DNA from: an uncultured bacterium
GTDB lineage: Bacteria; Cyanobacteriota; Vampirovibrionia; Gastranaerophilales; Gastranaerophilaceae
Length of the DNA: 58,698 bases
Reading direction: 5' to 3'
NCBI GenBank assembly: GCA_902796305.1
Contig: CADBOJ010000002.1
Location: 1 to 58,698, forward strand
Shown here: positions 1 through 58,698 of the stretch, one piece after another
Numbering within the stretch: position 1 is the stretch's first letter
Layout of the letters: each line of letters opens with the position of its first letter
The notes under the pieces: generated by a model
What the model was told of the DNA's origin: nothing
What the model saw: the letters and a program-made list of their open reading frames with translations, nothing else
Databases searched by the model: none
Position numbers and translations under genes: made by a program

Positions 1-36
1 AACGAGTTGCCTGCCGAAGAAGATTTTTCATTGTAA
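1..36 (+). CDS. C-terminal end of an upstream gene (partial)
   Basis: Frame 1 is open from the first base and reads NELPAEEDFSL before a TAA stop at 34-36. A clear hairpin terminator follows, which supports this being the true end of a plus-strand gene. Eleven residues are too few to identify the product. Confidence 0.5.
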   Translation, partial: NELPAEEDFSL

Positions 37-54
37 AACGATTAGTATAGACAG

Positions 55-97
55 TAAAAAACCCGCAGATATTATCCTTATCTGTGGTTTTTTTTAC
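55..97 (+). terminator. Rho-independent terminator
   Basis: An A-rich stretch leads into the stem CCGCAGATA/TATCTGTGG (one G-T wobble) with a short T-rich loop, followed by a run of eight T. It sits directly after the upstream partial gene and separates it from the next promoter. Confidence 0.8.
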
Positions 98-109
98 AAT
101 CAATAATTA

Positions 110-127
110 ATTGTAAATAATTGTAAA
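110..127 (+). promoter_or_regulatory. HLR1-like direct-repeat box
   Basis: Two perfect 8-mers ATTGTAAA are separated by TA. Read on the other strand this is TTTACAAT-TA-TTTACAAT, which fits the HLR1 consensus bound by the cyanobacterial response regulator RpaB. A third, inverted copy TTTACAAT lies at 93-100. The box is 82 nt before the inferred start at 210, and a TATAAA hexamer at 169-174 could be the -10. RpaB binding is inferred from similarity only. Confidence 0.5.
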
Positions 128-209
128 TATTACGCTAAAAATTCTAAAGTTTTTCTAAAAATTAACGATATAAAGGCTTGTATACAGATATCGAAAGGAG
201 AGATGCTTT

Positions 210-656
210 ATAGCAGAAATAAATAGCTATGGCGGTTATAACCCTAGTATGAATTCAAAATTTACTGCAAGAAAAAAAGCAGACACAAAAGACAAATTAC
301 AACAAGCTCAATCCAGGCAATCAGAAAGAACCAACTCAAAAAAACCAGCAAAAACTTTTATTGAACCAAGCAACACAAAGAAACCGGTGCAGTCTAATGG
401 TTCATTAAATACAAACAACAGAACTCCTGCTTATGAAGGTGATTTAAACGGCGACAGAAAGGTTGATAACAGTGATACTGCATACGCCAACAGAAGACTG
501 TACGAAGACGCAGTAACTGCCAATGCACAAGCTAGTATAAATATAAATAGGAACAATAATAATAAAGTAGATAGAAATTCTGCAACTCCTGCAAGCCCTG
601 CAACTCGTACACTCAATCATCCCCTAAGAGGGAGAAATGACATAGCAGCAGAGTAA
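210..656 (+). CDS. Small protein with dockerin-like loop; apparent ATA start
   Basis: Function unknown, 148 aa if started at ATA 210. The first in-frame ATG is at 249, but a strong Shine-Dalgarno AAAGGAG (194-200) lies 9 nt before ATA 210 and 48 nt before that ATG. The extra residues (IAEINSYGGYNPS) resemble the N terminus of the next gene (MSVNFGGNN..SKLTA against SYGGYNP..SKFTA), so translation probably begins at 210. The protein is low-complexity and rich in Asn, Lys and Thr. A segment near residue 75, GDLNGDRKVDNSD, matches the first calcium loop of type I dockerins; a second loop is not seen. No signal peptide or membrane segment is visible. It may form a unit with the following gene 66 nt downstream. 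Confidence 0.65.
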   Translation: MAEINSYGGYNPSMNSKFTARKKADTKDKLQQAQSRQSERTNSKKPAKTFIEPSNTKKPVQSNGSLNTNNRTPAYEGDLNGDRKVDNSDTAYANRRLYEDAVTANAQASININRNNNNKVDRNSATPASPATRTLNHPLRGRNDIAAE

Positions 657-722
657 TTTTCAATAAAAATATAATTTTTAAAAATAAAACAATTACAATA
701 CATATCAAAAGGAGGTATTTTT

Positions 723-1124
723 ATGTCAGTGAATTTTGGCGGAAATAATAACATACATTCAAAATTAACCGCACAGTCAAAGCAGGCAAATTCGTCAACA
801 AACAAACAACAAAAAATAGATAATATTTTCGAATCGACACCGGGTAGCAAGAAATCGGTTGAAAACCATACTCCCGGCAGAGGAAAAAGATATAGCCGAG
901 AAGAATTAATAGCATATCTTGGCGACGGATTTACAGCACCAGATTCATGGAATGAACAATATACATACTCAAACGATTTTGAAAGATATTCGAGTTCAGC
1001 AACGTTTAACAAAAAATCCGGTCAATGGGATATAAATGGCAAAAAAGGTGCTTTTGACAAATATGGAAATTTTGTAGAGGGTGCAAAGCTTGTAAAAGGA
1101 CAATATCAAGCCCCGCGAAAATAA
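723..1124 (+). CDS. Hypothetical small protein, paralogue-like to preceding gene
   Basis: Function unknown, 133 aa. A near-perfect Shine-Dalgarno AAAGGAGGT precedes ATG 723. The N terminus (MSVNFGGNNNIHSKLTA) resembles that of the preceding protein. The middle is polar and low-complexity. The C-terminal half (about 75-130) is more ordered, with aromatic residues and a repeated 'W.INGKKGAFDKYGNF' type segment. There is no signal peptide or membrane helix. A terminator follows directly. It looks like a lineage-specific family. Confidence 0.7.
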   Translation: MSVNFGGNNNIHSKLTAQSKQANSSTNKQQKIDNIFESTPGSKKSVENHTPGRGKRYSREELIAYLGDGFTAPDSWNEQYTYSNDFERYSSSATFNKKSGQWDINGKKGAFDKYGNFVEGAKLVKGQYQAPRK

Positions 1125-1141
1125 TTAAAACTTACTACTAA

Positions 1142-1198
1142 TAATAAAACCTCCATTATTCTTACAAAATAAAAGGATAGCGGAGGTTTTATTTGGTT
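1142..1198. terminator. Hairpin terminator between convergent genes
   Basis: The stem AAAACCTCC (1146-1154) pairs with GGAGGTTTT (1182-1190) around a 27-nt AT-rich loop, and a T-rich tract follows on the plus strand. It separates the plus-strand gene ending at 1124 from the minus-strand ligase gene ending at 1230 and could act in both directions. Confidence 0.65.
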
Positions 1199-1229
1199 TT
1201 TTGATTTAAACATCTTATATAACGAAACT

Positions 1230-2915
1230 CTACACTTTTATAAGTTCTCTAACATCGTTTCTTTTAACTTTTCTTGTCGTTGTTTTCGGAAGTTCCTGTT
1301 TAGAGATTATTACCGTTGTCGGGCGTTTATATTGCGCCAATCTTTCTGATAAGACTTTAACTTCGTATCTTATAATTTTATCGATATCTTCTTCTGATTT
1401 TTCATGATACAGATAATCTTTTGGAACTATTACAGCCGTAACTTCTTCAGAGCCGTCTTTTGAACCGAACATTTTCTTGGTACCAAGTACGCAAACCTCT
1501 GAAATATACTCGCTTTTTTCTAAAACGGCTTCAACTTCTTCAGGGAAAACTTTCTTTCCGCCTTGGAGAACAATCATATTCTTAATTCTTCCCGTTATAA
1601 AGATATGTCCGTCTTTATCGATTTTTGCAATATCTCCAGTATGTAGCCAACCGTTAGCATCGATGACTTCAGCAGTCATTTCAGGCTGGTTATGATAGCC
1701 TTTCATAACAGACGGACCTCTAAGCAAAAGCTCACCGTTTGATTTATCAATCATCGCTTCAAAATGTTTTAAAGGTCTTCCGACAGATGCCAGATTATTT
1801 CTTTTATCTGTATTAACTGATACTACGGGGCTTGTTTCCGACAAACCGTAACCTTGATAAACTTTAATTCCTATTCTTTCAAAAAATTCGCCTACTTCAA
1901 TATCTAACGGTGCTCCGCCTGAGATACAACCGAAGAAATGTCCGCCCATATTATCATGTATTTTTTTGAACATTAATTTTTTGACTGAATAAAAAGGTAT
2001 AAATTTTGCAATGTTGTACAAGATTTTAAAACCGGTTTGAACGGATTTTGGCGAACTTTTAATTTCTTTTTCAATACCTGCTTTTAAAAGTTTTAAAAAT
2101 GCAGGAACAACAAGCATAAATTGAACCTGTTTTTCTTTAATGATACTTAAAATATCTTTTGGTTTTAAACTTGTTGTATAGTATACCGTGTGACCAAAAT
2201 TAAGGAAAGTTGAAAATCCGACAGTCATTTCAAAAAGATGATTCATCGGTAAAATTGAAAGCATTGTTGTTTTCCTGTTATCAGGAAGAATAACGTTTAT
2301 TGCATCCGTTAAATCTTCCAATTGTGCATTCATATTTGCAAAAGAAATTTCAACACCCTTTGGCGAACCTGTTGTACCTGATGTATAGATAATTAAGGCT
2401 GTTGATTTTGAACTTCTCTGACGCCATTTTGCATCATATTTATCAGGAAGTGTATATATACTTGGAATCAAATCATTATGAGCATTTTCATCGTTTACAA
2501 TAATATGCTTAATTTCAGGTATTTCTTTTTGAAGTTCAAGTGCAGTATTTAAATAATATTGAGAAACAAGCATAACCTCCGGCAAGCAATCTTTTAATAT
2601 TGAAGCAAGCTCATATTTAGAAAGCTTTATATCAAGAGGGATTGTAATTCCGCCGGCAAGAACAGATGCAAATACACATGCACCATACTCAGGCTTGGAT
2701 TCGGATAATATAGCAACTCCAGCGCCTTTTTTAAGTCCTATGTCTTCTATAAGGTATCTTGCGATTTTCCTTGACATCATGCCAAGACCTTTATAGGTAA
2801 ATTCCTTCCAGCCATACTGACTCTTTATGCCAAGGGCGACTCTTTGCTCAAACATTGCCGTTCTGTTTTCAATAAGTGATAAAATCTTACTGCTTCTTAA
2901 TTCTCCCCGACTCAT
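1230..2915 (-). CDS. AMP-forming acyl-CoA synthetase (long-chain fatty acid ligase type)
   Basis: This 561-aa adenylate-forming enzyme of the ANL superfamily should activate a carboxylic acid, probably a fatty acid, with ATP and CoA. Visible motifs in order are the P-loop IIYTSGTTGSPKG (near 175), GYGLSETSP (near 350), the hinge and ATP-binding GWLHTGDIAKID..GRIKNMI (near 430-450) and the C-terminal catalytic lysine region PKTTTRKVKR near the end. The length is normal for bacterial FadD-like ligases. AAGGAA precedes the ATG. It lies about 130 nt downstream of the hydrogenase operon but beyond that operon's terminator. Substrate chain length cannot be read from the sequence; an acyl-ACP synthetase is an alternative. 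Confidence 0.9.
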   Translation of the reverse strand: MSRGELRSSKILSLIENRTAMFEQRVALGIKSQYGWKEFTYKGLGMMSRKIARYLIEDIGLKKGAGVAILSESKPEYGACVFASVLAGGITIPLDIKLSKYELASILKDCLPEVMLVSQYYLNTALELQKEIPEIKHIIVNDENAHNDLIPSIYTLPDKYDAKWRQRSSKSTALIIYTSGTTGSPKGVEISFANMNAQLEDLTDAINVILPDNRKTTMLSILPMNHLFEMTVGFSTFLNFGHTVYYTTSLKPKDILSIIKEKQVQFMLVVPAFLKLLKAGIEKEIKSSPKSVQTGFKILYNIAKFIPFYSVKKLMFKKIHDNMGGHFFGCISGGAPLDIEVGEFFERIGIKVYQGYGLSETSPVVSVNTDKRNNLASVGRPLKHFEAMIDKSNGELLLRGPSVMKGYHNQPEMTAEVIDANGWLHTGDIAKIDKDGHIFITGRIKNMIVLQGGKKVFPEEVEAVLEKSEYISEVCVLGTKKMFGSKDGSEEVTAVIVPKDYLYHEKSEEDIDKIIRYEVKVLSERLAQYKRPTTVIISKQELPKTTTRKVKRNDVRELIKV

Positions 2916-3005
2916 AATTTATTCCTTAGTTAACCTTTTACAACACTATTACAACTATTTTAATACTCTAAACTTTAAAAATCAAAAAATTTAATATTTA
3001 AATAT

Positions 3006-3040
3006 AAAAACAGCCGCAAAAAGATTTGCGGCTGTTTAAT
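3006..3040 (-). terminator. Terminator of the hydCBA operon
   Basis: A 13-bp stem, AAACAGCCGCAAA (3008-3020) with TTTGCGGCTGTTT (3025-3037), has a 4-nt loop. On the minus strand it is followed by TTTTTATATTT, directly after the hydA stop at 3044. Confidence 0.85.
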
Positions 3041-3043
3041 TTA

Positions 3044-4813
3044 TTATTCTCCGACTGAAATGTAGCAGTCTTTTCTTCTGTCTTTATAATATGTATGAAG
3101 CAATTCGTGCGCTTTATGTGAATTTGGAGCTTCAAGAAATTCGTCATACAATTTCTTAATAGACGGATTTAGATGAGATTTTCTTTGAGGAAGTTCTCTA
3201 TCCTCTTTGTACAAGCCCTCTGCACGTTTTTCTTTGATTAAAGAATTATCGCAGCTTCTTGGCTGTCCGCCGCCGTTTATACATCCTCCGGGGCATGCCA
3301 TAACTTCAAGCATCTGGAATTTGTTTGTACCTGCTATGATTTCCTGCAAAGATTTTTCTGCTTCTTTCAATGTTGATACAACTCTGACTGTCAACTTAGT
3401 GCCTTTAAGGTCAAGTTCAACATCTTTACATCTTTCGTTTTCACCCGTACCTCTCATTGCTTTGATATCAACATCTTGAAGTTCTTCACCTGTTGCCATT
3501 TCATAGGCAGTTCTGACTGCAGCTTCTGCAACACCGCCTGATGCACCAAATATTGTACCGGCACCGGTATATTCCGCAAACGGGCTGTCGGCAGTTTCAG
3601 GTTCAAGAGCATTAAAATCTATTCCTGCGCTTTTTATCATTCTGCCCAGCTCTTTTGTTGTAAGAACAAAATCCGTATCCTGTTTTCCGTCTTGAGATAA
3701 TTCTTCACGTTTAGCTTCAAACTTCTTAGCTGTACACGGCATTATAGCAACAACTGTTAGATTTTCACGGCTTACACCGAGTTTTTCGGGTAAAAATTTA
3801 ACCAAAACAGGAGATTGCATCGACATAGGTGACTTACAGCTTGAAAGGTGATGCATAAGTTCCGGGTGAGTTGTTTCCAAATATTTAATCCATGCAGGAC
3901 AGCATGAAGTAAACAAGGGAAGATTTTCACCTGACTTAACTCTTCCTAAAAATTCGGTTGCTTCTTCCATGATTGTTAAATCAGCGCCGAAATTAGTATC
4001 AAATACCATATCAAAGCCGATTTTTTTGAGTGCTGCATTTAATTTACCGATTGAATTTTCACCCGGCTCAAGTCCGAACATTTCACCGATTGCAACACGA
4101 ACAGACGGAGCCATATGAACTACAACTTTCTTTTCGGGATTTGTTATATGCTCCCAAACTTGTTCAACATCATTATGGATTGTTAAAGCGCCCGTCGGAC
4201 AAACTGCAACACATTGACCGCAATTAACGCATTCAACATCAGCTAAATGTTTACCTGCCATAGGTTGTACTTGAGTTCTTGAGCCTCTGTTTGCAAATCC
4301 TAAAACACCCGACTGGAATTCCGAACATGCTCTTACACACGCACCGCATAAAATACATTTATTCGGGTCACGTACAATAGAAGGACTGCTGCAATCAACA
4401 GGAAGCATATTATCACGTTCCGCATATTTAATTTCGGTAATGCCGTATTCTTCAGAATATTTTTGAAGTTCACAGTCGCCCGAACGTTCGCAGGTTAAAC
4501 ATTTTCTGTCATGGTTAGCAAGAAGCAATTCCAAAACAGTTTTTCTTATTTTTCTTACCCTTTGAGTATTAAGTTTTACTTTTATACCCGGAGCAGGAGG
4601 CATTGTACATGATGAATTAATCATCTTGGAACCGTTCGGATTTTCAACTTCAACTACACACATTCTGCAAGCACCGAAGGATGTTAAGTCCGGTCTGTAA
4701 CACAATGTGGGAACATTAAATCCGGCTTTTCTGATTACTTCAAGAAGGTTTTTTTCGTCGGTAAATTCAACTTCTTTGCCTTCAATAATTAAAGTTTTCT
4801 TTTCGTCTGTCAT
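3044..4813 (-). CDS. hydA: [FeFe] hydrogenase catalytic subunit (HydA/HndD)
   Basis: Catalytic subunit of a multimeric cytoplasmic [FeFe] hydrogenase, making or oxidising H2. The N-terminal 2Fe-2S ferredoxin-like domain (about 1-80) is followed by a His-Cys cluster region (HDRKCLTCERSGDC, near 100), two 4Fe-4S motifs (CILCGACVRAC and CVNCGQCVAVC) and the H-cluster domain with TSCCPAW, MPCTAKK and ACPGGCINGGGQ. All cluster cysteines appear intact. A C-terminal small-subunit-like tail completes a 589-aa protein. I chose ATG 4813 over TTG 4825 because the TTG sits almost on top of the Shine-Dalgarno AGGAAGGG. It is last in the hydC-hydB-hydA operon, a composition known from NAD(P)- and ferredoxin-linked electron-bifurcating hydrogenases. 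Maturation genes hydE/F/G are not in this window. Confidence 0.95.
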   Translation of the reverse strand: MTDEKKTLIIEGKEVEFTDEKNLLEVIRKAGFNVPTLCYRPDLTSFGACRMCVVEVENPNGSKMINSSCTMPPAPGIKVKLNTQRVRKIRKTVLELLLANHDRKCLTCERSGDCELQKYSEEYGITEIKYAERDNMLPVDCSSPSIVRDPNKCILCGACVRACSEFQSGVLGFANRGSRTQVQPMAGKHLADVECVNCGQCVAVCPTGALTIHNDVEQVWEHITNPEKKVVVHMAPSVRVAIGEMFGLEPGENSIGKLNAALKKIGFDMVFDTNFGADLTIMEEATEFLGRVKSGENLPLFTSCCPAWIKYLETTHPELMHHLSSCKSPMSMQSPVLVKFLPEKLGVSRENLTVVAIMPCTAKKFEAKREELSQDGKQDTDFVLTTKELGRMIKSAGIDFNALEPETADSPFAEYTGAGTIFGASGGVAEAAVRTAYEMATGEELQDVDIKAMRGTGENERCKDVELDLKGTKLTVRVVSTLKEAEKSLQEIIAGTNKFQMLEVMACPGGCINGGGQPRSCDNSLIKEKRAEGLYKEDRELPQRKSHLNPSIKKLYDEFLEAPNSHKAHELLHTYYKDRRKDCYISVGE

Positions 4814-4831
4814 AATACTTACCAACCCTTC

Positions 4832-6691
4832 CTACTCTTTACCTATTGCCTTAAACGGACAAGCATTTAAGCACGCTTCGCATTTAATACATTTATTCTG
4901 ATCAATCTTATGAGGATTTTTAACAGTTCCTTCGATTGCTCCGACAGGACAAGTTCTTGCACATTTTGTACAGCCTTTACATAATTCCGGATTAATTGAA
5001 ATCTTTTTCATAGCGGTACAAACTCCTGCCGGACATTTGTGGTCGCGGATATGAGCAATGTATTCATCTTTAAAGTATTTTAAAGTTGATAATACAGGAT
5101 TAGGCGCTGTTTTACCCAAACCGCAAAGTGAACCGTCAACCACTGTACGTGCTAAATCCTCAAGAATTTCGAGGTCTTTCATTTCACCTTTGCCTTTAAC
5201 GATTTTTTCAAGGATTTTTAACATATTTTTAGTACCTTCACGACAAGGTACACATTTACCGCAAGATTCATTCTTTGTGAAGTTCATAAAGAAACGTGCA
5301 ACTTCAACCATGCAAGTATCTTCAGCCATTACTACAAGACCGCCTGAACCAACCATTGCGCCCACTGATTTTAATGTATCATAGTCCATAGGAAGATCAA
5401 GGTGTTCTTCGGTTAAGCATCCGCCTGACGGACCACCGATTTGAACGGCTTTAAATTTCTTACCGCCTCTGATACCGCCTCCGATATCAAAAATTATTTC
5501 TCTTAAAGTAGTTCCCATAGGCACTTCGATAAGACCGGTGTTATTTACTTCACCCGTTAAAGCAAATGTTTTTGTACCTTTAGCATTTTCAGTGCCCATA
5601 CTGCTAAACCAGTCGGCACCTCTTAATATAATTACCGGAACATTTGCGAGCGTTTCTACATTGTTGATTAAAGTAGGTCTTCCAAATAAACCTTTATTTG
5701 CAGGGAACGGAGGTTTAGATTTTGGCATACCTCTTTCACCCTCAATTGATGCTAAAAGCGCAGTTTCTTCACCGCAAACAAAAGCTCCGGCACCCTCTTT
5801 AATATGAACCGTGAAAGAAAAATCCGAACCGAGAATATTTTTTCCGAGGAAGTGTCTTTCTTCAGCATCAGCTATTGCTTTTCTTAGACGTTTAATTGCA
5901 AGAGGATATTCCGCACGAACATAAATATAAGCTTCATCTGCACCTACCGCAAACCCTGCAATTGCCATACCTTCAAGAAGCTTATGCGGGTCGCCTTCCA
6001 TAACACTTCTATCCATGAATGCGCCCGGGTCGCCTTCATCCCCGTTACATACAACATAGGATTTTCCACCCTTATTAGCAGCAGTAAATTTCCATTTTGA
6101 ACCGGTCGGAAAACCGCCACCGCCTCTTCCTCTTAAGCCTGATTTTGTTATTTCTTCAATAACCCAATCAGGGTCATTTTTTTCAATTATATTTGCTAAA
6201 GCCTCGTAACCTCTAACAGAAATTGCTTCATCAATTGATTCGGCATTAATTTTACCGCAATTTGCTAAAGCCGTTCTGGTTTGTTTAGCATAAAAATTAA
6301 TATCATCATTTTTATGAACATGTTCGCCCGACTTAGGATCGGTATATAAAAGTCTTTCAACCGGAGTATTATTTTTAATATGGCTTTCAACAATTTCTTC
6401 CACATCTTCCGCTTTAACTTTTACATAAGTAACGTGTTTATCCGGAATAATAACAAGAACGCCTTGTTCACAAAAACCGTGGCATCCGGTCGGAACTATT
6501 GTTACTTTATCATAATCGGTTAATGTTGAAACATTTGCGCCTAATTCCTTAAATTTTTCAATAACTTTCAAGGAACCGTTTGCAACACAACCTGTTCCTG
6601 CACAAACAAGAACTCTTAAACCTTGCTCTTGGATATGCTTTTGAGCTTTCTCCTGCTCATCTTTTATACTGGTCATTAAATCTGTAGTCAT
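4832..6691 (-). CDS. hydB: Hydrogenase flavoprotein subunit (HydB/HndC, NuoF-like)
   Basis: Flavin subunit of the hydrogenase, expected to bind FMN and NAD(P)H and split electrons between ferredoxin and the pyridine nucleotide. The 619 aa comprise an N-terminal thioredoxin-like 2Fe-2S domain (CAGTGC and GCHGFC, about 28-115), a NuoF core with the glycine-rich GRGGGGFPTG (near 190) and SLBB region, a 4Fe-4S motif ESCGKCVPCREG (near 480), and a C-terminal ferredoxin domain with CKGCTKCARTC and CIKCEACLNAC. The fused N-terminal domain takes the place of a separate HndB. The Shine-Dalgarno AGAGGAAG lies inside the end of hydC, and only one base separates the two genes, suggesting translational coupling. 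Confidence 0.95.
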   Translation of the reverse strand: MTTDLMTSIKDEQEKAQKHIQEQGLRVLVCAGTGCVANGSLKVIEKFKELGANVSTLTDYDKVTIVPTGCHGFCEQGVLVIIPDKHVTYVKVKAEDVEEIVESHIKNNTPVERLLYTDPKSGEHVHKNDDINFYAKQTRTALANCGKINAESIDEAISVRGYEALANIIEKNDPDWVIEEITKSGLRGRGGGGFPTGSKWKFTAANKGGKSYVVCNGDEGDPGAFMDRSVMEGDPHKLLEGMAIAGFAVGADEAYIYVRAEYPLAIKRLRKAIADAEERHFLGKNILGSDFSFTVHIKEGAGAFVCGEETALLASIEGERGMPKSKPPFPANKGLFGRPTLINNVETLANVPVIILRGADWFSSMGTENAKGTKTFALTGEVNNTGLIEVPMGTTLREIIFDIGGGIRGGKKFKAVQIGGPSGGCLTEEHLDLPMDYDTLKSVGAMVGSGGLVVMAEDTCMVEVARFFMNFTKNESCGKCVPCREGTKNMLKILEKIVKGKGEMKDLEILEDLARTVVDGSLCGLGKTAPNPVLSTLKYFKDEYIAHIRDHKCPAGVCTAMKKISINPELCKGCTKCARTCPVGAIEGTVKNPHKIDQNKCIKCEACLNACPFKAIGKE

Positions 6692-6692
6692 A

Positions 6693-7184
6693 TTAAGCTT
6701 CCTCTTTCATTAATGTATCAAGAACTATACTTATTGCATCAGATGTCATTTGAGGATAAACTTTATCATTTATCATAACAACGGGTGCAAGTCCGCATGC
6801 ACCAAGACAACTTACTGTTTCAAGAGAGAATAAGCCGTTGTCACTGGTTAATTTGCCGTCTTTCAGATTTAGCTTGCTTCTTATTGCATTTAACACAGGC
6901 ATTGAGCCTCTAACGTGGCATGCTGTACCGTCGCAAACTTTAATTTCAAATTTACCTTTCGGTTCAAGTGAAAATTGTGCATAAAAAGTCGCAACTCCGT
7001 ACACGGTTGCGGGTGATAAATCTTCAACACGTTCGCCGATGTATGTTAAGACTTCTTCCGGAAGGTATCTGTATACTTCTTGAACAGCCTGCAACATGGC
7101 AATTAAATAAGATTTTTTGTACTCAAACTTTTCAAGGATTTTATCTATTTCCCGAAAGTCAACTACCGTAGATGTTCTACTCAT
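6693..7184 (-). CDS. hydC: Hydrogenase 2Fe-2S subunit (HydC/HndA, NuoE-like)
   Basis: Thioredoxin-fold 2Fe-2S subunit, 163 aa, feeding electrons within the hydrogenase complex. The N-terminal helical bundle (about 1-75) contains the LQAVQEVYRYLPEE and VYGVATFYAQF motifs of the NuoE family. The cluster ligands are CDGTAC and, about 40 residues on, CLGAC. Length is normal. It is the first gene of hydCBA; the Shine-Dalgarno TAGGAG lies before ATG 7184. The upstream gap to the next gene is about 90 nt and AT-rich; TTGTCA with TAAATT 17 nt downstream is a possible promoter but not a strong one. Confidence 0.93.
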   Translation of the reverse strand: MSRTSTVVDFREIDKILEKFEYKKSYLIAMLQAVQEVYRYLPEEVLTYIGERVEDLSPATVYGVATFYAQFSLEPKGKFEIKVCDGTACHVRGSMPVLNAIRSKLNLKDGKLTSDNGLFSLETVSCLGACGLAPVVMINDKVYPQMTSDAISIVLDTLMKEEA

Positions 7185-7273
7185 TTATTTTCTCCTACGT
7201 TCCAGTATTTATAATAGTAATCACTTATAATAATTTATCATGAACAAAATTTAGTGACAATATTATATATATA

Positions 7274-8284
7274 CTAATTTTCTTTATCGTTTTTTTCCGT
7301 AAGATAATTTATAAATTGAGCTTGAATATCCGTAATTATTGAAAAAACAAAAAATATAAAAGGCAATGATACAATCAGTAATACTAAAGACAATATAAAC
7401 AATAACAAATCTTCTCCGTATATAAAACCGGAAATTCCGCTTAATGTAACGGGGTTTAACTCTTTAACAAGATTAAAAACAGAATCAAAAACAATAACAA
7501 GGCATACAAATATAATATTGAACAATATTGAGAAGCCGACATATTTAAAATATCCGGCAGGAGATTCGGATATAATTTTTAAAATACGCTTAAATTTAAA
7601 AAATGAGCTGAAATTCAAATCAAGAATATAAGGGATTATTGCAGCAGAAAGATATAGAAACATAATAAACGCAATAATACCGACAATTACATACACCGCC
7701 AGCGAACGTAATTGAGTAAAAAACCATACTAAATCAGGAGTATCTGCTGATAGCTTATCAAAATAAATGTAAACTGATTTACAGGCAAGAATTGACACTA
7801 TCAGAGCCGGAACGGAATTAATTACGCAACCCAGTATTGCAAAAAAACCTTTCTTAAAGCAATTGGAAAAATTCCTTACCGCAATTAGGTTTTCTTTCTT
7901 ATATAAAATTCTGTTGTGAGCATTAAAAATAAAAAATCCGACAGGAAAAGCAAGAACCAACATTGCAAGTATAATAATACCCGAAGCTAGCAATTTATGA
8001 AATTCAAATCCGTAACACATAAGCTGACATATATCAAAGCCTATTAAAAACGGTGCAACAACAGGAAAACCAACAAAGGAATATAAATTTTTCGGAGTAA
8101 AATTCAATAAAGAAAGGGATACTCTTTCTTCAATACCGTCAAAATACATATAAGAAGTAAAGTAGCTTCTTATAATTCCTAAAAACAGGTACAGCAATAA
8201 AAATGAACAAACAACAGTCATTTTTTTGCAGAAATTTTTTTGACCGAAAATATATGTTAACGCCGATTCAAGGTTAAATTTCAT
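7274..8284 (-). CDS. Polytopic membrane protein of unknown function
   Basis: A 336-aa integral membrane protein with about six hydrophobic segments (near 20-45, 65-85, 85-110, 145-168, 190-225, 250-275 and 290-320). A weak resemblance to DUF4013-type proteins (short N-terminal amphipathic region, then paired helices) is an impression only. No catalytic motif is visible. GGAG precedes ATG 8284. The gene is co-oriented with hydCBA and 89 nt upstream of it, so it might be read into the operon, but a functional link is not evident. Confidence 0.7.
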   Translation of the reverse strand: MKFNLESALTYIFGQKNFCKKMTVVCSFLLLYLFLGIIRSYFTSYMYFDGIEERVSLSLLNFTPKNLYSFVGFPVVAPFLIGFDICQLMCYGFEFHKLLASGIIILAMLVLAFPVGFFIFNAHNRILYKKENLIAVRNFSNCFKKGFFAILGCVINSVPALIVSILACKSVYIYFDKLSADTPDLVWFFTQLRSLAVYVIVGIIAFIMFLYLSAAIIPYILDLNFSSFFKFKRILKIISESPAGYFKYVGFSILFNIIFVCLVIVFDSVFNLVKELNPVTLSGISGFIYGEDLLLFILSLVLLIVSLPFIFFVFSIITDIQAQFINYLTEKNDKEN

Positions 8285-8433
8285 TACAAAACTCCAAAAT
8301 TCTATCCGAAATTACTATAACATAATATGAAGTTATGAAAAAAAATGTTAAAAATTTTAATAAACAGAAAAAATCTAGAAAAGTATAATTTACTACGGTT
8401 AAAATCGGCAATGAAATAAATTAAATAATCCCT

Positions 8434-8439
8434 GATAAT
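8434..8439 (+). promoter_or_regulatory. -10 element of a predicted leaderless promoter
   Basis: GATAAT ends 6 nt before ATG 8446 (spacer GTATTT), and no Shine-Dalgarno lies in between. Transcription would start at or next to the A of the ATG. The same exact spacing recurs at many genes in this window. Confidence 0.5.
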
Positions 8440-8445
8440 GTATTT

Positions 8446-8835
8446 ATGCATAATTCAACTTGGTATAACGGTTTAACAAAACCTCCATTTTCACCGCCTG
8501 ATTGGTTGTTTGCACCGGTATGGAGTGTTTTATATTTCCTAATTGCATTATCGCTCATTATTTATTCGGTCAAAAAAACAAATTTAAACAAAGTTAAAGG
8601 ATATGTATGTTTTGGGTTGCAAATTATATTGAATTTCCTGTGGATTCCTGCCTTTTTTGCACTCAAAAATATAACACTTGCGCTTATTATTGTGATTTTG
8701 CTTAATATTTTTATCATAATGACCGTAAGGTATTTTTTCGCTGTTTCAAAGGTTGCTTCACTGTTGCTTGTTCCATATTTAATCTGGACATTATTTGCAA
8801 CATATTTGAATTTCAGTTATTTGATTTTAAATTAA
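8446..8835 (+). CDS. tspO: TspO/MBR family protein (tryptophan-rich sensory protein)
   Basis: A 129-aa membrane protein with the family's N-terminal signature WYNGLTKPPFSPPDWLF.PVW and four or five transmembrane helices. TspO/MBR proteins bind tetrapyrroles and cholesterol-like ligands and are tied to stress and porphyrin handling. The protein is shorter than the usual 150-160 aa because it starts just ahead of the first motif. Some C-terminal tryptophans are retained (LIWTLFATYLNF). Monocistronic, with a predicted leaderless start. Confidence 0.88.
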   Translation: MHNSTWYNGLTKPPFSPPDWLFAPVWSVLYFLIALSLIIYSVKKTNLNKVKGYVCFGLQIILNFLWIPAFFALKNITLALIIVILLNIFIIMTVRYFFAVSKVASLLLVPYLIWTLFATYLNFSYLILN

Positions 8836-8836
8836 A

Positions 8837-8868
8837 AATTCCGCCCGACAAACCTGCCGAGCGGAATT
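8837..8868. terminator. Bidirectional hairpin terminator
   Basis: AATTCCGC pairs with GCGGAATT, and an inner CG pair is possible. T-rich flanking sequence on the minus strand suits the gene ending at 8886; the plus side serves the TspO gene. Confidence 0.7.
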
Positions 8869-8885
8869 AATATGTTTTTATTAAA

Positions 8886-9248
8886 CTAGTTTAATTTAAC
8901 GCATCTTCCCAGTTTATAGAATGTTTTAGCCGATTCCATTTGAGTTCTTGAAACTTCTCTGTCGCATAAAACATACAAACCGGTATCCAAATCTTTAACT
9001 TTACACCATCTTTGTTTTTCTACCCAGCAATTATAAACATCTCCATATCCTTCAGCATTAAAATATGCTTTTTTAATTTGTTTATATTCAGGGTCTTTAA
9101 TTATATCATTTGATTTTTTCTTTTTGCTAACACCTGTTACTGATGAAACATTAACATAATTGGAATTTTTGTCACCATGATTAGCTAATGCCGGAATCGA
9201 ACTTAAAATCAATGTACTTAATGCAAATAATACAAATGTCTTTTTCAT
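8886..9248 (-). CDS. Secreted hypothetical protein
   Basis: A 120-aa protein with a clear Sec signal peptide (MKKTFVLFALSTLILSSIPALA, cleavage after ALA near residue 22). The mature part is basic near KKKKS, then carries four cysteines (NCW, WCK, LCD, RCV) that could form two disulfides. TAGGAG precedes the ATG. No known domain recognised. Likely periplasmic. Confidence 0.7.
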   Translation of the reverse strand: MKKTFVLFALSTLILSSIPALANHGDKNSNYVNVSSVTGVSKKKKSNDIIKDPEYKQIKKAYFNAEGYGDVYNCWVEKQRWCKVKDLDTGLYVLCDREVSRTQMESAKTFYKLGRCVKLN

Positions 9249-9320
9249 TTATTATTCTCCTAGTTTTATTTTGATTATAACATAATAAAACATGAAAATA
9301 AAATTATTTGCATTTAAAAT

Positions 9321-9881
9321 TTATTCGCATTCAGGATTTCCTTTTTTGCCATTCGGAATCCATTTCTCACCATTAAATATAAACCACCAAACATTATCAG
9401 CATTATCCCCGCAATCAACCCAGGGTATCCCCCTGTTTTTATCCGCTGCCCAGCCGCCGCCGCTTGCATATTTACAGCCGGGTTTTTTGGATTTACAAAC
9501 CGAATCGGCTGTTTCCTGATTAGCATAACATATTCTTGTATCAGTACCGTACCATTCCAAATGGTAACCTGCTTCGCATGCTCTACACACATGCTCCGAT
9601 TCCCATTCTGTACATTTATATATATTCCTCCAGCATTTCCCTCCGACTTCTTTTCTGCCATCGGGACATGCCGGTTTTTCTTCTTTAATTTCAGCATCAT
9701 GCCGGTTTTCTTTTACGTTATTTAGAATACTTTCCTGACGCACTCCTCCGGACATTTGAGCCAACCAACATCTGCCGTTCATTCTATTCATACCATCTTC
9801 ACAGGAATGATAGTAAACATATGACTGAATAGCCGCAGTTATTGCCGCAAATGCGAATAAAAAAGCTATGATATTTCGCAC
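9321..9881 (-). CDS. Exported Cys-rich hypothetical protein
   Basis: A 186-aa protein, GTG start at 9881 with AAGGAG 6 nt upstream. An N-terminal hydrophobic segment (about 3-22) acts as a signal or anchor. The remainder holds about a dozen cysteines in short repeats of the form C..G....GKCW and CRACEAGYHLEW, recalling EGF/furin-like disulfide modules of surface proteins. The C terminus is Trp- and Gly-rich. Its partner downstream (8886-9248) is also exported and Cys-containing; the two may be cotranscribed. Function unknown. Confidence 0.65.
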   Translation of the reverse strand: MRNIIAFLFAFAAITAAIQSYVYYHSCEDGMNRMNGRCWLAQMSGGVRQESILNNVKENRHDAEIKEEKPACPDGRKEVGGKCWRNIYKCTEWESEHVCRACEAGYHLEWYGTDTRICYANQETADSVCKSKKPGCKYASGGGWAADKNRGIPWVDCGDNADNVWWFIFNGEKWIPNGKKGNPECE

Positions 9882-9922
9882 AAAAGCTCCTTATGTTGAC
9901 CGCTACAGATGAAACACTTGAA

Positions 9923-11185
9923 TTATATTTTGTCAAATCCCGTATATTTTCTTAAAACTTCAGGAATTATAATATGACCATCCGAGGTTTGGAAATTTTC
10001 GCAAATTGCAGCTAAAGTTCTTCCGACTGCAAGTCCTGAACCGTTTAGAGTATGAACAAAATCAACACTGCCGTCTTTCCTTCTGAATCTTATATTTGCA
10101 CGTCTTGCCTGATAATCTCCGAAGTTAGAGCAGGAAGAAATTTCTTTATAGGTATTATATGAGGGCATCCAAACTTCAAGGTCGTAGCATTTTTTTGCGC
10201 TAAAACCTATATCTCCGGTAGACAAGCAAACCCGTCTGTACGGAAGCTTTAAAAGTTCAAGAACATTTTCCGCATCACGGGTCAATTTTTCATGCTCTTC
10301 TTCGGATTGTTCGGGCTTGGTTAATTTTACAAGTTCAACTTTATTAAATTGATGCTGTCTTATTAATCCTCTTGTATCTTTTCCGGCAGAACCCGCTTCT
10401 CTTCTAAAGCATGGAGTGTATGCTGTCATATATTTCGGCAACATGTCTTCATCAAGTATTTCATCCTGATAAATATTTGTAACGGGAACTTCTGCAGTTG
10501 GGATTAAGAACAAATCCTCATCAACGCATTTAAACATATCTTCTTTGAATTTAGGAAGTTGTCCCGTTCCTGTCATAGTTTTAGAATTTGCCATAACGGG
10601 GGGGAATATTTCTTCATAACCTCTTGTTAAGGTATGCGTATCCAAAAAGAAGTTAATTATGGCACGTTCGAGCTTAGCTCCAAAATTTCTGTAAAGCGTA
10701 AATCTTGTATGGGCAAGCTTAACGCCTCTTTCAAAATCAAGCATGCCTAATTCGGGACACAAATCCCAGTGTGCTTTATATTCAAAATCAAACTTTGCTG
10801 GCTCACCCCATCTTTTAATTTCAACATTAGCGCTGTCGTCAGCTCCTATCGGAATATTTTCATCAGGGGTATTCGGAATATATAAAAGAGCTTCTCTTTG
10901 AGAATTATCAAGCTCGGTTAATTTTTCTTCAAGGGCTTTTGCTTCCTCACCCAACGCTCTGATTTCAGCCTGAATTTCAGTTGTATCTATTCCGTCTTTT
11001 TTTAATTGACCGATTTTATTCGACTCGGATTTTCTTTTTGCTCTTAAATTATCAAGTTCAAATTGAACTTTTCTTCTTTCTTCATCAATTTTTAATACTT
11101 TATCAACCGATAAATCCGGATTTCTTCTTTTTAAAAGTTCGTTAATTTTTTCGGGGTTTTCTCTGATTAACTTGATATCAAGCAT
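9923..11185 (-). CDS. serS: Seryl-tRNA synthetase
   Basis: Class II aminoacyl-tRNA synthetase charging tRNA-Ser, 420 aa, normal length. The N-terminal antiparallel coiled coil (about 30-100) binds the tRNA long arm. The catalytic core shows motif 2 ([22 protein letters not shown]) and the C-terminal motif 3 region [15 protein letters not shown]. Its start overlaps the end of the upstream pseudouridine synthase gene by 8 nt, with AAGGAG before the ATG, so the two are probably translationally coupled. Confidence 0.96.
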
Positions 11186-11918
11186 TTTCCTGCTCCTTAT
11201 TTTCCTTAATTTTATCTAAATACGCTCTTAATTCTTTGATCTGACGGGGTTTAATCGGCTTAATCTGCCCCTTTTTTAATCCCGCAAGGTCAATATTTGC
11301 ATGACGCACACGTTTTAAATTTATCACACTGTGACCCAAAAATTCAAACATTTTTCTAATTTGTCTGTTCATGCCTTGATGCAAAACTATTTCAAAAATT
11401 GTTTCGTTTTTTGTTTCTTCAATTATTTGCCAGTCACAATATGCAATTTTCCCTTTTTCAATTTCAATTCCTGTTGATAGTTTATTTAATTCTTCATCCG
11501 TCAACTTTGCGTCAACCTTAACTATATATGTTTTTGCAACTTTGATTGAAGGGTGGGTTAATTCATACGCAAGGTTTCCGTCATTTGTTAGAATAATAAG
11601 TCCTGATGAATCCTTATCCAGCCTGCCGACAGGATTAAGATGTTTGTATTCATCAGGCAATATATCATATATTGTCTTTCTTCCTTTTTCATCAGATTTT
11701 GTTGTTATATAGCCTGCGGGCTTATAGAATTTATAATATTCAAGTTTATCCGCTCTGATTAATTTGCCGTCAACGGTTACTTTGTCTTTTGTTCTGATTT
11801 CAAAACCAAGCATTGTAACGATATTACCGTTAACTTTAACGGAACCGTTTAAAATATATTCATCAGCTTTTCTTCTTGAGCAAAAACCGCTTTGAGCTAT
11901 ATACTTATTAATTCTCAT
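11178..11918 (-). CDS. Pseudouridine synthase, RsuA/RluB family
   Basis: Modifies a uridine in rRNA, probably 23S (RluB-like) although RsuA cannot be excluded. The 246 aa comprise an N-terminal S4 RNA-binding domain ([19 protein letters not shown]) and the catalytic domain with [19 protein letters not shown], where the Asp of GRLDKDS is the nucleophile, and [11 protein letters not shown]. Normal length. First gene of the pair with serS. No Shine-Dalgarno is present; an extended -10 sits 6 nt before the ATG. Confidence 0.92.
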
Positions 11919-11924
11919 AGATAA

Positions 11925-11930
11925 ATTATA
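11925..11930 (-). promoter_or_regulatory. Extended -10 of a predicted leaderless promoter
   Basis: On the minus strand TGG-TATAAT is followed by six bases (TTATCT) and then ATG 11918. There is no ribosome-binding site between. Confidence 0.6.
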
Positions 11931-11973
11931 CCACGGTCTTTTTTTTGAAACATTAAATCTAATCTTTAAGATA

Positions 11974-11991
11974 ATTGTAAATTTTTCTTAA
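11974..11991 (+). promoter_or_regulatory. HLR1-like box
   Basis: ATTGTAAA-TT-TTTCTTAA, 74 nt before ATG 12066. It shares the 8-2-8 layout, orientation and distance with the boxes at 110, 15409, 55412 and (minus strand) 37311. Confidence 0.45.
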
Positions 11992-12065
11992 TAATTTAAA
12001 AAATTTTGGAATAATAGGCAATTTTTTTAAAGAAATTTTTTTTATTAATATATAGAGGATAATCA

Positions 12066-12764
12066 ATGAAAAATATTTTTAGAACATTATTAGATAATGC
12101 TATAAATTATATTTTCAAAACACGAAGATTTTTAAACAAAGTTAAACAAGCCGATAGAAATCAAATTCTTTCAGGAAAACTGCTTGGAAGAAAGTATCAT
12201 ATGGTAAACGGCGCAAGCCTTACAATAGACAACAAAAAAACAAAAGAAAAAGAGGTGACAGAAAAAAATATAGAAGATATTGCAAAAAAATATTTAAAAA
12301 AACCCGAAGAACTTTTTAAATACATAGAAAAATCGGGTACAAATGTTTATAAAATCAAGAATGCTGATAAACTCCTAATTTTTATAGGCGAAGAAGAAGG
12401 ATTTATCCTCCCGAAAAAAGGCATCAAAGCAATTTATCTTAATTTAATTACAAAGAACAAATTAAAAACAAAAACGCCTGAAATGTTTATTTTAAGAAAC
12501 TTCAATACAAAAGAAAGCATTCTTCTATATCAATTCTATAACTGGTACTGCTACAAAAGAAAAATAGACGGTTTTGAACCCGAAACACAAAGTAAATTTA
12601 AAAAAGTATTCAAAACTTATAACAAAAAAGAAGATTTAGAAAATCTGACATTTGACGAAATTCTGGCACTAAAAACTGCCGTAAGACGTGACATAGAGGC
12701 AATAAATTTTGTAAAAAGGTATATAGCACAATATTTAAAAACGAAAGAAGAATTAAAGATATAA
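12066..12764 (+). CDS. Hypothetical basic protein
   Basis: A 232-aa soluble, lysine-rich protein with no recognised domain, signal peptide or membrane segment. GAGGATA precedes ATG 12066. The central part (120-170) is predicted beta then helical by its pattern (KLLIFIGEEEGFILP, KAIYLNL). An HLR1-like box lies upstream and a strong terminator follows, so it is monocistronic. Probably lineage-specific. Confidence 0.65.
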   Translation: MKNIFRTLLDNAINYIFKTRRFLNKVKQADRNQILSGKLLGRKYHMVNGASLTIDNKKTKEKEVTEKNIEDIAKKYLKKPEELFKYIEKSGTNVYKIKNADKLLIFIGEEEGFILPKKGIKAIYLNLITKNKLKTKTPEMFILRNFNTKESILLYQFYNWYCYKRKIDGFEPETQSKFKKVFKTYNKKEDLENLTFDEILALKTAVRRDIEAINFVKRYIAQYLKTKEELKI

Positions 12765-12805
12765 AACGGATAAAATGGTAAAATGTAAAGGTGAAATGGG
12801 GTTGG

Positions 12806-12843
12806 GAAAAATGAGCCGTATTAGGGAACGGCTCATTTTTTAA
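12806..12843. terminator. Strong bidirectional terminator
   Basis: AAAAATGAGCCGT pairs with ACGGCTCATTTTT around an 8-nt loop, with A and T runs on the two sides. It serves the plus gene ending at 12764 and the minus gene ending at 12847. Confidence 0.9.
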
Positions 12844-12846
12844 TTG

Positions 12847-14106
12847 TTATTTATTTTTTTGAAGAGTGCTTATTTCGTTTCTAAGCCCGTTGATTTTTTC
12901 GTCAATAAAATCCGAATTTGTTTCAGAGCTTAAAAGTATCTCTTCAAGTGTTTTGTTAATATTTTCATTAATTGCATTTTTATTTAAGTCGCCAAAAGTT
13001 ATATTGTTTAGGTTATTAAGCTGGGATGCGCTTATACATCTGGATTTTTCAATTAAATCTTCCGAGCAATTTGTAAATCTTTCATTTTCAAGAGCATATT
13101 TATTTGCAGGCAAAACATTTGTCACTCTTGATAATTCCAGTTGGTTTTCCTTATCCGTCAAAAGAATAGCGAATTTAATTGCAGCTTCAATATTTTCGGA
13201 TTTTTTCGGAATTACAAGATTCATCAAAGAAATATCATACTTACCGTTTGAACCCGTAAGCTGGCTTGATACCGCAGATTTAGAATAAACAGCCGGAGCA
13301 TTTTGTTTAATCATTTTTATAAAATTTGAACCTGCCACCATAATAGCTGTTTTATCGGACATATACTTTTCTACGGCTTCTCTGTGATTTATTGCAAGTA
13401 TGTCTTTCGGTATAAAGTTATTTTTATACATGGAATTAAACATGGAATATACATCTTTTGCATTTTCAATTTCATCTTTATTTGATAAATTTTTAACCCC
13501 GTATTTATTTAAAATTTTTGCAAAAACATCGTTTTCATTAATGCTTGAAACAAAAGAACTGGTGTTTGAGCATTTTTTTATTTTTGGAGAAATCTTATAC
13601 AATTCGTCGTATGTCTTAATAAACTTTCCGCCGATACATTTGTCATATATTTCTTTATTGTAAACCGTAACAGGACTGGTTACATAAAAAGGAAGAGCAT
13701 AAACTTTATTGTTATACTTCAATCTTTCTACAAGCCCCGTATGAAATTGGGAATAATTTTCTTCATTAAATATATAAAGTGCATTTTTTTGAGCAAGCAT
13801 GACCGAAAAATCAGGATTAAGATTGATTAAGTCCGGCGGGGTTGAAGATAAAATCGAAGCAAGAGTCCTTTTTTGGGCTTCCTGAATCGGTATATCAACC
13901 CAGACTACTCTATATTTCGGATTATCCGCTTCAAAACGGTCTATAATTTCTTTAATTTGTTTTTCGTAAACAGGTTTTAATTGTATAGACCAGAATACAA
14001 GTTTTTTCTTTGAACTTACCTTTTTTAAGCCAAGATAACTAAAACAGGTAAAAGACACTACCATCAATAATACAGCCGTCAAAAATAAAATAATATTTTT
14101 TCTCAT
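12847..14106 (-). CDS. ABC transporter solute-binding protein, sugar type
   Basis: A 419-aa periplasmic binding protein of the family-1 (maltose/multiple-sugar) type. An N-terminal hydrophobic signal or anchor (about 5-25) is followed by KKLVFWSIQLKP, then ADNPKYRVVWVDIP, SSTPPDLINLNPD, VYALPFYVTSPVTVYNKEIY and AIMVAGSNFIKMI, all typical positions of this fold. No lipobox cysteine follows the hydrophobic segment (the Cys in VSFTCFSY lies within it), so membrane attachment is unsure. Permease and ATPase genes are not adjacent; this is an orphan in the window. GGGAAA precedes the ATG. It diverges from rarA and their -10 elements overlap. Confidence 0.85.
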   Translation of the reverse strand: MRKNIILFLTAVLLMVVSFTCFSYLGLKKVSSKKKLVFWSIQLKPVYEKQIKEIIDRFEADNPKYRVVWVDIPIQEAQKRTLASILSSTPPDLINLNPDFSVMLAQKNALYIFNEENYSQFHTGLVERLKYNNKVYALPFYVTSPVTVYNKEIYDKCIGGKFIKTYDELYKISPKIKKCSNTSSFVSSINENDVFAKILNKYGVKNLSNKDEIENAKDVYSMFNSMYKNNFIPKDILAINHREAVEKYMSDKTAIMVAGSNFIKMIKQNAPAVYSKSAVSSQLTGSNGKYDISLMNLVIPKKSENIEAAIKFAILLTDKENQLELSRVTNVLPANKYALENERFTNCSEDLIEKSRCISASQLNNLNNITFGDLNKNAINENINKTLEEILLSSETNSDFIDEKINGLRNEISTLQKNK

Positions 14107-14121
14107 TTTTATTTCCCGTGT

Positions 14122-14131
14122 TACAATTATA
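14122..14131. promoter_or_regulatory. Overlapping divergent -10 elements (rarA / solute-binding protein)
   Basis: On the plus strand TGT-TACAAT (14122-14127) ends 6 nt before rarA ATG 14134. On the minus strand TATAAT (14126-14131) serves the solute-binding gene, leaving an untranslated leader with GGGAAA. The two hexamers share two bases, so the two RNA polymerase sites exclude each other. Confidence 0.5.
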
Positions 14132-14133
14132 CA

Positions 14134-15348
14134 ATGAATTTGTTTGATACGCTAGAAAATAACAATAAGCAAATACCTCTTGCTGAATTAATGCGTCCAA
14201 AAACTCTTGAAGAATATTTAGGACAGACTGAAGTCATAAATAAAAATTCGCCTTTTTATAATTTACTTATGGCAAAAAGATTGTTTTCTTTTATTCTATG
14301 GGGTCCTCCGGGCTGTGGAAAGACCACCCTTGCAAGGCTTTGTGTAAAATATCATAATGCAAGATTTATTGAGCTTTCAGCGGTAAATTCAGGTGTTAAA
14401 GAAATTAAAGAAACGGCAGAAACTGCAAGGCAAAACTTAAGAGAGGGTTTTAAAACAATAGTTTTTATTGATGAAATCCACAGATTTTCAAAAACCCAGC
14501 AGGATGCGTTATTACCCCATGTTGAATCGGGATTATTTTATTTTATAGGTTCAACAACGGAAAATCCCTCGTTTCATACCGTTCCTGCGCTTATTTCAAG
14601 AGCACAGGTCATAATGCTAAAGGCAATTGATTCTTCTTCGATTAAAAAAATCATTTTAAAGGGCTTTGATTATTTATGTAAAAATTACGGAGATAAAACC
14701 CTTGAAGAGGATACTCTTGAAACAATAACGGAATTATCACAGGGAGATGCAAGGTATGCTTTAAATGCTGTTGAAAACTTATATTTTGCATCAAATGAAA
14801 TAATAAAAAAAGAAACAGCCGAAACTCTGCTTCAAAAATCAAGCGTCCGTTATTCGATTGATATGCACTATGATTATGCAAGCGCATATCAAAAAAGTCT
14901 GAGAGGATCCGACCCGAATGCTGCAATATATTATCTTGCAAAGATGCTTTTATCGGGTGAAGACCCCAGGTTTATCGCAAGAAGACTTATTGTAACAGCA
15001 TCAGAAGACGTTGGAAATGCAGATTTTAGAGCACTGCTTGTAGCCGAAGCCGCTCTAAGAGCAGTTGAACACCTTGGAATGCCGGAAGCAAGAATTACAC
15101 TTGCTCAAGCTACCGAATTTGTAGCACGCGCAAAAAAGTCAAACAGGGCAATCGTGGCAATCGATAGCGCTATAAAAGATATTAAATCAGGACTTGATTT
15201 TCTTCCGCCTATGCATCTTAGAGATGCCCATTATAAAGATGCTTCAAAATATGGTTTTGGAAAAGATTATGTATATACACACAATAACCCTGAATACGTC
15301 CAGCAATTTATGCCGGATGAAATAAAAAATAAAAAATATTTTAGTTAA
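14134..15348 (+). CDS. rarA: Replication-associated recombination protein A (AAA+ ATPase)
   Basis: RarA/MgsA acts at stalled replication forks with SSB. The 404 aa contain Walker A GPPGCGKTTLARL (about 53-65), Walker B VFIDEIHRF (about 110), sensor 1 GSTTENPSF, and the C-terminal tetramerisation domain (DPNAAIYYLAKML, SEDVGNAD, LPPMHLRDAHYK). Normal length. No Shine-Dalgarno; predicted leaderless. Confidence 0.95.
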   Translation: MNLFDTLENNNKQIPLAELMRPKTLEEYLGQTEVINKNSPFYNLLMAKRLFSFILWGPPGCGKTTLARLCVKYHNARFIELSAVNSGVKEIKETAETARQNLREGFKTIVFIDEIHRFSKTQQDALLPHVESGLFYFIGSTTENPSFHTVPALISRAQVIMLKAIDSSSIKKIILKGFDYLCKNYGDKTLEEDTLETITELSQGDARYALNAVENLYFASNEIIKKETAETLLQKSSVRYSIDMHYDYASAYQKSLRGSDPNAAIYYLAKMLLSGEDPRFIARRLIVTASEDVGNADFRALLVAEAALRAVEHLGMPEARITLAQATEFVARAKKSNRAIVAIDSAIKDIKSGLDFLPPMHLRDAHYKDASKYGFGKDYVYTHNNPEYVQQFMPDEIKNKKYFS

Positions 15349-15408
15349 CTATTGCAAAATTGGTATTTTAGGCATAAAATTTATGTATTGTAAGTTATAA
15401 GGTTGTTA

Positions 15409-15426
15409 AGTGTAAAGATTTGTTAA
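15409..15426 (+). promoter_or_regulatory. HLR1-like box
   Basis: AGTGTAAA-GA-TTTGTTAA, 79 nt before ATG 15506. Same layout, orientation and distance as the other boxes in this window. Confidence 0.4.
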
Positions 15427-15505
15427 TAAAATATTTCAAAAAGCGCAATTAAATTTTTGTTTATATTTTATACAAGTGTATTGACTTCAACTAGGAGAAC
15501 AAAAG

Positions 15506-16150
15506 ATGCAAATAGGCGCAATAAACTCAACAAATTTCAAAGGTAATACAATAAATTATGACTTTGAAGCAGTAAATGAAGATATCAATAAAGCAAGAGA
15601 TTTGCAAAATGTTTTAGATTCATTTACAAAAAAAGACGGCAACGATAATGAAAAGCCAAGAAAGAAAAATGCTTTTGAAATAGTTGCATCAATCGGCGCA
15701 ACATTTTTGGTTGCATTCTTATTGTCAAAGAAATTATATAAGCATGCCGGTAAATTTATAGAAACGGTTAAAAACAGTAAATTAAAAGATAAAATACAAA
15801 AAACTATCAATAATAGTGATGCAATTAAAAATATAACCAATACCGCTAAGGAAAAATTTGGCAGTTTTAAATTGCCGGAAAATCTTAAACAAAATAAAAT
15901 CTTAACAAAAATAAAAGACATGACACCGGAATCTCTTAAAAACGGTGCACATAGAGCATTTGAAGCAATTAAGAATAATCCTCAAACCTCAGTAAGCGCT
16001 GCTGCTGCACTTGCAGGTACTGCTTATGTTGCAAGCAGTGACAGCGACAGCAACGGCACATTAGATATAGCAGAAAAAGGTACTAATGCAGTTAAGGGTG
16101 CTGTCAAAAAAATTAGTATCCTAACTGAAGCCATAGAAGGTTTAACATAA
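15506..16150 (+). CDS. Hypothetical membrane protein with EF-hand-like loop
   Basis: A 214-aa protein starting MQIGAINSTNFKGN, preceded by AGGAG. A hydrophobic segment at about 53-72 (FEIVASIGATFLVAFLLSKKL) is a probable transmembrane helix; the following part is Lys- and Asn-rich and helical. A second Ala-rich segment (about 160-175) leads to DSDSNGTLDIAE, which fits the 12-residue EF-hand calcium loop at every key position (D1, D3, N5, G6, hydrophobic 8, D9, E12). Function unknown. The next gene starts 22 nt downstream and is likely cotranscribed. Confidence 0.7.
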   Translation: MQIGAINSTNFKGNTINYDFEAVNEDINKARDLQNVLDSFTKKDGNDNEKPRKKNAFEIVASIGATFLVAFLLSKKLYKHAGKFIETVKNSKLKDKIQKTINNSDAIKNITNTAKEKFGSFKLPENLKQNKILTKIKDMTPESLKNGAHRAFEAIKNNPQTSVSAAAALAGTAYVASSDSDSNGTLDIAEKGTNAVKGAVKKISILTEAIEGLT

Positions 16151-16172
16151 GCTACCGTAACAGGATTTAATC

Positions 16173-16442
16173 ATGGCAAGAATAAACGGAATTTGCAATC
16201 AAATAATTAACAACTGCAACTGTGTAGGGCAGACGGTTTATTCAAAAGCCCGTTCGGGATTAAAGCAAGCCGGTTCAAGTATAAAAAACTTTGCCGATAA
16301 ACAAGGAATTGATATAACATACAAAGGAAAAGTAAACAGTAAAACACTTATTGGTGCAGGAATTTTAACCGCAATCGGAATACTTGCAATAGGATGCATC
16401 AATACAATTCATAATAAACTTAAAACTATGAATAAGGAATAA
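16173..16442 (+). CDS. Small hypothetical membrane protein
   Basis: An 89-aa protein (MARINGICNQIINNCNC...) with a hydrophobic C-terminal helix at about 60-80 (TLIGAGILTAIGILAIGCIN). Four cysteines, two in the N-terminal 20 residues. It lies 22 nt after the previous gene and ahead of a terminator, so they form a two-gene unit. Function unknown. Confidence 0.65.
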   Translation: MARINGICNQIINNCNCVGQTVYSKARSGLKQAGSSIKNFADKQGIDITYKGKVNSKTLIGAGILTAIGILAIGCINTIHNKLKTMNKE

Positions 16443-16445
16443 TCT

Positions 16446-16475
16446 TTAATCCTGCCAATCGGCAGGATTTTTTAT
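16446..16475 (+). terminator. Rho-independent terminator
   Basis: AATCCTGCC-AATC-GGCAGGATT followed by a T run closes the two-gene unit ending at 16442. Confidence 0.9.
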
Positions 16476-16573
16476 TAATGCCCTCACAAAGACACTAACA
16501 TACAGGGTGATTAATTTTCTTTAAAATTCAAATATAAATTAAAAAGTTACAGAATAAAAAAGGCAAAACAAAA

Positions 16574-18607
16574 TTGAAAAAAATTATTACTTTATTCTTA
16601 CTTTTTAATTTAATTTTTGCACATAATTTTGCACTCGCGGATTCATTGATAAATGAAAATTTAAAACATCCGAGATATTATGAAATATTTATAGATTCCG
16701 ATAAATACGAAAAATTCAACAGAAAAGTTTTTAATTTCAATTTAAAAATGAATAAAATATTTGTTAAAAATCTGCATATTGTTTGGGATACAATATTCCC
16801 CGCATTTTTTATTGATGCCGTTAACAGAGCTTACTATAATATTGAATACCCCAAAAGAGTTGTAAGTGCATTATTTCAAAGGGATTTTGATGCAATTAAA
16901 AACGAAACAAAAAGATTTATAATTAATACTACAATCGGTGTCGGCGGACTTTTTGACAGTGCATTAAGATTTTTTAATCTTGAAATGTATGATGAAGATA
17001 TGGAACAGGCATTTGCAAAATGCAAAATAAAAAGCGGAAATTATCTTGTCTTACCTTTTATATCATCAACCAATACAAGAGATATTTTCGGAAGAATACT
17101 TGATTTTATACTTACACCGACAACGTATTTTATGGCGCCGGTTGCCGCAGCGATAAAAGCGGCATTATTAATAAACAGAACGGAATTTATCCAGCCCGTT
17201 ATAAAAATGGTTGAATCAAATTTTGCCGACCCTTATGATATAGCAAGAAAATTTTTCGGAGTTCAAAAGGAAATAAAACTATCAAACTATGACAGGAAAA
17301 ATGTACTGGAAAAAAACAAAGATGATTTTGATGACGAATTTGAACTAGTCGATAAAAACAATACGCTTGAACATCTTGAGGTAAAAGGTAAAATCGAAAA
17401 CGAACACAAAATCACAAGCGATATAGGTCAGGAATTAACAGCAGATATTTATCTTTCGGACTTTAAAGCCCAAAATCCCGTGCTTGATTCTATGAGAACC
17501 GCTCTTTTTGACATTAAAAACGAAAGCAAATCATTCTGGAAAGAATATTCTTTATGGAATCGCAATTTTAATAAAAAATTAAAAACGGAATTTGTTGAAA
17601 TTACTCAAAATAAACCAAAATATGCTTTTAAATATCTGCTTCAAAAGAAAAAAGCCTCTCCTCTTGTGATAATATTTCCGTCGGTTGGAGAAGGGATAAA
17701 CAGTAATCATAGCGCAATTTTGGGTAATATTTTCTATAAAAAAGGTTATAGCATTATTATCTTGGGAAATTATTTTCAATGGGAATTTTTAAAAAGTCTT
17801 GATAATGATTACAGAATAGGAAATATAGCGGAAGACATAAAATATATAGATAAGCTTGTAAATAAAGCAATAATAAAGCTATCGTCAAAATACGACAGGG
17901 TATTTTTAAGAAGAACCGCAATAGGTACTTCTCTTGGTGCGTATGCCGTACTATTTTTAGGCAATAAGCAATATCAGGACAGTGCAAACAATATCGATAA
18001 TTTTATTGCCATTTGTCCTCCATATGATTTATTTTATGCAATAGATAAAATGGACAATATAATGTCATCATGGCAAAAATATCCGGGTAATCTTAAAAAT
18101 AAAATTGCAATAACGACAGCAAAAGTAATGAGAGCATATAAAGAAAAAAATCTCAACAAAGCCGAAATGCTTCCTTTTACAAAATACGAAGCAGAATTAA
18201 TCAGCGGTTATATTTTTCATCAAAAATTATCCGATATGATTTTTCAAATAGAAAAATCGAAAGGAAATAATTTGAGCGAAAAAGATATCTATGAAAACAT
18301 TTATACAATTAATTACAAAGATTATATTAGCAAATATTTAACAAGTGACAAAAATGAAGAATTTAAAAAAATGAATAATCTTGACTCCATATCTGATTAC
18401 CTTATAAATTCGGATAATTACAAAATATATCACAGTCTTGATGATTATTTAATATCAAATTCCCAGCTAAAAAGCTTGAGAGCAAAATGTGAAAATAAAT
18501 TAAAAATTTTCAGCAACGGCGCACACCTTGGCTTTTTGTACAGAGATGAATTTAAAAACGAACTCAACAACGAAATTGATGAAATTTTAAAATTATATAA
18601 ACAATAA
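16574..18607 (+). CDS. MlaA-like domain fused to alpha/beta-hydrolase
   Basis: A 677-aa exported protein, TTG start at 16574 with AAAAAAGG upstream. A signal peptide (about 1-23, ending ALA) has no lipobox cysteine. Residues about 40-240 match MlaA/VacJ, the outer-membrane partner of Mla phospholipid transport: YEKFNRKVFNFN, FIINTTIGVGGLFD, GNYLVLPFIS. After an acidic linker (about 245-290), residues about 360-677 look like an alpha/beta-hydrolase: strand VIIFPSVGEG, nucleophile elbow GTSLGAY (Ser near 453) and a candidate catalytic His in NGAHLGFL near the end. MlaA is normally about 230-280 aa with no enzyme attached, so this is a transport-plus-lipase type fusion. The MlaE/F/D genes are 25 kb away in this window. 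Confidence 0.85.
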   Translation: MKKIITLFLLFNLIFAHNFALADSLINENLKHPRYYEIFIDSDKYEKFNRKVFNFNLKMNKIFVKNLHIVWDTIFPAFFIDAVNRAYYNIEYPKRVVSALFQRDFDAIKNETKRFIINTTIGVGGLFDSALRFFNLEMYDEDMEQAFAKCKIKSGNYLVLPFISSTNTRDIFGRILDFILTPTTYFMAPVAAAIKAALLINRTEFIQPVIKMVESNFADPYDIARKFFGVQKEIKLSNYDRKNVLEKNKDDFDDEFELVDKNNTLEHLEVKGKIENEHKITSDIGQELTADIYLSDFKAQNPVLDSMRTALFDIKNESKSFWKEYSLWNRNFNKKLKTEFVEITQNKPKYAFKYLLQKKKASPLVIIFPSVGEGINSNHSAILGNIFYKKGYSIIILGNYFQWEFLKSLDNDYRIGNIAEDIKYIDKLVNKAIIKLSSKYDRVFLRRTAIGTSLGAYAVLFLGNKQYQDSANNIDNFIAICPPYDLFYAIDKMDNIMSSWQKYPGNLKNKIAITTAKVMRAYKEKNLNKAEMLPFTKYEAELISGYIFHQKLSDMIFQIEKSKGNNLSEKDIYENIYTINYKDYISKYLTSDKNEEFKKMNNLDSISDYLINSDNYKIYHSLDDYLISNSQLKSLRAKCENKLKIFSNGAHLGFLYRDEFKNELNNEIDEILKLYKQ

Positions 18608-18671
18608 AGCTTGATAAAATATTTTTGAGTTAATATTAATTTATGGGAAATTTTAAGTGAGGAAACAGATA

Positions 18672-18869
18672 ATGTATAATGTTTATGTTAAAAAACAAGG
18701 TTCATACAATCCTGATTTAGTGGGGGAATACAGCAATTTAAACGATGCCGTTAAGCTGGCTGAAGAATTGAAAACAAAAGATGATACAATAAGCTACACA
18801 ATCGAAGAAACAACAGGACACTTTGACAGTTACGGCGAACCTTTAACAAGCGTGATAAAAAGAGGATAA
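18672..18869 (+). CDS. Small hypothetical protein
   Basis: A 65-aa soluble protein (MYNVYVKKQGSYNPD...). An upstream in-frame GTG at 18657 is really part of the Shine-Dalgarno stretch GTGAGGAAA, so ATG 18672 is preferred. The alternating strand-helix-strand pattern suggests a small alpha/beta fold. It lies 64 nt after the fusion gene and ends in a terminator. Confidence 0.6.
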   Translation: MYNVYVKKQGSYNPDLVGEYSNLNDAVKLAEELKTKDDTISYTIEETTGHFDSYGEPLTSVIKRG

Positions 18870-18876
18870 ACCACAT

Positions 18877-18909
18877 TAGTGCTTTATATTTTAAAATATA
18901 AAGCACTAA
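18877..18909. terminator. Long palindromic terminator
   Basis: A nearly perfect palindrome, TTAGTGCTTTATATTTT against AAAATATAAAGCACTAA, lies between convergent genes and can act on both strands. Confidence 0.7.
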
Positions 18910-18923
18910 GATTTATATATGAA

Positions 18924-19181
18924 TTAAGTTAAAAAATAATCACAAATCAGCTTTTCTTTTTTCTTAAAGGGACTGTTTAAAACTTCTTTAATTTTCATAC
19001 TTAAAGAAGGTTTATAGCAAAGTTTCTTATATCTGTCAACAAGAATAGCCTTTTGTACAACAATTTTATTGTATTCTTTAGATTTTTCTTCGTCCTCTTC
19101 AATAAAGGGGGCTAACTCTTTCAACATTTTTTTGTAATCTAAAATTTGTTTTTCCAATGATTTTTTGTTGTCGCAACTCAT
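18924..19181 (-). CDS. Small hypothetical, coiled-coil
   Basis: An 85-aa charged protein with a heptad-like N-terminal half (KSLEKQILDYKKMLKELAPFIEEDEEK) and a basic C-terminal half. A GTAAAG stretch near ATG 19181 is a weak ribosome site. No domain recognised. Confidence 0.5.
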   Translation of the reverse strand: MSCDNKKSLEKQILDYKKMLKELAPFIEEDEEKSKEYNKIVVQKAILVDRYKKLCYKPSLSMKIKEVLNSPFKKKEKLICDYFLT

Positions 19182-19328
19182 TTTCTTTACTCTATTAATG
19201 GGGTAATCACATGCAAATAACTGTTTGCATATTTATAATATCTTATTTAAAAAAAATAAACTCATCCAATGTATGTAATTAATTGATATTCAGCCATTTA
19301 TAGTATTTTTATAAAAAATAAAAACAAC

Positions 19329-19334
19329 TAAAAT
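19329..19334 (+). promoter_or_regulatory. -10 of a predicted leaderless promoter
   Basis: TAAAAT, then six bases GATAGT, then ATG 19341; no Shine-Dalgarno. Confidence 0.45.
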
Positions 19335-19340
19335 GATAGT

Positions 19341-21602
19341 ATGAAACAAAGAGTTTTTGCATATTTACATACACACTGGGACAGAGAATGGTACAGAAAT
19401 AAAGAAGATTTTAATATACGTCTTTTGGATGTTTTTGATACCGTTATTAATGAACTGACAAATAAAAAAGCTCCCTTTTTCTATTTAGACGGACAGGTTA
19501 TAGCCCTTTTAGATTATCTTAAATTTCGAAAAGAAAAAAAAGATATAATAATCGATTTAATTAAAAAAAACAGGCTTGCCATTGGTCCTTATTTTGCAAG
19601 CATAGACAGCTATCTTGTAAATTTTTGTTCAATGCTGAAAAATCTTGAAATCGGACTCAATATATCAGGTAAATTCGGTCAGAAAGATTTTATCGGATAT
19701 ATGGCGGATATATTCGGAATTTCAAATTCTGCTTTTGAAGCTCTTAAAATAAAAGGTATAGATAAAGCCGTAATATGGAGAGGTGTAAACCCTGAATTAA
19801 TAAACAATAACTGTAATTTTATAAAAAATAATATTAAAACCGTCTGGCTTGCACAAGGTTATTTCAATGACTTTTTCCATACGGGAAACATTGAGGGAAT
19901 AAAAAACTATATTGATAAGATTGCAAAATACTCCAAAAACTCAGTATTATTGCCAATAGGGGGAGACCATCTTAATATTTTATGTGACGCAAATTCAAAA
20001 ATTAAAGCGATAAATAAAGTTTTGGATAATTATGAAATTATTCTCACCAGCCCTTTTGAATATTTTAAAAACAGTAAATTCAATTTCAAAAATCCTCCGC
20101 ATGAGTTTCTTGATAACTCAAACACTTACATACTTCCCGGTGTTTACAGCGCAAGAATACATCAAAAAATATTAAATAATAAAGCACAAACGCTTTTGAC
20201 AAGAATTTTAGAACCGATAAATTATTTTGAAAGCAATAAATATTCGGAAAATGTTGAATTTATTTATAAAACACTAATCAAAAATTATGCTCATGACGGC
20301 ATATACGGATGCTCTACCGATGAAGTTCATAAAGCGGTTGAAGCACGATTTAATAAATGCATTCAATCATCCGAATCAATAATTAAAAATATACTTGCAA
20401 ACTATAAAAGAAGGAATAATATAACCGGCAAAACAAAGGATAAAATAGAAGTTTTTAATTTGTCAAATTCAAGTAATTCGATTTTTAAAGTAAAAACTCC
20501 GTATAAAATAAAAAACTCTCAAATTATATCAAAAGAAAAAGGCTTTCCTGATGATATTTTATTCGATATAAACAAAATTCCCGTAACGGAAGATATAACA
20601 ACAATATACACATCCTTAATTCAAACGGAAGATATTGATGCCTTCAGTAAAAAAACCGCAAAAATAATTGCCCCGAAAAAAGAAACAAAAATAACAAAAA
20701 ATTCCATAGAAAACAATTATGTAAAACTTGAAATAAAATCAAACAGCACTACTAAGATATATTTAACCGATAAAAAAACCAAAAAAAGATATATTTTAAA
20801 ATTGACCGATATTAAAGATAAAGGTGACAGTTATAATTTTGCACCAGACGGAAAAAGAGAAGAACTTTCATTCAAAAATACAAAAATAATATATGACGGA
20901 ACAATAGAATCAAAACTGCTTATTAATTATAAAGATATAAAACTTTTTGCAAAATTGGATAATAAATCGGAATTTATAAGCTTTGAAGCGGAAATTAAAA
21001 ATAAAAAGAAAAATCATAAACTTCAAGCCGTTTTTGTATTAAACAAAAATATTACAAACACAATAAGCGACGAAGCCATAGGAATAACGGAAAGAAAAAC
21101 GGATTACAACTATAATATGCAAAATCATATGCCCGTTAATCGACCATATGAGCTTAAAACAAATTCATACCCCATGCAAAGTTTTGTAACATTTGGTAAC
21201 TGTTCCGTTATGACAAAAGGACTTAATGAATATGAAATATACAAAAACGAATTAAGAATTTGTCTTTTAAGAGCAACAGGGACTATTTCAAACCCGAAAA
21301 ATCCCGCAAGAGCAATACCTGCAGGACCGAATTTAAAATGTGAAGATTCACAATACATTAACAAAACAATAAATATCGAATTCGGATTGTTATTTAATAA
21401 TCATATCGGGGCATATAAAAATATGGATTTGTTTAATGAAATTTATCTCACTGCCGATGGAGTTTTTATAAGAGATGATAATTATAAACTGACAAAAACA
21501 TTAAATGATTCATATATATACGGGATAAGCCAAAATCAAAAAATAAGCTATAATATTATTAAGAATAAAGTAGTGTATGAAAAAATGGAGAAAAAATTAT
21601 GA
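19341..21602 (+). CDS. Glycoside hydrolase family 38 alpha-mannosidase
   Basis: A 753-aa zinc-dependent retaining alpha-mannosidase. HTHWDREWY (residues 10-18) supplies zinc ligands His and Asp; GYMADIFG carries the expected nucleophile Asp near residue 123, in place of the more usual GYxPDSFG; a further catalytic-domain motif GCSTDEVH lies near 320. The C-terminal part is a beta-rich galactose-mutarotase-like region. There is no signal peptide, so it acts in the cytoplasm, probably on imported manno-oligosaccharides. Its stop overlaps the start of the next gene by 4 nt. Confidence 0.9.
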   Translation: MKQRVFAYLHTHWDREWYRNKEDFNIRLLDVFDTVINELTNKKAPFFYLDGQVIALLDYLKFRKEKKDIIIDLIKKNRLAIGPYFASIDSYLVNFCSMLKNLEIGLNISGKFGQKDFIGYMADIFGISNSAFEALKIKGIDKAVIWRGVNPELINNNCNFIKNNIKTVWLAQGYFNDFFHTGNIEGIKNYIDKIAKYSKNSVLLPIGGDHLNILCDANSKIKAINKVLDNYEIILTSPFEYFKNSKFNFKNPPHEFLDNSNTYILPGVYSARIHQKILNNKAQTLLTRILEPINYFESNKYSENVEFIYKTLIKNYAHDGIYGCSTDEVHKAVEARFNKCIQSSESIIKNILANYKRRNNITGKTKDKIEVFNLSNSSNSIFKVKTPYKIKNSQIISKEKGFPDDILFDINKIPVTEDITTIYTSLIQTEDIDAFSKKTAKIIAPKKETKITKNSIENNYVKLEIKSNSTTKIYLTDKKTKKRYILKLTDIKDKGDSYNFAPDGKREELSFKNTKIIYDGTIESKLLINYKDIKLFAKLDNKSEFISFEAEIKNKKKNHKLQAVFVLNKNITNTISDEAIGITERKTDYNYNMQNHMPVNRPYELKTNSYPMQSFVTFGNCSVMTKGLNEYEIYKNELRICLLRATGTISNPKNPARAIPAGPNLKCEDSQYINKTINIEFGLLFNNHIGAYKNMDLFNEIYLTADGVFIRDDNYKLTKTLNDSYIYGISQNQKISYNIIKNKVVYEKMEKKL

Positions 21603-22429
21603 TTGAACTCGAACAAGCAATTCAGATTTTTGAAAAATACGAAATAAAAGCAGTATTAGACAATAATAACATGCTTACAATTTCACATTATAAACAGCCT
21701 AAAGATACAACATTTGCAGAACTCGGGATAAACGAAGATGAATTAATTCAACATGTTGCAATTTGCGAAGGCAGATTTGATACAACAAAATCTTCTCTTA
21801 CCACGTTCCCTTTATATGCCGTAAGCGAACTCAGAATGGCAGAAGATACCAAAATTGCAGAATTACCTAACTTAAAAGCTGTTGGAACATTTATTGTAAA
21901 TAACCATCTTAAAAAAGCACCGAAGTTAAAAACAATCGGTTCTGCCGCCCTTGACGGTTCAATTATAAAATCGCTTCCTAAACTTAAAGAAGCCGGAATA
22001 CTTACAATTCAAAATTCAAAACTTGAAGAATTACCGTCGCTTGAAAAAGTAGGTAAATTATGCATAATAGATACCCCTGTATCGGATTTAAAAAATCTCG
22101 AATACGGTCAGGAAATATTTATATGCTCTACCGATGAAAACAACAAGCTACCGCTTAGCGTATTAAACAGCCTTTCGGAAACGGAAAACTTGTTTATTGC
22201 AAACACGGAACTTAAAGCATTACCGAAATTAAAAATAGCTAAAAAAGTTGCCCTTTATAATTGCGAAATAAAGAGTTTTAAAGGCGCTAAAGATACCGAA
22301 GTTGAAATACAAAACCATATATCCGACGAAGAGTTGAATGAAAAATTTGATGTATTTACAGATTGGTACAATTCAAGCGTATTAAATAATTCAATGGATT
22401 TACTCGGAGGCTTGGCAAGCACTCTGTAA
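21599..22429 (+). CDS. Leucine-rich-repeat-like protein
   Basis: A 276-aa protein made of about eight repeats of roughly 20 residues (LPxLKxxGxxxIxxSxLEELPSLEKVG...), a solenoid of LRR type. No signal peptide or anchor. The start overlaps the mannosidase stop (ATGA), showing translational coupling, but the functional link is unclear; protein-protein binding is the likeliest role. Confidence 0.7.
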   Translation: MIELEQAIQIFEKYEIKAVLDNNNMLTISHYKQPKDTTFAELGINEDELIQHVAICEGRFDTTKSSLTTFPLYAVSELRMAEDTKIAELPNLKAVGTFIVNNHLKKAPKLKTIGSAALDGSIIKSLPKLKEAGILTIQNSKLEELPSLEKVGKLCIIDTPVSDLKNLEYGQEIFICSTDENNKLPLSVLNSLSETENLFIANTELKALPKLKIAKKVALYNCEIKSFKGAKDTEVEIQNHISDEELNEKFDVFTDWYNSSVLNNSMDLLGGLASTL

Positions 22430-22446
22430 TCAATATTTTAAACTTG

Positions 22447-22477
22447 AAAAAAGACCCGAAATTTCGGGTCTTTTTTG
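22447..22477 (+). terminator. Rho-independent terminator
   Basis: The palindrome GACCCGAAATTTCGGGTC is flanked by A6 and T6 directly after the LRR-like gene. Confidence 0.9.
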
Positions 22478-22565
22478 TTAAGAAATGTAAAAAAAGTATA
22501 TACTTACGCAATAATTAGTATATATTTGTTTTTATTAATATGTAGCAGTTATAGGACATAAAAAG

Positions 22566-22952
22566 ATGGGACAAATCAACGCAGTGCATGAGCGTGAGGA
22601 TAGCGCCAAGCAAAGCAAAGATTTAAACAATTTTGAAACATGTGAAAAAATTGTTGAAAATCTTATTGAAGATGGAATTACAAAAAATTCAAATCCTCTG
22701 GTATGGATATCAAAAGTATCTAAAACCTACAATATCAGCCAGAAAGATGCAACAACCTGTGTTAAACTTGCAATGAAACAGCTTGATGATGCAGTTAAAA
22801 TCGAAAATACAAGTGAAGTTTTAAACGGGCAAACAGGTTATTTTTGGAAAAACGGCTATAAAACATCGTCTACTTTTGTCAATAAAAATGATGGTATGGA
22901 TAGCCTATCTTCTCTCGGATGTTACAATAAATTGATTTTTGGAATAAAATAA
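22566..22952 (+). CDS. Hypothetical protein
   Basis: A 128-aa soluble protein starting MGQINAVHERED, with AGGA about 12 nt upstream. The pattern is mostly helical up to about residue 85, then a short Gly/Phe/Trp-containing segment (GQTGYFWKNGYK). The N-terminal 'M..IN' resembles other small proteins in this window. Upstream, AATGTAAA at 22484 resembles half of the HLR1-like box. Function unknown. Confidence 0.6.
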   Translation: MGQINAVHEREDSAKQSKDLNNFETCEKIVENLIEDGITKNSNPLVWISKVSKTYNISQKDATTCVKLAMKQLDDAVKIENTSEVLNGQTGYFWKNGYKTSSTFVNKNDGMDSLSSLGCYNKLIFGIK

Positions 22953-22980
22953 CCTGTTGAGTAAAATATACTCAACAGGT
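22952..22980. terminator. Hairpin terminator between convergent genes
   Basis: ACCTGTTGAGT pairs with ACTCAACAGGT around a short AT loop. The minus strand continues TTATTTTATT, so it suits the gene ending at 23000 as well. Confidence 0.75.
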
Positions 22981-22999
22981 CAAAATATAAGTCATGAAA

Positions 23000-23971
23000 T
23001 TAATCTCGTGTCAGCATCTGCTTAATTCCGTCAATTGAAGACAATATTCCCGTTGCTTCGTATGGCATATAAACAACTTTATTGTTTTGTCCTTTTGTAA
23101 TGTCTTTAAGCGATTCTAAATATTTCATTGCAATCAAATATTTATCTGCTTCACCTTTTTCTCCGAGCGCTTCAATTATTCTTCTTATTGCCTCTTTTTC
23201 GGCATCCGCTTCAATTAATCTTGCTTTAGCAAAACCTTCGGCTTTAAGAATTTCCGCTGCTTTAGAACCTTCTGCCTGATTAATGGCAGCTTCTCTGTCA
23301 CCTTCAGCTTTTAAAATTGCGGATTTTTTCAAACCTTCTGCTTCTAATATTGCAGCACGTCTGTCCCTTTCCGCTTTCATTTGTTTTTCCATAGCTGATT
23401 GAATATCGGTCGGAGGAATGATATCCTGAAGCTCAACTCTGTTAACCTTTACACCCCACTTGTTAGTAGCTTCATCCAGAATAGAGCGAAGTTCAACATT
23501 AATTTTATCACGTGATACAAGTGTTTCATCCAAATCAAGCTGACCTACAAGATTTCTTAATGTTGTTTGCGTTAATTTTTCTATTGCTTCCGGTAAATTT
23601 TGTATTTCATACACTGCCGACTTCGGATCAACAATCTGGAAATAAAGGAGCGCATTAATACTTATTGATACATTATCTTTTGTAATAACGGTCTGGCGGG
23701 GGAAATCATAAACTGACTCCCTTAAATCAATTCTTGTTCTTTCTTTAATATAAGAATAGCTTCTTCCGTCAATTCCTTTTTGTGTAACTTTCCAAGCTAC
23801 ACCTCTGGGAGATTCAATAATCGGAATTATATATTTTAAACCCGAGTCAAGCGTTTTTTCATATTTACCAAGTCTTTCAACAATAACAACTTCCGCTTGC
23901 TGTACTATAATTACACCTTTAAAAGCAAATAACAGTGCAGCAATAATTAATGCAACTAAAAATAAACCCAT
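23000..23971 (-). CDS. SPFH/Band 7 (stomatin/paraslipin-like) membrane protein
   Basis: A 323-aa protein with one N-terminal transmembrane helix (about 2-20), an SPFH domain (VVIVERLGKYEKTLDSGLKYIIP..) and a long C-terminal coiled coil of repeated AEGxxxAxILxAEG units. Such proteins scaffold membrane microdomains and quality-control complexes and typically pair with NfeD, as here: nfeD is 5 nt upstream on the same strand. Confidence 0.92.
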   Translation of the reverse strand: MGLFLVALIIAALLFAFKGVIIVQQAEVVIVERLGKYEKTLDSGLKYIIPIIESPRGVAWKVTQKGIDGRSYSYIKERTRIDLRESVYDFPRQTVITKDNVSISINALLYFQIVDPKSAVYEIQNLPEAIEKLTQTTLRNLVGQLDLDETLVSRDKINVELRSILDEATNKWGVKVNRVELQDIIPPTDIQSAMEKQMKAERDRRAAILEAEGLKKSAILKAEGDREAAINQAEGSKAAEILKAEGFAKARLIEADAEKEAIRRIIEALGEKGEADKYLIAMKYLESLKDITKGQNNKVVYMPYEATGILSSIDGIKQMLTRD

Positions 23972-23976
23972 AACAA

Positions 23977-24399
23977 TTAATCTACCTTTCTAACTAACAT
24001 TACTATGCTTTCATTACCTGTAATTTCAACTTTTTGACCGGCTTCAATTTCACTGTCATCAGTTGTTCTTGCCTGCCATCTTTCGTCATATATTGAAATT
24101 GCACCGCCGTTTTTATCAATTTTTGAAACAGCGTTTGCGGTTTTTCCTATGTATTTTGCTTCAATTCCGGATTGTTGTTTTTTATCTCTTTCTTTCCTTA
24201 CAAGCAAAGGACGAATGGTATAAAGGGAAATTATTGATAAAACAGCAAAAGAAAAAGCCAATAAGGAAATATTTGTTGTAAACAATGAAATCACTGCGCA
24301 AATAAAAGCCGCAAGCGCAAAATTTAAGAAAAATATTGCAGGAAATATCATTTCAAATATTAAGAATGTAATACCAAGACATAAAATTAATGCCCACAT
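23977..24399 (-). CDS. NfeD family membrane protein
   Basis: A 140-aa protein with about three N-terminal transmembrane helices and a C-terminal OB-fold (YIGKTANAVSKIDKNGGAISIYDERWQARTTD). The preferred start is ATG 24399, because GGAGG lies 7 nt before it; an ATG at 24411 sits in front of that site. First gene of the NfeD-SPFH pair. Confidence 0.9.
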   Translation of the reverse strand: MWALILCLGITFLIFEMIFPAIFFLNFALAAFICAVISLFTTNISLLAFSFAVLSIISLYTIRPLLVRKERDKKQQSGIEAKYIGKTANAVSKIDKNGGAISIYDERWQARTTDDSEIEAGQKVEITGNESIVMLVRKVD

Positions 24400-24464
24400 A
24401 AACACCTCCATTCAAAGCCTTGTTTACATGAGCATTATATACTAATATTTGATTGATTTCCAGT

Positions 24465-24716
24465 TTAATTGTATCTGACTCTTAAATTAAAATTAAAAAA
24501 TCTTTCTATAATGTTTTTTGTTTCTTTAAATGCTTTGTTTTCGGAAGAAAAATCTATTACTTTGCCATCAACGCTGATTTTGGAAAGTTTATCTCCGCAA
24601 AACACAGCTTGGATTGCATTTTGCTTTATGGCATCATAACCGTGAAGATAATTGCCGTAATCAAAACTTTCAAAATCATTATCGTTTAATGAATTATTTC
24701 CGATGTTTTTTTTCAT
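24465..24716 (-). CDS. Small hypothetical protein
   Basis: An 83-aa soluble protein, AAGGATAT upstream of ATG 24716. Asn- and Asp-rich N terminus, then a strand-turn-strand segment (LSKISVDGKVIDF) and a helix. No recognised domain. Confidence 0.5.
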   Translation of the reverse strand: MKKNIGNNSLNDNDFESFDYGNYLHGYDAIKQNAIQAVFCGDKLSKISVDGKVIDFSSENKAFKETKNIIERFFNFNLRVRYN

Positions 24717-24816
24717 ATCTATATCCTTAAAATTCCACGTGTCGTCAAAAATTCGCTTACTAATATAAAGTATTTTTAATATCGGAAATTTCAGATAGCT
24801 TAATAAAATGTAACAA

Positions 24817-27177
24817 TTAAATTATATCAACTACCGTAACTCCGTCTCTGCCCTCATTTTCATCACCATATCTGTATTTAGCCACATAGGGAGAGATTTT
24901 TAGGTAGTCATTGACTGCATTTTTCAAAGCACCCGTTCCGAAGCCATGGATTATCATAACCTGATTTAAACCTTTTAAACTTGCTTTATCCAGTTTTTCA
25001 TCAAGATAGTCAATTGCTTCTTGGACTCTCATACCTCTTAAATCAAGTCTGGATAATAAATTATCTTCATTATCAAAATTAACCTGAATTTTCTTTAAAA
25101 TCGGCGATATTTTTTTATCGGTATATGCTATATCATGCAGTTTTACTTTGGAGATAATATTTCCAATCCTTATATTAACATTTCCTTTTTTATCGGGCAG
25201 ACTGTCAAGAATTGCAACCTGATTTAGTTTTTTAATTAAGACATTTTGTCCGATTTTAAGAGAATCAATATTCAAGTCTTTATATTTATCGAGAAGTTTA
25301 TCATCTTCTTTTGAAAATTCATCACGAACGGCATTTTCAAGCTTGCTTAATCTGTTATAGGAACGCATTGCAACCTTGATGGATTTTTCTTTTCTAATCT
25401 CATCAACCGCATCTTTAATTTCATTTCTTGCAATTTCAAGTTCATTTTGGAATTTCTTTTTAAAATTTTCAAGCGATTTTTTCTTTGATTTTTTTATTTC
25501 CTGAAGCTTTAAATTTAACTCTTCTTGAATGGCTTTAGTCTGCAAAAGATTATTGTCGGCTTCTTTTTCTTTTTCAATTAAGCTTTGACCTGTCTTTTCC
25601 ATTTCAAGAAAAATTTTTGAAGAATTTGAATTGTTATCCGAGAGGTATTTTCTTGCGTTTTCAATAATTATTTCGTTTAATCCGAGTTCTTTTGAAATAT
25701 CTATGGCATTTGATGTGCCCGAAATTCCTATTATTAAACTGTATTGCGGTTTTAATGTTTTTATATCAAACAGCACAGAAGCATTCTCAAACCTTTTGTT
25801 TTCATATTTTAAACTTTTTAATTCGCCGAGATGACATGTAACAGCGCAAAGCGCATTGTTGTCAATAATATAATTTAAAATCGCTTTTGAAAGGCTTGCT
25901 CCCTCAACAGGATCGGTTCCCGAACCGAGCTCATCCAATATAACAAGAGAATCAGAGGTGATATTATCCAAAATATTTGAGATATTTTTTATATGTGCAC
26001 CAAATGTTGATATTCCCTGTTCAAGGCTTTGTTCGGTTGAAATATCGCAAAAAATATTTTTAAAAGGATATATCTTAGCTCCAAGAGCAGGAATTTGCAT
26101 ACCTGCTTTTGTCATAAGAACAATCAACCCTAAAGTTTTTATTGCAACCGTCTTCCCGCCTGTATTAGCTCCTGTTATCAGAAGGCAGTCATAATCAATT
26201 CCAAGGTTAAAATCATTTTCAACGATATTTTCTTTGATTTCAATAAGAAGAGGATGTTTCATTCCCTGAATTGAAATTATTTTGTCCTCCGCAATATCAG
26301 CGCTTACCCCATGGATATGAATTGAATATTTTGCTTTTGCAAAAATTACATCCAAATCAACAAGTAAATTCATATTGGAGATAAGTTCATTTTTAATTAA
26401 TTTGTATTTATCGCTGAAACTTGAAATTATTCTTTCTATTTCGGCTCTTATTTCAATTTCAATTTGTTTTAATTTATTTGAAAGCGGAATTAACTGCTGT
26501 GGTTCAATAAAATAAGTCAGACCCGTTGCGGATACATCATGGATAATTCCCGGAACTTTATTTTTACAGCTTGCTTTAACTTGAAAAACAGGTCTTTCAT
26601 CCCTCACTGATACAACATTATCTTGAAGATTATTGCAAAAAGATGTATTTTGCAAAAGCAAATCCACGGCATTTTTAAGGTTTTGCTTGTTATCTTTATA
26701 AGAAAGTCTTAAGGATTTTAATTTATCCGAAGCATCATCCTTGATATCAAGGTTAGTATCAAAAATATCAAATGTTTCATCTTCAAGATTTTTATCGATA
26801 TAAAGATTTTGTACAATATTTTTTAATTTCGGCTCTTCGGATTTAATTATAAAATTTCTTGAAAGTCTTGCTGTTTTTAACGCCTGAGCAAGATTAAATA
26901 TGTCTTCTTTTTCAAGATTAATTTTTTCAAACAGTTTTTTAACATCTGAAATATTGTCAATAGGAATTGAAGATTGTGTATCGTCGATTATTTTTCTTGC
27001 TTCTTCAACAAGGGCAAGAGCATATTCGATTTTTTCTTTATTATCAAAAATTTCGAGGTTTAAACAAGCATCATAAGAAAGTCTTGAATTAGTATATTTT
27101 GCAAGGCTTTCCAAAACTTTATCAAATTCAAGAGCTTTATGGTGAGGATTCATTTTAATTATAATATCATCTTGCAT
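24817..27177 (-). CDS. mutS2: Endonuclease MutS2
   Basis: A 786-aa MutS2. The MutS core has Walker A TGANTGGKTVAIKT (near 335), Walker B LVILDELGSGTDP and the TCHLGELK segment. A long coiled coil (about 515-635) and a C-terminal Smr nuclease domain (LDLRGMRVQEAIDYLDEKLD ... HGFGTGALKNAV) follow. MutS2 proteins act on branched DNA or on collided ribosomes. Two starts are possible, ATG 27177 and ATG 27153; TATTAT lies 6 nt before the former, and neither has a Shine-Dalgarno. Confidence 0.95.
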   Translation of the reverse strand: MQDDIIIKMNPHHKALEFDKVLESLAKYTNSRLSYDACLNLEIFDNKEKIEYALALVEEARKIIDDTQSSIPIDNISDVKKLFEKINLEKEDIFNLAQALKTARLSRNFIIKSEEPKLKNIVQNLYIDKNLEDETFDIFDTNLDIKDDASDKLKSLRLSYKDNKQNLKNAVDLLLQNTSFCNNLQDNVVSVRDERPVFQVKASCKNKVPGIIHDVSATGLTYFIEPQQLIPLSNKLKQIEIEIRAEIERIISSFSDKYKLIKNELISNMNLLVDLDVIFAKAKYSIHIHGVSADIAEDKIISIQGMKHPLLIEIKENIVENDFNLGIDYDCLLITGANTGGKTVAIKTLGLIVLMTKAGMQIPALGAKIYPFKNIFCDISTEQSLEQGISTFGAHIKNISNILDNITSDSLVILDELGSGTDPVEGASLSKAILNYIIDNNALCAVTCHLGELKSLKYENKRFENASVLFDIKTLKPQYSLIIGISGTSNAIDISKELGLNEIIIENARKYLSDNNSNSSKIFLEMEKTGQSLIEKEKEADNNLLQTKAIQEELNLKLQEIKKSKKKSLENFKKKFQNELEIARNEIKDAVDEIRKEKSIKVAMRSYNRLSKLENAVRDEFSKEDDKLLDKYKDLNIDSLKIGQNVLIKKLNQVAILDSLPDKKGNVNIRIGNIISKVKLHDIAYTDKKISPILKKIQVNFDNEDNLLSRLDLRGMRVQEAIDYLDEKLDKASLKGLNQVMIIHGFGTGALKNAVNDYLKISPYVAKYRYGDENEGRDGVTVVDII

Positions 27178-27225
27178 ATTATAATAATATTTTAAAATTA
27201 TCCAAAAAGCCAGATTAAGGGCAAA

Positions 27226-28053
27226 TTAATTTCCGGACATTTCTTTTAAGAAAATATTAGCCTTGGCTAACAGCGTTTCTCTTGTTGCAATCGGGTCATT
27301 TATACTAAAATCTAACTTATTCATTACGGTTGATTCCAGAGTAGGATTAGGTAGCTTTGCTTGTACTAATCTGTCCGCACAATACGCAATTCCGCAAACC
27401 GACGGAAGCGAGCTTTGAAGCGGGTCATGGTGATACCTTATACAATTTGTCAAAATTACGGGAAGCTGCCATTTTTTAGAAACGAGAGCACCTAAAATAC
27501 AGTGATTTGTACCAAATTGCGCATCTTCAACATCTGTTAATTTTAAATTTCCTTGTTCTGCCAGATATTTTACTTTTGAATATTTGAGCGGGTTTTTAGA
27601 ATTTAAAAGCATTTTACCGATATCATGCAAGAAGCCTATAACAAAAGCATCATCAGGATTGATAATTCTGTATTCTTTTGCAAGACATTCCGCAGCAACC
27701 GCACATCTTATTGAATGCTCCCATAATTCACGACTGCCGTTAGCGGTCATCATGGGTTTAAGTGCAAGGCTCATTATAATATTTTTTGCTTTCATCATAC
27801 CAAGTATGACAAGTGCTTTTTGAATTGAAGTTATCTGCTGTCTGAAACCGTAAAAAGCAGAGTTTACAAGACTCAATGTCTTTGCCATTATAGCCTGATC
27901 TATCTGCATAATCTTAGAAAGCTCGGCAATACCTGTTGCCGGATTTTTAATAACACTCAAAGCTTTCACCATTACATTAGGCATCGGCGGAATATCTTTA
28001 AATTCCGCAACAAGCTGTTGTGCATCAAGTTTATTAGGATTATTGTTCATCAT
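27226..28053 (-). CDS. HDOD domain protein
   Basis: A 275-aa single-domain HDOD protein: PPMPNVMVKALSVIKNP, then IMAKTLSLVNSAFYG and a degenerate HD region (GFLHDIGKMLLNSK). HDOD proteins are signalling adaptors without proven phosphodiesterase activity. It follows ftsX by 4 nt, so it belongs to the ftsE-ftsX transcription unit. Confidence 0.9.
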   Translation of the reverse strand: MMNNNPNKLDAQQLVAEFKDIPPMPNVMVKALSVIKNPATGIAELSKIMQIDQAIMAKTLSLVNSAFYGFRQQITSIQKALVILGMMKAKNIIMSLALKPMMTANGSRELWEHSIRCAVAAECLAKEYRIINPDDAFVIGFLHDIGKMLLNSKNPLKYSKVKYLAEQGNLKLTDVEDAQFGTNHCILGALVSKKWQLPVILTNCIRYHHDPLQSSLPSVCGIAYCADRLVQAKLPNPTLESTVMNKLDFSINDPIATRETLLAKANIFLKEMSGN

Positions 28054-28057
28054 AATT

Positions 28058-28972
28058 TTACACCTGCAAATGTTTTTTGATACTTAAAAAACTGCCTATT
28101 GAACCAAAGGCTACACCTAAAGTAAGTACACTAAATAATACGATAAATTGTGCCCATGAATCAATCGGAATCATAAAAAATTCATGCATTTTTATGATAT
28201 TACTTTGAACAAAATTAATCGGAATAATTGCAACCAAAGCTCCCAAGAATCCATATATAGCACCTTGCAGAACGAGAGGGGTTTTTATATACCAATTGGA
28301 TACGCCCATCAAACGCATTATTTCTATCTCCTCTTTTCTTGATTGAATGACAAGTTCTATTGTATTATTTATTATTGCAATCGTAAGTATACATACTATA
28401 AACACAAATACAAGAGTGGCGGTATTTATGACGGCATTAATCATCTCAAATTTTTCAACAAGCTCCTTTGCATAACTTGTATCATTTATCCCATTTATGC
28501 TTTTAAGTTTATCCATTACTACCGTGATATTTTTGGTATCGTCCAATTTAATGTGCAATGTATCAGGCAGAGGGTTTGAAATATCCGGAACATCGATTTC
28601 TTTTTTCAATTCAGCCCAAGATATATCTTTGGGTATAAAAGTTACTTTATCAACATGCTCAAGAGCTTTTACTCTTGATATAGTATCATTATTGTCAGCT
28701 TCAGGGCTGAGATATGCACTGATTTCAAGGGCAGAGCCCATTGAGTTTACAAAAGAATTAACCGCAAGTGTTAACCTGAAAATTGAGCCGAAAATCGTAA
28801 GGATAGCAGCAATAGTTGTAACTATTGCTATATTTACAAGCCCTGTTTGCACAATGCCTTTTATTGTTTCAATAATTATTCTGTATGTAATTCTTATTTC
28901 GGTCATCCAGTCTTTAGGGATGCGCGATTTAACTTTCTGTTTCAAACTCTGACTTTTTATCTTCTTAATCAT
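28058..28972 (-). CDS. ftsX: Cell division protein FtsX
   Basis: A 304-aa membrane protein with four transmembrane helices (about 45-70, 180-205, 235-260 and 275-300) and a periplasmic loop between the first two. With FtsE it regulates peptidoglycan hydrolases at division. ATG 28972 overlaps the ftsE stop; an in-frame ATG at 29014 lies too deep inside ftsE to be likely. Confidence 0.92.
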   Translation of the reverse strand: MIKKIKSQSLKQKVKSRIPKDWMTEIRITYRIIIETIKGIVQTGLVNIAIVTTIAAILTIFGSIFRLTLAVNSFVNSMGSALEISAYLSPEADNNDTISRVKALEHVDKVTFIPKDISWAELKKEIDVPDISNPLPDTLHIKLDDTKNITVVMDKLKSINGINDTSYAKELVEKFEMINAVINTATLVFVFIVCILTIAIINNTIELVIQSRKEEIEIMRLMGVSNWYIKTPLVLQGAIYGFLGALVAIIPINFVQSNIIKMHEFFMIPIDSWAQFIVLFSVLTLGVAFGSIGSFLSIKKHLQV

Positions 28973-29639
28973 AAGTTCCCGCTTCCATATCCCTGACAAT
29001 TTGACCGTGTTCAAGCGTAATTACTCTTTTTCTGAAGTAATTAACCATGTTTTGATCATGTGTTGAAACTAAAATCGTTATACCCCTGTGGTTAACCTGT
29101 TCCAATATCTGCATAACTTCAAGAGAGTTTTTTGGGTCAAGATTTCCTGTGGGTTCATCGGCAATTAATAGCGGCGGTCCGTTAACTATTGCTCTTGCAA
29201 TTGAAACTCTTTGCTGTTCACCGCCGGATAGTTCTGTCGGTTTTGAACGATATTTATCTTCAAGACCAACAACTTTTAAAGCCCCCATTACACGGGATTC
29301 TATTTCCTTTGACGATATACCCATTGTTCTTATAACGTATGCAATATTGTCATATACCGTATGGTTTTGAAGAAGTTTATAATCTTGAAATACTATACCC
29401 ATACAGCGTCTTAAGCTCGGAATTTTACTCGGGGAAAGGTTGCCTATATCAATTCCTGCGACATACACCTTTCCTCTTGTCGGACGTTCTTCGAGGTAAA
29501 GCATTTTCATTAGGGTTGATTTACCCGCACCCGATGAGCCTACAAGAAAAACAAATTCTCCGGGGTTAATATCCAAGCTTACGCTTCTTAATGCATATTT
29601 ATTTTTATATTGTTTAACTACATCTCTAAGTTTTATCAT
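28965..29639 (-). CDS. ftsE: Cell division ATP-binding protein FtsE
   Basis: A 224-aa ABC ATPase with Walker A GSSGAGKSTLMKML, Q-loop VFQDYKLL, signature LSGGEQQRVSIARA and Walker B LLIADEPTGNLDP. It overlaps the transketolase gene upstream by 4 nt and ftsX downstream by 8 nt, so it lies in a tightly packed operon. Confidence 0.96.
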   Translation of the reverse strand: MIKLRDVVKQYKNKYALRSVSLDINPGEFVFLVGSSGAGKSTLMKMLYLEERPTRGKVYVAGIDIGNLSPSKIPSLRRCMGIVFQDYKLLQNHTVYDNIAYVIRTMGISSKEIESRVMGALKVVGLEDKYRSKPTELSGGEQQRVSIARAIVNGPPLLIADEPTGNLDPKNSLEVMQILEQVNHRGITILVSTHDQNMVNYFRKRVITLEHGQIVRDMEAGTYD

Positions 29640-30589
29640 TTTACATCCATGAATTTAATTACTTTTTCGTATATTTTTTTGTCGGTAAGACCGTAAAAAT
29701 CCATTAACTGTCTTTGTTCGCCCGATTGCCCGAAAGTATCCTTTATGCCTATCCTGTATATTTTGGACGGTGCATACTGTCCCAATGTTTCACATACCGT
29801 AGAGCCTAATCCGCCGATTATACTGTGATTTTCGACAACAACCACACGTTTTGTCTTTAATGCACTTTCCTTTAAAATATTATGATGGAATGGTTTTACC
29901 ACGGGGCAATGTATAACATCCGTTTCAATTCCGACATCATGAAGCTTTTTAGCGGCTTCCATAACTTCCCACAAAGTTTCACCGTTTGAAACTATTGTTA
30001 AATCTTTGCCGTCTCTGATTTTAAGAGCAGCGCCGGGATTAAATTTGTATTTTTCAGGGTCAAAAATTGTTTTAAGATTTGTTCTCGGTATTCTGATATA
30101 CATAGGACCGGGGGTATTTGCGGCATATTTTATAACTTCTTTAACCTCGGTGCAATCAGCGGGAATAATTACTCTAATATCAGGAATTGAGCGCATATAT
30201 GATATATCTTCAAGAGCCTGATGAGAAGCACCGTCCTCTCCTACCGTTATTCCGCCATGGGTTGCAACGATTTTAACATTAAGTTTTGAATAGCAAATCG
30301 TATTTCTGATTTGATCAAGACATCTTGCTGTTGCAAACATGGCAAACGTACTTGCAAACACGGTTTTTCCCTCATATGCAAGACCTGCTGCCGTTCCCAT
30401 CATGTCCTGTTCGGCTATTCCGCAATTAAAAAATCTGTCCGGATATGCTTTAGCAAACTTACAGGTTTGTGTTGAACAGGATAAATCCGCATCTAAAACA
30501 ACTATATCAGGGTTTACCGCACCGAGTTCAACGAGTGTTTCGCCGTATACATTTCTTGGAGATTTAACCTCATTTGTTTTACTTAGCAT
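29636..30589 (-). CDS. Transketolase, C-terminal subunit
   Basis: A 317-aa subunit with the pyrimidine-binding domain (ELGAVNPDIVVLDADL, FNCGIAEQDMMGTAAGLA, with the conserved Glu of GIAEQDM) and the C-terminal transketolase domain (RVVVVENHSIIGGLG). With the N-terminal subunit it forms a split transketolase of the non-oxidative pentose phosphate pathway; a DXS-like role is less likely. Overlaps its partner by 11 nt. Confidence 0.93.
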   Translation of the reverse strand: MLSKTNEVKSPRNVYGETLVELGAVNPDIVVLDADLSCSTQTCKFAKAYPDRFFNCGIAEQDMMGTAAGLAYEGKTVFASTFAMFATARCLDQIRNTICYSKLNVKIVATHGGITVGEDGASHQALEDISYMRSIPDIRVIIPADCTEVKEVIKYAANTPGPMYIRIPRTNLKTIFDPEKYKFNPGAALKIRDGKDLTIVSNGETLWEVMEAAKKLHDVGIETDVIHCPVVKPFHHNILKESALKTKRVVVVENHSIIGGLGSTVCETLGQYAPSKIYRIGIKDTFGQSGEQRQLMDFYGLTDKKIYEKVIKFMDVK

Positions 30590-31388
30590 TTAATTCCTCC
30601 AGTGCGAGTTTAAGTTCATCATCCTTGGGTGCTTTTCCATGCCAGCCGGCATTGTTTTCCATAAACGAAACACCCTTTCCTTTAATAGTATTTGCTATTA
30701 TTGCACATAGTTTGTTTGATTTTTTGGCTTCAATTAAAGTTTTTTCAATTTCGTCGTAATTATGACCATCTATTGAATAAACTTTAAATCCGAATGCTTC
30801 AAGCTTTTTATCGAGAGGTTCAAGTGTTTTGACATCCTGAACTTTACCGTCAATTTGAAGATTATTTTTGTCTATAATCACAATTAAATTATCAAGTTTT
30901 TTGGCATTAGCATTCATTAAGCTTTCCCAAACACTGCCCTCTTGCATTTCGCCGTCGCCCATAAGTACAAAAACTTTTGATTTGATTTTATCAAGTCTTA
31001 AAGCTAATGCTATTCCGACACCTATTGATAAACCCTGTCCGAGAGAACCGGTTGAAACCTCAATCCCCGGAAGCTGTGTTCTTGAACTCGGATGTCCCTG
31101 AAGTTTAGAGCCGAGCATTCTAAAACCCATAAGAAGTTTTTCCGGAAAAAACCCGAAATAGGATAATGTTGCATACAAAGCAGTGCTTGCATGTCCTTTG
31201 GATAGAATGAATCTGTCCCTTTCTTTAAAACTGGGAGATTTATCCCATTCTTTGGGGATGTTTAAAACTTTTTTATATAATACGGCAAGTATATCGACAG
31301 ATGATAATGCTCCGCCCGGATGTCCGGATTTTGCATTATGTATCATTTTTAATACGTCCGCTCTTATTTTATTTGTAATCTTTTTCAA
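30579..31388 (-). CDS. Transketolase, N-terminal subunit
   Basis: A 269-aa thiamine-diphosphate-binding half: GHPGGALSSVDILAVLY, LSKGHASTALYATL and the ThDP motif GDGEMQEGSVWE..NLIVIIDKNN. TTG start at 31388 with AAGGA upstream. It follows the glycosyltransferase gene by 4 nt. Confidence 0.93.
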   Translation of the reverse strand: MKKITNKIRADVLKMIHNAKSGHPGGALSSVDILAVLYKKVLNIPKEWDKSPSFKERDRFILSKGHASTALYATLSYFGFFPEKLLMGFRMLGSKLQGHPSSRTQLPGIEVSTGSLGQGLSIGVGIALALRLDKIKSKVFVLMGDGEMQEGSVWESLMNANAKKLDNLIVIIDKNNLQIDGKVQDVKTLEPLDKKLEAFGFKVYSIDGHNYDEIEKTLIEAKKSNKLCAIIANTIKGKGVSFMENNAGWHGKAPKDDELKLALEELNAK

Positions 31389-31392
31389 AATA

Positions 31393-32121
31393 TTAATCCT
31401 TACTAGTATCCATTATACACTTTATTAAAAATATTGGCAAAAGAGGAAAAATCCTTTTAAATCTTTCAGGCTGAAGAATAGTCCTGTACAGCCATTCCAG
31501 TCCGAGTTTTCTGAAGATTATAGGGGATTCTTTAATCACCCCCGAGAATACATCAAAGCTTCCGCCGATACCAATCATAGCACATCCTGACAACTCTTTT
31601 TTTGCTTTCACGATAAATTCTTCCTGTTTCGGCGAGCCTAATCCGAGAAGAAGAATTTGAGGCTCTACGCTTTTTAATTCTTCTATAATTTCCTCGTCAT
31701 CTTTAAAATAGCCGTTTCTTGAATAAACAACATTTAAATTCGGGTATTTATTTAAAATGTTTTCTTTTGCCTTTTGAATAATTTCTTCTTTAGCACCTAC
31801 AAGAGCTGTTTTATATCCGTTTTCCGATGCAAGTTTAAGAAGCTTTCTTGAAAAATCTATTCCCCGTGTTCTCTTTTGATTTGCTCCTTTTAATTTGAGT
31901 GCAATTTCAACTCCTATGCCATCCGGAATATTTAAATCCGAATTTCTTAATATTTCAAAAAATTCGGCATTTTTTTGAGCATTCATAATCATTTCGGGGT
32001 TTATTGTAATTATATGAAAGTTTTGATTGTTTTTAAGGGCATTGTCCGTATTTTTCAAGGCTTCATCCGTATCAATGAGAGCAACGGGACATTTTAAAAC
32101 GGTGATATTTCTCTTTTCCAT
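31393..32121 (-). CDS. Glycosyltransferase family 26 (WecG/TagA/CpsF)
   Basis: A 242-aa enzyme expected to add a sugar such as N-acetylmannosamine(uronate) to an undecaprenyl-linked intermediate. Motifs: ITINPEMIMNA, SDLNIPDGIGVE, GAKEEIIQKAKENI and LLGLGSPKQEEFI. ATG 32121 is preferred over the TTG at 32127 because a TGT-TAGAAT extended -10 ends 6 nt before it. First gene of the operon running through transketolase, ftsE, ftsX and the HDOD gene. Confidence 0.9.
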   Translation of the reverse strand: MEKRNITVLKCPVALIDTDEALKNTDNALKNNQNFHIITINPEMIMNAQKNAEFFEILRNSDLNIPDGIGVEIALKLKGANQKRTRGIDFSRKLLKLASENGYKTALVGAKEEIIQKAKENILNKYPNLNVVYSRNGYFKDDEEIIEELKSVEPQILLLGLGSPKQEEFIVKAKKELSGCAMIGIGGSFDVFSGVIKESPIIFRKLGLEWLYRTILQPERFKRIFPLLPIFLIKCIMDTSKD

Positions 32122-32127
32122 ATTCAA

Positions 32128-32133
32128 ATTCTA
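32128..32133 (-). promoter_or_regulatory. Extended -10 of a predicted leaderless promoter
   Basis: TGT-TAGAAT, six bases TTGAAT, then ATG 32121 on the minus strand; no Shine-Dalgarno. Confidence 0.5.
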
Positions 32134-32233
32134 ACATAAAAAATGAAAATATAAATAATAATATGTTTGACTATATTTTTTTTGTTTATTAAAATCAAAC
32201 TAGGAAGATATGAATAATTAAGGATTTTTTTAT

Positions 32234-33235
32234 ATGAACAGGTGTGTAGCAGTTACCGGATGCGGTCTTTGGGGAAGAAATATCGTAAGAAATTTTTATA
32301 ATTTAAACGCACTTCATACGGTATGTGATTTGGACAGCGATAACATTAAAATGATTAACGAGCTTTATCCGGATATAAATACAACAAAAGATTTTAGCGA
32401 GGTTTTAAAAAATCCCGAAATAAAGGCGGTATGCGTTGTAACTCCGAGTCATACACATTTTAAAATCGTAAAAGAAGCACTTCTGGCAAAAAAACATGTT
32501 TATGTTGAAAAACCTATTTCAACATCATCTGCCGAGGCACTTGAATTAAAGGAATTGGCGGAAAAAATGGACGTTAAGCTTCTGGTCGGTCATCTTTTGC
32601 TTTATCACCCCGCCGTTAACAGATTAAAAATGCTGATTGCAGAGGGCGTTTTAGGCAAAATTAAATATGTACAATCCGACAGATTAAACATTAACTATTT
32701 TAAAAATGACAGAAGTGTTATGTGGGATTTAGCTCCGCATGATGTATCAATGATTGCCCATATAACGGGAAAAGCTCCGCTTAGAGTTTTGAATGCAGCA
32801 GGAGCTTGCTGTGAATTTGATAATATTTGCGATATTACCCATCTTACAATTGAGTTTGAAGACGGTATTATAGGACAGGTTTCAGACAGCTGGATACATC
32901 CGCAAAAAAGAGTTACACTGCTTGTAAGAGGGGAAAAGTCTACAGCAATACTTGACGATACTCTTCAAGAAGGTAAATTAAAAGTATATGATAATAAAAA
33001 AGGCTCTCAAAACGAAATAGAAGTTTTTGACTACCTTGAAATCGAGCCTTTAAAACTTGAATGCCAGCACTTTTTAAATTGTATAGAAAATGATAAAACC
33101 CCCCGCTCAGACGGAGAAAACGGCTATATGATAGTTAAAATATTGGAAAGTGCCGAAAATATGATGATAGGATGCAAAAAAGAGCTTCTTGATAATCACG
33201 AATTTAAACTTTCGCGCTCAAAAGCAATAGTTTAA
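32234..33235 (+). CDS. Gfo/Idh/MocA family oxidoreductase
   Basis: A 333-aa NAD(P)-dependent sugar dehydrogenase-like enzyme. An N-terminal Rossmann fold (VAVTGCGLWGRNIVRNF, with a GCGxWG pattern), the hallmark EKPIS motif (VYVEKPISTSSAEA, near 95) and a C-terminal domain with WDLAPHDVSMI. The substrate is probably a UDP- or free sugar for surface polysaccharide. AAGGA precedes the ATG. Its stop abuts the stop of the convergent pseudopilin gene with no base between. Confidence 0.9.
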   Translation: MNRCVAVTGCGLWGRNIVRNFYNLNALHTVCDLDSDNIKMINELYPDINTTKDFSEVLKNPEIKAVCVVTPSHTHFKIVKEALLAKKHVYVEKPISTSSAEALELKELAEKMDVKLLVGHLLLYHPAVNRLKMLIAEGVLGKIKYVQSDRLNINYFKNDRSVMWDLAPHDVSMIAHITGKAPLRVLNAAGACCEFDNICDITHLTIEFEDGIIGQVSDSWIHPQKRVTLLVRGEKSTAILDDTLQEGKLKVYDNKKGSQNEIEVFDYLEIEPLKLECQHFLNCIENDKTPRSDGENGYMIVKILESAENMMIGCKKELLDNHEFKLSRSKAIV

Positions 33236-33952
33236 CTAGCGGGTAGCAGTTCCTTTGTAGTATTTGGCACTTATTATATGTTTCGGATTACCTGCGGCTG
33301 CCCCGTTTGAACCGATAAAAATGTAGTATCTGTCATTTGTAAGGCTCGGAATGTATTGTTCTTTTGCGTAATCCTGCAAGGTTTCAAGTGTATTCGGGTT
33401 GTTGTATAATCCGTTAGTATCAACAATAACAGCAAAACAAGATGCCTCAACGGCTTTATCCAGAGTTTTTAAGGCATTTATATTTAAAACTTCAAGACAC
33501 TTTGCTTTATCAGGCAAAATTACGCTATATGCAAGATTATCATCGGTTACAAACCAGAAACTCGAAGTTGAAGAAATTTCAACAGGAGGCGAAATTGAAA
33601 CAGGGTCTTTCGCACCTGCCGTTAAACCGCCTTTAAATTGTAATGATGCGTATATTTCGCTTTTTTTATCGGGATTGGCATCAGCATATAGTTCTTTAAC
33701 ACTCAAAGTTTCTATAAGATATTTTGAAAACTTTTCCGCATGATCTTTTGTCGGCATAACATAATTAAAAGGAATGGTAAAATACATATCCGCCGCCTTG
33801 GATATCGTCATAAATCCTTTATTAAAGCCCTCTATATATTTCTTCTCTGCAGCATTTCCCGTAAATGTCGGAAGTGAAATTATTGCAAGCGCACCGATTA
33901 CAAACATTGTAACCATAACTTCAGCAAGTGAAAAACCGAAATTTTTATTCAT
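33236..33952 (-). CDS. Type IV pilin-like / pseudopilin protein
   Basis: A 238-aa protein with the class III signal peptide MNKNFGFSLAEVMVTMFVIG: cleavage by prepilin peptidase would fall after the Gly before FSLAE, leaving N-methyl-Phe and Glu at +5. The hydrophobic helix (8-28) is followed by a long globular domain. Such proteins build type IV pili or type II secretion pseudopili. AAGGA precedes the ATG. No pilus machinery genes are adjacent. Confidence 0.85.
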   Translation of the reverse strand: MNKNFGFSLAEVMVTMFVIGALAIISLPTFTGNAAEKKYIEGFNKGFMTISKAADMYFTIPFNYVMPTKDHAEKFSKYLIETLSVKELYADANPDKKSEIYASLQFKGGLTAGAKDPVSISPPVEISSTSSFWFVTDDNLAYSVILPDKAKCLEVLNINALKTLDKAVEASCFAVIVDTNGLYNNPNTLETLQDYAKEQYIPSLTNDRYYIFIGSNGAAAGNPKHIISAKYYKGTATR

Positions 33953-34031
33953 AATTTATCCTTAATACTTCTTAAATACTAAAGTATTAGTGCTTAGGTG
34001 TCAAATAAATTCAAAACGATTATTTTTGTTA

Positions 34032-34037
34032 TATAAT
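34032..34037 (+). promoter_or_regulatory. -10 of a predicted leaderless promoter (lepA)
   Basis: A perfect TATAAT is followed by six T and ATG 34044. Confidence 0.6.
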
Positions 34038-34043
34038 TTTTTT

Positions 34044-35846
34044 ATGAAAAATTTAGAGCACATAAGAAATTTTAGCATAATAGCACATATTGACCACGGC
34101 AAATCAACTCTTGCCGACAGGCTTTTGGAAAAAACAGGAACCATAGCGAAGCGTGATATGCAGGACCAGCTTTTAGATACTATGGATATTGAACGTGAAC
34201 GTGGCATTACGATTAAGCTTAATGCCGCAAAAATGAATTATAAAGCTGCTGACGGTAAGAATTATATTTTAAATCTAATTGACACTCCGGGACACGTTGA
34301 TTTTTCTTATGAAGTTTCACGCTCTCTTGCAGCCTGCGAAGGTGCTCTGCTGATAGTTGATGCTACTCAAGGAGTTGAAGCTCAAACTTTAGCAAATGTA
34401 TATCTTGCAATGGAACAAAATCTTGAAATAATACCTGTTATTAATAAAATTGATTTACCTTCGGCTGATGTTGAAAGAGTAAAAAAAGAAATTGAAGATG
34501 TACTCGGAATTGATTCAAGTATAGCAATTCCTGTCAGTGCTAAAACAGGCGAGGGTATAGAAGAGGTGCTTGAAGCAATTATAAAATATATTCCCTCTCC
34601 GCTTGATACATCCGATAAACCTTTAAGGGCGCTTGTTTTTGATAGCGCATATGACGCTTATCTTGGTACAATATGCTTTTTTAAGGTAGTAGACGGCAGT
34701 ATCAGACTCGGTGATAAGATTAAATTTATGGCAACTGGAAAAGAGTTTGAAGTTGTTGAACTCGGGTTTTTAAACCCCAACAGAAATCCTGTTCAAGAAT
34801 TAAAAACTGGCGAAGTTGGGTATTTTGCAGGTTCAATTAAAGAAATAACAAGATTTGTCGGCGATACCATAACCCATGTTGAAAATCCCGCATCAGAACC
34901 CCTTGAAGGATATAAAGAAGCAAAACCCATGGTATTTTCAGGACTTTATCCCGTTAATAACGAAGATTACCACGAATTAAAAGAATCCTTGGAAAAGCTT
35001 AAACTTTCGGACAGCTCCATAACATATGAACCCGAAACATCAAATGCTCTTGGTTTTGGTTTCAGATGCGGATTTTTAGGTATGCTTCATATGGAAATTG
35101 CTCAGGAGCGCCTTGAAAGAGAATATGACTTATCTTTAATAACAACAGCACCGTCTGTTATATACAGAGTCTATAAAACAGACGGAAGTATGGTTGAAAT
35201 AGATAACCCCGCAGAGCTTCCGGCACCTCAATACAGGGATTATATAGAAGAACCTTATGTAAGAGTTAATGTTTTTACTCCTAATGACTATGTCGGAACG
35301 TTAATGGAATTATGTCAGGATAAACGGGGAATATTTGTTAATATGCATTATATTGACGATATCAGGGTTAATCTTGAATATCAAATCCCATTATCCGAAG
35401 TAATTACGGATTTTTACGACCAGCTAAAATCCCGCTCAAAAGGTTATGCGTCTTTAGATTATGAATTTTCGGATTACAAACGCTCCGACCTTGTTAAAAT
35501 GGATATACTGCTTGCAAATGAACCGGTTGACGCCCTGTCTGTTATTTGCCATAAGGATAGTGCTTATAATATAGGTCAAAAATTAACTTCAAAATTAAAA
35601 GAAATTATTCCACGACAGCTTTTTGAAGTGGCAATTCAGGCTGCTGTAGGCGGAAGAGTCATAGCAAGAACAAATATTAAAGCTTTAAGAAAATCCGTTC
35701 TTGATAAATGCTATGGCGGTGATATTTCAAGAAAAAGAAAACTTCTGGAAAAGCAAAAACGGGGCAAAAAACGTATGAAATCCGTAGGACGCGTCGAAAT
35801 TCCGCAGGAAGCATTTATGGCTGTGTTATCTTTAAACGAAGAATAA
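34044..35846 (+). CDS. lepA: Elongation factor 4 (LepA)
   Basis: A 600-aa translational GTPase that acts on stalled or back-translocating ribosomes. G1 [11 protein letters not shown]2 ERGITIK, G3 DTPGHVDF, G4 NKIDLP and the LepA-specific C-terminal domain ([25 protein letters not shown]) are intact. An earlier in-frame ATG at 33990 would add 18 unrelated residues; ATG 34044 gives the family length. Confidence 0.97.
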
Positions 35847-35880
35847 AAAAAGAGGCTGACTGTTGTCAACCTCTTTAAAA
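35847..35880. terminator. Bidirectional terminator
   Basis: AAAGAGG.TGAC pairs with GTCA.CCTCTTT, with flanking A and T tracts, between convergent lepA and the gene ending at 35920. Confidence 0.8.
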
Positions 35881-35919
35881 GTAAATAAAGTAATTTAAGA
35901 AGCAAATTCTGTTTTATTT

Positions 35920-37191
35920 TTAAGCAAAAGTTTTAAATGTTTTATCAACGTTATCTTTAATAACTTTTTCAATTGATTCGATTTCTGTAGTTACTGCTGT
36001 ACGTTGCGTTTCGATATTATCCAATTCAAGTTCGAGTTTTTTATCCTGAGCTTGTATTTGTGTTTGTAATCTGTCATATTTTGCTTTTGCAGCATCATCA
36101 TCATCTGAGTAATATCTGTCGTATATGTTTGAGGTTGAATCCCAGGAAGTATTTCTCCATTCAAATTCGCCCGAATCTTCATTTTTCTTACCCGTTTGAA
36201 GAGAATATTTGCCGTTTCTTAAGCAATCCTGTAAGTAATTAGGACCTGATGTTTTTCCTGCTGCATCTGTTGTACCAAGGGTTAAACTCTTATCTACAAC
36301 ATATGTATTTATAACTTTACCGGATTTATCATACAATCTATATTTACCGTCTTCGCCTTTTTTAAGTGAATTTTGACCATAACTTTCGGTAGTTGTTACC
36401 GTTCTTGTTCCTTTTACTTTTGATATATCCGATACAAGAGTAGCTTTAGCATCAGCTATTGCGGGTTTATCTGTTAATTCATTTTCTGTTGCTTTTTTAC
36501 CTGTTGAAGCGTGATAATATTCTTTTTCACCTTTGGAATTAGTTATTATAACATATCCGTTAGCTGAATCAATATCAACTTCAAGCTGTTCTTTGTTTGT
36601 CTTGTCAAAATAATCTTTTAATTCACCTTTAGCTTCCGCATAAAGTGCTGCTTCGCCTGCGTTTTCTTTTGAATCTTCGCCGTCTACACCTTTTGATTCG
36701 ATTAAGTTTTGCAATTCATAAAATCCTGTTTCAACGCCGTTTTTATCTAAATGTTTTGTTGCGGAAACGTCATTGTATTCTTTTGTTTCTGTTTTTGTAT
36801 TCGGAATTTCAGATTCGCTTGCAACAACGATAGCACCTTCGGTATCAATTAATCTGTAATTTACGTTACTTCTTAAATCGTTGTCTGCAAATTTTCCTGC
36901 CACAACACCGCTTTGTTCAGAACTTAAGCTCCATGTACCGCTCATTAATGTGTTGTAAGTAAGGTTTTTTGTGATTCTTTGTTGATCATTATCAGAAACA
37001 TTGGCTGAATGATCGTACAAATTAATCGTCATTTGTCTGTTTGAAGTTGCTTCTTCATAATCTGAAGCTACTTCTTCAAGTTGTTGAGATAAAAGTAATC
37101 TCTTTTGTGAAATTTGTTGTGCTCTGAACTCAAGGTCATCTTTCCTTGCCGTGAGTAGAAGCATTCTTCCTTGGCTTGCCGATAGTCCCAT
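35920..37191 (-). CDS. Hypothetical protein with paired coiled coils
   Basis: A 423-aa protein with no signal peptide. The N-terminal 65 residues (GLSASQGRMLLLTARKDDLEFRAQQISQKR...) and the last 70 (AKYDRLQTQIQAQDKKLELELDNIETQ...) are amphipathic coiled coils that could pack against each other, as in flagellin-like or needle/translocator-like exported proteins; the middle 280 residues are polar and beta-rich, with repeated 'YRLxDxxGxVI' segments. AAGGTGG precedes the ATG. An HLR1-like box lies 120 nt upstream. Function unknown; export is inference. Confidence 0.7.
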   Translation of the reverse strand: MGLSASQGRMLLLTARKDDLEFRAQQISQKRLLLSQQLEEVASDYEEATSNRQMTINLYDHSANVSDNDQQRITKNLTYNTLMSGTWSLSSEQSGVVAGKFADNDLRSNVNYRLIDTEGAIVVASESEIPNTKTETKEYNDVSATKHLDKNGVETGFYELQNLIESKGVDGEDSKENAGEAALYAEAKGELKDYFDKTNKEQLEVDIDSANGYVIITNSKGEKEYYHASTGKKATENELTDKPAIADAKATLVSDISKVKGTRTVTTTESYGQNSLKKGEDGKYRLYDKSGKVINTYVVDKSLTLGTTDAAGKTSGPNYLQDCLRNGKYSLQTGKKNEDSGEFEWRNTSWDSTSNIYDRYYSDDDDAAKAKYDRLQTQIQAQDKKLELELDNIETQRTAVTTEIESIEKVIKDNVDKTFKTFA

Positions 37192-37310
37192 TTTTTACCA
37201 CCTTTGCTTTCTTAAATTATTTACCTTTGCAGATTTCAGTTGCCTTAACCTCCATCTGTAATTTCAATTCCACAAAGCAAAGACCTGATAACATTTAAAG
37301 GTTATTTATC

Positions 37311-37328
37311 TTAACAATTATTTACAAA
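37311..37328 (-). promoter_or_regulatory. HLR1-like box
   Basis: Minus strand TTTGTAAA-TA-ATTGTTAA, that is plus strand TTAACAAT-TA-TTTACAAA. It has the same orientation relative to the downstream gene (start 37191) as the four other boxes. It lies in the gap downstream of prfB. Confidence 0.45.
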
Positions 37329-37344
37329 ATATGTTATATAAGCG

Positions 37345-38452
37345 TTATTGCTTAGTTTTAGCCATTAAATACGCTTCTATAAATCCGTCAATATATCCGT
37401 TTAAAACTTCATCCACATTTGCGGTTTCAAAACCTGTTCGATGGTCTTTTACAAGTTTATAAGGGTGAAAAACATAACTTCTTATTTGAGAGCCGAAATT
37501 TACATCCATAACTTCGCCCTTTAATTGTCCCATTTTTTTCTCATATTCAAGCTGGCGCAAAAGAAGTAGTCTCGATGCCAGCATTTGAAGCGCAGTTTCT
37601 TTATTTTGAAGCTGGGAACGCTGCTGTTGACATTTAACAACAATACCTGTCGGCAAGTGCTTTATTCTTACAGCCGTTTCAACTTTGTTAACGTTTTGAC
37701 CGCCCGCACCGCCCGAGCGCATTGTATCAACTTCGATATCTTCGGGTCGAATTTCAATTTCGGATTCAATATTATCTATAACGGGAGAAACTTCTAAAGA
37801 TGCAAAGCTCGTCTGCCTTTTACCATTAGCATTAAAGGGGGAAATTCTGACGAGTCTGTGTACTCCTCTTTCGGCTCTTGCATATCCGTATGCATATAAG
37901 CCCGAAACTTTTATTGTAGCCGATTTTATCCCCGCTTCATCTCCGTCGGATTTATCGAGAAGTTCAACCGAATAGTTTTTTAACTGAGCCCATCTTGTAT
38001 ACATTCTGAATAATATATCAGTCCAATCCTGCGCATCAGTTCCGCCCGCACCTGCCGTAAGTGTTAAGATTGCATCATTTTTATCATATTGACCGCTTAA
38101 AGTATTTTCAAGGTTAAATGTATTAAATTCTTTTTCAAGCTTTTTTATATTTTCGCCTGCTTCATTTAATATTGTTTCATCACTAAATTCAAAAGATGTT
38201 TCAATGTCTTCTAACGTTCTGTTCCAATTTTCAAACTTTTCAAGTTTTTGTTTAATCTCTTTTTGTTTTTTTAGATACAGAGAGGATTCTTTTTGATTTT
38301 GCCAGATACTTTCGTCTTTTAATTTTATATCGATATCGGTTAATTCTCTATTTAAAGCTTTCGGGTCAAAGACACCTTTCTATTAAACCAAAATCCTCTT
38401 TTAGTTTAATAAATTTTTGTTTTAATTCATCAATTAATAAATTATCCGCCAT
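37345..38452 (-). CDS. prfB: Peptide chain release factor 2, with programmed +1 frameshift
   Basis: RF2 recognises UGA and UAA. The first 28 codons start at ATG 38452 and end in CTT followed by TGA (38368-38366). Shifting +1 gives CTT-GAC and a frame open to 37345, for about 368 aa, the RF2 family length. The peptide-release motif [10 protein letters not shown] and the C-terminal domain ([16 protein letters not shown]) are intact. A shorter reading starting at ATG 38004 would lack the whole N-terminal half. AAAGG just before TGTCTTTGAC provides the internal Shine-Dalgarno. A TAAAAT lies 6 nt before the ATG. Confidence 0.95.
38365..38379 (-). other. prfB +1 programmed frameshift site
   Basis: The minus strand reads AAAGGTGTCTTTGAC: a Shine-Dalgarno-like AAAGG, a 3-nt spacer, the slippery CTT codon and the UGA stop with C following. 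This matches the classic autoregulatory RF2 signal, in which low RF2 lets the ribosome shift. Confidence 0.93.
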
Positions 38453-38458
38453 AAAGTT

Positions 38459-38464
38459 ATTTTA
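38459..38464 (-). promoter_or_regulatory. -10 of a predicted leaderless promoter (prfB)
   Basis: TAAAAT, six bases AACTTT, then ATG 38452 on the minus strand; no start-site Shine-Dalgarno. Confidence 0.45.
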
Positions 38465-38528
38465 CTACAAATAATTTACTATATTTTAAATTTCTGATAA
38501 AATTATTAAGGCAAAAAAAGGATTGATT

Positions 38529-39065
38529 ATGAATAGCACGGATAACAAAATTGATTTAATTAAAAACGCAATAAGAACGGTTCCCGATTTTCCAAAAAAA
38601 GGAATTTTATTTAGAGATATTACCACTCTTATAAAAAATCCGGAAACATTAAAGCTTGCAATTGACGTGTTATACGATATTTTTAAGGATGAGGAAATAG
38701 ACTATATTGCAGGAATAGAATCCAGAGGATTTATATTCGGCATGCCTTTGGCATATAAATTAAATTGCGGATTTATTCCCGTAAGAAAACCAAATAAGCT
38801 CCCCTGTGAAACAATATCGGAAGAATATGACCTTGAATACGGTTCGGATAAGATAGAAATTCATAAAGATGCTCTTAAAAAATCGGACAGGGTATTGATA
38901 GTTGACGATTTACTTGCAACCGGCGGTACTGCAAATGCAGCGATAAAGCTTATTTCTAAAGTTGCTGTTGTTAAAGGTGTTGCTTTTGTAATTGAACTTG
39001 AAGATTTAAAAGGCAGGGATAAATTCCCCTCGGGCTTAAAAGTTGTAAGCCTTGCAAAATATTAA
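38529..39065 (+). CDS. apt: Adenine phosphoribosyltransferase
   Basis: Salvages adenine to AMP with PRPP. The 178 aa show the PRPP-binding motif VLIVDDLLATGGTANAA and the family segments DFPKKGILFRDITTL and GIESRGFIFG. ATG 38529 has AAAAAGGA at proper distance; the TTG at 38523 overlaps that site. Monocistronic. Confidence 0.96.
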   Translation: MNSTDNKIDLIKNAIRTVPDFPKKGILFRDITTLIKNPETLKLAIDVLYDIFKDEEIDYIAGIESRGFIFGMPLAYKLNCGFIPVRKPNKLPCETISEEYDLEYGSDKIEIHKDALKKSDRVLIVDDLLATGGTANAAIKLISKVAVVKGVAFVIELEDLKGRDKFPSGLKVVSLAKY

Positions 39066-39135
39066 CATGAATATTTAAAATGCCGTATCTTCAATTGCAT
39101 TAGTCCTTGCAATAGCCAAAAAATAATAACTGCAT

Positions 39136-39999
39136 TTATAGTATTAAAGCAAGAATCATCAAAATAATCGAACCGAGTTGAAATCCGGTTGAAGTATATT
39201 TTTGTATTTTATTTGCTTCGTATAATTTTGCCGTTTGTTTGGCGTTCGCTGCGGCTTGAAGCCTTTGAAGCCTCAAATATTCGTCATCCGATGAAAAATC
39301 TCTTTGAAAAATCTTTCTTTCAAGTCTATTTAACCTCAAACCTACGGGGTCTTGGGAAAATGTTTTTGAAAAAAGAGTTGTTTCAAGCCCTGCCAGTTGT
39401 ATATGGATATCGGAATTTTCATATCTTCCTTGCGAATTCATATACGGCTCAACGGTTTCTGTAGGGTTATAAGGTTTTTGAGTATAATAAGCCGGATTGT
39501 TTTGAGATAACATATCTTTTCTTATGTATGCTTTTAATCTATCCGTTCTGGATGCAAGATTTCCGTCCTGTTTTGAGCCAAATATCTTTTTTTCAAGCCT
39601 TTCAAGCCTTTTGTATATATTTTCTTTTTCGTATGTTGAAGAAAATATTTGATATTCAAGAGCATCAATTTGGGGGTAATTTATGCCTTCTTCTTCTTTC
39701 GCTTCAGCTAATTCATAGCCTTGCTTTAAGCTGTCTTCAAAACTTTCAAACCCCATCGCATCGTTAATTTTCTTAATTCTTTCTTCTTTGGTTGATTTTT
39801 GAAATGTTGTTCCGAATATATTTTTTTCAATTCTTGAGAGTCTTTTTTGTGTATCATCTTTTAAATACTCAAATCCCCATATTGATTTTTCAATTTTTGA
39901 AATTTGAATATCGCAATTATCCAAAGCCGGGGTGCAAACGTTAAAGCTAAGGAATAAAAGAGTTACAAAACATATTATTTTTTGTCTGTCTATTTTCAT
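39136..39999 (-). CDS. Exported repeat protein (LEKxIFG motif), C-terminal membrane anchor
   Basis: A 287-aa protein with an N-terminal signal (about 8-25), at least five copies of a helical motif of the type RLxRLEKxIFGxxF spaced by roughly 25-70 residues, and a hydrophobic C-terminal helix (about 270-287). I recall similar LE..VFG repeats in cyanobacterial proteins of unknown function; this is from memory, not a search. Probably envelope-associated. Predicted leaderless start. Confidence 0.7.
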   Translation of the reverse strand: MKIDRQKIICFVTLLFLSFNVCTPALDNCDIQISKIEKSIWGFEYLKDDTQKRLSRIEKNIFGTTFQKSTKEERIKKINDAMGFESFEDSLKQGYELAEAKEEEGINYPQIDALEYQIFSSTYEKENIYKRLERLEKKIFGSKQDGNLASRTDRLKAYIRKDMLSQNNPAYYTQKPYNPTETVEPYMNSQGRYENSDIHIQLAGLETTLFSKTFSQDPVGLRLNRLERKIFQRDFSSDDEYLRLQRLQAAANAKQTAKLYEANKIQKYTSTGFQLGSIILMILALIL

Positions 40000-40005
40000 A
40001 TTGCT

Positions 40006-40011
40006 ATTATA
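40006..40011 (-). promoter_or_regulatory. Extended -10 of a predicted leaderless promoter
   Basis: TGA-TATAAT, six bases AGCAAT, then ATG 39999 on the minus strand. Confidence 0.6.
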
Positions 40012-40067
40012 TCAACACTTCTTTATTTTTTTCTTAGATACAAGTATTAGAATTAAAGTATTAGTTT

Positions 40068-41570
40068 TTATATTTTTTGTGTTGAAAATTCTTCCGTCAA
40101 ACTCTCGGTTAAACCAACCAGAGCTTTTTTATAACTTTCACATTTTGTTTTTGTCTTTGCTTCAAACCTCAAAGTAAATACAGGCTCGGTATTACTTTGT
40201 CTTATCAGCGCAAAGCCGTCTTCAAAAATTATTCTTAATCCATCCAGTGTAATTATTTCTTTAATTTTTGAATTAAAGAGGGTGTCATCAATTTTTTCTT
40301 TTAATGCTACAAGAACTTTCTTCTTTACCTCATTTGGACACTTTAGCCTTACTTCATCAGACAAATATACCTTATTGAACTCCTGAAGCATATCGTTTAA
40401 CTTAAATTCAGGATTGTTGTATTTGTTTTTTGCAATAATTTCAATTAGCCTGCATCCGGCATATATAGCATCGTCATAGCCGTAATATCTGTCTTTGAAG
40501 AATGTATGACCTGACATTTCGCCCGCAAGCAAAGCACCCGTTTCTTTCATTTTGGATTTAATGTAGCCGTGCCCTGTTTTTGTCATAATGGCTTGTCCGC
40601 CGAGTTTGTCTATTGTGTCATATAAAACCTGCGAACATTTAACTTCGGAAACTATTATTGGTTTTTCTCCGTGTATTTTAAGAGAATTAATTAAATCTTT
40701 TGCATAAATTAACAGCAATTTGTCCCCTGTTAATATCTCTCCGTCGGACAATACAACGCCTATTCTATCGGAATCACCGTCAAACGCTATTCCGATGTCC
40801 GCTTTAGAATTAATAACTTCTTTTTTCAGCTTGTCAAGCGTCTTTAAGTCTGACGGATTGGGGTGATGATTCGGGAAATTCCCATCAGGCTCCGAAAACA
40901 GTTCTACAACTTCACATCCTAAATCTCTGTATAGTTCAGGGGCAACTATACCGCCCGTGGCATTTGCACTGTCAACCACAACTTTAATTCCCGAGCCCAA
41001 TCTTCCAAACATGTTGAATATTTTACTTTGATATTCAGGGACTATATCAAACTGCTTATTAAAACCGGAGATAATTTGTCTGTATGTCGTGTTTTGGGAA
41101 TAGAGTTCTTCGGTTATTCTTTTTACTTCTTTAATTTGAGCTTCATTTAAACTTTGATGATTAAATGTCATTTTTAATCCGTTATATTCAGGCGGATTAT
41201 GAGAAGCCGTTACAATTAATGCCCCTGTAACTTTTTTTCCTTCAGTGATTTCACTATCTATTTTTGCAAATTCGGAAAAATACCCCAGAGGCGTCGGAGC
41301 AAGCCCCAAATCAAGAATATTGGCACCTGCTGATGTAATCCCTTGTATTATTGCTCTTTTTAATTCGGGAGAATGATTTCTGGCATCGCAGCATACCGTA
41401 AATAATAAATCTCTGACTGTTTTTTCGGGATTATTTTTTTTGATTTCATTTAAAACAAAGCTGACATAGCCTTTTGCGGCATAAAAAAATATTTCCGAAT
41501 TTATATCAACGGGGAAAATTCCCCTTATATCATTTTTGCCGAATGCATTAGTGTTTATACCGCTATCCAT
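40068..41570 (-). CDS. Phosphomannomutase/phosphoglucomutase
   Basis: A 500-aa alpha-D-phosphohexomutase interconverting hexose 1- and 6-phosphates for nucleotide-sugar synthesis. Motifs are the phosphoserine loop VTASHNPPEYNGLKM, the metal loop FDGDSDRIGV, the sugar-binding GEMSGHTFF and the phosphate-binding RQSNTEPVFTLRFEA. AAGGAGAG precedes ATG 41570. PMM, PGM or bifunctional cannot be told from the sequence. Confidence 0.94.
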   Translation of the reverse strand: MDSGINTNAFGKNDIRGIFPVDINSEIFFYAAKGYVSFVLNEIKKNNPEKTVRDLLFTVCCDARNHSPELKRAIIQGITSAGANILDLGLAPTPLGYFSEFAKIDSEITEGKKVTGALIVTASHNPPEYNGLKMTFNHQSLNEAQIKEVKRITEELYSQNTTYRQIISGFNKQFDIVPEYQSKIFNMFGRLGSGIKVVVDSANATGGIVAPELYRDLGCEVVELFSEPDGNFPNHHPNPSDLKTLDKLKKEVINSKADIGIAFDGDSDRIGVVLSDGEILTGDKLLLIYAKDLINSLKIHGEKPIIVSEVKCSQVLYDTIDKLGGQAIMTKTGHGYIKSKMKETGALLAGEMSGHTFFKDRYYGYDDAIYAGCRLIEIIAKNKYNNPEFKLNDMLQEFNKVYLSDEVRLKCPNEVKKKVLVALKEKIDDTLFNSKIKEIITLDGLRIIFEDGFALIRQSNTEPVFTLRFEAKTKTKCESYKKALVGLTESLTEEFSTQKI

Positions 41571-41648
41571 TGGTACTCTCCTTAAACAGTCAATTTAAGA
41601 GAATTATACAATAAAAATTTAAAAGTAGCATTTTTTTTAAATTAATTG

Positions 41649-41654
41649 TATAAT
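41649..41654 (+). promoter_or_regulatory. -10 of a predicted leaderless promoter
   Basis: TATAAT, six bases TCACTT, then ATG 41661. It also argues against the in-frame TTG at 41646, which would overlap this promoter element. Confidence 0.6.
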
Positions 41655-41660
41655 TCACTT

Positions 41661-42575
41661 ATGGAAGAAAAAATCGAAATAACAAAAGCACAATTTGAGG
41701 AACTTTTAAGGCTATCTGATATTGAAATAGCCGCAGGTACACAGGAAGATGCCGGAGAACTTTTTTCAAGAGCACTAATCACACTTGAAAAAAAATTAAA
41801 TTACTTTAGTTTTCCTTTAAGTTTTTTTACTGCAGAAACCACAAATGTTTTAATTGTCGATGACACTGAATTATCAATATTTCAATTATCAACAATGCTT
41901 CAAAAAATCGGCATGAATGTTTATGTTGCAAGAAGCAAAGAAGAAGCATATGCTGAATTTAAAAAGAAAAATTTTGATTTTCTGATACTTGATTTATATT
42001 TGCCTGATTATACAGACGGTTTTGATTTGATTAATGAAGCAAACAGAATTAAAAACGAAGAAAATCGTGACTTCAAAATTATTGCAATATCAGGCACTGA
42101 TAATCCAAAAGTAATACAGGAAGCATATAAGCTCCAGATTGATGAATTTATTTCAAAAGCTCCGAGATGGCATGAAAAAGTTCTTAAATTTATTTCAAAT
42201 GTTTCGGATAAGATTACAAACGAAGAATATACAAGATATTTCATTAACGACAATATTTGTGCCTTAACTTTATATAAGGTTAACAATGAAAATTATGTTA
42301 ATAAAATCGTCAAAGAAGTCAATGCAAATGTCCTTACAGGAAAATATAACGTAATTTTCAACATGGAACACATTAAAATATTTTCCGATAAATATACAAA
42401 GCTGTTTTCGGAAGTTTATAAAGCAACAAGTGCAAAAGACGGTATTTTTGTATTGGTTAAACCGTGCGAAGATATTGTTAAAGCTTTAGAGTATGTATTC
42501 TTAAATGATTCAATAAGAATATTTGACACTATTGAAGAAGCTGTCGAATATATAGAAATGAACAGTTTTGCTTAA
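41661..42575 (+). CDS. Response regulator with C-terminal extension
   Basis: A 304-aa protein. Residues about 65-185 form a receiver domain: VLIVDDTE acidic pocket, phosphoacceptor Asp in LILDLYLPD, Thr/Ser region AISGTD and Lys in FISKAP. The N-terminal 60 residues are helical. The C-terminal 110 residues carry no HTH or enzyme motif I recognise. There is no histidine kinase beside it. Its stop overlaps the convergent lpxK stop by 4 nt. Confidence 0.85.
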   Translation: MEEKIEITKAQFEELLRLSDIEIAAGTQEDAGELFSRALITLEKKLNYFSFPLSFFTAETTNVLIVDDTELSIFQLSTMLQKIGMNVYVARSKEEAYAEFKKKNFDFLILDLYLPDYTDGFDLINEANRIKNEENRDFKIIAISGTDNPKVIQEAYKLQIDEFISKAPRWHEKVLKFISNVSDKITNEEYTRYFINDNICALTLYKVNNENYVNKIVKEVNANVLTGKYNVIFNMEHIKIFSDKYTKLFSEVYKATSAKDGIFVLVKPCEDIVKALEYVFLNDSIRIFDTIEEAVEYIEMNSFA

Positions 42576-43627
42576 ACTTCTTTGATAATGCTTTCAAGTT
42601 CGAGGATATTAAATGAATATCCCGTATAGTCTGCTATGTACTTTTTAATCTTGGTTTCATCTTTTTGAGTTGTAACGAATGTTGAAGTATTATTTTTGTT
42701 TGCAAGTTTAATCAGATGTTCTATATCGTTTTTTGTATATTTATGGTGGTCTGAAAAACTGTAAGTTATAACCTCGTAATATGATTTTAAAAAATTATAA
42801 AATTGAACAGGTTGACCAATTGCACAAAATGCTACAACTTTAGATTTTTCTTCATTATTTATTTTAACTTCGGCATTAGTCAATGAATTATATATTCTTT
42901 TCGGTTTCATTTCACAAACATACATTTTTTTGGAATATGTTTTAAATTCATTAATTGAAGCACCGATATCAACATCGTCTTTATTAACAATATATATTTC
43001 ATCACATCTTTTAACCTCTTCCCTGTCCTCTCTTAAAGGTCCAAAAGGAAGCATATGACCGTTTCCGAATTTCATCTTAGAATCAAAAACAAGTATTGTT
43101 TTATCTTTTTTTACTTTTCTGTTTGAAAATCCGTCATCCATAATAATAATTTCGGAATTATATTTTTCAATTGCGGTTTTGCAAGCTTTATATCTGTCTT
43201 TGCATATAATTACAACCGTATTGTTCCCGACTTTTTTTGCCGTTTCAAAGGGTTCATCCCCGCATATCGTACCGTTTTGAAATTTAATTCCGTCAAAATC
43301 TTTAATAATTTGTGGAATTTTTGTATTTAATTTTGAACCGTACCCCCTTGAAATTACGGCAACTTTTTTATCTTTAGAATATTCATTTGCAAGTTTTATT
43401 GTTATAGGTGTTTTTCCAACCCCGCCAGTTGTAAGATTACCGACGCATATCACATAAGCATCTACTCTTTTTTCTTTTAAAATACCTTTTTTGTATAAAA
43501 GATTTTTTAAAGATATTGCGTTTCCGTAAAAAAATTCACCCGTATAAAGACACAATTTAAGTACAATATTAGGCTTTACTCTTGAATAATGAATATCCTG
43601 AAAATATGTTTTCAAATTAAACTTCAT
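42572..43627 (-). CDS. lpxK: Tetraacyldisaccharide 4'-kinase
   Basis: Inner-membrane kinase of lipid A synthesis, 351 aa. An N-terminal hydrophobic stretch leads to the P-loop GNLTTGGVGKTPITIKLA, then ISRGYGSK, GDEP and DDGFSNRKVKKD. Lipid A synthesis implies an outer membrane with LPS. It is the last gene of the mlaE-mlaF-mlaD-lpxK unit, 2 nt after mlaD. Confidence 0.94.
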   Translation of the reverse strand: MKFNLKTYFQDIHYSRVKPNIVLKLCLYTGEFFYGNAISLKNLLYKKGILKEKRVDAYVICVGNLTTGGVGKTPITIKLANEYSKDKKVAVISRGYGSKLNTKIPQIIKDFDGIKFQNGTICGDEPFETAKKVGNNTVVIICKDRYKACKTAIEKYNSEIIIMDDGFSNRKVKKDKTILVFDSKMKFGNGHMLPFGPLREDREEVKRCDEIYIVNKDDVDIGASINEFKTYSKKMYVCEMKPKRIYNSLTNAEVKINNEEKSKVVAFCAIGQPVQFYNFLKSYYEVITYSFSDHHKYTKNDIEHLIKLANKNNTSTFVTTQKDETKIKKYIADYTGYSFNILELESIIKEV

Positions 43628-43629
43628 AA

Positions 43630-44994
43630 CTAAAACATCAATCTGAACAGTAAAAATCTCTTGTTTAATTTTTCGGAGAATTTTTTAACATTTCTCGTAA
43701 TTGTCAAAACATCTTTAACCGTTGATTTTAGTTTAAGTTTTTCTCCGTCTTCAAGTTTATTGTAATCATCCATTAATTCCGACAATCTTGAAGTTATGTT
43801 TGTTAAATTACCGATTATTACCGTTATATCTTCTTTTAGTTTTTCGTCTTTTGTATATTCATTTACATAGTTTGTTATGTCATTCATGTTTCTTATAGTT
43901 TCATTTGTATTGGATATTATTTCTTCCGTTTGCGGGTCTTCAAGTATTTTGTTTATATTATCAGACATTCTTCCGACGGATTTTATGCTTGCCATAACAT
44001 CATTTTTAAGAGTTTCATCAGACACAATATGATTTAAGTTGTCGGATAGTTTTGTTAAGCTTGCAACAAGACTTTCCGACTGATTTATCAAACTGTTTAT
44101 ATCTTTTCTGCTTGAATCTATCAACAATGAAGCCTTATCAAGAGTAGTATTGGCATTTGCAGTAAGTACTCTTATGTTATCAATTGAGGTCTTTAAGTCG
44201 CCTATAAAATCATCGGATAATATTTCGGTTACTTTATCATTTGTTTCAAGCATTGCTTTTGTTGCTCTGAAACCTAAATCCATAAAATCTGATAATCTTA
44301 CGGGTTCAACTATTGTATATTTTAAATCTGCTTTCGGGGTTTTTAAAATTTCTCCGTCTATCATTTCAAGATAAATTTTATTATTCTTAATCTGCACTTC
44401 AACGGAATCTTTTCCGATAACCAGCCCCGGAAGATTTATAATATACCAAACTTTTAGAATATTTTTTGATTTATACTTCTGCTTATATGCATAAGGAAGC
44501 TGAGAAAGGTCTAATTCTTCGGTTTTGATAATTTTACCGACTTCTTTTTCTCCCTCGGATAAAATCATATAAACCGAACTGTTCTCTTTAATATCAGGTT
44601 TTGCTTTTTTAATTTCGTAATATGTTATCTGCGGTTTCGGAGGAGTTACTTCCAAAAATTGTTCTCCGATTATACCTGATTGCTGGATGGATATTTGAGA
44701 AGCAGGCGGTATTTTAACCCCTTTTTCGGTTATGACAAATCTTAAATTAACATAGCTGTCTTCACCTTTTATAACAGGTGTAATATCTTCTATCTGCCCT
44801 ATTCTAAGTCCCATCATTTGAACGGCGGACCCTGCTCTTATTCCGTTAACATCGTTAAAAGCAAGATTTATCCTTTCTCCGCCGGATAAACTTCTTCCTT
44901 TAACCCACAGCACGGTAAATACCAATATTCCTATTGCGCTTAAGGTTAAAATTCCTACTTTTACCGAAGAACCGTATTTTTCACTGTTTTTCAT
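43630..44994 (-). CDS. mlaD: MlaD-family (MCE) lipid transport protein
   Basis: A 454-aa periplasmic protein with an N-terminal anchor (about 11-30) and one MCE/MlaD domain (about 38-130: INLAFNDVNGIRAGSAVQMMGLRIGQI). The C-terminal 200 residues are a long helical region with many short heptads, which could form a tunnel or reach across the periplasm. E. coli MlaD is only about 180 aa, so this is a long MCE type as in cyanobacterial and plastid relatives. It lies 12 nt after mlaF. Confidence 0.92.
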   Translation of the reverse strand: MKNSEKYGSSVKVGILTLSAIGILVFTVLWVKGRSLSGGERINLAFNDVNGIRAGSAVQMMGLRIGQIEDITPVIKGEDSYVNLRFVITEKGVKIPPASQISIQQSGIIGEQFLEVTPPKPQITYYEIKKAKPDIKENSSVYMILSEGEKEVGKIIKTEELDLSQLPYAYKQKYKSKNILKVWYIINLPGLVIGKDSVEVQIKNNKIYLEMIDGEILKTPKADLKYTIVEPVRLSDFMDLGFRATKAMLETNDKVTEILSDDFIGDLKTSIDNIRVLTANANTTLDKASLLIDSSRKDINSLINQSESLVASLTKLSDNLNHIVSDETLKNDVMASIKSVGRMSDNINKILEDPQTEEIISNTNETIRNMNDITNYVNEYTKDEKLKEDITVIIGNLTNITSRLSELMDDYNKLEDGEKLKLKSTVKDVLTITRNVKKFSEKLNKRFLLFRLMF

Positions 44995-45006
44995 TTATTC
45001 TACCTT

Positions 45007-45732
45007 TTATTTATTTGCAATATTCATCGGCCCTTGAATTGATGCCGTAATGAACTGCCTTGCATAATCGTTTTTACCCGACAAAAGTTCTTCAACATTT
45101 CCGGAAAAAACAATCTTCCCCTGATACAACATTATAACATAATCTATCGCACGTTTAATAGTTGAAAGTTGATGCGTAACCACAACGCATGAGGCATTGA
45201 GTTCGTTTTTAAGCCGGACAATATAGTCTTCAATTATCGTGGAAGTAACAGGATCCAGCCCCGCAGTGGGTTCATCATACAAAATAATTTGCGGATTTGT
45301 TACAATTGCTCTTGCAAAACCTACTCTTTTTTGCATGCCCCCCGATAATTCTGACGGATAAAGATGTTCTATCCCCTCAAGCCCCACTATCTTTAGCTTT
45401 TCTTTAACAATTTTTGTTATCTCTTCTTTGGAATATTTTTGTCTGAATTCTTTTCTCTCTACAAGAGGAAAAGCAATGTTGTCGTAAATATCAAGAAAAT
45501 CAAACAAAGCGGAATATTGAAAAGACATTGCAATTTCCGAATTATCAGGATAAATTATACTACCCGAGTCTTCTTCAAGTATTCCTGAAATAATCTTCAA
45601 TAAAGTTGATTTACCCGAACCGGAAAAGCCTACAATCCCGAGTGTTTGCCCGTTATTTACTTTAAACGATATATCGTCTAAAACTTTTCTTCCCTCAAAT
45701 GATTTTGTTAAATTTTTAACCTCTAAACTCAT
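45007..45732 (-). CDS. mlaF: Mla-type ABC transporter ATPase
   Basis: A 241-aa ABC ATPase with Walker A GFSGSGKSTLLKI, signature LSGGMQKRVGFARA and Walker B IILYDEPTAGLDP. ATG 45732 is chosen because AGGGAAA precedes it and the start before it (45801) lies deep in mlaE. It powers lipid transfer through MlaE and MlaD. Confidence 0.94.
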   Translation of the reverse strand: MSLEVKNLTKSFEGRKVLDDISFKVNNGQTLGIVGFSGSGKSTLLKIISGILEEDSGSIIYPDNSEIAMSFQYSALFDFLDIYDNIAFPLVERKEFRQKYSKEEITKIVKEKLKIVGLEGIEHLYPSELSGGMQKRVGFARAIVTNPQIILYDEPTAGLDPVTSTIIEDYIVRLKNELNASCVVVTHQLSTIKRAIDYVIMLYQGKIVFSGNVEELLSGKNDYARQFITASIQGPMNIANK

Positions 45733-45740
45733 TGTTTTCC

Positions 45741-46538
45741 CTACAGATAGAATATTGATGCAAATATAAAATCCCAGATAGCTATTGCAAGAAATGACCA
45801 TACAACAGCTTTAGTGGTAGCAATCCCGACCTCTTTAGCACCGCCCGTTGTGTAATATCCGCAGGAACAACTGATAAGAGCTATAGTTCCTCCAAATACC
45901 GATGCCTTTAAAATTGCTATCGAAATATCTCTAATATATAATCCGTGCCACAAAGATGTTACATAATTTAAAAGACTTAAATCAGCCGTCCAGTTAGAAA
46001 CATAACCGGCACAAACCAATCCGAACGCAGCCGAAATTATAAATATGACAGGCATAAACAAAACTCCCGCCAAAAATCTCGGAATAATTAAATATTCAAC
46101 AGGATTTACTTTTAATACTTTCATTGCGTTAATCTGTTCTGTTACCGCCATTGAAGCAATTTCGGAAGCAAATGATGAACCTACCATTGATATAATTGCA
46201 AACCCACTCATAACAACAGCCAGTTCTCTTATCATAACCAAAGCAGACAGAGTTCCGGTATAATCACCCCCGCCCTGCTTAGCCAATTCAGGTGCGAGCT
46301 GCATTGCAATAATTGTCGAAGTCATGCCGACAATTGCAAGACTAATCGGTAAACTGTCATATGCAAATCTTTTAGATTGAATTACAACTTCGCTATATTT
46401 GATTTTTAGTTTTAAAAGACCTGAAATGACTTCCGAAAAAACCTTTCCGGCTCCTCCAAGTGTAAACAAAAACTCCGTCAACTGTTCTTTTAAAATCAAA
46501 AAGAGATTAAAAGTTATTGTCTTATTGAATTCAATCAT
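45741..46538 (-). CDS. mlaE: Mla-type ABC transporter permease
   Basis: A 265-aa permease of the MlaE/YrbE family, with five or so transmembrane segments and the conserved SSFASEIASMAVTEQINAMKVLKVNPVEYLIIPRFLA segment near 125-160. First gene of the operon; predicted leaderless start with TAAAAT 6 nt upstream. Confidence 0.94.
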   Translation of the reverse strand: MIEFNKTITFNLFLILKEQLTEFLFTLGGAGKVFSEVISGLLKLKIKYSEVVIQSKRFAYDSLPISLAIVGMTSTIIAMQLAPELAKQGGGDYTGTLSALVMIRELAVVMSGFAIISMVGSSFASEIASMAVTEQINAMKVLKVNPVEYLIIPRFLAGVLFMPVIFIISAAFGLVCAGYVSNWTADLSLLNYVTSLWHGLYIRDISIAILKASVFGGTIALISCSCGYYTTGGAKEVGIATTKAVVWSFLAIAIWDFIFASIFYL

Positions 46539-46544
46539 ATCTAT

Positions 46545-46550
46545 ATTTTA
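46545..46550 (-). promoter_or_regulatory. -10 of a predicted leaderless promoter (mlaE operon)
   Basis: TAAAAT, six bases ATAGAT, then ATG 46538 on the minus strand. Confidence 0.45.
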
Positions 46551-46897
46551 TACGAAAAATGTTTTTTTTAAAATTATGTAATAATTTAAAACAAAATAAA
46601 CAACTGTTTAAGCTATAACTTTAAAACGAACAAAACTTTTGAATAACAATATTTTAAAACTTTTAAAATGTCAGATTGTATTTTTGGAAAACATAGAAAA
46701 TGATAGGAATTTGAAAATATATTATTTTATATTTTTATAGCAAAGCAGACATTGAAAATAATCGAGATATTTCTCGTACTATATATTGTGCGGATTTTTA
46801 GAGGGCAAAAGCGAAGCGATTGCGCCCCGAACGGACACATTAAAAAAGGATGTAATTTAACATACAGAACAAGATGTAATTAACTATGAGATGGAGA
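46551..46897. other. Non-coding boundary region of the accessory island
   Basis: No convincing gene. It holds an AT-rich part, a small dyad CGAGA-TATT-TCTCG (46763-46776), a short GC-rich patch (about 46801-46839, GGGC..GCCC can pair) unlike its surroundings, and a direct repeat GATGTAATT (near 46849 and 46871). These could mark the left end of inserted DNA, but I see no match to the tRNA-Lys 3' end. Confidence 0.4.
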
Positions 46898-47302
46898 TTA
46901 CGATTTTGTTAATTCAATAACGGCATTTAAAACACTGTCACTTCTCCAACCTACCTTTGTTGTCGCATTTCTTGTCACATAAATTGCTTCGCGTTCTTGT
47001 CCGTTTGGAGTTACTGCAACAATTGGTTTTTCTGCTTTAACAGCAGTATCTATCTCAAATTGCATCCATTTACTATGATAAATTCTCATAGAGGTCGGAA
47101 CAATAAAAACAGAACATCTTTTTATACGCTCTGCTATTTTTTCTTCAAGCTCCTTATCGCTTAGCTCTTCAAGTCTTTTTTCTACAGTAATGCTATAATC
47201 TGAAAATTTATAATATGGTGCATTTTCTAGCCATTCTTTAATTTTATCATATTCATTGCTGTACCAGCGGTGCGATATAAAAATATTTCTTGTATTAGAC
47301 AT
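46898..47302 (-). CDS. ThsB-like TIR domain protein (MTH538/DUF1863 type)
   Basis: A 134-aa single-domain protein. IFISHRWYSNEYDKIKEWL at the N terminus and SKWMQFEIDTAVKAEKPIVAVTP near 85-105 match the MTH538-type TIR family that includes Thoeris ThsB; the Glu in FEID is at the position of the family's catalytic glutamate. The C terminus (VGWRSDSVLNAVIEL) also matches. ThsB senses infection and makes a cyclic nucleotide-type signal from NAD. The start lies 8 nt inside the upstream gene, with GGAGG, so the two are cotranslated. No ThsA is present. Confidence 0.8.
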   Translation of the reverse strand: MSNTRNIFISHRWYSNEYDKIKEWLENAPYYKFSDYSITVEKRLEELSDKELEEKIAERIKRCSVFIVPTSMRIYHSKWMQFEIDTAVKAEKPIVAVTPNGQEREAIYVTRNATTKVGWRSDSVLNAVIELTKS

Positions 47303-48659
47303 TAGATACCTCCTTTATTTCTAGCTTATTTTTAAACTTTTCATACCAATCCGTACGCTCGTCATTATTTTCATATATATTTTTTATAACTAATAGGTTT
47401 TTGAGGGTTGTTTCTTTTTTCCAATCTGGAATTTTATTTTGTATATTAAGCATACATAAATCATTGATAATTTTATCTAACTCACTATAATTTTTAAGCA
47501 GTACCGAAGCTTCAAATAATGTCGCAAAATGCCAATAATCACAAGTGTTTAATATTTTCAAGTCGTATTTAACAACAGCCAGCACATCTTGCATATCGAT
47601 TAATAAATTTTTATTACTAGTTAAAAAATATTTTTCAAATAACAAAGTAGCAAGATTAATACCAGGATAATAATCCGTGATATCCGAATCAAATCCCTTT
47701 TGGTAATTGGCTATAGATAGATCTAAATAGTACTGTCTTGTGATGTTGTTGGACTCGTCTTTATACATAGTTTTATATATGCTACCTAATAGGCTATAGG
47801 TTTCTGATGATTCTCCATATTCTTGCAATAATTTTGCCAAAATGTTTATTGCCTTTTGTTTATCGTCACTTCCTCCTCTTTTGTTATACGCAATTGATAG
47901 CTGTTGCATATAATAAACAGAATTATTAATATCTTCTTTTGTTTCGTTACTTAAAAAATCTATTATCTTGCTCCATGCTTTCATTTCTTTAAGTTTTTCA
48001 ACTATATAGTATGCTAGAATTTTTAAAGACAAATCCGATTTTTTGATTTTTTCTATACAGGTTTCTATTTCTTGTGTATCAGAACAATTACTTAATTTAT
48101 CTTTCATTTCCTCGTAAAAAAGTTGTTTTTTCGCATAAATTTTTAATTTTTTTTCATCTAGTTTTGTTACTGGAAAATTATCAATTAACTCAAAAGCTGG
48201 ACTATCTTTTATATTTTTTGATATTTTTATATCGTTTAATCTTTGTTTTAACTTATCTTTTAATGCTTCTGCGTTTTCATTTGATATAACACCTTTGTTT
48301 AATTTGTATGGAATTGCCCTTTCAAAAGCAAAATCAAAAGGCAGTTTTGAATCTTGATCAAATATAATTATAGTGTGGGATTCCCTTGCGCAGTGCCTGA
48401 AACCTAATTCATAACACACGTTTGCATTTTGGTTGCTTACATCAACAATTGCAATGTTTGCACAAACTAACCGTTCAAACATTAAGGAATGTATGATTCC
48501 GCCAGTGATTTCTTCGTCTGCACGAATTACTTTTAAGCCCACTTCTTCGCAAGCTGGTTTAATGGCCTTATAATATATTGAATCAAAATCGATTTTGACT
48601 TTTTTATTTTTATATGAAGCCTGAGTTCCAAATGGCATTATTGCAAATATTTTATTCAT
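47295..48659 (-). CDS. Nucleotide-hydrolase/TIR-like domain fused to TPR-like helical repeats
   Basis: A 454-aa protein. The N-terminal 130 residues (FAIMPFG..FDSIYYKAIKPACEEVGLKVIRADEE, then IAIVDVSNQNANVCYELGFRHC) form a flavodoxin-like domain of the nucleoside-deoxyribosyltransferase/TIR-like group seen in defence and signalling proteins; the NxNVCYELG glutamate is a candidate catalytic residue. The rest is alpha-helical repeats of TPR type, resembling the MAP3K 'TRAFs-binding' (DUF4071) architecture. AAGGA precedes ATG 48659. It overlaps the ThsB-like gene by 8 nt, so I infer a sensor-effector pair. The assignment of which protein signals and which acts is open. Confidence 0.7.
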   Translation of the reverse strand: MNKIFAIMPFGTQASYKNKKVKIDFDSIYYKAIKPACEEVGLKVIRADEEITGGIIHSLMFERLVCANIAIVDVSNQNANVCYELGFRHCARESHTIIIFDQDSKLPFDFAFERAIPYKLNKGVISNENAEALKDKLKQRLNDIKISKNIKDSPAFELIDNFPVTKLDEKKLKIYAKKQLFYEEMKDKLSNCSDTQEIETCIEKIKKSDLSLKILAYYIVEKLKEMKAWSKIIDFLSNETKEDINNSVYYMQQLSIAYNKRGGSDDKQKAINILAKLLQEYGESSETYSLLGSIYKTMYKDESNNITRQYYLDLSIANYQKGFDSDITDYYPGINLATLLFEKYFLTSNKNLLIDMQDVLAVVKYDLKILNTCDYWHFATLFEASVLLKNYSELDKIINDLCMLNIQNKIPDWKKETTLKNLLVIKNIYENNDERTDWYEKFKNKLEIKEVSNV

Positions 48660-48686
48660 TTTTTCCTTATTTGCTAAAATTGAAAT

Positions 48687-48721
48687 ATTAGAATTCTACA
48701 TTTCGAAAGCTAAATTCTAAT
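48687..48721. promoter_or_regulatory. Operator-like inverted repeat upstream of the TIR operon
   Basis: ATTAGAATT (48687-48695) and AATTCTAAT (48713-48721) are perfect inverted copies with a 17-nt spacer that itself centres on TTTCGAAA. It lies 27 nt before the start of the operon, where a repressor would block transcription. Confidence 0.5.
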
Positions 48722-48840
48722 TTGATAATCTAACATGAGTTAATTATAGTATTGAAAATCCGGATTGAATTTAAATTTAACAAAAAATTAATTTTTTGTT
48801 CCTAAAAAGCAATATTTTGTGGTAGTTTATATAAAATCAG

Positions 48841-49618
48841 TTAGACTTTATTTAGCACGCTCACAACAATCTGTTTCATAATATCCATTTCTTCCGGTTT
48901 GCTTTCGGCAATAAGCAGGGTCAAAGCGAAAAGAGTTCCGTTATCAATAATTGGAATATCGTTTCTATAAAGCATATTATTTTTATCTAAGAAATAAAGA
49001 AAACAACTTGCTGCAATACGTTTGTTGCCGTCTGAAAAAGAATGATTTTTTGTAATCAAATATAAAAGCATCGCTGCTTTTTCTTCTAACGTCGGATAGC
49101 AATCCTTACCGTCATAGGTTTGATATATTTGATTTATGGAGCTTGCAAAACTTTTATCTTTTGGAATTGCAAATACATCTGTTGCAAATTAGCGATTTTT
49201 GTTTGTTGTACTGATAACAATTTATTATTTAAAGCATAACCTTGTGTTATATATTTTTTCAAAACATCTGTTGCCCAAATACGAAATTATGTAGCTCTTG
49301 TAGAATTTACCCTATATCCAACAGAAATTATTGCATCAAGATTATAAAATTGTGTCGTGGATTTTTGAGTCTTTCCCTTGATAGCACCATGTTTTATGGT
49401 TGTTTCCAAAATGGAAATAACCACCTCTTCTTTTAGCTCTCCTTCGTTAAAAATATTTTTTAGATGTTTGCTTATAGCAGGAGTTTTTACGCCAAAAAGC
49501 TCCGCCATTTGCTTTTGAGTCAGCCAAATGGTTTCATTTTCAAGCTTGGTATCAAGCGATACGGATCCATCTTCGCTTGTATAAATTACAATTTCGCCTT
49601 TTTAATATCTTTTTCTAT
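48841..49618 (-). pseudogene. RhuM-Fic/Doc family protein, decayed
   Basis: Reading down the minus strand, a RhuM N-terminal part (IYTSEDGSVSLDTKLENETIWL, KQMAELFGVKTPAISKHL) and a Fic/Doc C-terminal part (YPTLEEKAAMLLYLITKNHSFSDGNKRIAA) are recognisable, but in pieces. The ATG is ATA (49618) behind AAGGA; one G is missing in AAAAAGGCGAA (about 49597), shifting the frame; NSTRAT is followed by TAA (49289-49287) where the family has Gln; and near 49190 the frame changes and the middle domain is absent. The Fic motif HSFSDGNKR is itself intact. In full-length relatives these parts form one protein of about 330 aa. Confidence 0.85.
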
Positions 49619-49684
49619 AATTTAAATCCTTGCGAATGTTACAGATTAAAATTGACAATATATTAAACACGCGCTTTATATTCC

Positions 49685-50656
49685 CTATACCTGCCCTAAT
49701 GCTTCCTTTAAAAGCATTTTATAAGTATCTTTTAATTCTTTTGGTTCAAGGATTTTGACGTGTTTACCCCAGCGGAATAAAAACCAGCAGATTTCATAAG
49801 CTCCGCCTGCGGTAAATTCTACCGTCGTTGTGCCGTCATCATTAAAGGTTAGTTTCTGATTCGGGTGGAAACTATAATTTTCAACCGCTTCTTTGACTTC
49901 TTTTGAAAATAATAGTTTTACATTCATCGGCACTAAGTCTTGATAAGCACCAAAGGATTTTGCTAAATGCTCCTTTAAGTCAAAGTTTTCATCTTTTTCA
50001 AAATATTCATCAATTACTCTAACATCTTTCATTTTGTACAAATGAAAATGTTTCGGGAATTTGTCCTCATCGCCTTTAGCTACAAGATAAGTGTATTCGC
50101 TATAAATTATTGCGTAGGGTGCAACACGCCTTGTTTTTTCTTCGCCTTTTTTATTTTTATAGTTAAAAGTAAGGTATTTTTGCGCAAGCATTGCATAAGA
50201 TATTTTTTCTAAAACCTCTTTATCTAGTTTAATTTTGGGAGCTTGATGAACGGCATATCCTTGAAGCTCTAAAAGAGCGTCAACATCATTTTGAATAGCG
50301 TTTGAAGTTGTAAATTTCATTTTTTTAATTATTTCAGGTAACAAGTCGCACCCATTAGTGCAATTTTGGGTTTTCATATAATTTTGACAGTTTTCTAGCG
50401 TTGCTATTTCATCAGCCGAAAAAGCGGTAATTCTATCAAGCGTTCCTCTTTTTAAGCGCCATTTTTTAATTCTTGAATTGGGGTTAAACACTTCCTCCGT
50501 TTCAAAAATATCCGTTATAATTTCCTTTATTCTTGTTGCGGTTCTTCTTGAAACACCACATTCTTCTTCAATCATTTGAATAGAATACCCCTGGTAAGAA
50601 TCTCTCATATTTTTTGCAAGATTAAGTATCTGCCTTATATCATCACCGCGCGCCAT
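49685..50656 (-). CDS. HTH-WYL transcriptional regulator
   Basis: A 323-aa protein. Residues about 20-45 (YSIQMIEEECGVSRRTATRIKEI) form a helix-turn-helix; residues about 145-215 form the WYL domain (FNYKNKKGEEKTRRVAPYAIIYSEYTYLVAKG), a ligand sensor, followed by the C-terminal WCX region. WYL regulators such as BrxR and CapW repress phage-defence genes, so control of the neighbouring TIR operon is plausible but unproven. The Shine-Dalgarno AAAAAGGAGAG is strong. Confidence 0.9.
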   Translation of the reverse strand: MARGDDIRQILNLAKNMRDSYQGYSIQMIEEECGVSRRTATRIKEIITDIFETEEVFNPNSRIKKWRLKRGTLDRITAFSADEIATLENCQNYMKTQNCTNGCDLLPEIIKKMKFTTSNAIQNDVDALLELQGYAVHQAPKIKLDKEVLEKISYAMLAQKYLTFNYKNKKGEEKTRRVAPYAIIYSEYTYLVAKGDEDKFPKHFHLYKMKDVRVIDEYFEKDENFDLKEHLAKSFGAYQDLVPMNVKLLFSKEVKEAVENYSFHPNQKLTFNDDGTTTVEFTAGGAYEICWFLFRWGKHVKILEPKELKDTYKMLLKEALGQV

Positions 50657-50677
50657 AACTCTCTCCTTTTTTAGAAA

Positions 50678-50715
50678 ATTATATCATTTCAAAATCATTA
50701 TGTCCATATATGACA
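50678..50715 (-). promoter_or_regulatory. WYL gene promoter with overlapping dyad
   Basis: Minus strand TGGACA, 17-nt spacer, TATAAT (50683-50678). The -35 lies inside the dyad TGTC-CATATATG-ACA (50701-50715), as expected for an autoregulated gene. Confidence 0.55.
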
Positions 50716-50752
50716 CAGTAGCATTTTAAAATAAAAGAAAAAGGATAAAATT

Positions 50753-50845
50753 ATGTTTTTAGAATTACTTATTGGTTATTGGGCGCTAAAGCCTGTCGCA
50801 GAAGAAATCAACAGATTCAGCTATGAACAAGAACTAATACATTAA
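50753..50845 (+). CDS. Possible 30-aa peptide
   Basis: ATG 50753 has AAAAGGATA 7 nt upstream and reads MFLELLIGYWALKPVAEE... to TAA 50845. It has a short hydrophobic N terminus and is divergent from the WYL gene. Too short to judge coding by itself. Confidence 0.3.
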   Translation: MFLELLIGYWALKPVAEEINRFSYEQELIH

Positions 50846-51203
50846 TGTCTCTGTTTCGCAGAAACATCAAGTCCTAAATCTCATATAAAGAGACATTTTG
50901 ACACATATCAAACTAAAAGATAAATTATTTTTTGTACAATGTTGCACTTATTTGCACTCGCTAAAAATCAAATACAAAGCGGGATAGACCCTGAAACAAG
51001 TTCAGCATGACTGAATATTAGCGCAAAATAGTGCAAAATAGTGCAAAAATCAGGATAAAAGTGCAAGAATAGTCCGGCAAATCTCTACACTATAAATCTG
51101 CCTCTTTCGCCCTAAAATTAGGCAAACTTACGATAAAACTCCCATTGCAACTGTCCTGAAAACCTATAAAGGACTTCCTGTTACGGAAATCCTTTATAAA
51201 CTT
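50846..51203. other. Non-coding gap between the island and tRNA-Lys
   Basis: No convincing gene. It contains the phased short repeats described separately, then an ordinary AT-rich stretch up to the 3' end of the tRNA. Confidence 0.6.
50942..51066. repeat. Helically phased short repeats (TTGCACT/AGTGCAA and CTGAA/TTCAG)
   Basis: TTGCACT occurs at 50942 and 50952; its complement AGTGCAA at 51030, 51040 and 51060, with a variant AGCGCAA at 51020. Between them CTGAA, TTCAG and CTGAA start at 50991, 51001 and 51011. Almost all steps are multiples of 10 nt, one helical turn, so bound proteins would line up on one face. Such arrays occur as arm-type sites of tyrosine recombinases or as replication iterons. 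Confidence 0.6.
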
Positions 51204-51276
<73 letters not shown>

Positions 51277-51326
51277 AAACTACTCAATATAATATTAAAA
51301 ACTATTTAAAATTTCAACCATGAAAT

Positions 51327-51362
51327 TAAAAAAGAGACTGAATATTTATCAGTCTCTTTTTT
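51327..51362. terminator. Strong hairpin terminator
   Basis: AAAAAAGAGACTGA pairs with TCAGTCTCTTTTTT around a 7-nt loop. It ends the minus-strand gene at 51395. Confidence 0.9.
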
Positions 51363-51394
51363 GGATAAACTGCTTAGTAAAAGAAAATATTCTT

Positions 51395-51757
51395 TTATGA
51401 ACTGAAAGACATTAATGCTTTAACAGAGCGGGCAGTGTCTTGAACTTCCTTTTCGCTGTGCATATTGATTGTATCATCAAGAATTTTAATTGCTTCCTGT
51501 TTATCTTTTAGAGCAAGCAATTCATTTATTGCACACATTGCAACTCTTGCAGATAAATCATTTATGCCTTTACCTTTGTTTACAATCATGATTTCGAGTG
51601 CATCATGAGTATTTTTTCTGATTAAAGCTTTGCTTGTTAATTCTCTTATTTCATCAATCGGACAATTGGTTCCGAGTTCATTTAATACATGAATTGATTC
51701 GCTATCGTTGTGTTTTCCGAGTGCTTCAATAATATTTTTTACTCTTCTATTGTTCAT
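51395..51757 (-). CDS. HEAT-like repeat hypothetical protein
   Basis: A 120-aa all-helical protein; the spacing of helices (VKNIIEALGKHNDSESIHVLNEL, LTSKALIRKNTHDALEIMIV, VAMCAINELLALKDKQEAIKIL) looks like three short HEAT-type repeats. It overlaps the upstream gene by 11 nt, with AAGGAG inside that gene. Function unknown. Confidence 0.65.
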   Translation of the reverse strand: MNNRRVKNIIEALGKHNDSESIHVLNELGTNCPIDEIRELTSKALIRKNTHDALEIMIVNKGKGINDLSARVAMCAINELLALKDKQEAIKILDDTINMHSEKEVQDTARSVKALMSFSS

Positions 51758-52235
51758 TGTTAACTCCTTGTAATTCGCTGGATAACAGTGATCTTAATTC
51801 ACTAACGGGTCGTTTCTGTAAGTTGGAAACATTGTACTTAAATACATCAAAAGTAACTTCTTTGTTTGCGATTTCTCTTATTTTATTTACTGTAGAAACC
51901 GTTGTATCTTTAATTTTATTTCCGAATGCTATTGCATTTGTTTTTAAAGAAGAAATTTTGTTAATAGTACCAACCCATGCACTTGCAAGAAGTTTTCCGG
52001 TATTTTGTAATTTTTCCTTTAAGGATGTTGTTGAACCTGCAGATGTTCCTGTTTTATCGGTTTTTTCAAATACATCCATTTGAATTACCGTTCCGCGGAA
52101 TGTAATTCCAAAAGGATTAGTGGATGCTGTTTCATTAGCTTTAGTTGTTTCATTTTTGTTTGCTTTGTTAGCTCTCATCGCTTTAAATTTATTAAAAGCT
52201 TCGATGCTAGACCTTAGGGGGGAAATTTTTTGCAT
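51747..52235 (-). CDS. Hypothetical protein
   Basis: A 162-aa protein with a basic N terminus (MQKISPLRSSIEAFNKFKAMRANKANK), a short NPFGITFRGTV motif near 40 and helical remainder. AAAGGCG precedes the ATG. 'FGI.FRG'-like segments appear in other small proteins of this genome. Coupled to the HEAT-like gene. Function unknown. Confidence 0.6.
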   Translation of the reverse strand: MQKISPLRSSIEAFNKFKAMRANKANKNETTKANETASTNPFGITFRGTVIQMDVFEKTDKTGTSAGSTTSLKEKLQNTGKLLASAWVGTINKISSLKTNAIAFGNKIKDTTVSTVNKIREIANKEVTFDVFKYNVSNLQKRPVSELRSLLSSELQGVNNEQ

Positions 52236-52312
52236 TTTTTTCGCCTTTCTTTTTCCTTTTCTTCTACGTTGTTTATCCTACATTATGAAGCTATCATATA
52301 AGCCTTGATAAT

Positions 52313-52335
52313 AAATCAACCTTTTGGTTGAGATT
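52313..52335 (-). terminator. Weak hairpin terminator
   Basis: TCAACC-TTTT-GGTTGA, followed on the minus strand by TTTATTAT. It overlaps the stop of the gene ending at 52334 by two bases. Confidence 0.4.
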
Positions 52336-52846
52336 AAAATTTTATTACGCCGACTAATTCGATATTGTTAGAATTGTATATTAATACTCTTCCTTTTTCC
52401 TCATCAATATAGTGTATTTTAGCTTCAGTAAATTCTATATCGTTAGGATTTTCCCCCTTTAAATATTTTCTGTATTCTTTTTCCTGTTGCTTTTTAAATG
52501 CTCTCTGGGACATTTTTTTCACTTTTGGCTGAATCGGGTTTGTTGTTTCATTAACTTTCATTTTGACAACGGGAATTTTGGCAACAAGTTTTCCCGATTG
52601 ATAAATAAGCAAAAAATCCATATATTTATCGGGCAATACATTATAAAACCCCTTTTTTAACCCGTACCCCTCATTATTAATCAAGTCATCTTCAAGAATT
52701 AAAACTGCGCTTGTCGGAGTATCAACAAGTTTATATTTATTAATTGACTTATTTTCATCTCTTTCTCCGCTCGGATAAACCGATTTTGGAGTAAATTGAT
52801 TTTTATAAAATTCATAAGAAATTAAATTGCAATCAGGAGCTATCAT
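52334..52846 (-). CDS. Hypothetical protein
   Basis: A 170-aa protein, beta-rich by pattern, with a highly basic segment (KVKKMSQRAFKKQQEKEYRKYLKG) near 108-131. No signal peptide or domain recognised. A TATAAT lies exactly 6 nt before the ATG. Confidence 0.6.
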   Translation of the reverse strand: MIAPDCNLISYEFYKNQFTPKSVYPSGERDENKSINKYKLVDTPTSAVLILEDDLINNEGYGLKKGFYNVLPDKYMDFLLIYQSGKLVAKIPVVKMKVNETTNPIQPKVKKMSQRAFKKQQEKEYRKYLKGENPNDIEFTEAKIHYIDEEKGRVLIYNSNNIELVGVIKF

Positions 52847-52852
52847 AATGCT

Positions 52853-52858
52853 ATTATA
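52853..52858 (-). promoter_or_regulatory. -10 of a predicted leaderless promoter
   Basis: TATAAT, six bases AGCATT, then ATG 52846 on the minus strand. Confidence 0.55.
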
Positions 52859-52882
52859 ATAGTTTTTGAGGATTTATCAATT

Positions 52883-55312
52883 TTATGTCGCATTAACATT
52901 TAAAACATATCCGTCAACAAACAACCATTCCAATAAGTCTGAACAATGATCGTTATCGTTTTTATCAGAAGAAAACGAAACTCTCGGAACTTGGCCATGT
53001 TCTGCACCCGTAGCTTTAATCAGCCGTACCATTTCTCCGTTTGCGTTTTCGGTATTAAAAGTTTGAGACATATAAGTTATAGCTCCATCTTTATCTGAAG
53101 CTCCCAGATATCCGATTAAAGGAATAGATACTTTGCTCGGTGAAATCGGAGAACCAAAAGCGCTCATTGCAGCTGCTCTTGTGAACCATTTTCCGTTTTT
53201 ACCCACCTGCTTAACATCATTTGTTCCCATTCTTCCTGCAAGATAAACCGCCCCGTCTCCGCCAAGGCTTGCTCCTGCTAAAGCAATTTTTCCTTTATTT
53301 ACATTATGGGTTGAACAAAAATCAGTCAATAATTTATTAAGATTAGCTTCTACTGTATCATTTTTCCAATTTCCGCCCGTAATTTGAGGACAAATTATAT
53401 ATCCTCTGAAATTATTTAATCCCCAATTATTCATTATTCCGCCGGGACAGAATGAATTGTTTGCAAGCGTACTCGGGTCACTTCCGCATTCGCCTGAACC
53501 ATGGAGATATACAAGGACAGGAAGTTCTTCATTAGGGTCAACCCCCTCGGGCGCAATTAAAAGATATGGCATTCCGCCTTTGTTTATTACTGTTTTTGTT
53601 AATTTAATACTGGGATCAAATAAATCTTCTACGGTTAAACCGGGTTTAAATTCTTTTTCAAGCTCTTTGGTATTTGCCGTTTGAATATGTGTATTAATTT
53701 CTTCAACTCTGCTTCTTGCTTTTTCCACTTCACTTCTGGCATCGGATACAAGTTTTTCTTTAGTTGTATCATATTCTTTTTTAGCTTCATTATAGTCATC
53801 CATTAATTTTTTAAGTTCGGGGTTTTCCGCTACTTTTTGTTCGAGTTCTTCTTTTTCTTTTTTCAAACTTTCAAGTCCGCCGTCACCTGTTTTTAATTTT
53901 TCAAGTTCTTCCTGAAGTTTTGTTTTATTATTTTCTTTTTCATCAAGCGCATTTTTAGCTTCATCTCTTTGCGCTTTTGCTTCTGCAAGCTTAGCTTCGG
54001 CACTGCTTTTCAATTCTGCGCTTTTTGAATCGGAAGAATCTTTACTTAACTCGTTTAAAATACTTTCAAGCGCTTGAACATTTGATTCGGCTGTATTATA
54101 CGATTGTTTTGCATCAAATATTTCGTTTTCCATAGATGCAATTTCAGCTTCTTTTGCGCTTATTTCCTGCTCTTTTGCCGTAATTTGCTCGGTTACTGTA
54201 TTAATTTTTTCCGCTAATTCACTGTCAGCTTCTTTTAAAGAATTTTGATATGCTTCATAAGCCTTATCTGATTTTTCTTTTAGTGCTTTAAGTTCATCAG
54301 ATGAACCGTCAAGAGCTGAATTTAATTTCGTTTGTTTTTCCGTTAGTTCGCCTTTAGCGGTTGTAAGTTCGCTTTCAAGCTCGCTTTTCGACATATTATC
54401 AAGGGTTTTTGGCTGATTATCATCATTTGTCGGAGTTGTAGGAGTTGTCGGAGTTGTGGGATTGTAATTACTATAGCTTCCTGCACCGCCTCCGCCTGAA
54501 ACCCCGCCGGAACCGCCGGAAGAACCGCCTCCGCCGGATACGGAATTTGAAGAATCATCCTTTTTATTTTTATCTTTATCAGTATCGGTATCTTTATCGG
54601 TATCTGCATCGGAAGAATCTTTAATATTAAATGTGCCGTCTTTTATGGCTTCAATTGTTTTAAAAATATCCTCAAGAGATACGTCATCAAGGTTACCGTC
54701 TAAATCTTTAATATAATTCAGAAAATCCGTAAGTTCTTTTTCATCTATTTTTCCGTTTTTATCATCATCTACCGAATCTTTAAATTTTTCATCTTCAAAT
54801 AATTCGTTTAAAAGCTCGCCGATAAGCTCGTTTTCTTTATCTTCTTTACTCTTTTCTTCATCATCCTTGGTTTCGGCGGTTTCTTGTTCTTCCGTAACTT
54901 CATCAGTACTTTCTGTTTCTTCAGTTTTATCTGTTTCTTCGGTTTCTTCAGTTTTATCTGTTTCTTCGGTTTCTTCGGCTTTATCTGTTTCTTCGGTTTC
55001 TTCGGCTTTATCTGTTTCTTCGGCTTTATCTGTTTCTTTATCGCTATCCTTATCATCAACTTTATCATCATTTAGAATTTCTAAAATATTCTTGCCGTCA
55101 GCTATTTCCATATTTAAAACATCGGCAACAGACATCGTCATGAGTTTAAAGTCATTGATATTCATTTTGTCTTTTAAAAAATCTTTAAATTCATCAGCAT
55201 ATTTAAAAATATTGATTTCAGAAACATCTAAATCGTCAAAACGTTTATCGGAAGTCTTTTTCACCTCCCGCAAATATTGTAAAAAGCTGATTTTTATTTC
55301 CGAAAATTCCAT
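52883..55312 (-). CDS. Multidomain coiled-coil esterase with acidic repeats and EF-hand-like loop
   Basis: An 809-aa modular protein: N-terminal region (1-80); acidic tandem TDKAEETEE repeats (about 90-130); EF-hand-like loop DDDKNGKIDEKE near 185-197; Gly/Ser and Thr-Pro linker (about 255-290); long coiled coil (about 300-545); C-terminal alpha/beta-hydrolase of PHB-depolymerase/esterase type (about 560-809) with VLVYLHGSGECG, nucleophile GASLGG (Ser near 681) and candidate His GAEHGQ near 770. No signal peptide is visible, yet the design is that of a surface or exported enzyme. ATG 55312 has AGAG only, a weak ribosome site. It diverges from the calpain-like gene. Confidence 0.82.
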   Translation of the reverse strand: MEFSEIKISFLQYLREVKKTSDKRFDDLDVSEINIFKYADEFKDFLKDKMNINDFKLMTMSVADVLNMEIADGKNILEILNDDKVDDKDSDKETDKAEETDKAEETEETDKAEETEETDKTEETEETDKTEETESTDEVTEEQETAETKDDEEKSKEDKENELIGELLNELFEDEKFKDSVDDDKNGKIDEKELTDFLNYIKDLDGNLDDVSLEDIFKTIEAIKDGTFNIKDSSDADTDKDTDTDKDKNKKDDSSNSVSGGGGSSGGSGGVSGGGGAGSYSNYNPTTPTTPTTPTNDDNQPKTLDNMSKSELESELTTAKGELTEKQTKLNSALDGSSDELKALKEKSDKAYEAYQNSLKEADSELAEKINTVTEQITAKEQEISAKEAEIASMENEIFDAKQSYNTAESNVQALESILNELSKDSSDSKSAELKSSAEAKLAEAKAQRDEAKNALDEKENNKTKLQEELEKLKTGDGGLESLKKEKEELEQKVAENPELKKLMDDYNEAKKEYDTTKEKLVSDARSEVEKARSRVEEINTHIQTANTKELEKEFKPGLTVEDLFDPSIKLTKTVINKGGMPYLLIAPEGVDPNEELPVLVYLHGSGECGSDPSTLANNSFCPGGIMNNWGLNNFRGYIICPQITGGNWKNDTVEANLNKLLTDFCSTHNVNKGKIALAGASLGGDGAVYLAGRMGTNDVKQVGKNGKWFTRAAAMSAFGSPISPSKVSIPLIGYLGASDKDGAITYMSQTFNTENANGEMVRLIKATGAEHGQVPRVSFSSDKNDNDHCSDLLEWLFVDGYVLNVNAT
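54924..55038 (-). repeat. 27-nt in-frame tandem repeat
   Basis: Three complete 27-nt units (54924, 54951, 54978) and two shorter partial units (55005, 55023) encode TDKxEETEE or TDKAEE. The unit is a multiple of three, so copy-number change would keep the reading frame. Confidence 0.8.
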
Positions 55313-55411
55313 AGCATTCTCTTTTTATGCATACAATTTATTCAACATATATATAAACTGTATATATAAATAAAAAATTTTTTTTGTTAATCATTGCTAA
55401 AATAATAAAAA

Positions 55412-55429
55412 ATTGTAAATATTTCTTAA
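55412..55429 (+). promoter_or_regulatory. HLR1-like box
   Basis: ATTGTAAA-TA-TTTCTTAA, 79 nt before GTG 55509. Almost identical to the box at 11974. Confidence 0.45.
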
Positions 55430-55508
55430 TATTTGCGTTTTTTCGCTAAAGAATTTTCCGATGTGTGTCGTGAATTTAAAAGTAACAGTAATAAAGGGGT
55501 GGCAAAAG

Positions 55509-57149
55509 GTGTTTACTAAATTTAATTTGAGCGAAAAAGGACTTGACGTCCAAAATCCCGCCATGCTTAATATTGGTGACGGAAAAACCGTTCAAGCCAA
55601 TTCGGGCGGTAACATCAAAAATTACATCACCACAAGCGAAGAAAGTTATCTCGGAGGAATACAGTTTGATGAAAACGAAAATCATTCCTTTGTAATTCCT
55701 AAAGATGCCGAAATTCCGCAAGGGTATTCAAGATATGAATACAAAGGCGCAACGCTTGATGTATACAGAATTAAAAACGACTACAACAGTCAACTGGTTC
55801 ATCCGAAAAATTTTGATTGGGATGATTTTAACAAATCAGTTTCTACTTGGAATTTAAAACCCTCAATAAAAACAAACGGGGTGAAAAAACTCGGCGGTGA
55901 TACCGGAGGAAGTTCAAATCTGAACATCAACGGAAAAATTGACAGCGAAGTTACCCAAGGGAATACAGGGGACTGCTGGCTGATTGCAGCACTTTATTCC
56001 ATGAGTTCAACGGAAGAGGGCAAACAAATAATCAAAGATGCCATAACGGTAAATTCCGACAATAGTGTAACGGTAACTTTTGCAGGACTCGGTGTAAGTT
56101 ACACAATAACGAGAGAACAGCTTCAAGCATATAATACCGATAATAATTTAAGCGACTCGTATTCAAACGGAGCGGAAGACGATGTTCTTGCAATGGAAAT
56201 TGCAACAGAATTGTTAATGGAAGATATTCAAACCGGAAGAGTACAGGTTAATTCAAAAAATCCTCTGTTAACACAGTTTGCTATGGCAGGCGGTATAGGT
56301 GACGGCGGGTTGCCCGACCAGCTTGTATATTATCTCACCGGTGTTGATTCACAAGAATATTATAATGAAGATATGAGCCCTCTCGGCGAAAATCAGGTAC
56401 TTCAAATTTTAAATGAAGCCTATAAATCAGGAAATCGTTGTTTGAGTTTTGGCGTGTACGGCAACGGACACAGTGCAAAATTAACAAACGGAGAAACATT
56501 CAGGCTTGATATAGGAGCAGGAGGACATGCTCTTGCAATAACAGATATTACAAAAGATACGGTTACTTTTGTAAATCCATGGAATACAAGCATAAAATAT
56601 ACGATGACCTGGAAAGAATTTGCAAAACTCAATATAGGATTTATGAGTTCATCAAATTTAAGCACTACAAAAAAAGCAGACAATATAGTTGATATGACTG
56701 ACGGAAGAACTGTAAATCCAAACAGAAGAAGCAACGGTGACAATTCCGGAAGAGTATCTCCGTCCGATAATTCAGGCGGAGGTTCGGGCGGTACTGTTGC
56801 CGGTGGTGGCGGAAATTCGGTTTCAGGCGGAAGCGGAACAAACGGTGCTTCTCCTAAAGACAATAAAGGTTCGGCAGAAGAAACCGACGGTACGGGAAAA
56901 GCCAAAGACTCTGCAGTTGATAATGACAAACAAACCGATACCGTTACCGAAACAGACACCGGCACAGAAGTTCCTGCGGAAAATAAACGGGATAATACAA
57001 GTACTAACGGTAGCTCAACAGCGGATAACAGCAATAATCAATCAAATGACAAACCGCAAAATAATACAAAAAATGCAATTAAATCATTCATAGGTAAAGT
57101 TGTTGATACTGTTTATAATGTTGTAAAAAAAGTGATAGATGCACTTTAA
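55509..57149 (+). CDS. Calpain-like (C2 family) cysteine protease
   Basis: A 546-aa protein. Residues about 145-385 form a calpain-type papain fold: QGNTGDCWLIAAL (catalytic Cys near 156), GGHALAITD (His near 340) and VNPWN (Asn near 356). The N-terminal 140 residues precede it; the C-terminal 150 are Ser/Gly/Thr/Asp low complexity and end in a hydrophobic helix. GTG 55509 is chosen because AAAGGGG lies 9 nt upstream; an ATG at 55461 has no ribosome site. No signal peptide. Calpain-like proteases are uncommon in bacteria. Confidence 0.85.
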   Translation: MFTKFNLSEKGLDVQNPAMLNIGDGKTVQANSGGNIKNYITTSEESYLGGIQFDENENHSFVIPKDAEIPQGYSRYEYKGATLDVYRIKNDYNSQLVHPKNFDWDDFNKSVSTWNLKPSIKTNGVKKLGGDTGGSSNLNINGKIDSEVTQGNTGDCWLIAALYSMSSTEEGKQIIKDAITVNSDNSVTVTFAGLGVSYTITREQLQAYNTDNNLSDSYSNGAEDDVLAMEIATELLMEDIQTGRVQVNSKNPLLTQFAMAGGIGDGGLPDQLVYYLTGVDSQEYYNEDMSPLGENQVLQILNEAYKSGNRCLSFGVYGNGHSAKLTNGETFRLDIGAGGHALAITDITKDTVTFVNPWNTSIKYTMTWKEFAKLNIGFMSSSNLSTTKKADNIVDMTDGRTVNPNRRSNGDNSGRVSPSDNSGGGSGGTVAGGGGNSVSGGSGTNGASPKDNKGSAEETDGTGKAKDSAVDNDKQTDTVTETDTGTEVPAENKRDNTSTNGSSTADNSNNQSNDKPQNNTKNAIKSFIGKVVDTVYNVVKKVIDAL

Positions 57150-57164
57150 TATACTTTTTAAATC

Positions 57165-57198
57165 AAAAAAGAACTGTCACAGGGACAGTTCTTTTTTG
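57165..57198. terminator. Strong bidirectional terminator
   Basis: AAAAAAGAACTGTC pairs with GACAGTTCTTTTTT around a short loop, between the convergent calpain-like and transporter genes. Confidence 0.9.
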
Positions 57199-57212
57199 TA
57201 TAACTTTTAATA

Positions 57213-58595
57213 TTATTCTTGCTCTTCTTTAATTGTTAAAGTGATAAATGCTGAAATAATAAGCATTGCAGCACCGAACAAAAATGCATAATCCCAATGA
57301 TTATTTGTATAACCGCCTTCCGAAGTAAATGTTGAAATGTTTATAAACCATGCAAGTAATGTGCAAACTAATACCTGCGGAGCAGAGATAAATATATTAA
57401 ATATACCCATGGCAGAACCTTCAGTTCCCTCTTTAATATATTTTGATAACATTGCAAAAGGAAGCGATAAAGTTGACGCCCAGCCAATACCGGCTAAGCC
57501 CATCGATGCAAATACCGTAACTTTATTTGGAACAAATGCCATTAAAAAATAAGCCAGCGCCATAAACAATAAAGAACCCGCATGTACTCTTTTATTTCCT
57601 CTGGCTTCAGCCATTTTTGCAATCGGAATAGCTATTATAAAGCATATTAAATTAAAGAACGCAAAACAAATGGAAGCAAAATTTTGAGCATCAGCCTGTA
57701 AAGGAGCAAATGACTCTATAACAAGACTTGCTGCACCATTCATATTCGGAACCTGATATAAAATATGAACAACATACTGAGTAAAGAATATTAATAAGCT
57801 CATCAAACCAATCCAAGTAAAGAATTGAATAATACAAATTTTACCCACTTCGGGAGATGTGTTTAAAAATTCTTTAACATTTTGTATAAATGATTTTGAT
57901 GCGGTCTTCTTTGCTTCAAGCTTCTTTTCGGAAAGCATTTCTTTACTTATTTTATTTTCTCTGAATGTAAAACATGTCCATAGCATGCCAAGAATAAATG
58001 CTACACCTGCCATTGTAAATTGAGCATCAACCGACATCTGATAATTAAACGCCCATTTCATAAAAGGAGCAGCACCTGCCGCAACAACAGAACCCAAACC
58101 TATTGCAAAACTTAAGAAAGAATTTGCAATGGCATGCTGGTTTTTTTGAATATTATCCGGAATTAAGGCTCTGTACGGACCTTGCGCCGCATTAACACAA
58201 GCATCTATCATCCAAATAAACAATGCGGCAATAAAAAGAGCAAGCCATGCCGGATGATTATTTCCGAAATAGTTGCTTATAATTTCACTTTTTGGAAGCA
58301 AAACAAGACCTAATGCACCAAATAATGCCCCAAAAAACAAATACGGAACTCTTCTTCCAAATCTGGTAAATGTATTATCTGATAATGCGCCGATAATCGG
58401 TTGAACAACTATACCTGTTACAGGGCCTGCAAGCCAAATAAGACCATACAGCAAAGGACTTGCACCCAAAGATTCGGTTAATGGCCCCGATAAAATTATT
58501 CTCATTTGCCATGCAAACTGAAGCCCAAAAAATCCGATACAAAAATTCAACAGCTGCATTGAACTAAATTTTCTTAAATTATCTTCTGAAGACAT
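57213..58595 (-). CDS. MFS transporter, sugar (GPH/SLC45-like)
   Basis: A 460-aa permease with about twelve transmembrane helices. The segment LAGPVTGIVVQPIIGALSD..GRRVPYLFFGA between helices 2 and 3 is typical of the sucrose/maltose (SLC45-like) branch. Likely imports a di- or oligosaccharide with a cation. GGAGG lies before ATG 58595. The substrate is not evident. Confidence 0.88.
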   Translation of the reverse strand: MSSEDNLRKFSSMQLLNFCIGFFGLQFAWQMRIILSGPLTESLGASPLLYGLIWLAGPVTGIVVQPIIGALSDNTFTRFGRRVPYLFFGALFGALGLVLLPKSEIISNYFGNNHPAWLALFIAALFIWMIDACVNAAQGPYRALIPDNIQKNQHAIANSFLSFAIGLGSVVAAGAAPFMKWAFNYQMSVDAQFTMAGVAFILGMLWTCFTFRENKISKEMLSEKKLEAKKTASKSFIQNVKEFLNTSPEVGKICIIQFFTWIGLMSLLIFFTQYVVHILYQVPNMNGAASLVIESFAPLQADAQNFASICFAFFNLICFIIAIPIAKMAEARGNKRVHAGSLLFMALAYFLMAFVPNKVTVFASMGLAGIGWASTLSLPFAMLSKYIKEGTEGSAMGIFNIFISAPQVLVCTLLAWFINISTFTSEGGYTNNHWDYAFLFGAAMLIISAFITLTIKEEQE

Positions 58596-58663
58596 TTTAT
58601 TCCTCCGTATGCGTCAAACACATTTATTTTACATTAATAATTTTTAATTGTAAAATTTATATT

Positions 58664-58698
58664 ATGAAAATAAAATTATTCTTAATATTAATTATGGG
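58664..58698 (+). CDS. Start of an exported protein (partial)
   Basis: ATG 58664 opens MKIKLFLILIMG, the start of a signal peptide, and runs off the window. TAAAAT lies 7 nt upstream and no Shine-Dalgarno is visible, so a leaderless start is possible here too. Confidence 0.45.
   Translation, partial: MKIKLFLILIM

Follow-up and report, generated by a model that had tools for sequence, protein, structure and literature searches.

The phased 7-mers (TTGCACT, or AGTGCAA on the opposite strand) beside the tRNA-Lys gene of the 58,698-nucleotide stretch of DNA analysed here (the window) very probably make up part of the right end (RE) of a Mu/Tn7-type DDE transposon that is non-autonomous, occupies positions 46851-51168, is flanked by a 5-bp duplication and sits in the tRNA-Lys terminator (Table 1). 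The initial annotation had located all of these copies correctly, including the variant at 51020, and had their distances from the tRNA 3' end right. Its proposal that the remnant of an integrated element carrying TIR, Fic and WYL genes lies on the 3' side of the tRNA also stands, but the class of recombinase does not: the 7-mers had been taken for arm-type sites of a tyrosine recombinase, and they are fixed parts of a transposon end whose family encodes a DDE operon and generates a 5-bp duplication.

Table 1. Features of the element, its cargo and its target in the window.
Feature	Position	Strand	Details
Element	46851-51168		4318 bp; LE starts TGTAATTTAACATACAGAACAAG, RE finishes ...TGTCCTGAAAACCTATA
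Target-site duplication, left copy (AAGGA)	46846..46850		same letters as 51169-51173
Left end (LE), TGTAATTTAACATACAGAACAAGATGTAATTAACTATGAGATGGAGAT	46851..46898	+	
ThsB-type TIR-domain protein, cargo	46898..47302	-	PF08937 ThsB_TIR 5e-15; PADLOC ThsB 4e-15
TPR-S / MAP3K_TRAF_bd effector-like protein, cargo	47295..48659	-	PF13281 3e-26; PF20308 TPR-S 5e-19
Broken RhuM/Fic (Fic-DOC) gene, cargo	48841..49508	-	PF02661 and PF13310 fragments; in-frame stops
WYL-domain transcription regulator, cargo	49685..50656	-	PF13280 3e-10; PF25583 WCX 2e-14
Deletion junction in leader of missing A	50835..50840		42 alignments stop at 50835-50839
RE module, ~330 nt	50835..51168	-	homologous to 52 distinct REs
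TTGCACT	50942..50948	+	RE nt 221; AGTGCAA read from RE; nt 221/222 in 36/52 REs
TTGCACT	50952..50958	+	RE nt 211; nt 211/212 in 27/52 REs
Dispersed palindromic repeat around CCTGAAACAAGTTCAG (50990-51005)	50983..51011		between both 7-mer clusters; source of CTGAA/TTCAG copies
AGCGCAA variant	51020..51026	+	RE nt 143
AGTGCAA	51030..51036	+	RE nt 133; 19/52 REs
AGTGCAA	51040..51046	+	RE nt 123; 43/52 REs
AGTGCAA	51060..51066	+	RE nt 103; 45/52 REs
RE tip, inward TATAGGTTTTCAGGACAGTT	51149..51168	-	conservation stops sharply there in all REs
Target-site duplication, right copy (AAGGA)	51169..51173		
tRNA-Lys terminator hairpin, cut off from T-tract by insertion	51169..51198	-	
Target gene tRNA-Lys (CTT)	51203..51277	-	ARAGORN; Rfam RF00005 71 bits

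Both ends of the element were delimited by comparison with its relatives. The RE alignment has a sharp edge at 5'-TATAGGTTTTCAGGACA, which corresponds to window position 51168 read inward. The LE was recognised from abutting tandem copies, in which ...GTATGTTAAATTACA stands immediately outside the RE of loci L158 and L175; the complement of this sequence, TGTAATTTAACATAC, is present at window position 46851. Across the family, the sequence after the initial TG of the LE is conserved and the flanks are variable, and the LE pattern was found in 69 of 288 family genomes, representing 21 of 41 genera, with no matches to a reversed control pattern. No inverted copy of the RE tip is present at the far end of the element, where the LE is a different sequence. 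From 60 fetched LE regions and the window we recovered 14 two-ended elements with sizes of 1.3-19 kb, and identical 5-bp flanks were present in ten of them; shuffled pairings of the same ends yielded a mean of 0.7 exact duplications and a maximum of 6. The four pairs without matching duplications are perhaps ends of nested or tandem copies that were wrongly paired. Stacked REs and LE-RE junctions were observed at eight loci (L138, L145, L158, L175, L183, L188, L191 and L194), tandem arrays of this kind being built by repeated insertion at the same tRNA. The LE starts with TG, and 5'-TG is the canonical terminus of such transposons; the RE tip departs from it, starting with 5'-TA in nearly all copies, which is a point against the transposon assignment. 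The LE pattern had no exact match in viral contigs, and so there is no sign of a phage form among them.

The insertion point lies in the terminator of tRNA-Lys(CTT), 35 nt beyond the 3' end of the tRNA, which was the sole match in an Rfam scan. Among the genomes searched, G005 is the closest as judged by MlaE; its terminator is unbroken (contig C20, 5948-5993, ...AAAAAAGGATTTCC...), and the window flanks, when joined, read ..TTAAAAAAGGACTTCCTGTTACGGAAATCCTTT.. versus ..AATAAAAAAGGATTTCCTGTTAGAGAAATCCTTT.. in G005. This genome is an imperfect empty site, as its contig ends inside tRNA-Lys and its left neighbourhood differs. The comparison of tRNA-Lys loci suggested in the initial annotation yielded no clean empty site: across the genus the neighbourhoods are rearranged, and G005 is alone in sharing the MlaE side and the terminator. 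At this G005 locus (L094, 5980-6069) tRNA-Lys stops after ten-odd nucleotides at the contig end, through either a chimeric end or another insertion.

Placement next to a tRNA or tmRNA is common across the family. A tRNA or tmRNA 3' end lies 34-127 nt outside the RE and faces it in 36 of 49 testable REs, with none in the reversed orientation, and only 0.3% of random points in the same loci pass this placement test. The targets of these 36 REs are tRNAs of 10 kinds and, in four cases, tmRNA. No intact tRNA or tmRNA accompanies the remaining 13 REs, several of which adjoin the LE of another element or a tRNA fragment. At L159, L164, L185 and L208, the flank beyond the RE terminates like the 3' end of a tmRNA, in GGTTCGACTCCCACCGTCTCC or something close to it.

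A genus-wide search with window positions 50850-51400 as the query revealed that the RE module (query positions 1-320) is separable from tRNA-Lys. The module occurs at other loci in G004, G018, G012, G002, G005 and G014, where it invariably adjoins the 3' side of a tRNA (Leu, Ala, Met, Ser or Lys), and in most cases it stands directly upstream of an operon of four genes, A-B-C-D. Synteny of the repeats in all relatives, which the initial annotation named as the refuting observation, is thus not seen: the module of relatives stands beside a variety of tRNA genes. In genome contigs, 80 loci were retrieved, mostly from Gastranaerophilales or uncultured gut bacteria and most with the same arrangement. 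The A proteins of relatives contain rve and Mu-transpos_C (1.8e-14) domains and conserved residues D189, D256 and E302, identifying them as MuA-type DDE transposases; the match to the phrog_310 transposase (8e-85) covers A residues 6-563 and begins at phrog position 100, so that about 100 N-terminal residues are lacking. B is an AAA+ ATPase of the MuB/TnsC type (phrog_296, 2e-38; TniB, 1.6e-6; VchTnsC, 2e-5), and D has a TerS-like helix-turn-helix (HTH). C is about 167-184 aa long with a conserved 48-residue N-terminus. A structure model (mean pLDDT 87) predicts a winged helix at residues 1-52 and a lambda-integrase-type core-binding domain at 64-167, with Z scores of 14.5 to 2kd1 and 12.8 to lambda Int (1z19); a catalytic recombinase domain is absent from C. 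Cousin operons encode an A that is about 46-57% identical and has an extra N-terminal HTH. In one of them (L319, 8728-10371), the cousin of C has a full recombinase domain (PF00589) in which the expected arginine motifs look altered by eye (STGASIPEL, VQHNF), recalling TnsF and suggestive of a TnsF-like intermediate. A reverse-transcriptase-like ORF, judged from translation only, lies between A and the RE module at L043 (G003, 7648-9075). A literature search on Gastranaerophilales transposons, tRNA-targeting Mu-like elements and Melainabacteria with Tn7, covering sources other than subscription journals and preprints, returned no description of this tRNA/tmRNA-homing Gastranaerophilales family, which is apparently new to the literature.

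These data bear directly on the idea that the window holds the remnant of a tyrosine-recombinase genomic island with the 7-mers as integrase arm-type sites. Short phased repeats beside a tRNA 3' end fit that idea, as does the integrase-like core-binding domain in the C proteins of relatives, yet we consider it very improbable. The duplication is only 5 bp; the far side carries no copy of the tRNA 3' end, since 45801-47300 contains no 10-mer from the 3' half of the tRNA and the AAGGA duplication is found there instead; the operon of the family encodes a DDE transposase and an ATPase; and insertion occurs beside a wide variety of unrelated tRNA and tmRNA genes. Beside the same repeats, where the initial annotation suggested looking for integrase genes, most relatives carry A-B-C-D, with a C that has no catalytic domain. 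The initial annotation was right that the recombinase gene is missing from the element: there is no integrase among the window ORFs, and gene A was found neither in the window nor elsewhere in the host assembly, which is 92% complete. The copy in the window, which is without A-D, is non-autonomous, and it would be movable only with a transposase from elsewhere.

Within the transposon RE, the 7-mers occupy fixed distances from the tip even though much of the intervening sequence is variable. Read from the tip across the 52 REs, TTGCACT recurs at nt 103, 123 and 133 and AGTGCAA at 211/212 and 221/222, with a further AGTGCAA at 201/202 in 14 of them; one cluster is inverted relative to the other, giving a rough mirror symmetry about nt 165. 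The arrangement is not a product of chance composition, as TAGTGCAAAATAGTGCAAAA with up to three mismatches occurs twice in the window, both times in the 7-mer cluster (0.03 expected), and three 7-mer pairs are spaced by 10 or 20 nt, compared with none in 200 Markov-1 simulations of the window. The CTGAA/TTCAG copies exist as reported in the initial annotation, but they do not belong to the same 10-nt series. They are part of the palindromic repeat around CCTGAAACAAGTTCAG, which is scattered through many related genomes; its presence at the same RE spot in some sister elements and absence from others places its 10-nt spacing outside the 7-mer series, and the third CTGAA, at 51011, looks fortuitous. 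In two cousin loci (L317 and L319), other short repeats with 10-11-nt steps replace AGTGCAA upstream of A (TAAAACA four times and GGAACCA three times), which suggests that the binding sites changed together with their protein.

Fixed distances from the tip, retention without A-D, absence from the LE and the repeats of the cousins all favour a reading of the 7-mers as protein-binding sites. Most likely they would be bound by an element-encoded protein in an operator/enhancer-like manner, as in phage Mu, which has an operator/enhancer; the winged helix of C is a candidate for the binder. A narrower role, in which the element is as described and the 7-mers are solely the operator of the A-D promoter with no part in transposition, is possible if rather doubtful. 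In most autonomous copies the 7-mers do occupy the region 100-240 nt upstream of A, they are absent at the LE, and one RE tip (G005, contig C89), at which no second end was found, retains the outer ~95 nt without the clusters. However, their distance from the tip is fixed, and their exact positions are kept in three duplication-flanked elements that have no intact A-D operon (the window, L306 and L307). That the 7-mers are instead an array of end-binding sites for transposase A, like TnsB or MuA sites, seems unlikely. Their location within ~230 nt of one end, helical phasing and inverted arrangement would suit such an array, but MuA or TnsB binding sites are roughly 22 bp, more than the 10- and 20-nt spacings allow; the outermost site is 103 nt from the tip; and the LE has no AGTGCAA sites, which sets the clusters apart from ordinary paired end-binding sites. 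Finally, the WYL gene is the nearest gene to the 7-mers in the window, and they could in principle be operators of this regulator or of tRNA-Lys with no mobile element involved. This can hardly be credited, because the sites of relatives lie beside A and many different tRNAs with no WYL neighbour, and the cluster is unique in the genome, occurring once in the 1.89-Mb host assembly. The WYL operator was rejected as the sites travel with the element rather than with WYL.

The window copy has lost its operon and kept its cargo. The deletion junction is where homology to the autonomous elements ends; in relatives, the A start codon comes next. The RhuM/Fic gene lacks ~215 nt near 49185 relative to copies in L315, L296/L154 and L285, and relatives of the WYL regulator with 35% identity are found in the family loci L185, L186 and L281. 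The TIR gene overlaps the TPR-S gene, and the same pair (50% and 40% identity) occurs in L183, which holds another family copy. The pair is possibly an uncharacterised two-gene TIR defence system; it does not qualify as Thoeris, as there was no match to a ThsA partner and the neighbour of the TIR gene encodes the TPR-S protein. The cargo types of the window recur in sister loci; type I and type IIG restriction systems, LmuB (Lamassu), AbiEii (AbiE), IetS and OLD/Gabija-like genes are found in other elements of the family. Elsewhere in the window (55461-57149), an ORF has a calpain-like cysteine protease motif (TQGNTGDCWLIAAL), recognised by eye only.

We propose the following mechanism for the transposon. 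By homology, A would cut and join the element ends and B would hand over the target. The element would enter tRNA or tmRNA genes from the 3' side in a single orientation, with C the best candidate for recognising the tRNA gene; the roles of C and D and the protein-DNA contacts are predictions. The two inverted 7-mer clusters, with their steps of one helical turn, would most likely be bound along one face of the DNA by a protein that the element encodes, serving as operator and transposition enhancer of the A-D operon. The window copy has lost A-D and is left with only its defence-type cargo. A more general reading is quite possible, although we stop short of calling it probable: a site-specific branch of Mu transposases may home to the 3' side of nearly any tRNA gene and to tmRNA, relying on a winged-helix/core-binding protein instead of TniQ/TnsD or a guide RNA and on the phased 7-mer clusters as enhancer, and may disseminate defence islands among the members of an order of gut bacteria. 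Together, these data supply exact ends, a target rule, a duplication and a gene set for a family of Mu-type transposons that home to tRNA and tmRNA genes and carry defence systems around the Gastranaerophilales. In this uncultured lineage, the element explains the presence of a defence island, and its sharp end sequences can be used to find further transposase-less defence islands.

The family combines features of several known systems. With Mu and Mu-like phages (for example, Bacillus phage BalMu-1 and Fusobacterium phage phiRTG5) it shares an A similar to phrog_310 over nearly its full length, a B similar to phrog_296, the 5-bp duplication, an LE that begins with TG and a D that resembles TerS and DNA-binding phage proteins; the best annotated phage relatives are 26-29% identical. 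Unlike these phages, it has an A without the ~100 N-terminal residues of phrog_310 and an RE tip that starts with TA, and none of the ORFs scanned in eight duplication-flanked elements was an obvious virion gene. Phage Mu inserts nearly at random, whereas members of this family target tRNA/tmRNA 3' ends and insert there in a single orientation. Tn7-like elements, including CRISPR-associated ones downstream of tRNA genes, differ in that a Pfam and NCBIfam scan of A-D found no TnsA, TniQ/TnsD, TnsE or Cas domains, and in that the family targets many tRNA isoacceptors and tmRNA. Without TnsA and TniQ/TnsD in the A-D scan, the family is not Tn7-like in the strict sense; a whole-genome TniQ search was uninformative, as its control was silent as well. 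TnsF, described for the DDE transposon Tn6022 and for Tsy, has one or more tyrosine-recombinase core-binding domains and no working catalytic centre. It is an experimentally demonstrated target selector of about 500 aa, contains zinc fingers, acts together with TniQ and directs insertion to comM (PMC10293859). The candidate selector C differs from TnsF in its size of about 167-184 aa, its combination of a winged helix with one core-binding domain and the lack of a detected TniQ. Like TnsF, C is encoded in a DDE transposon operon and has a core-binding domain without a catalytic centre. A compact model for the conversion of a random transposase into a site-specific one, parallel to TnsF in Tn6022, would be offered by a MuA/MuB machine whose tRNA specificity is general and whose candidate selector is 167 aa long.
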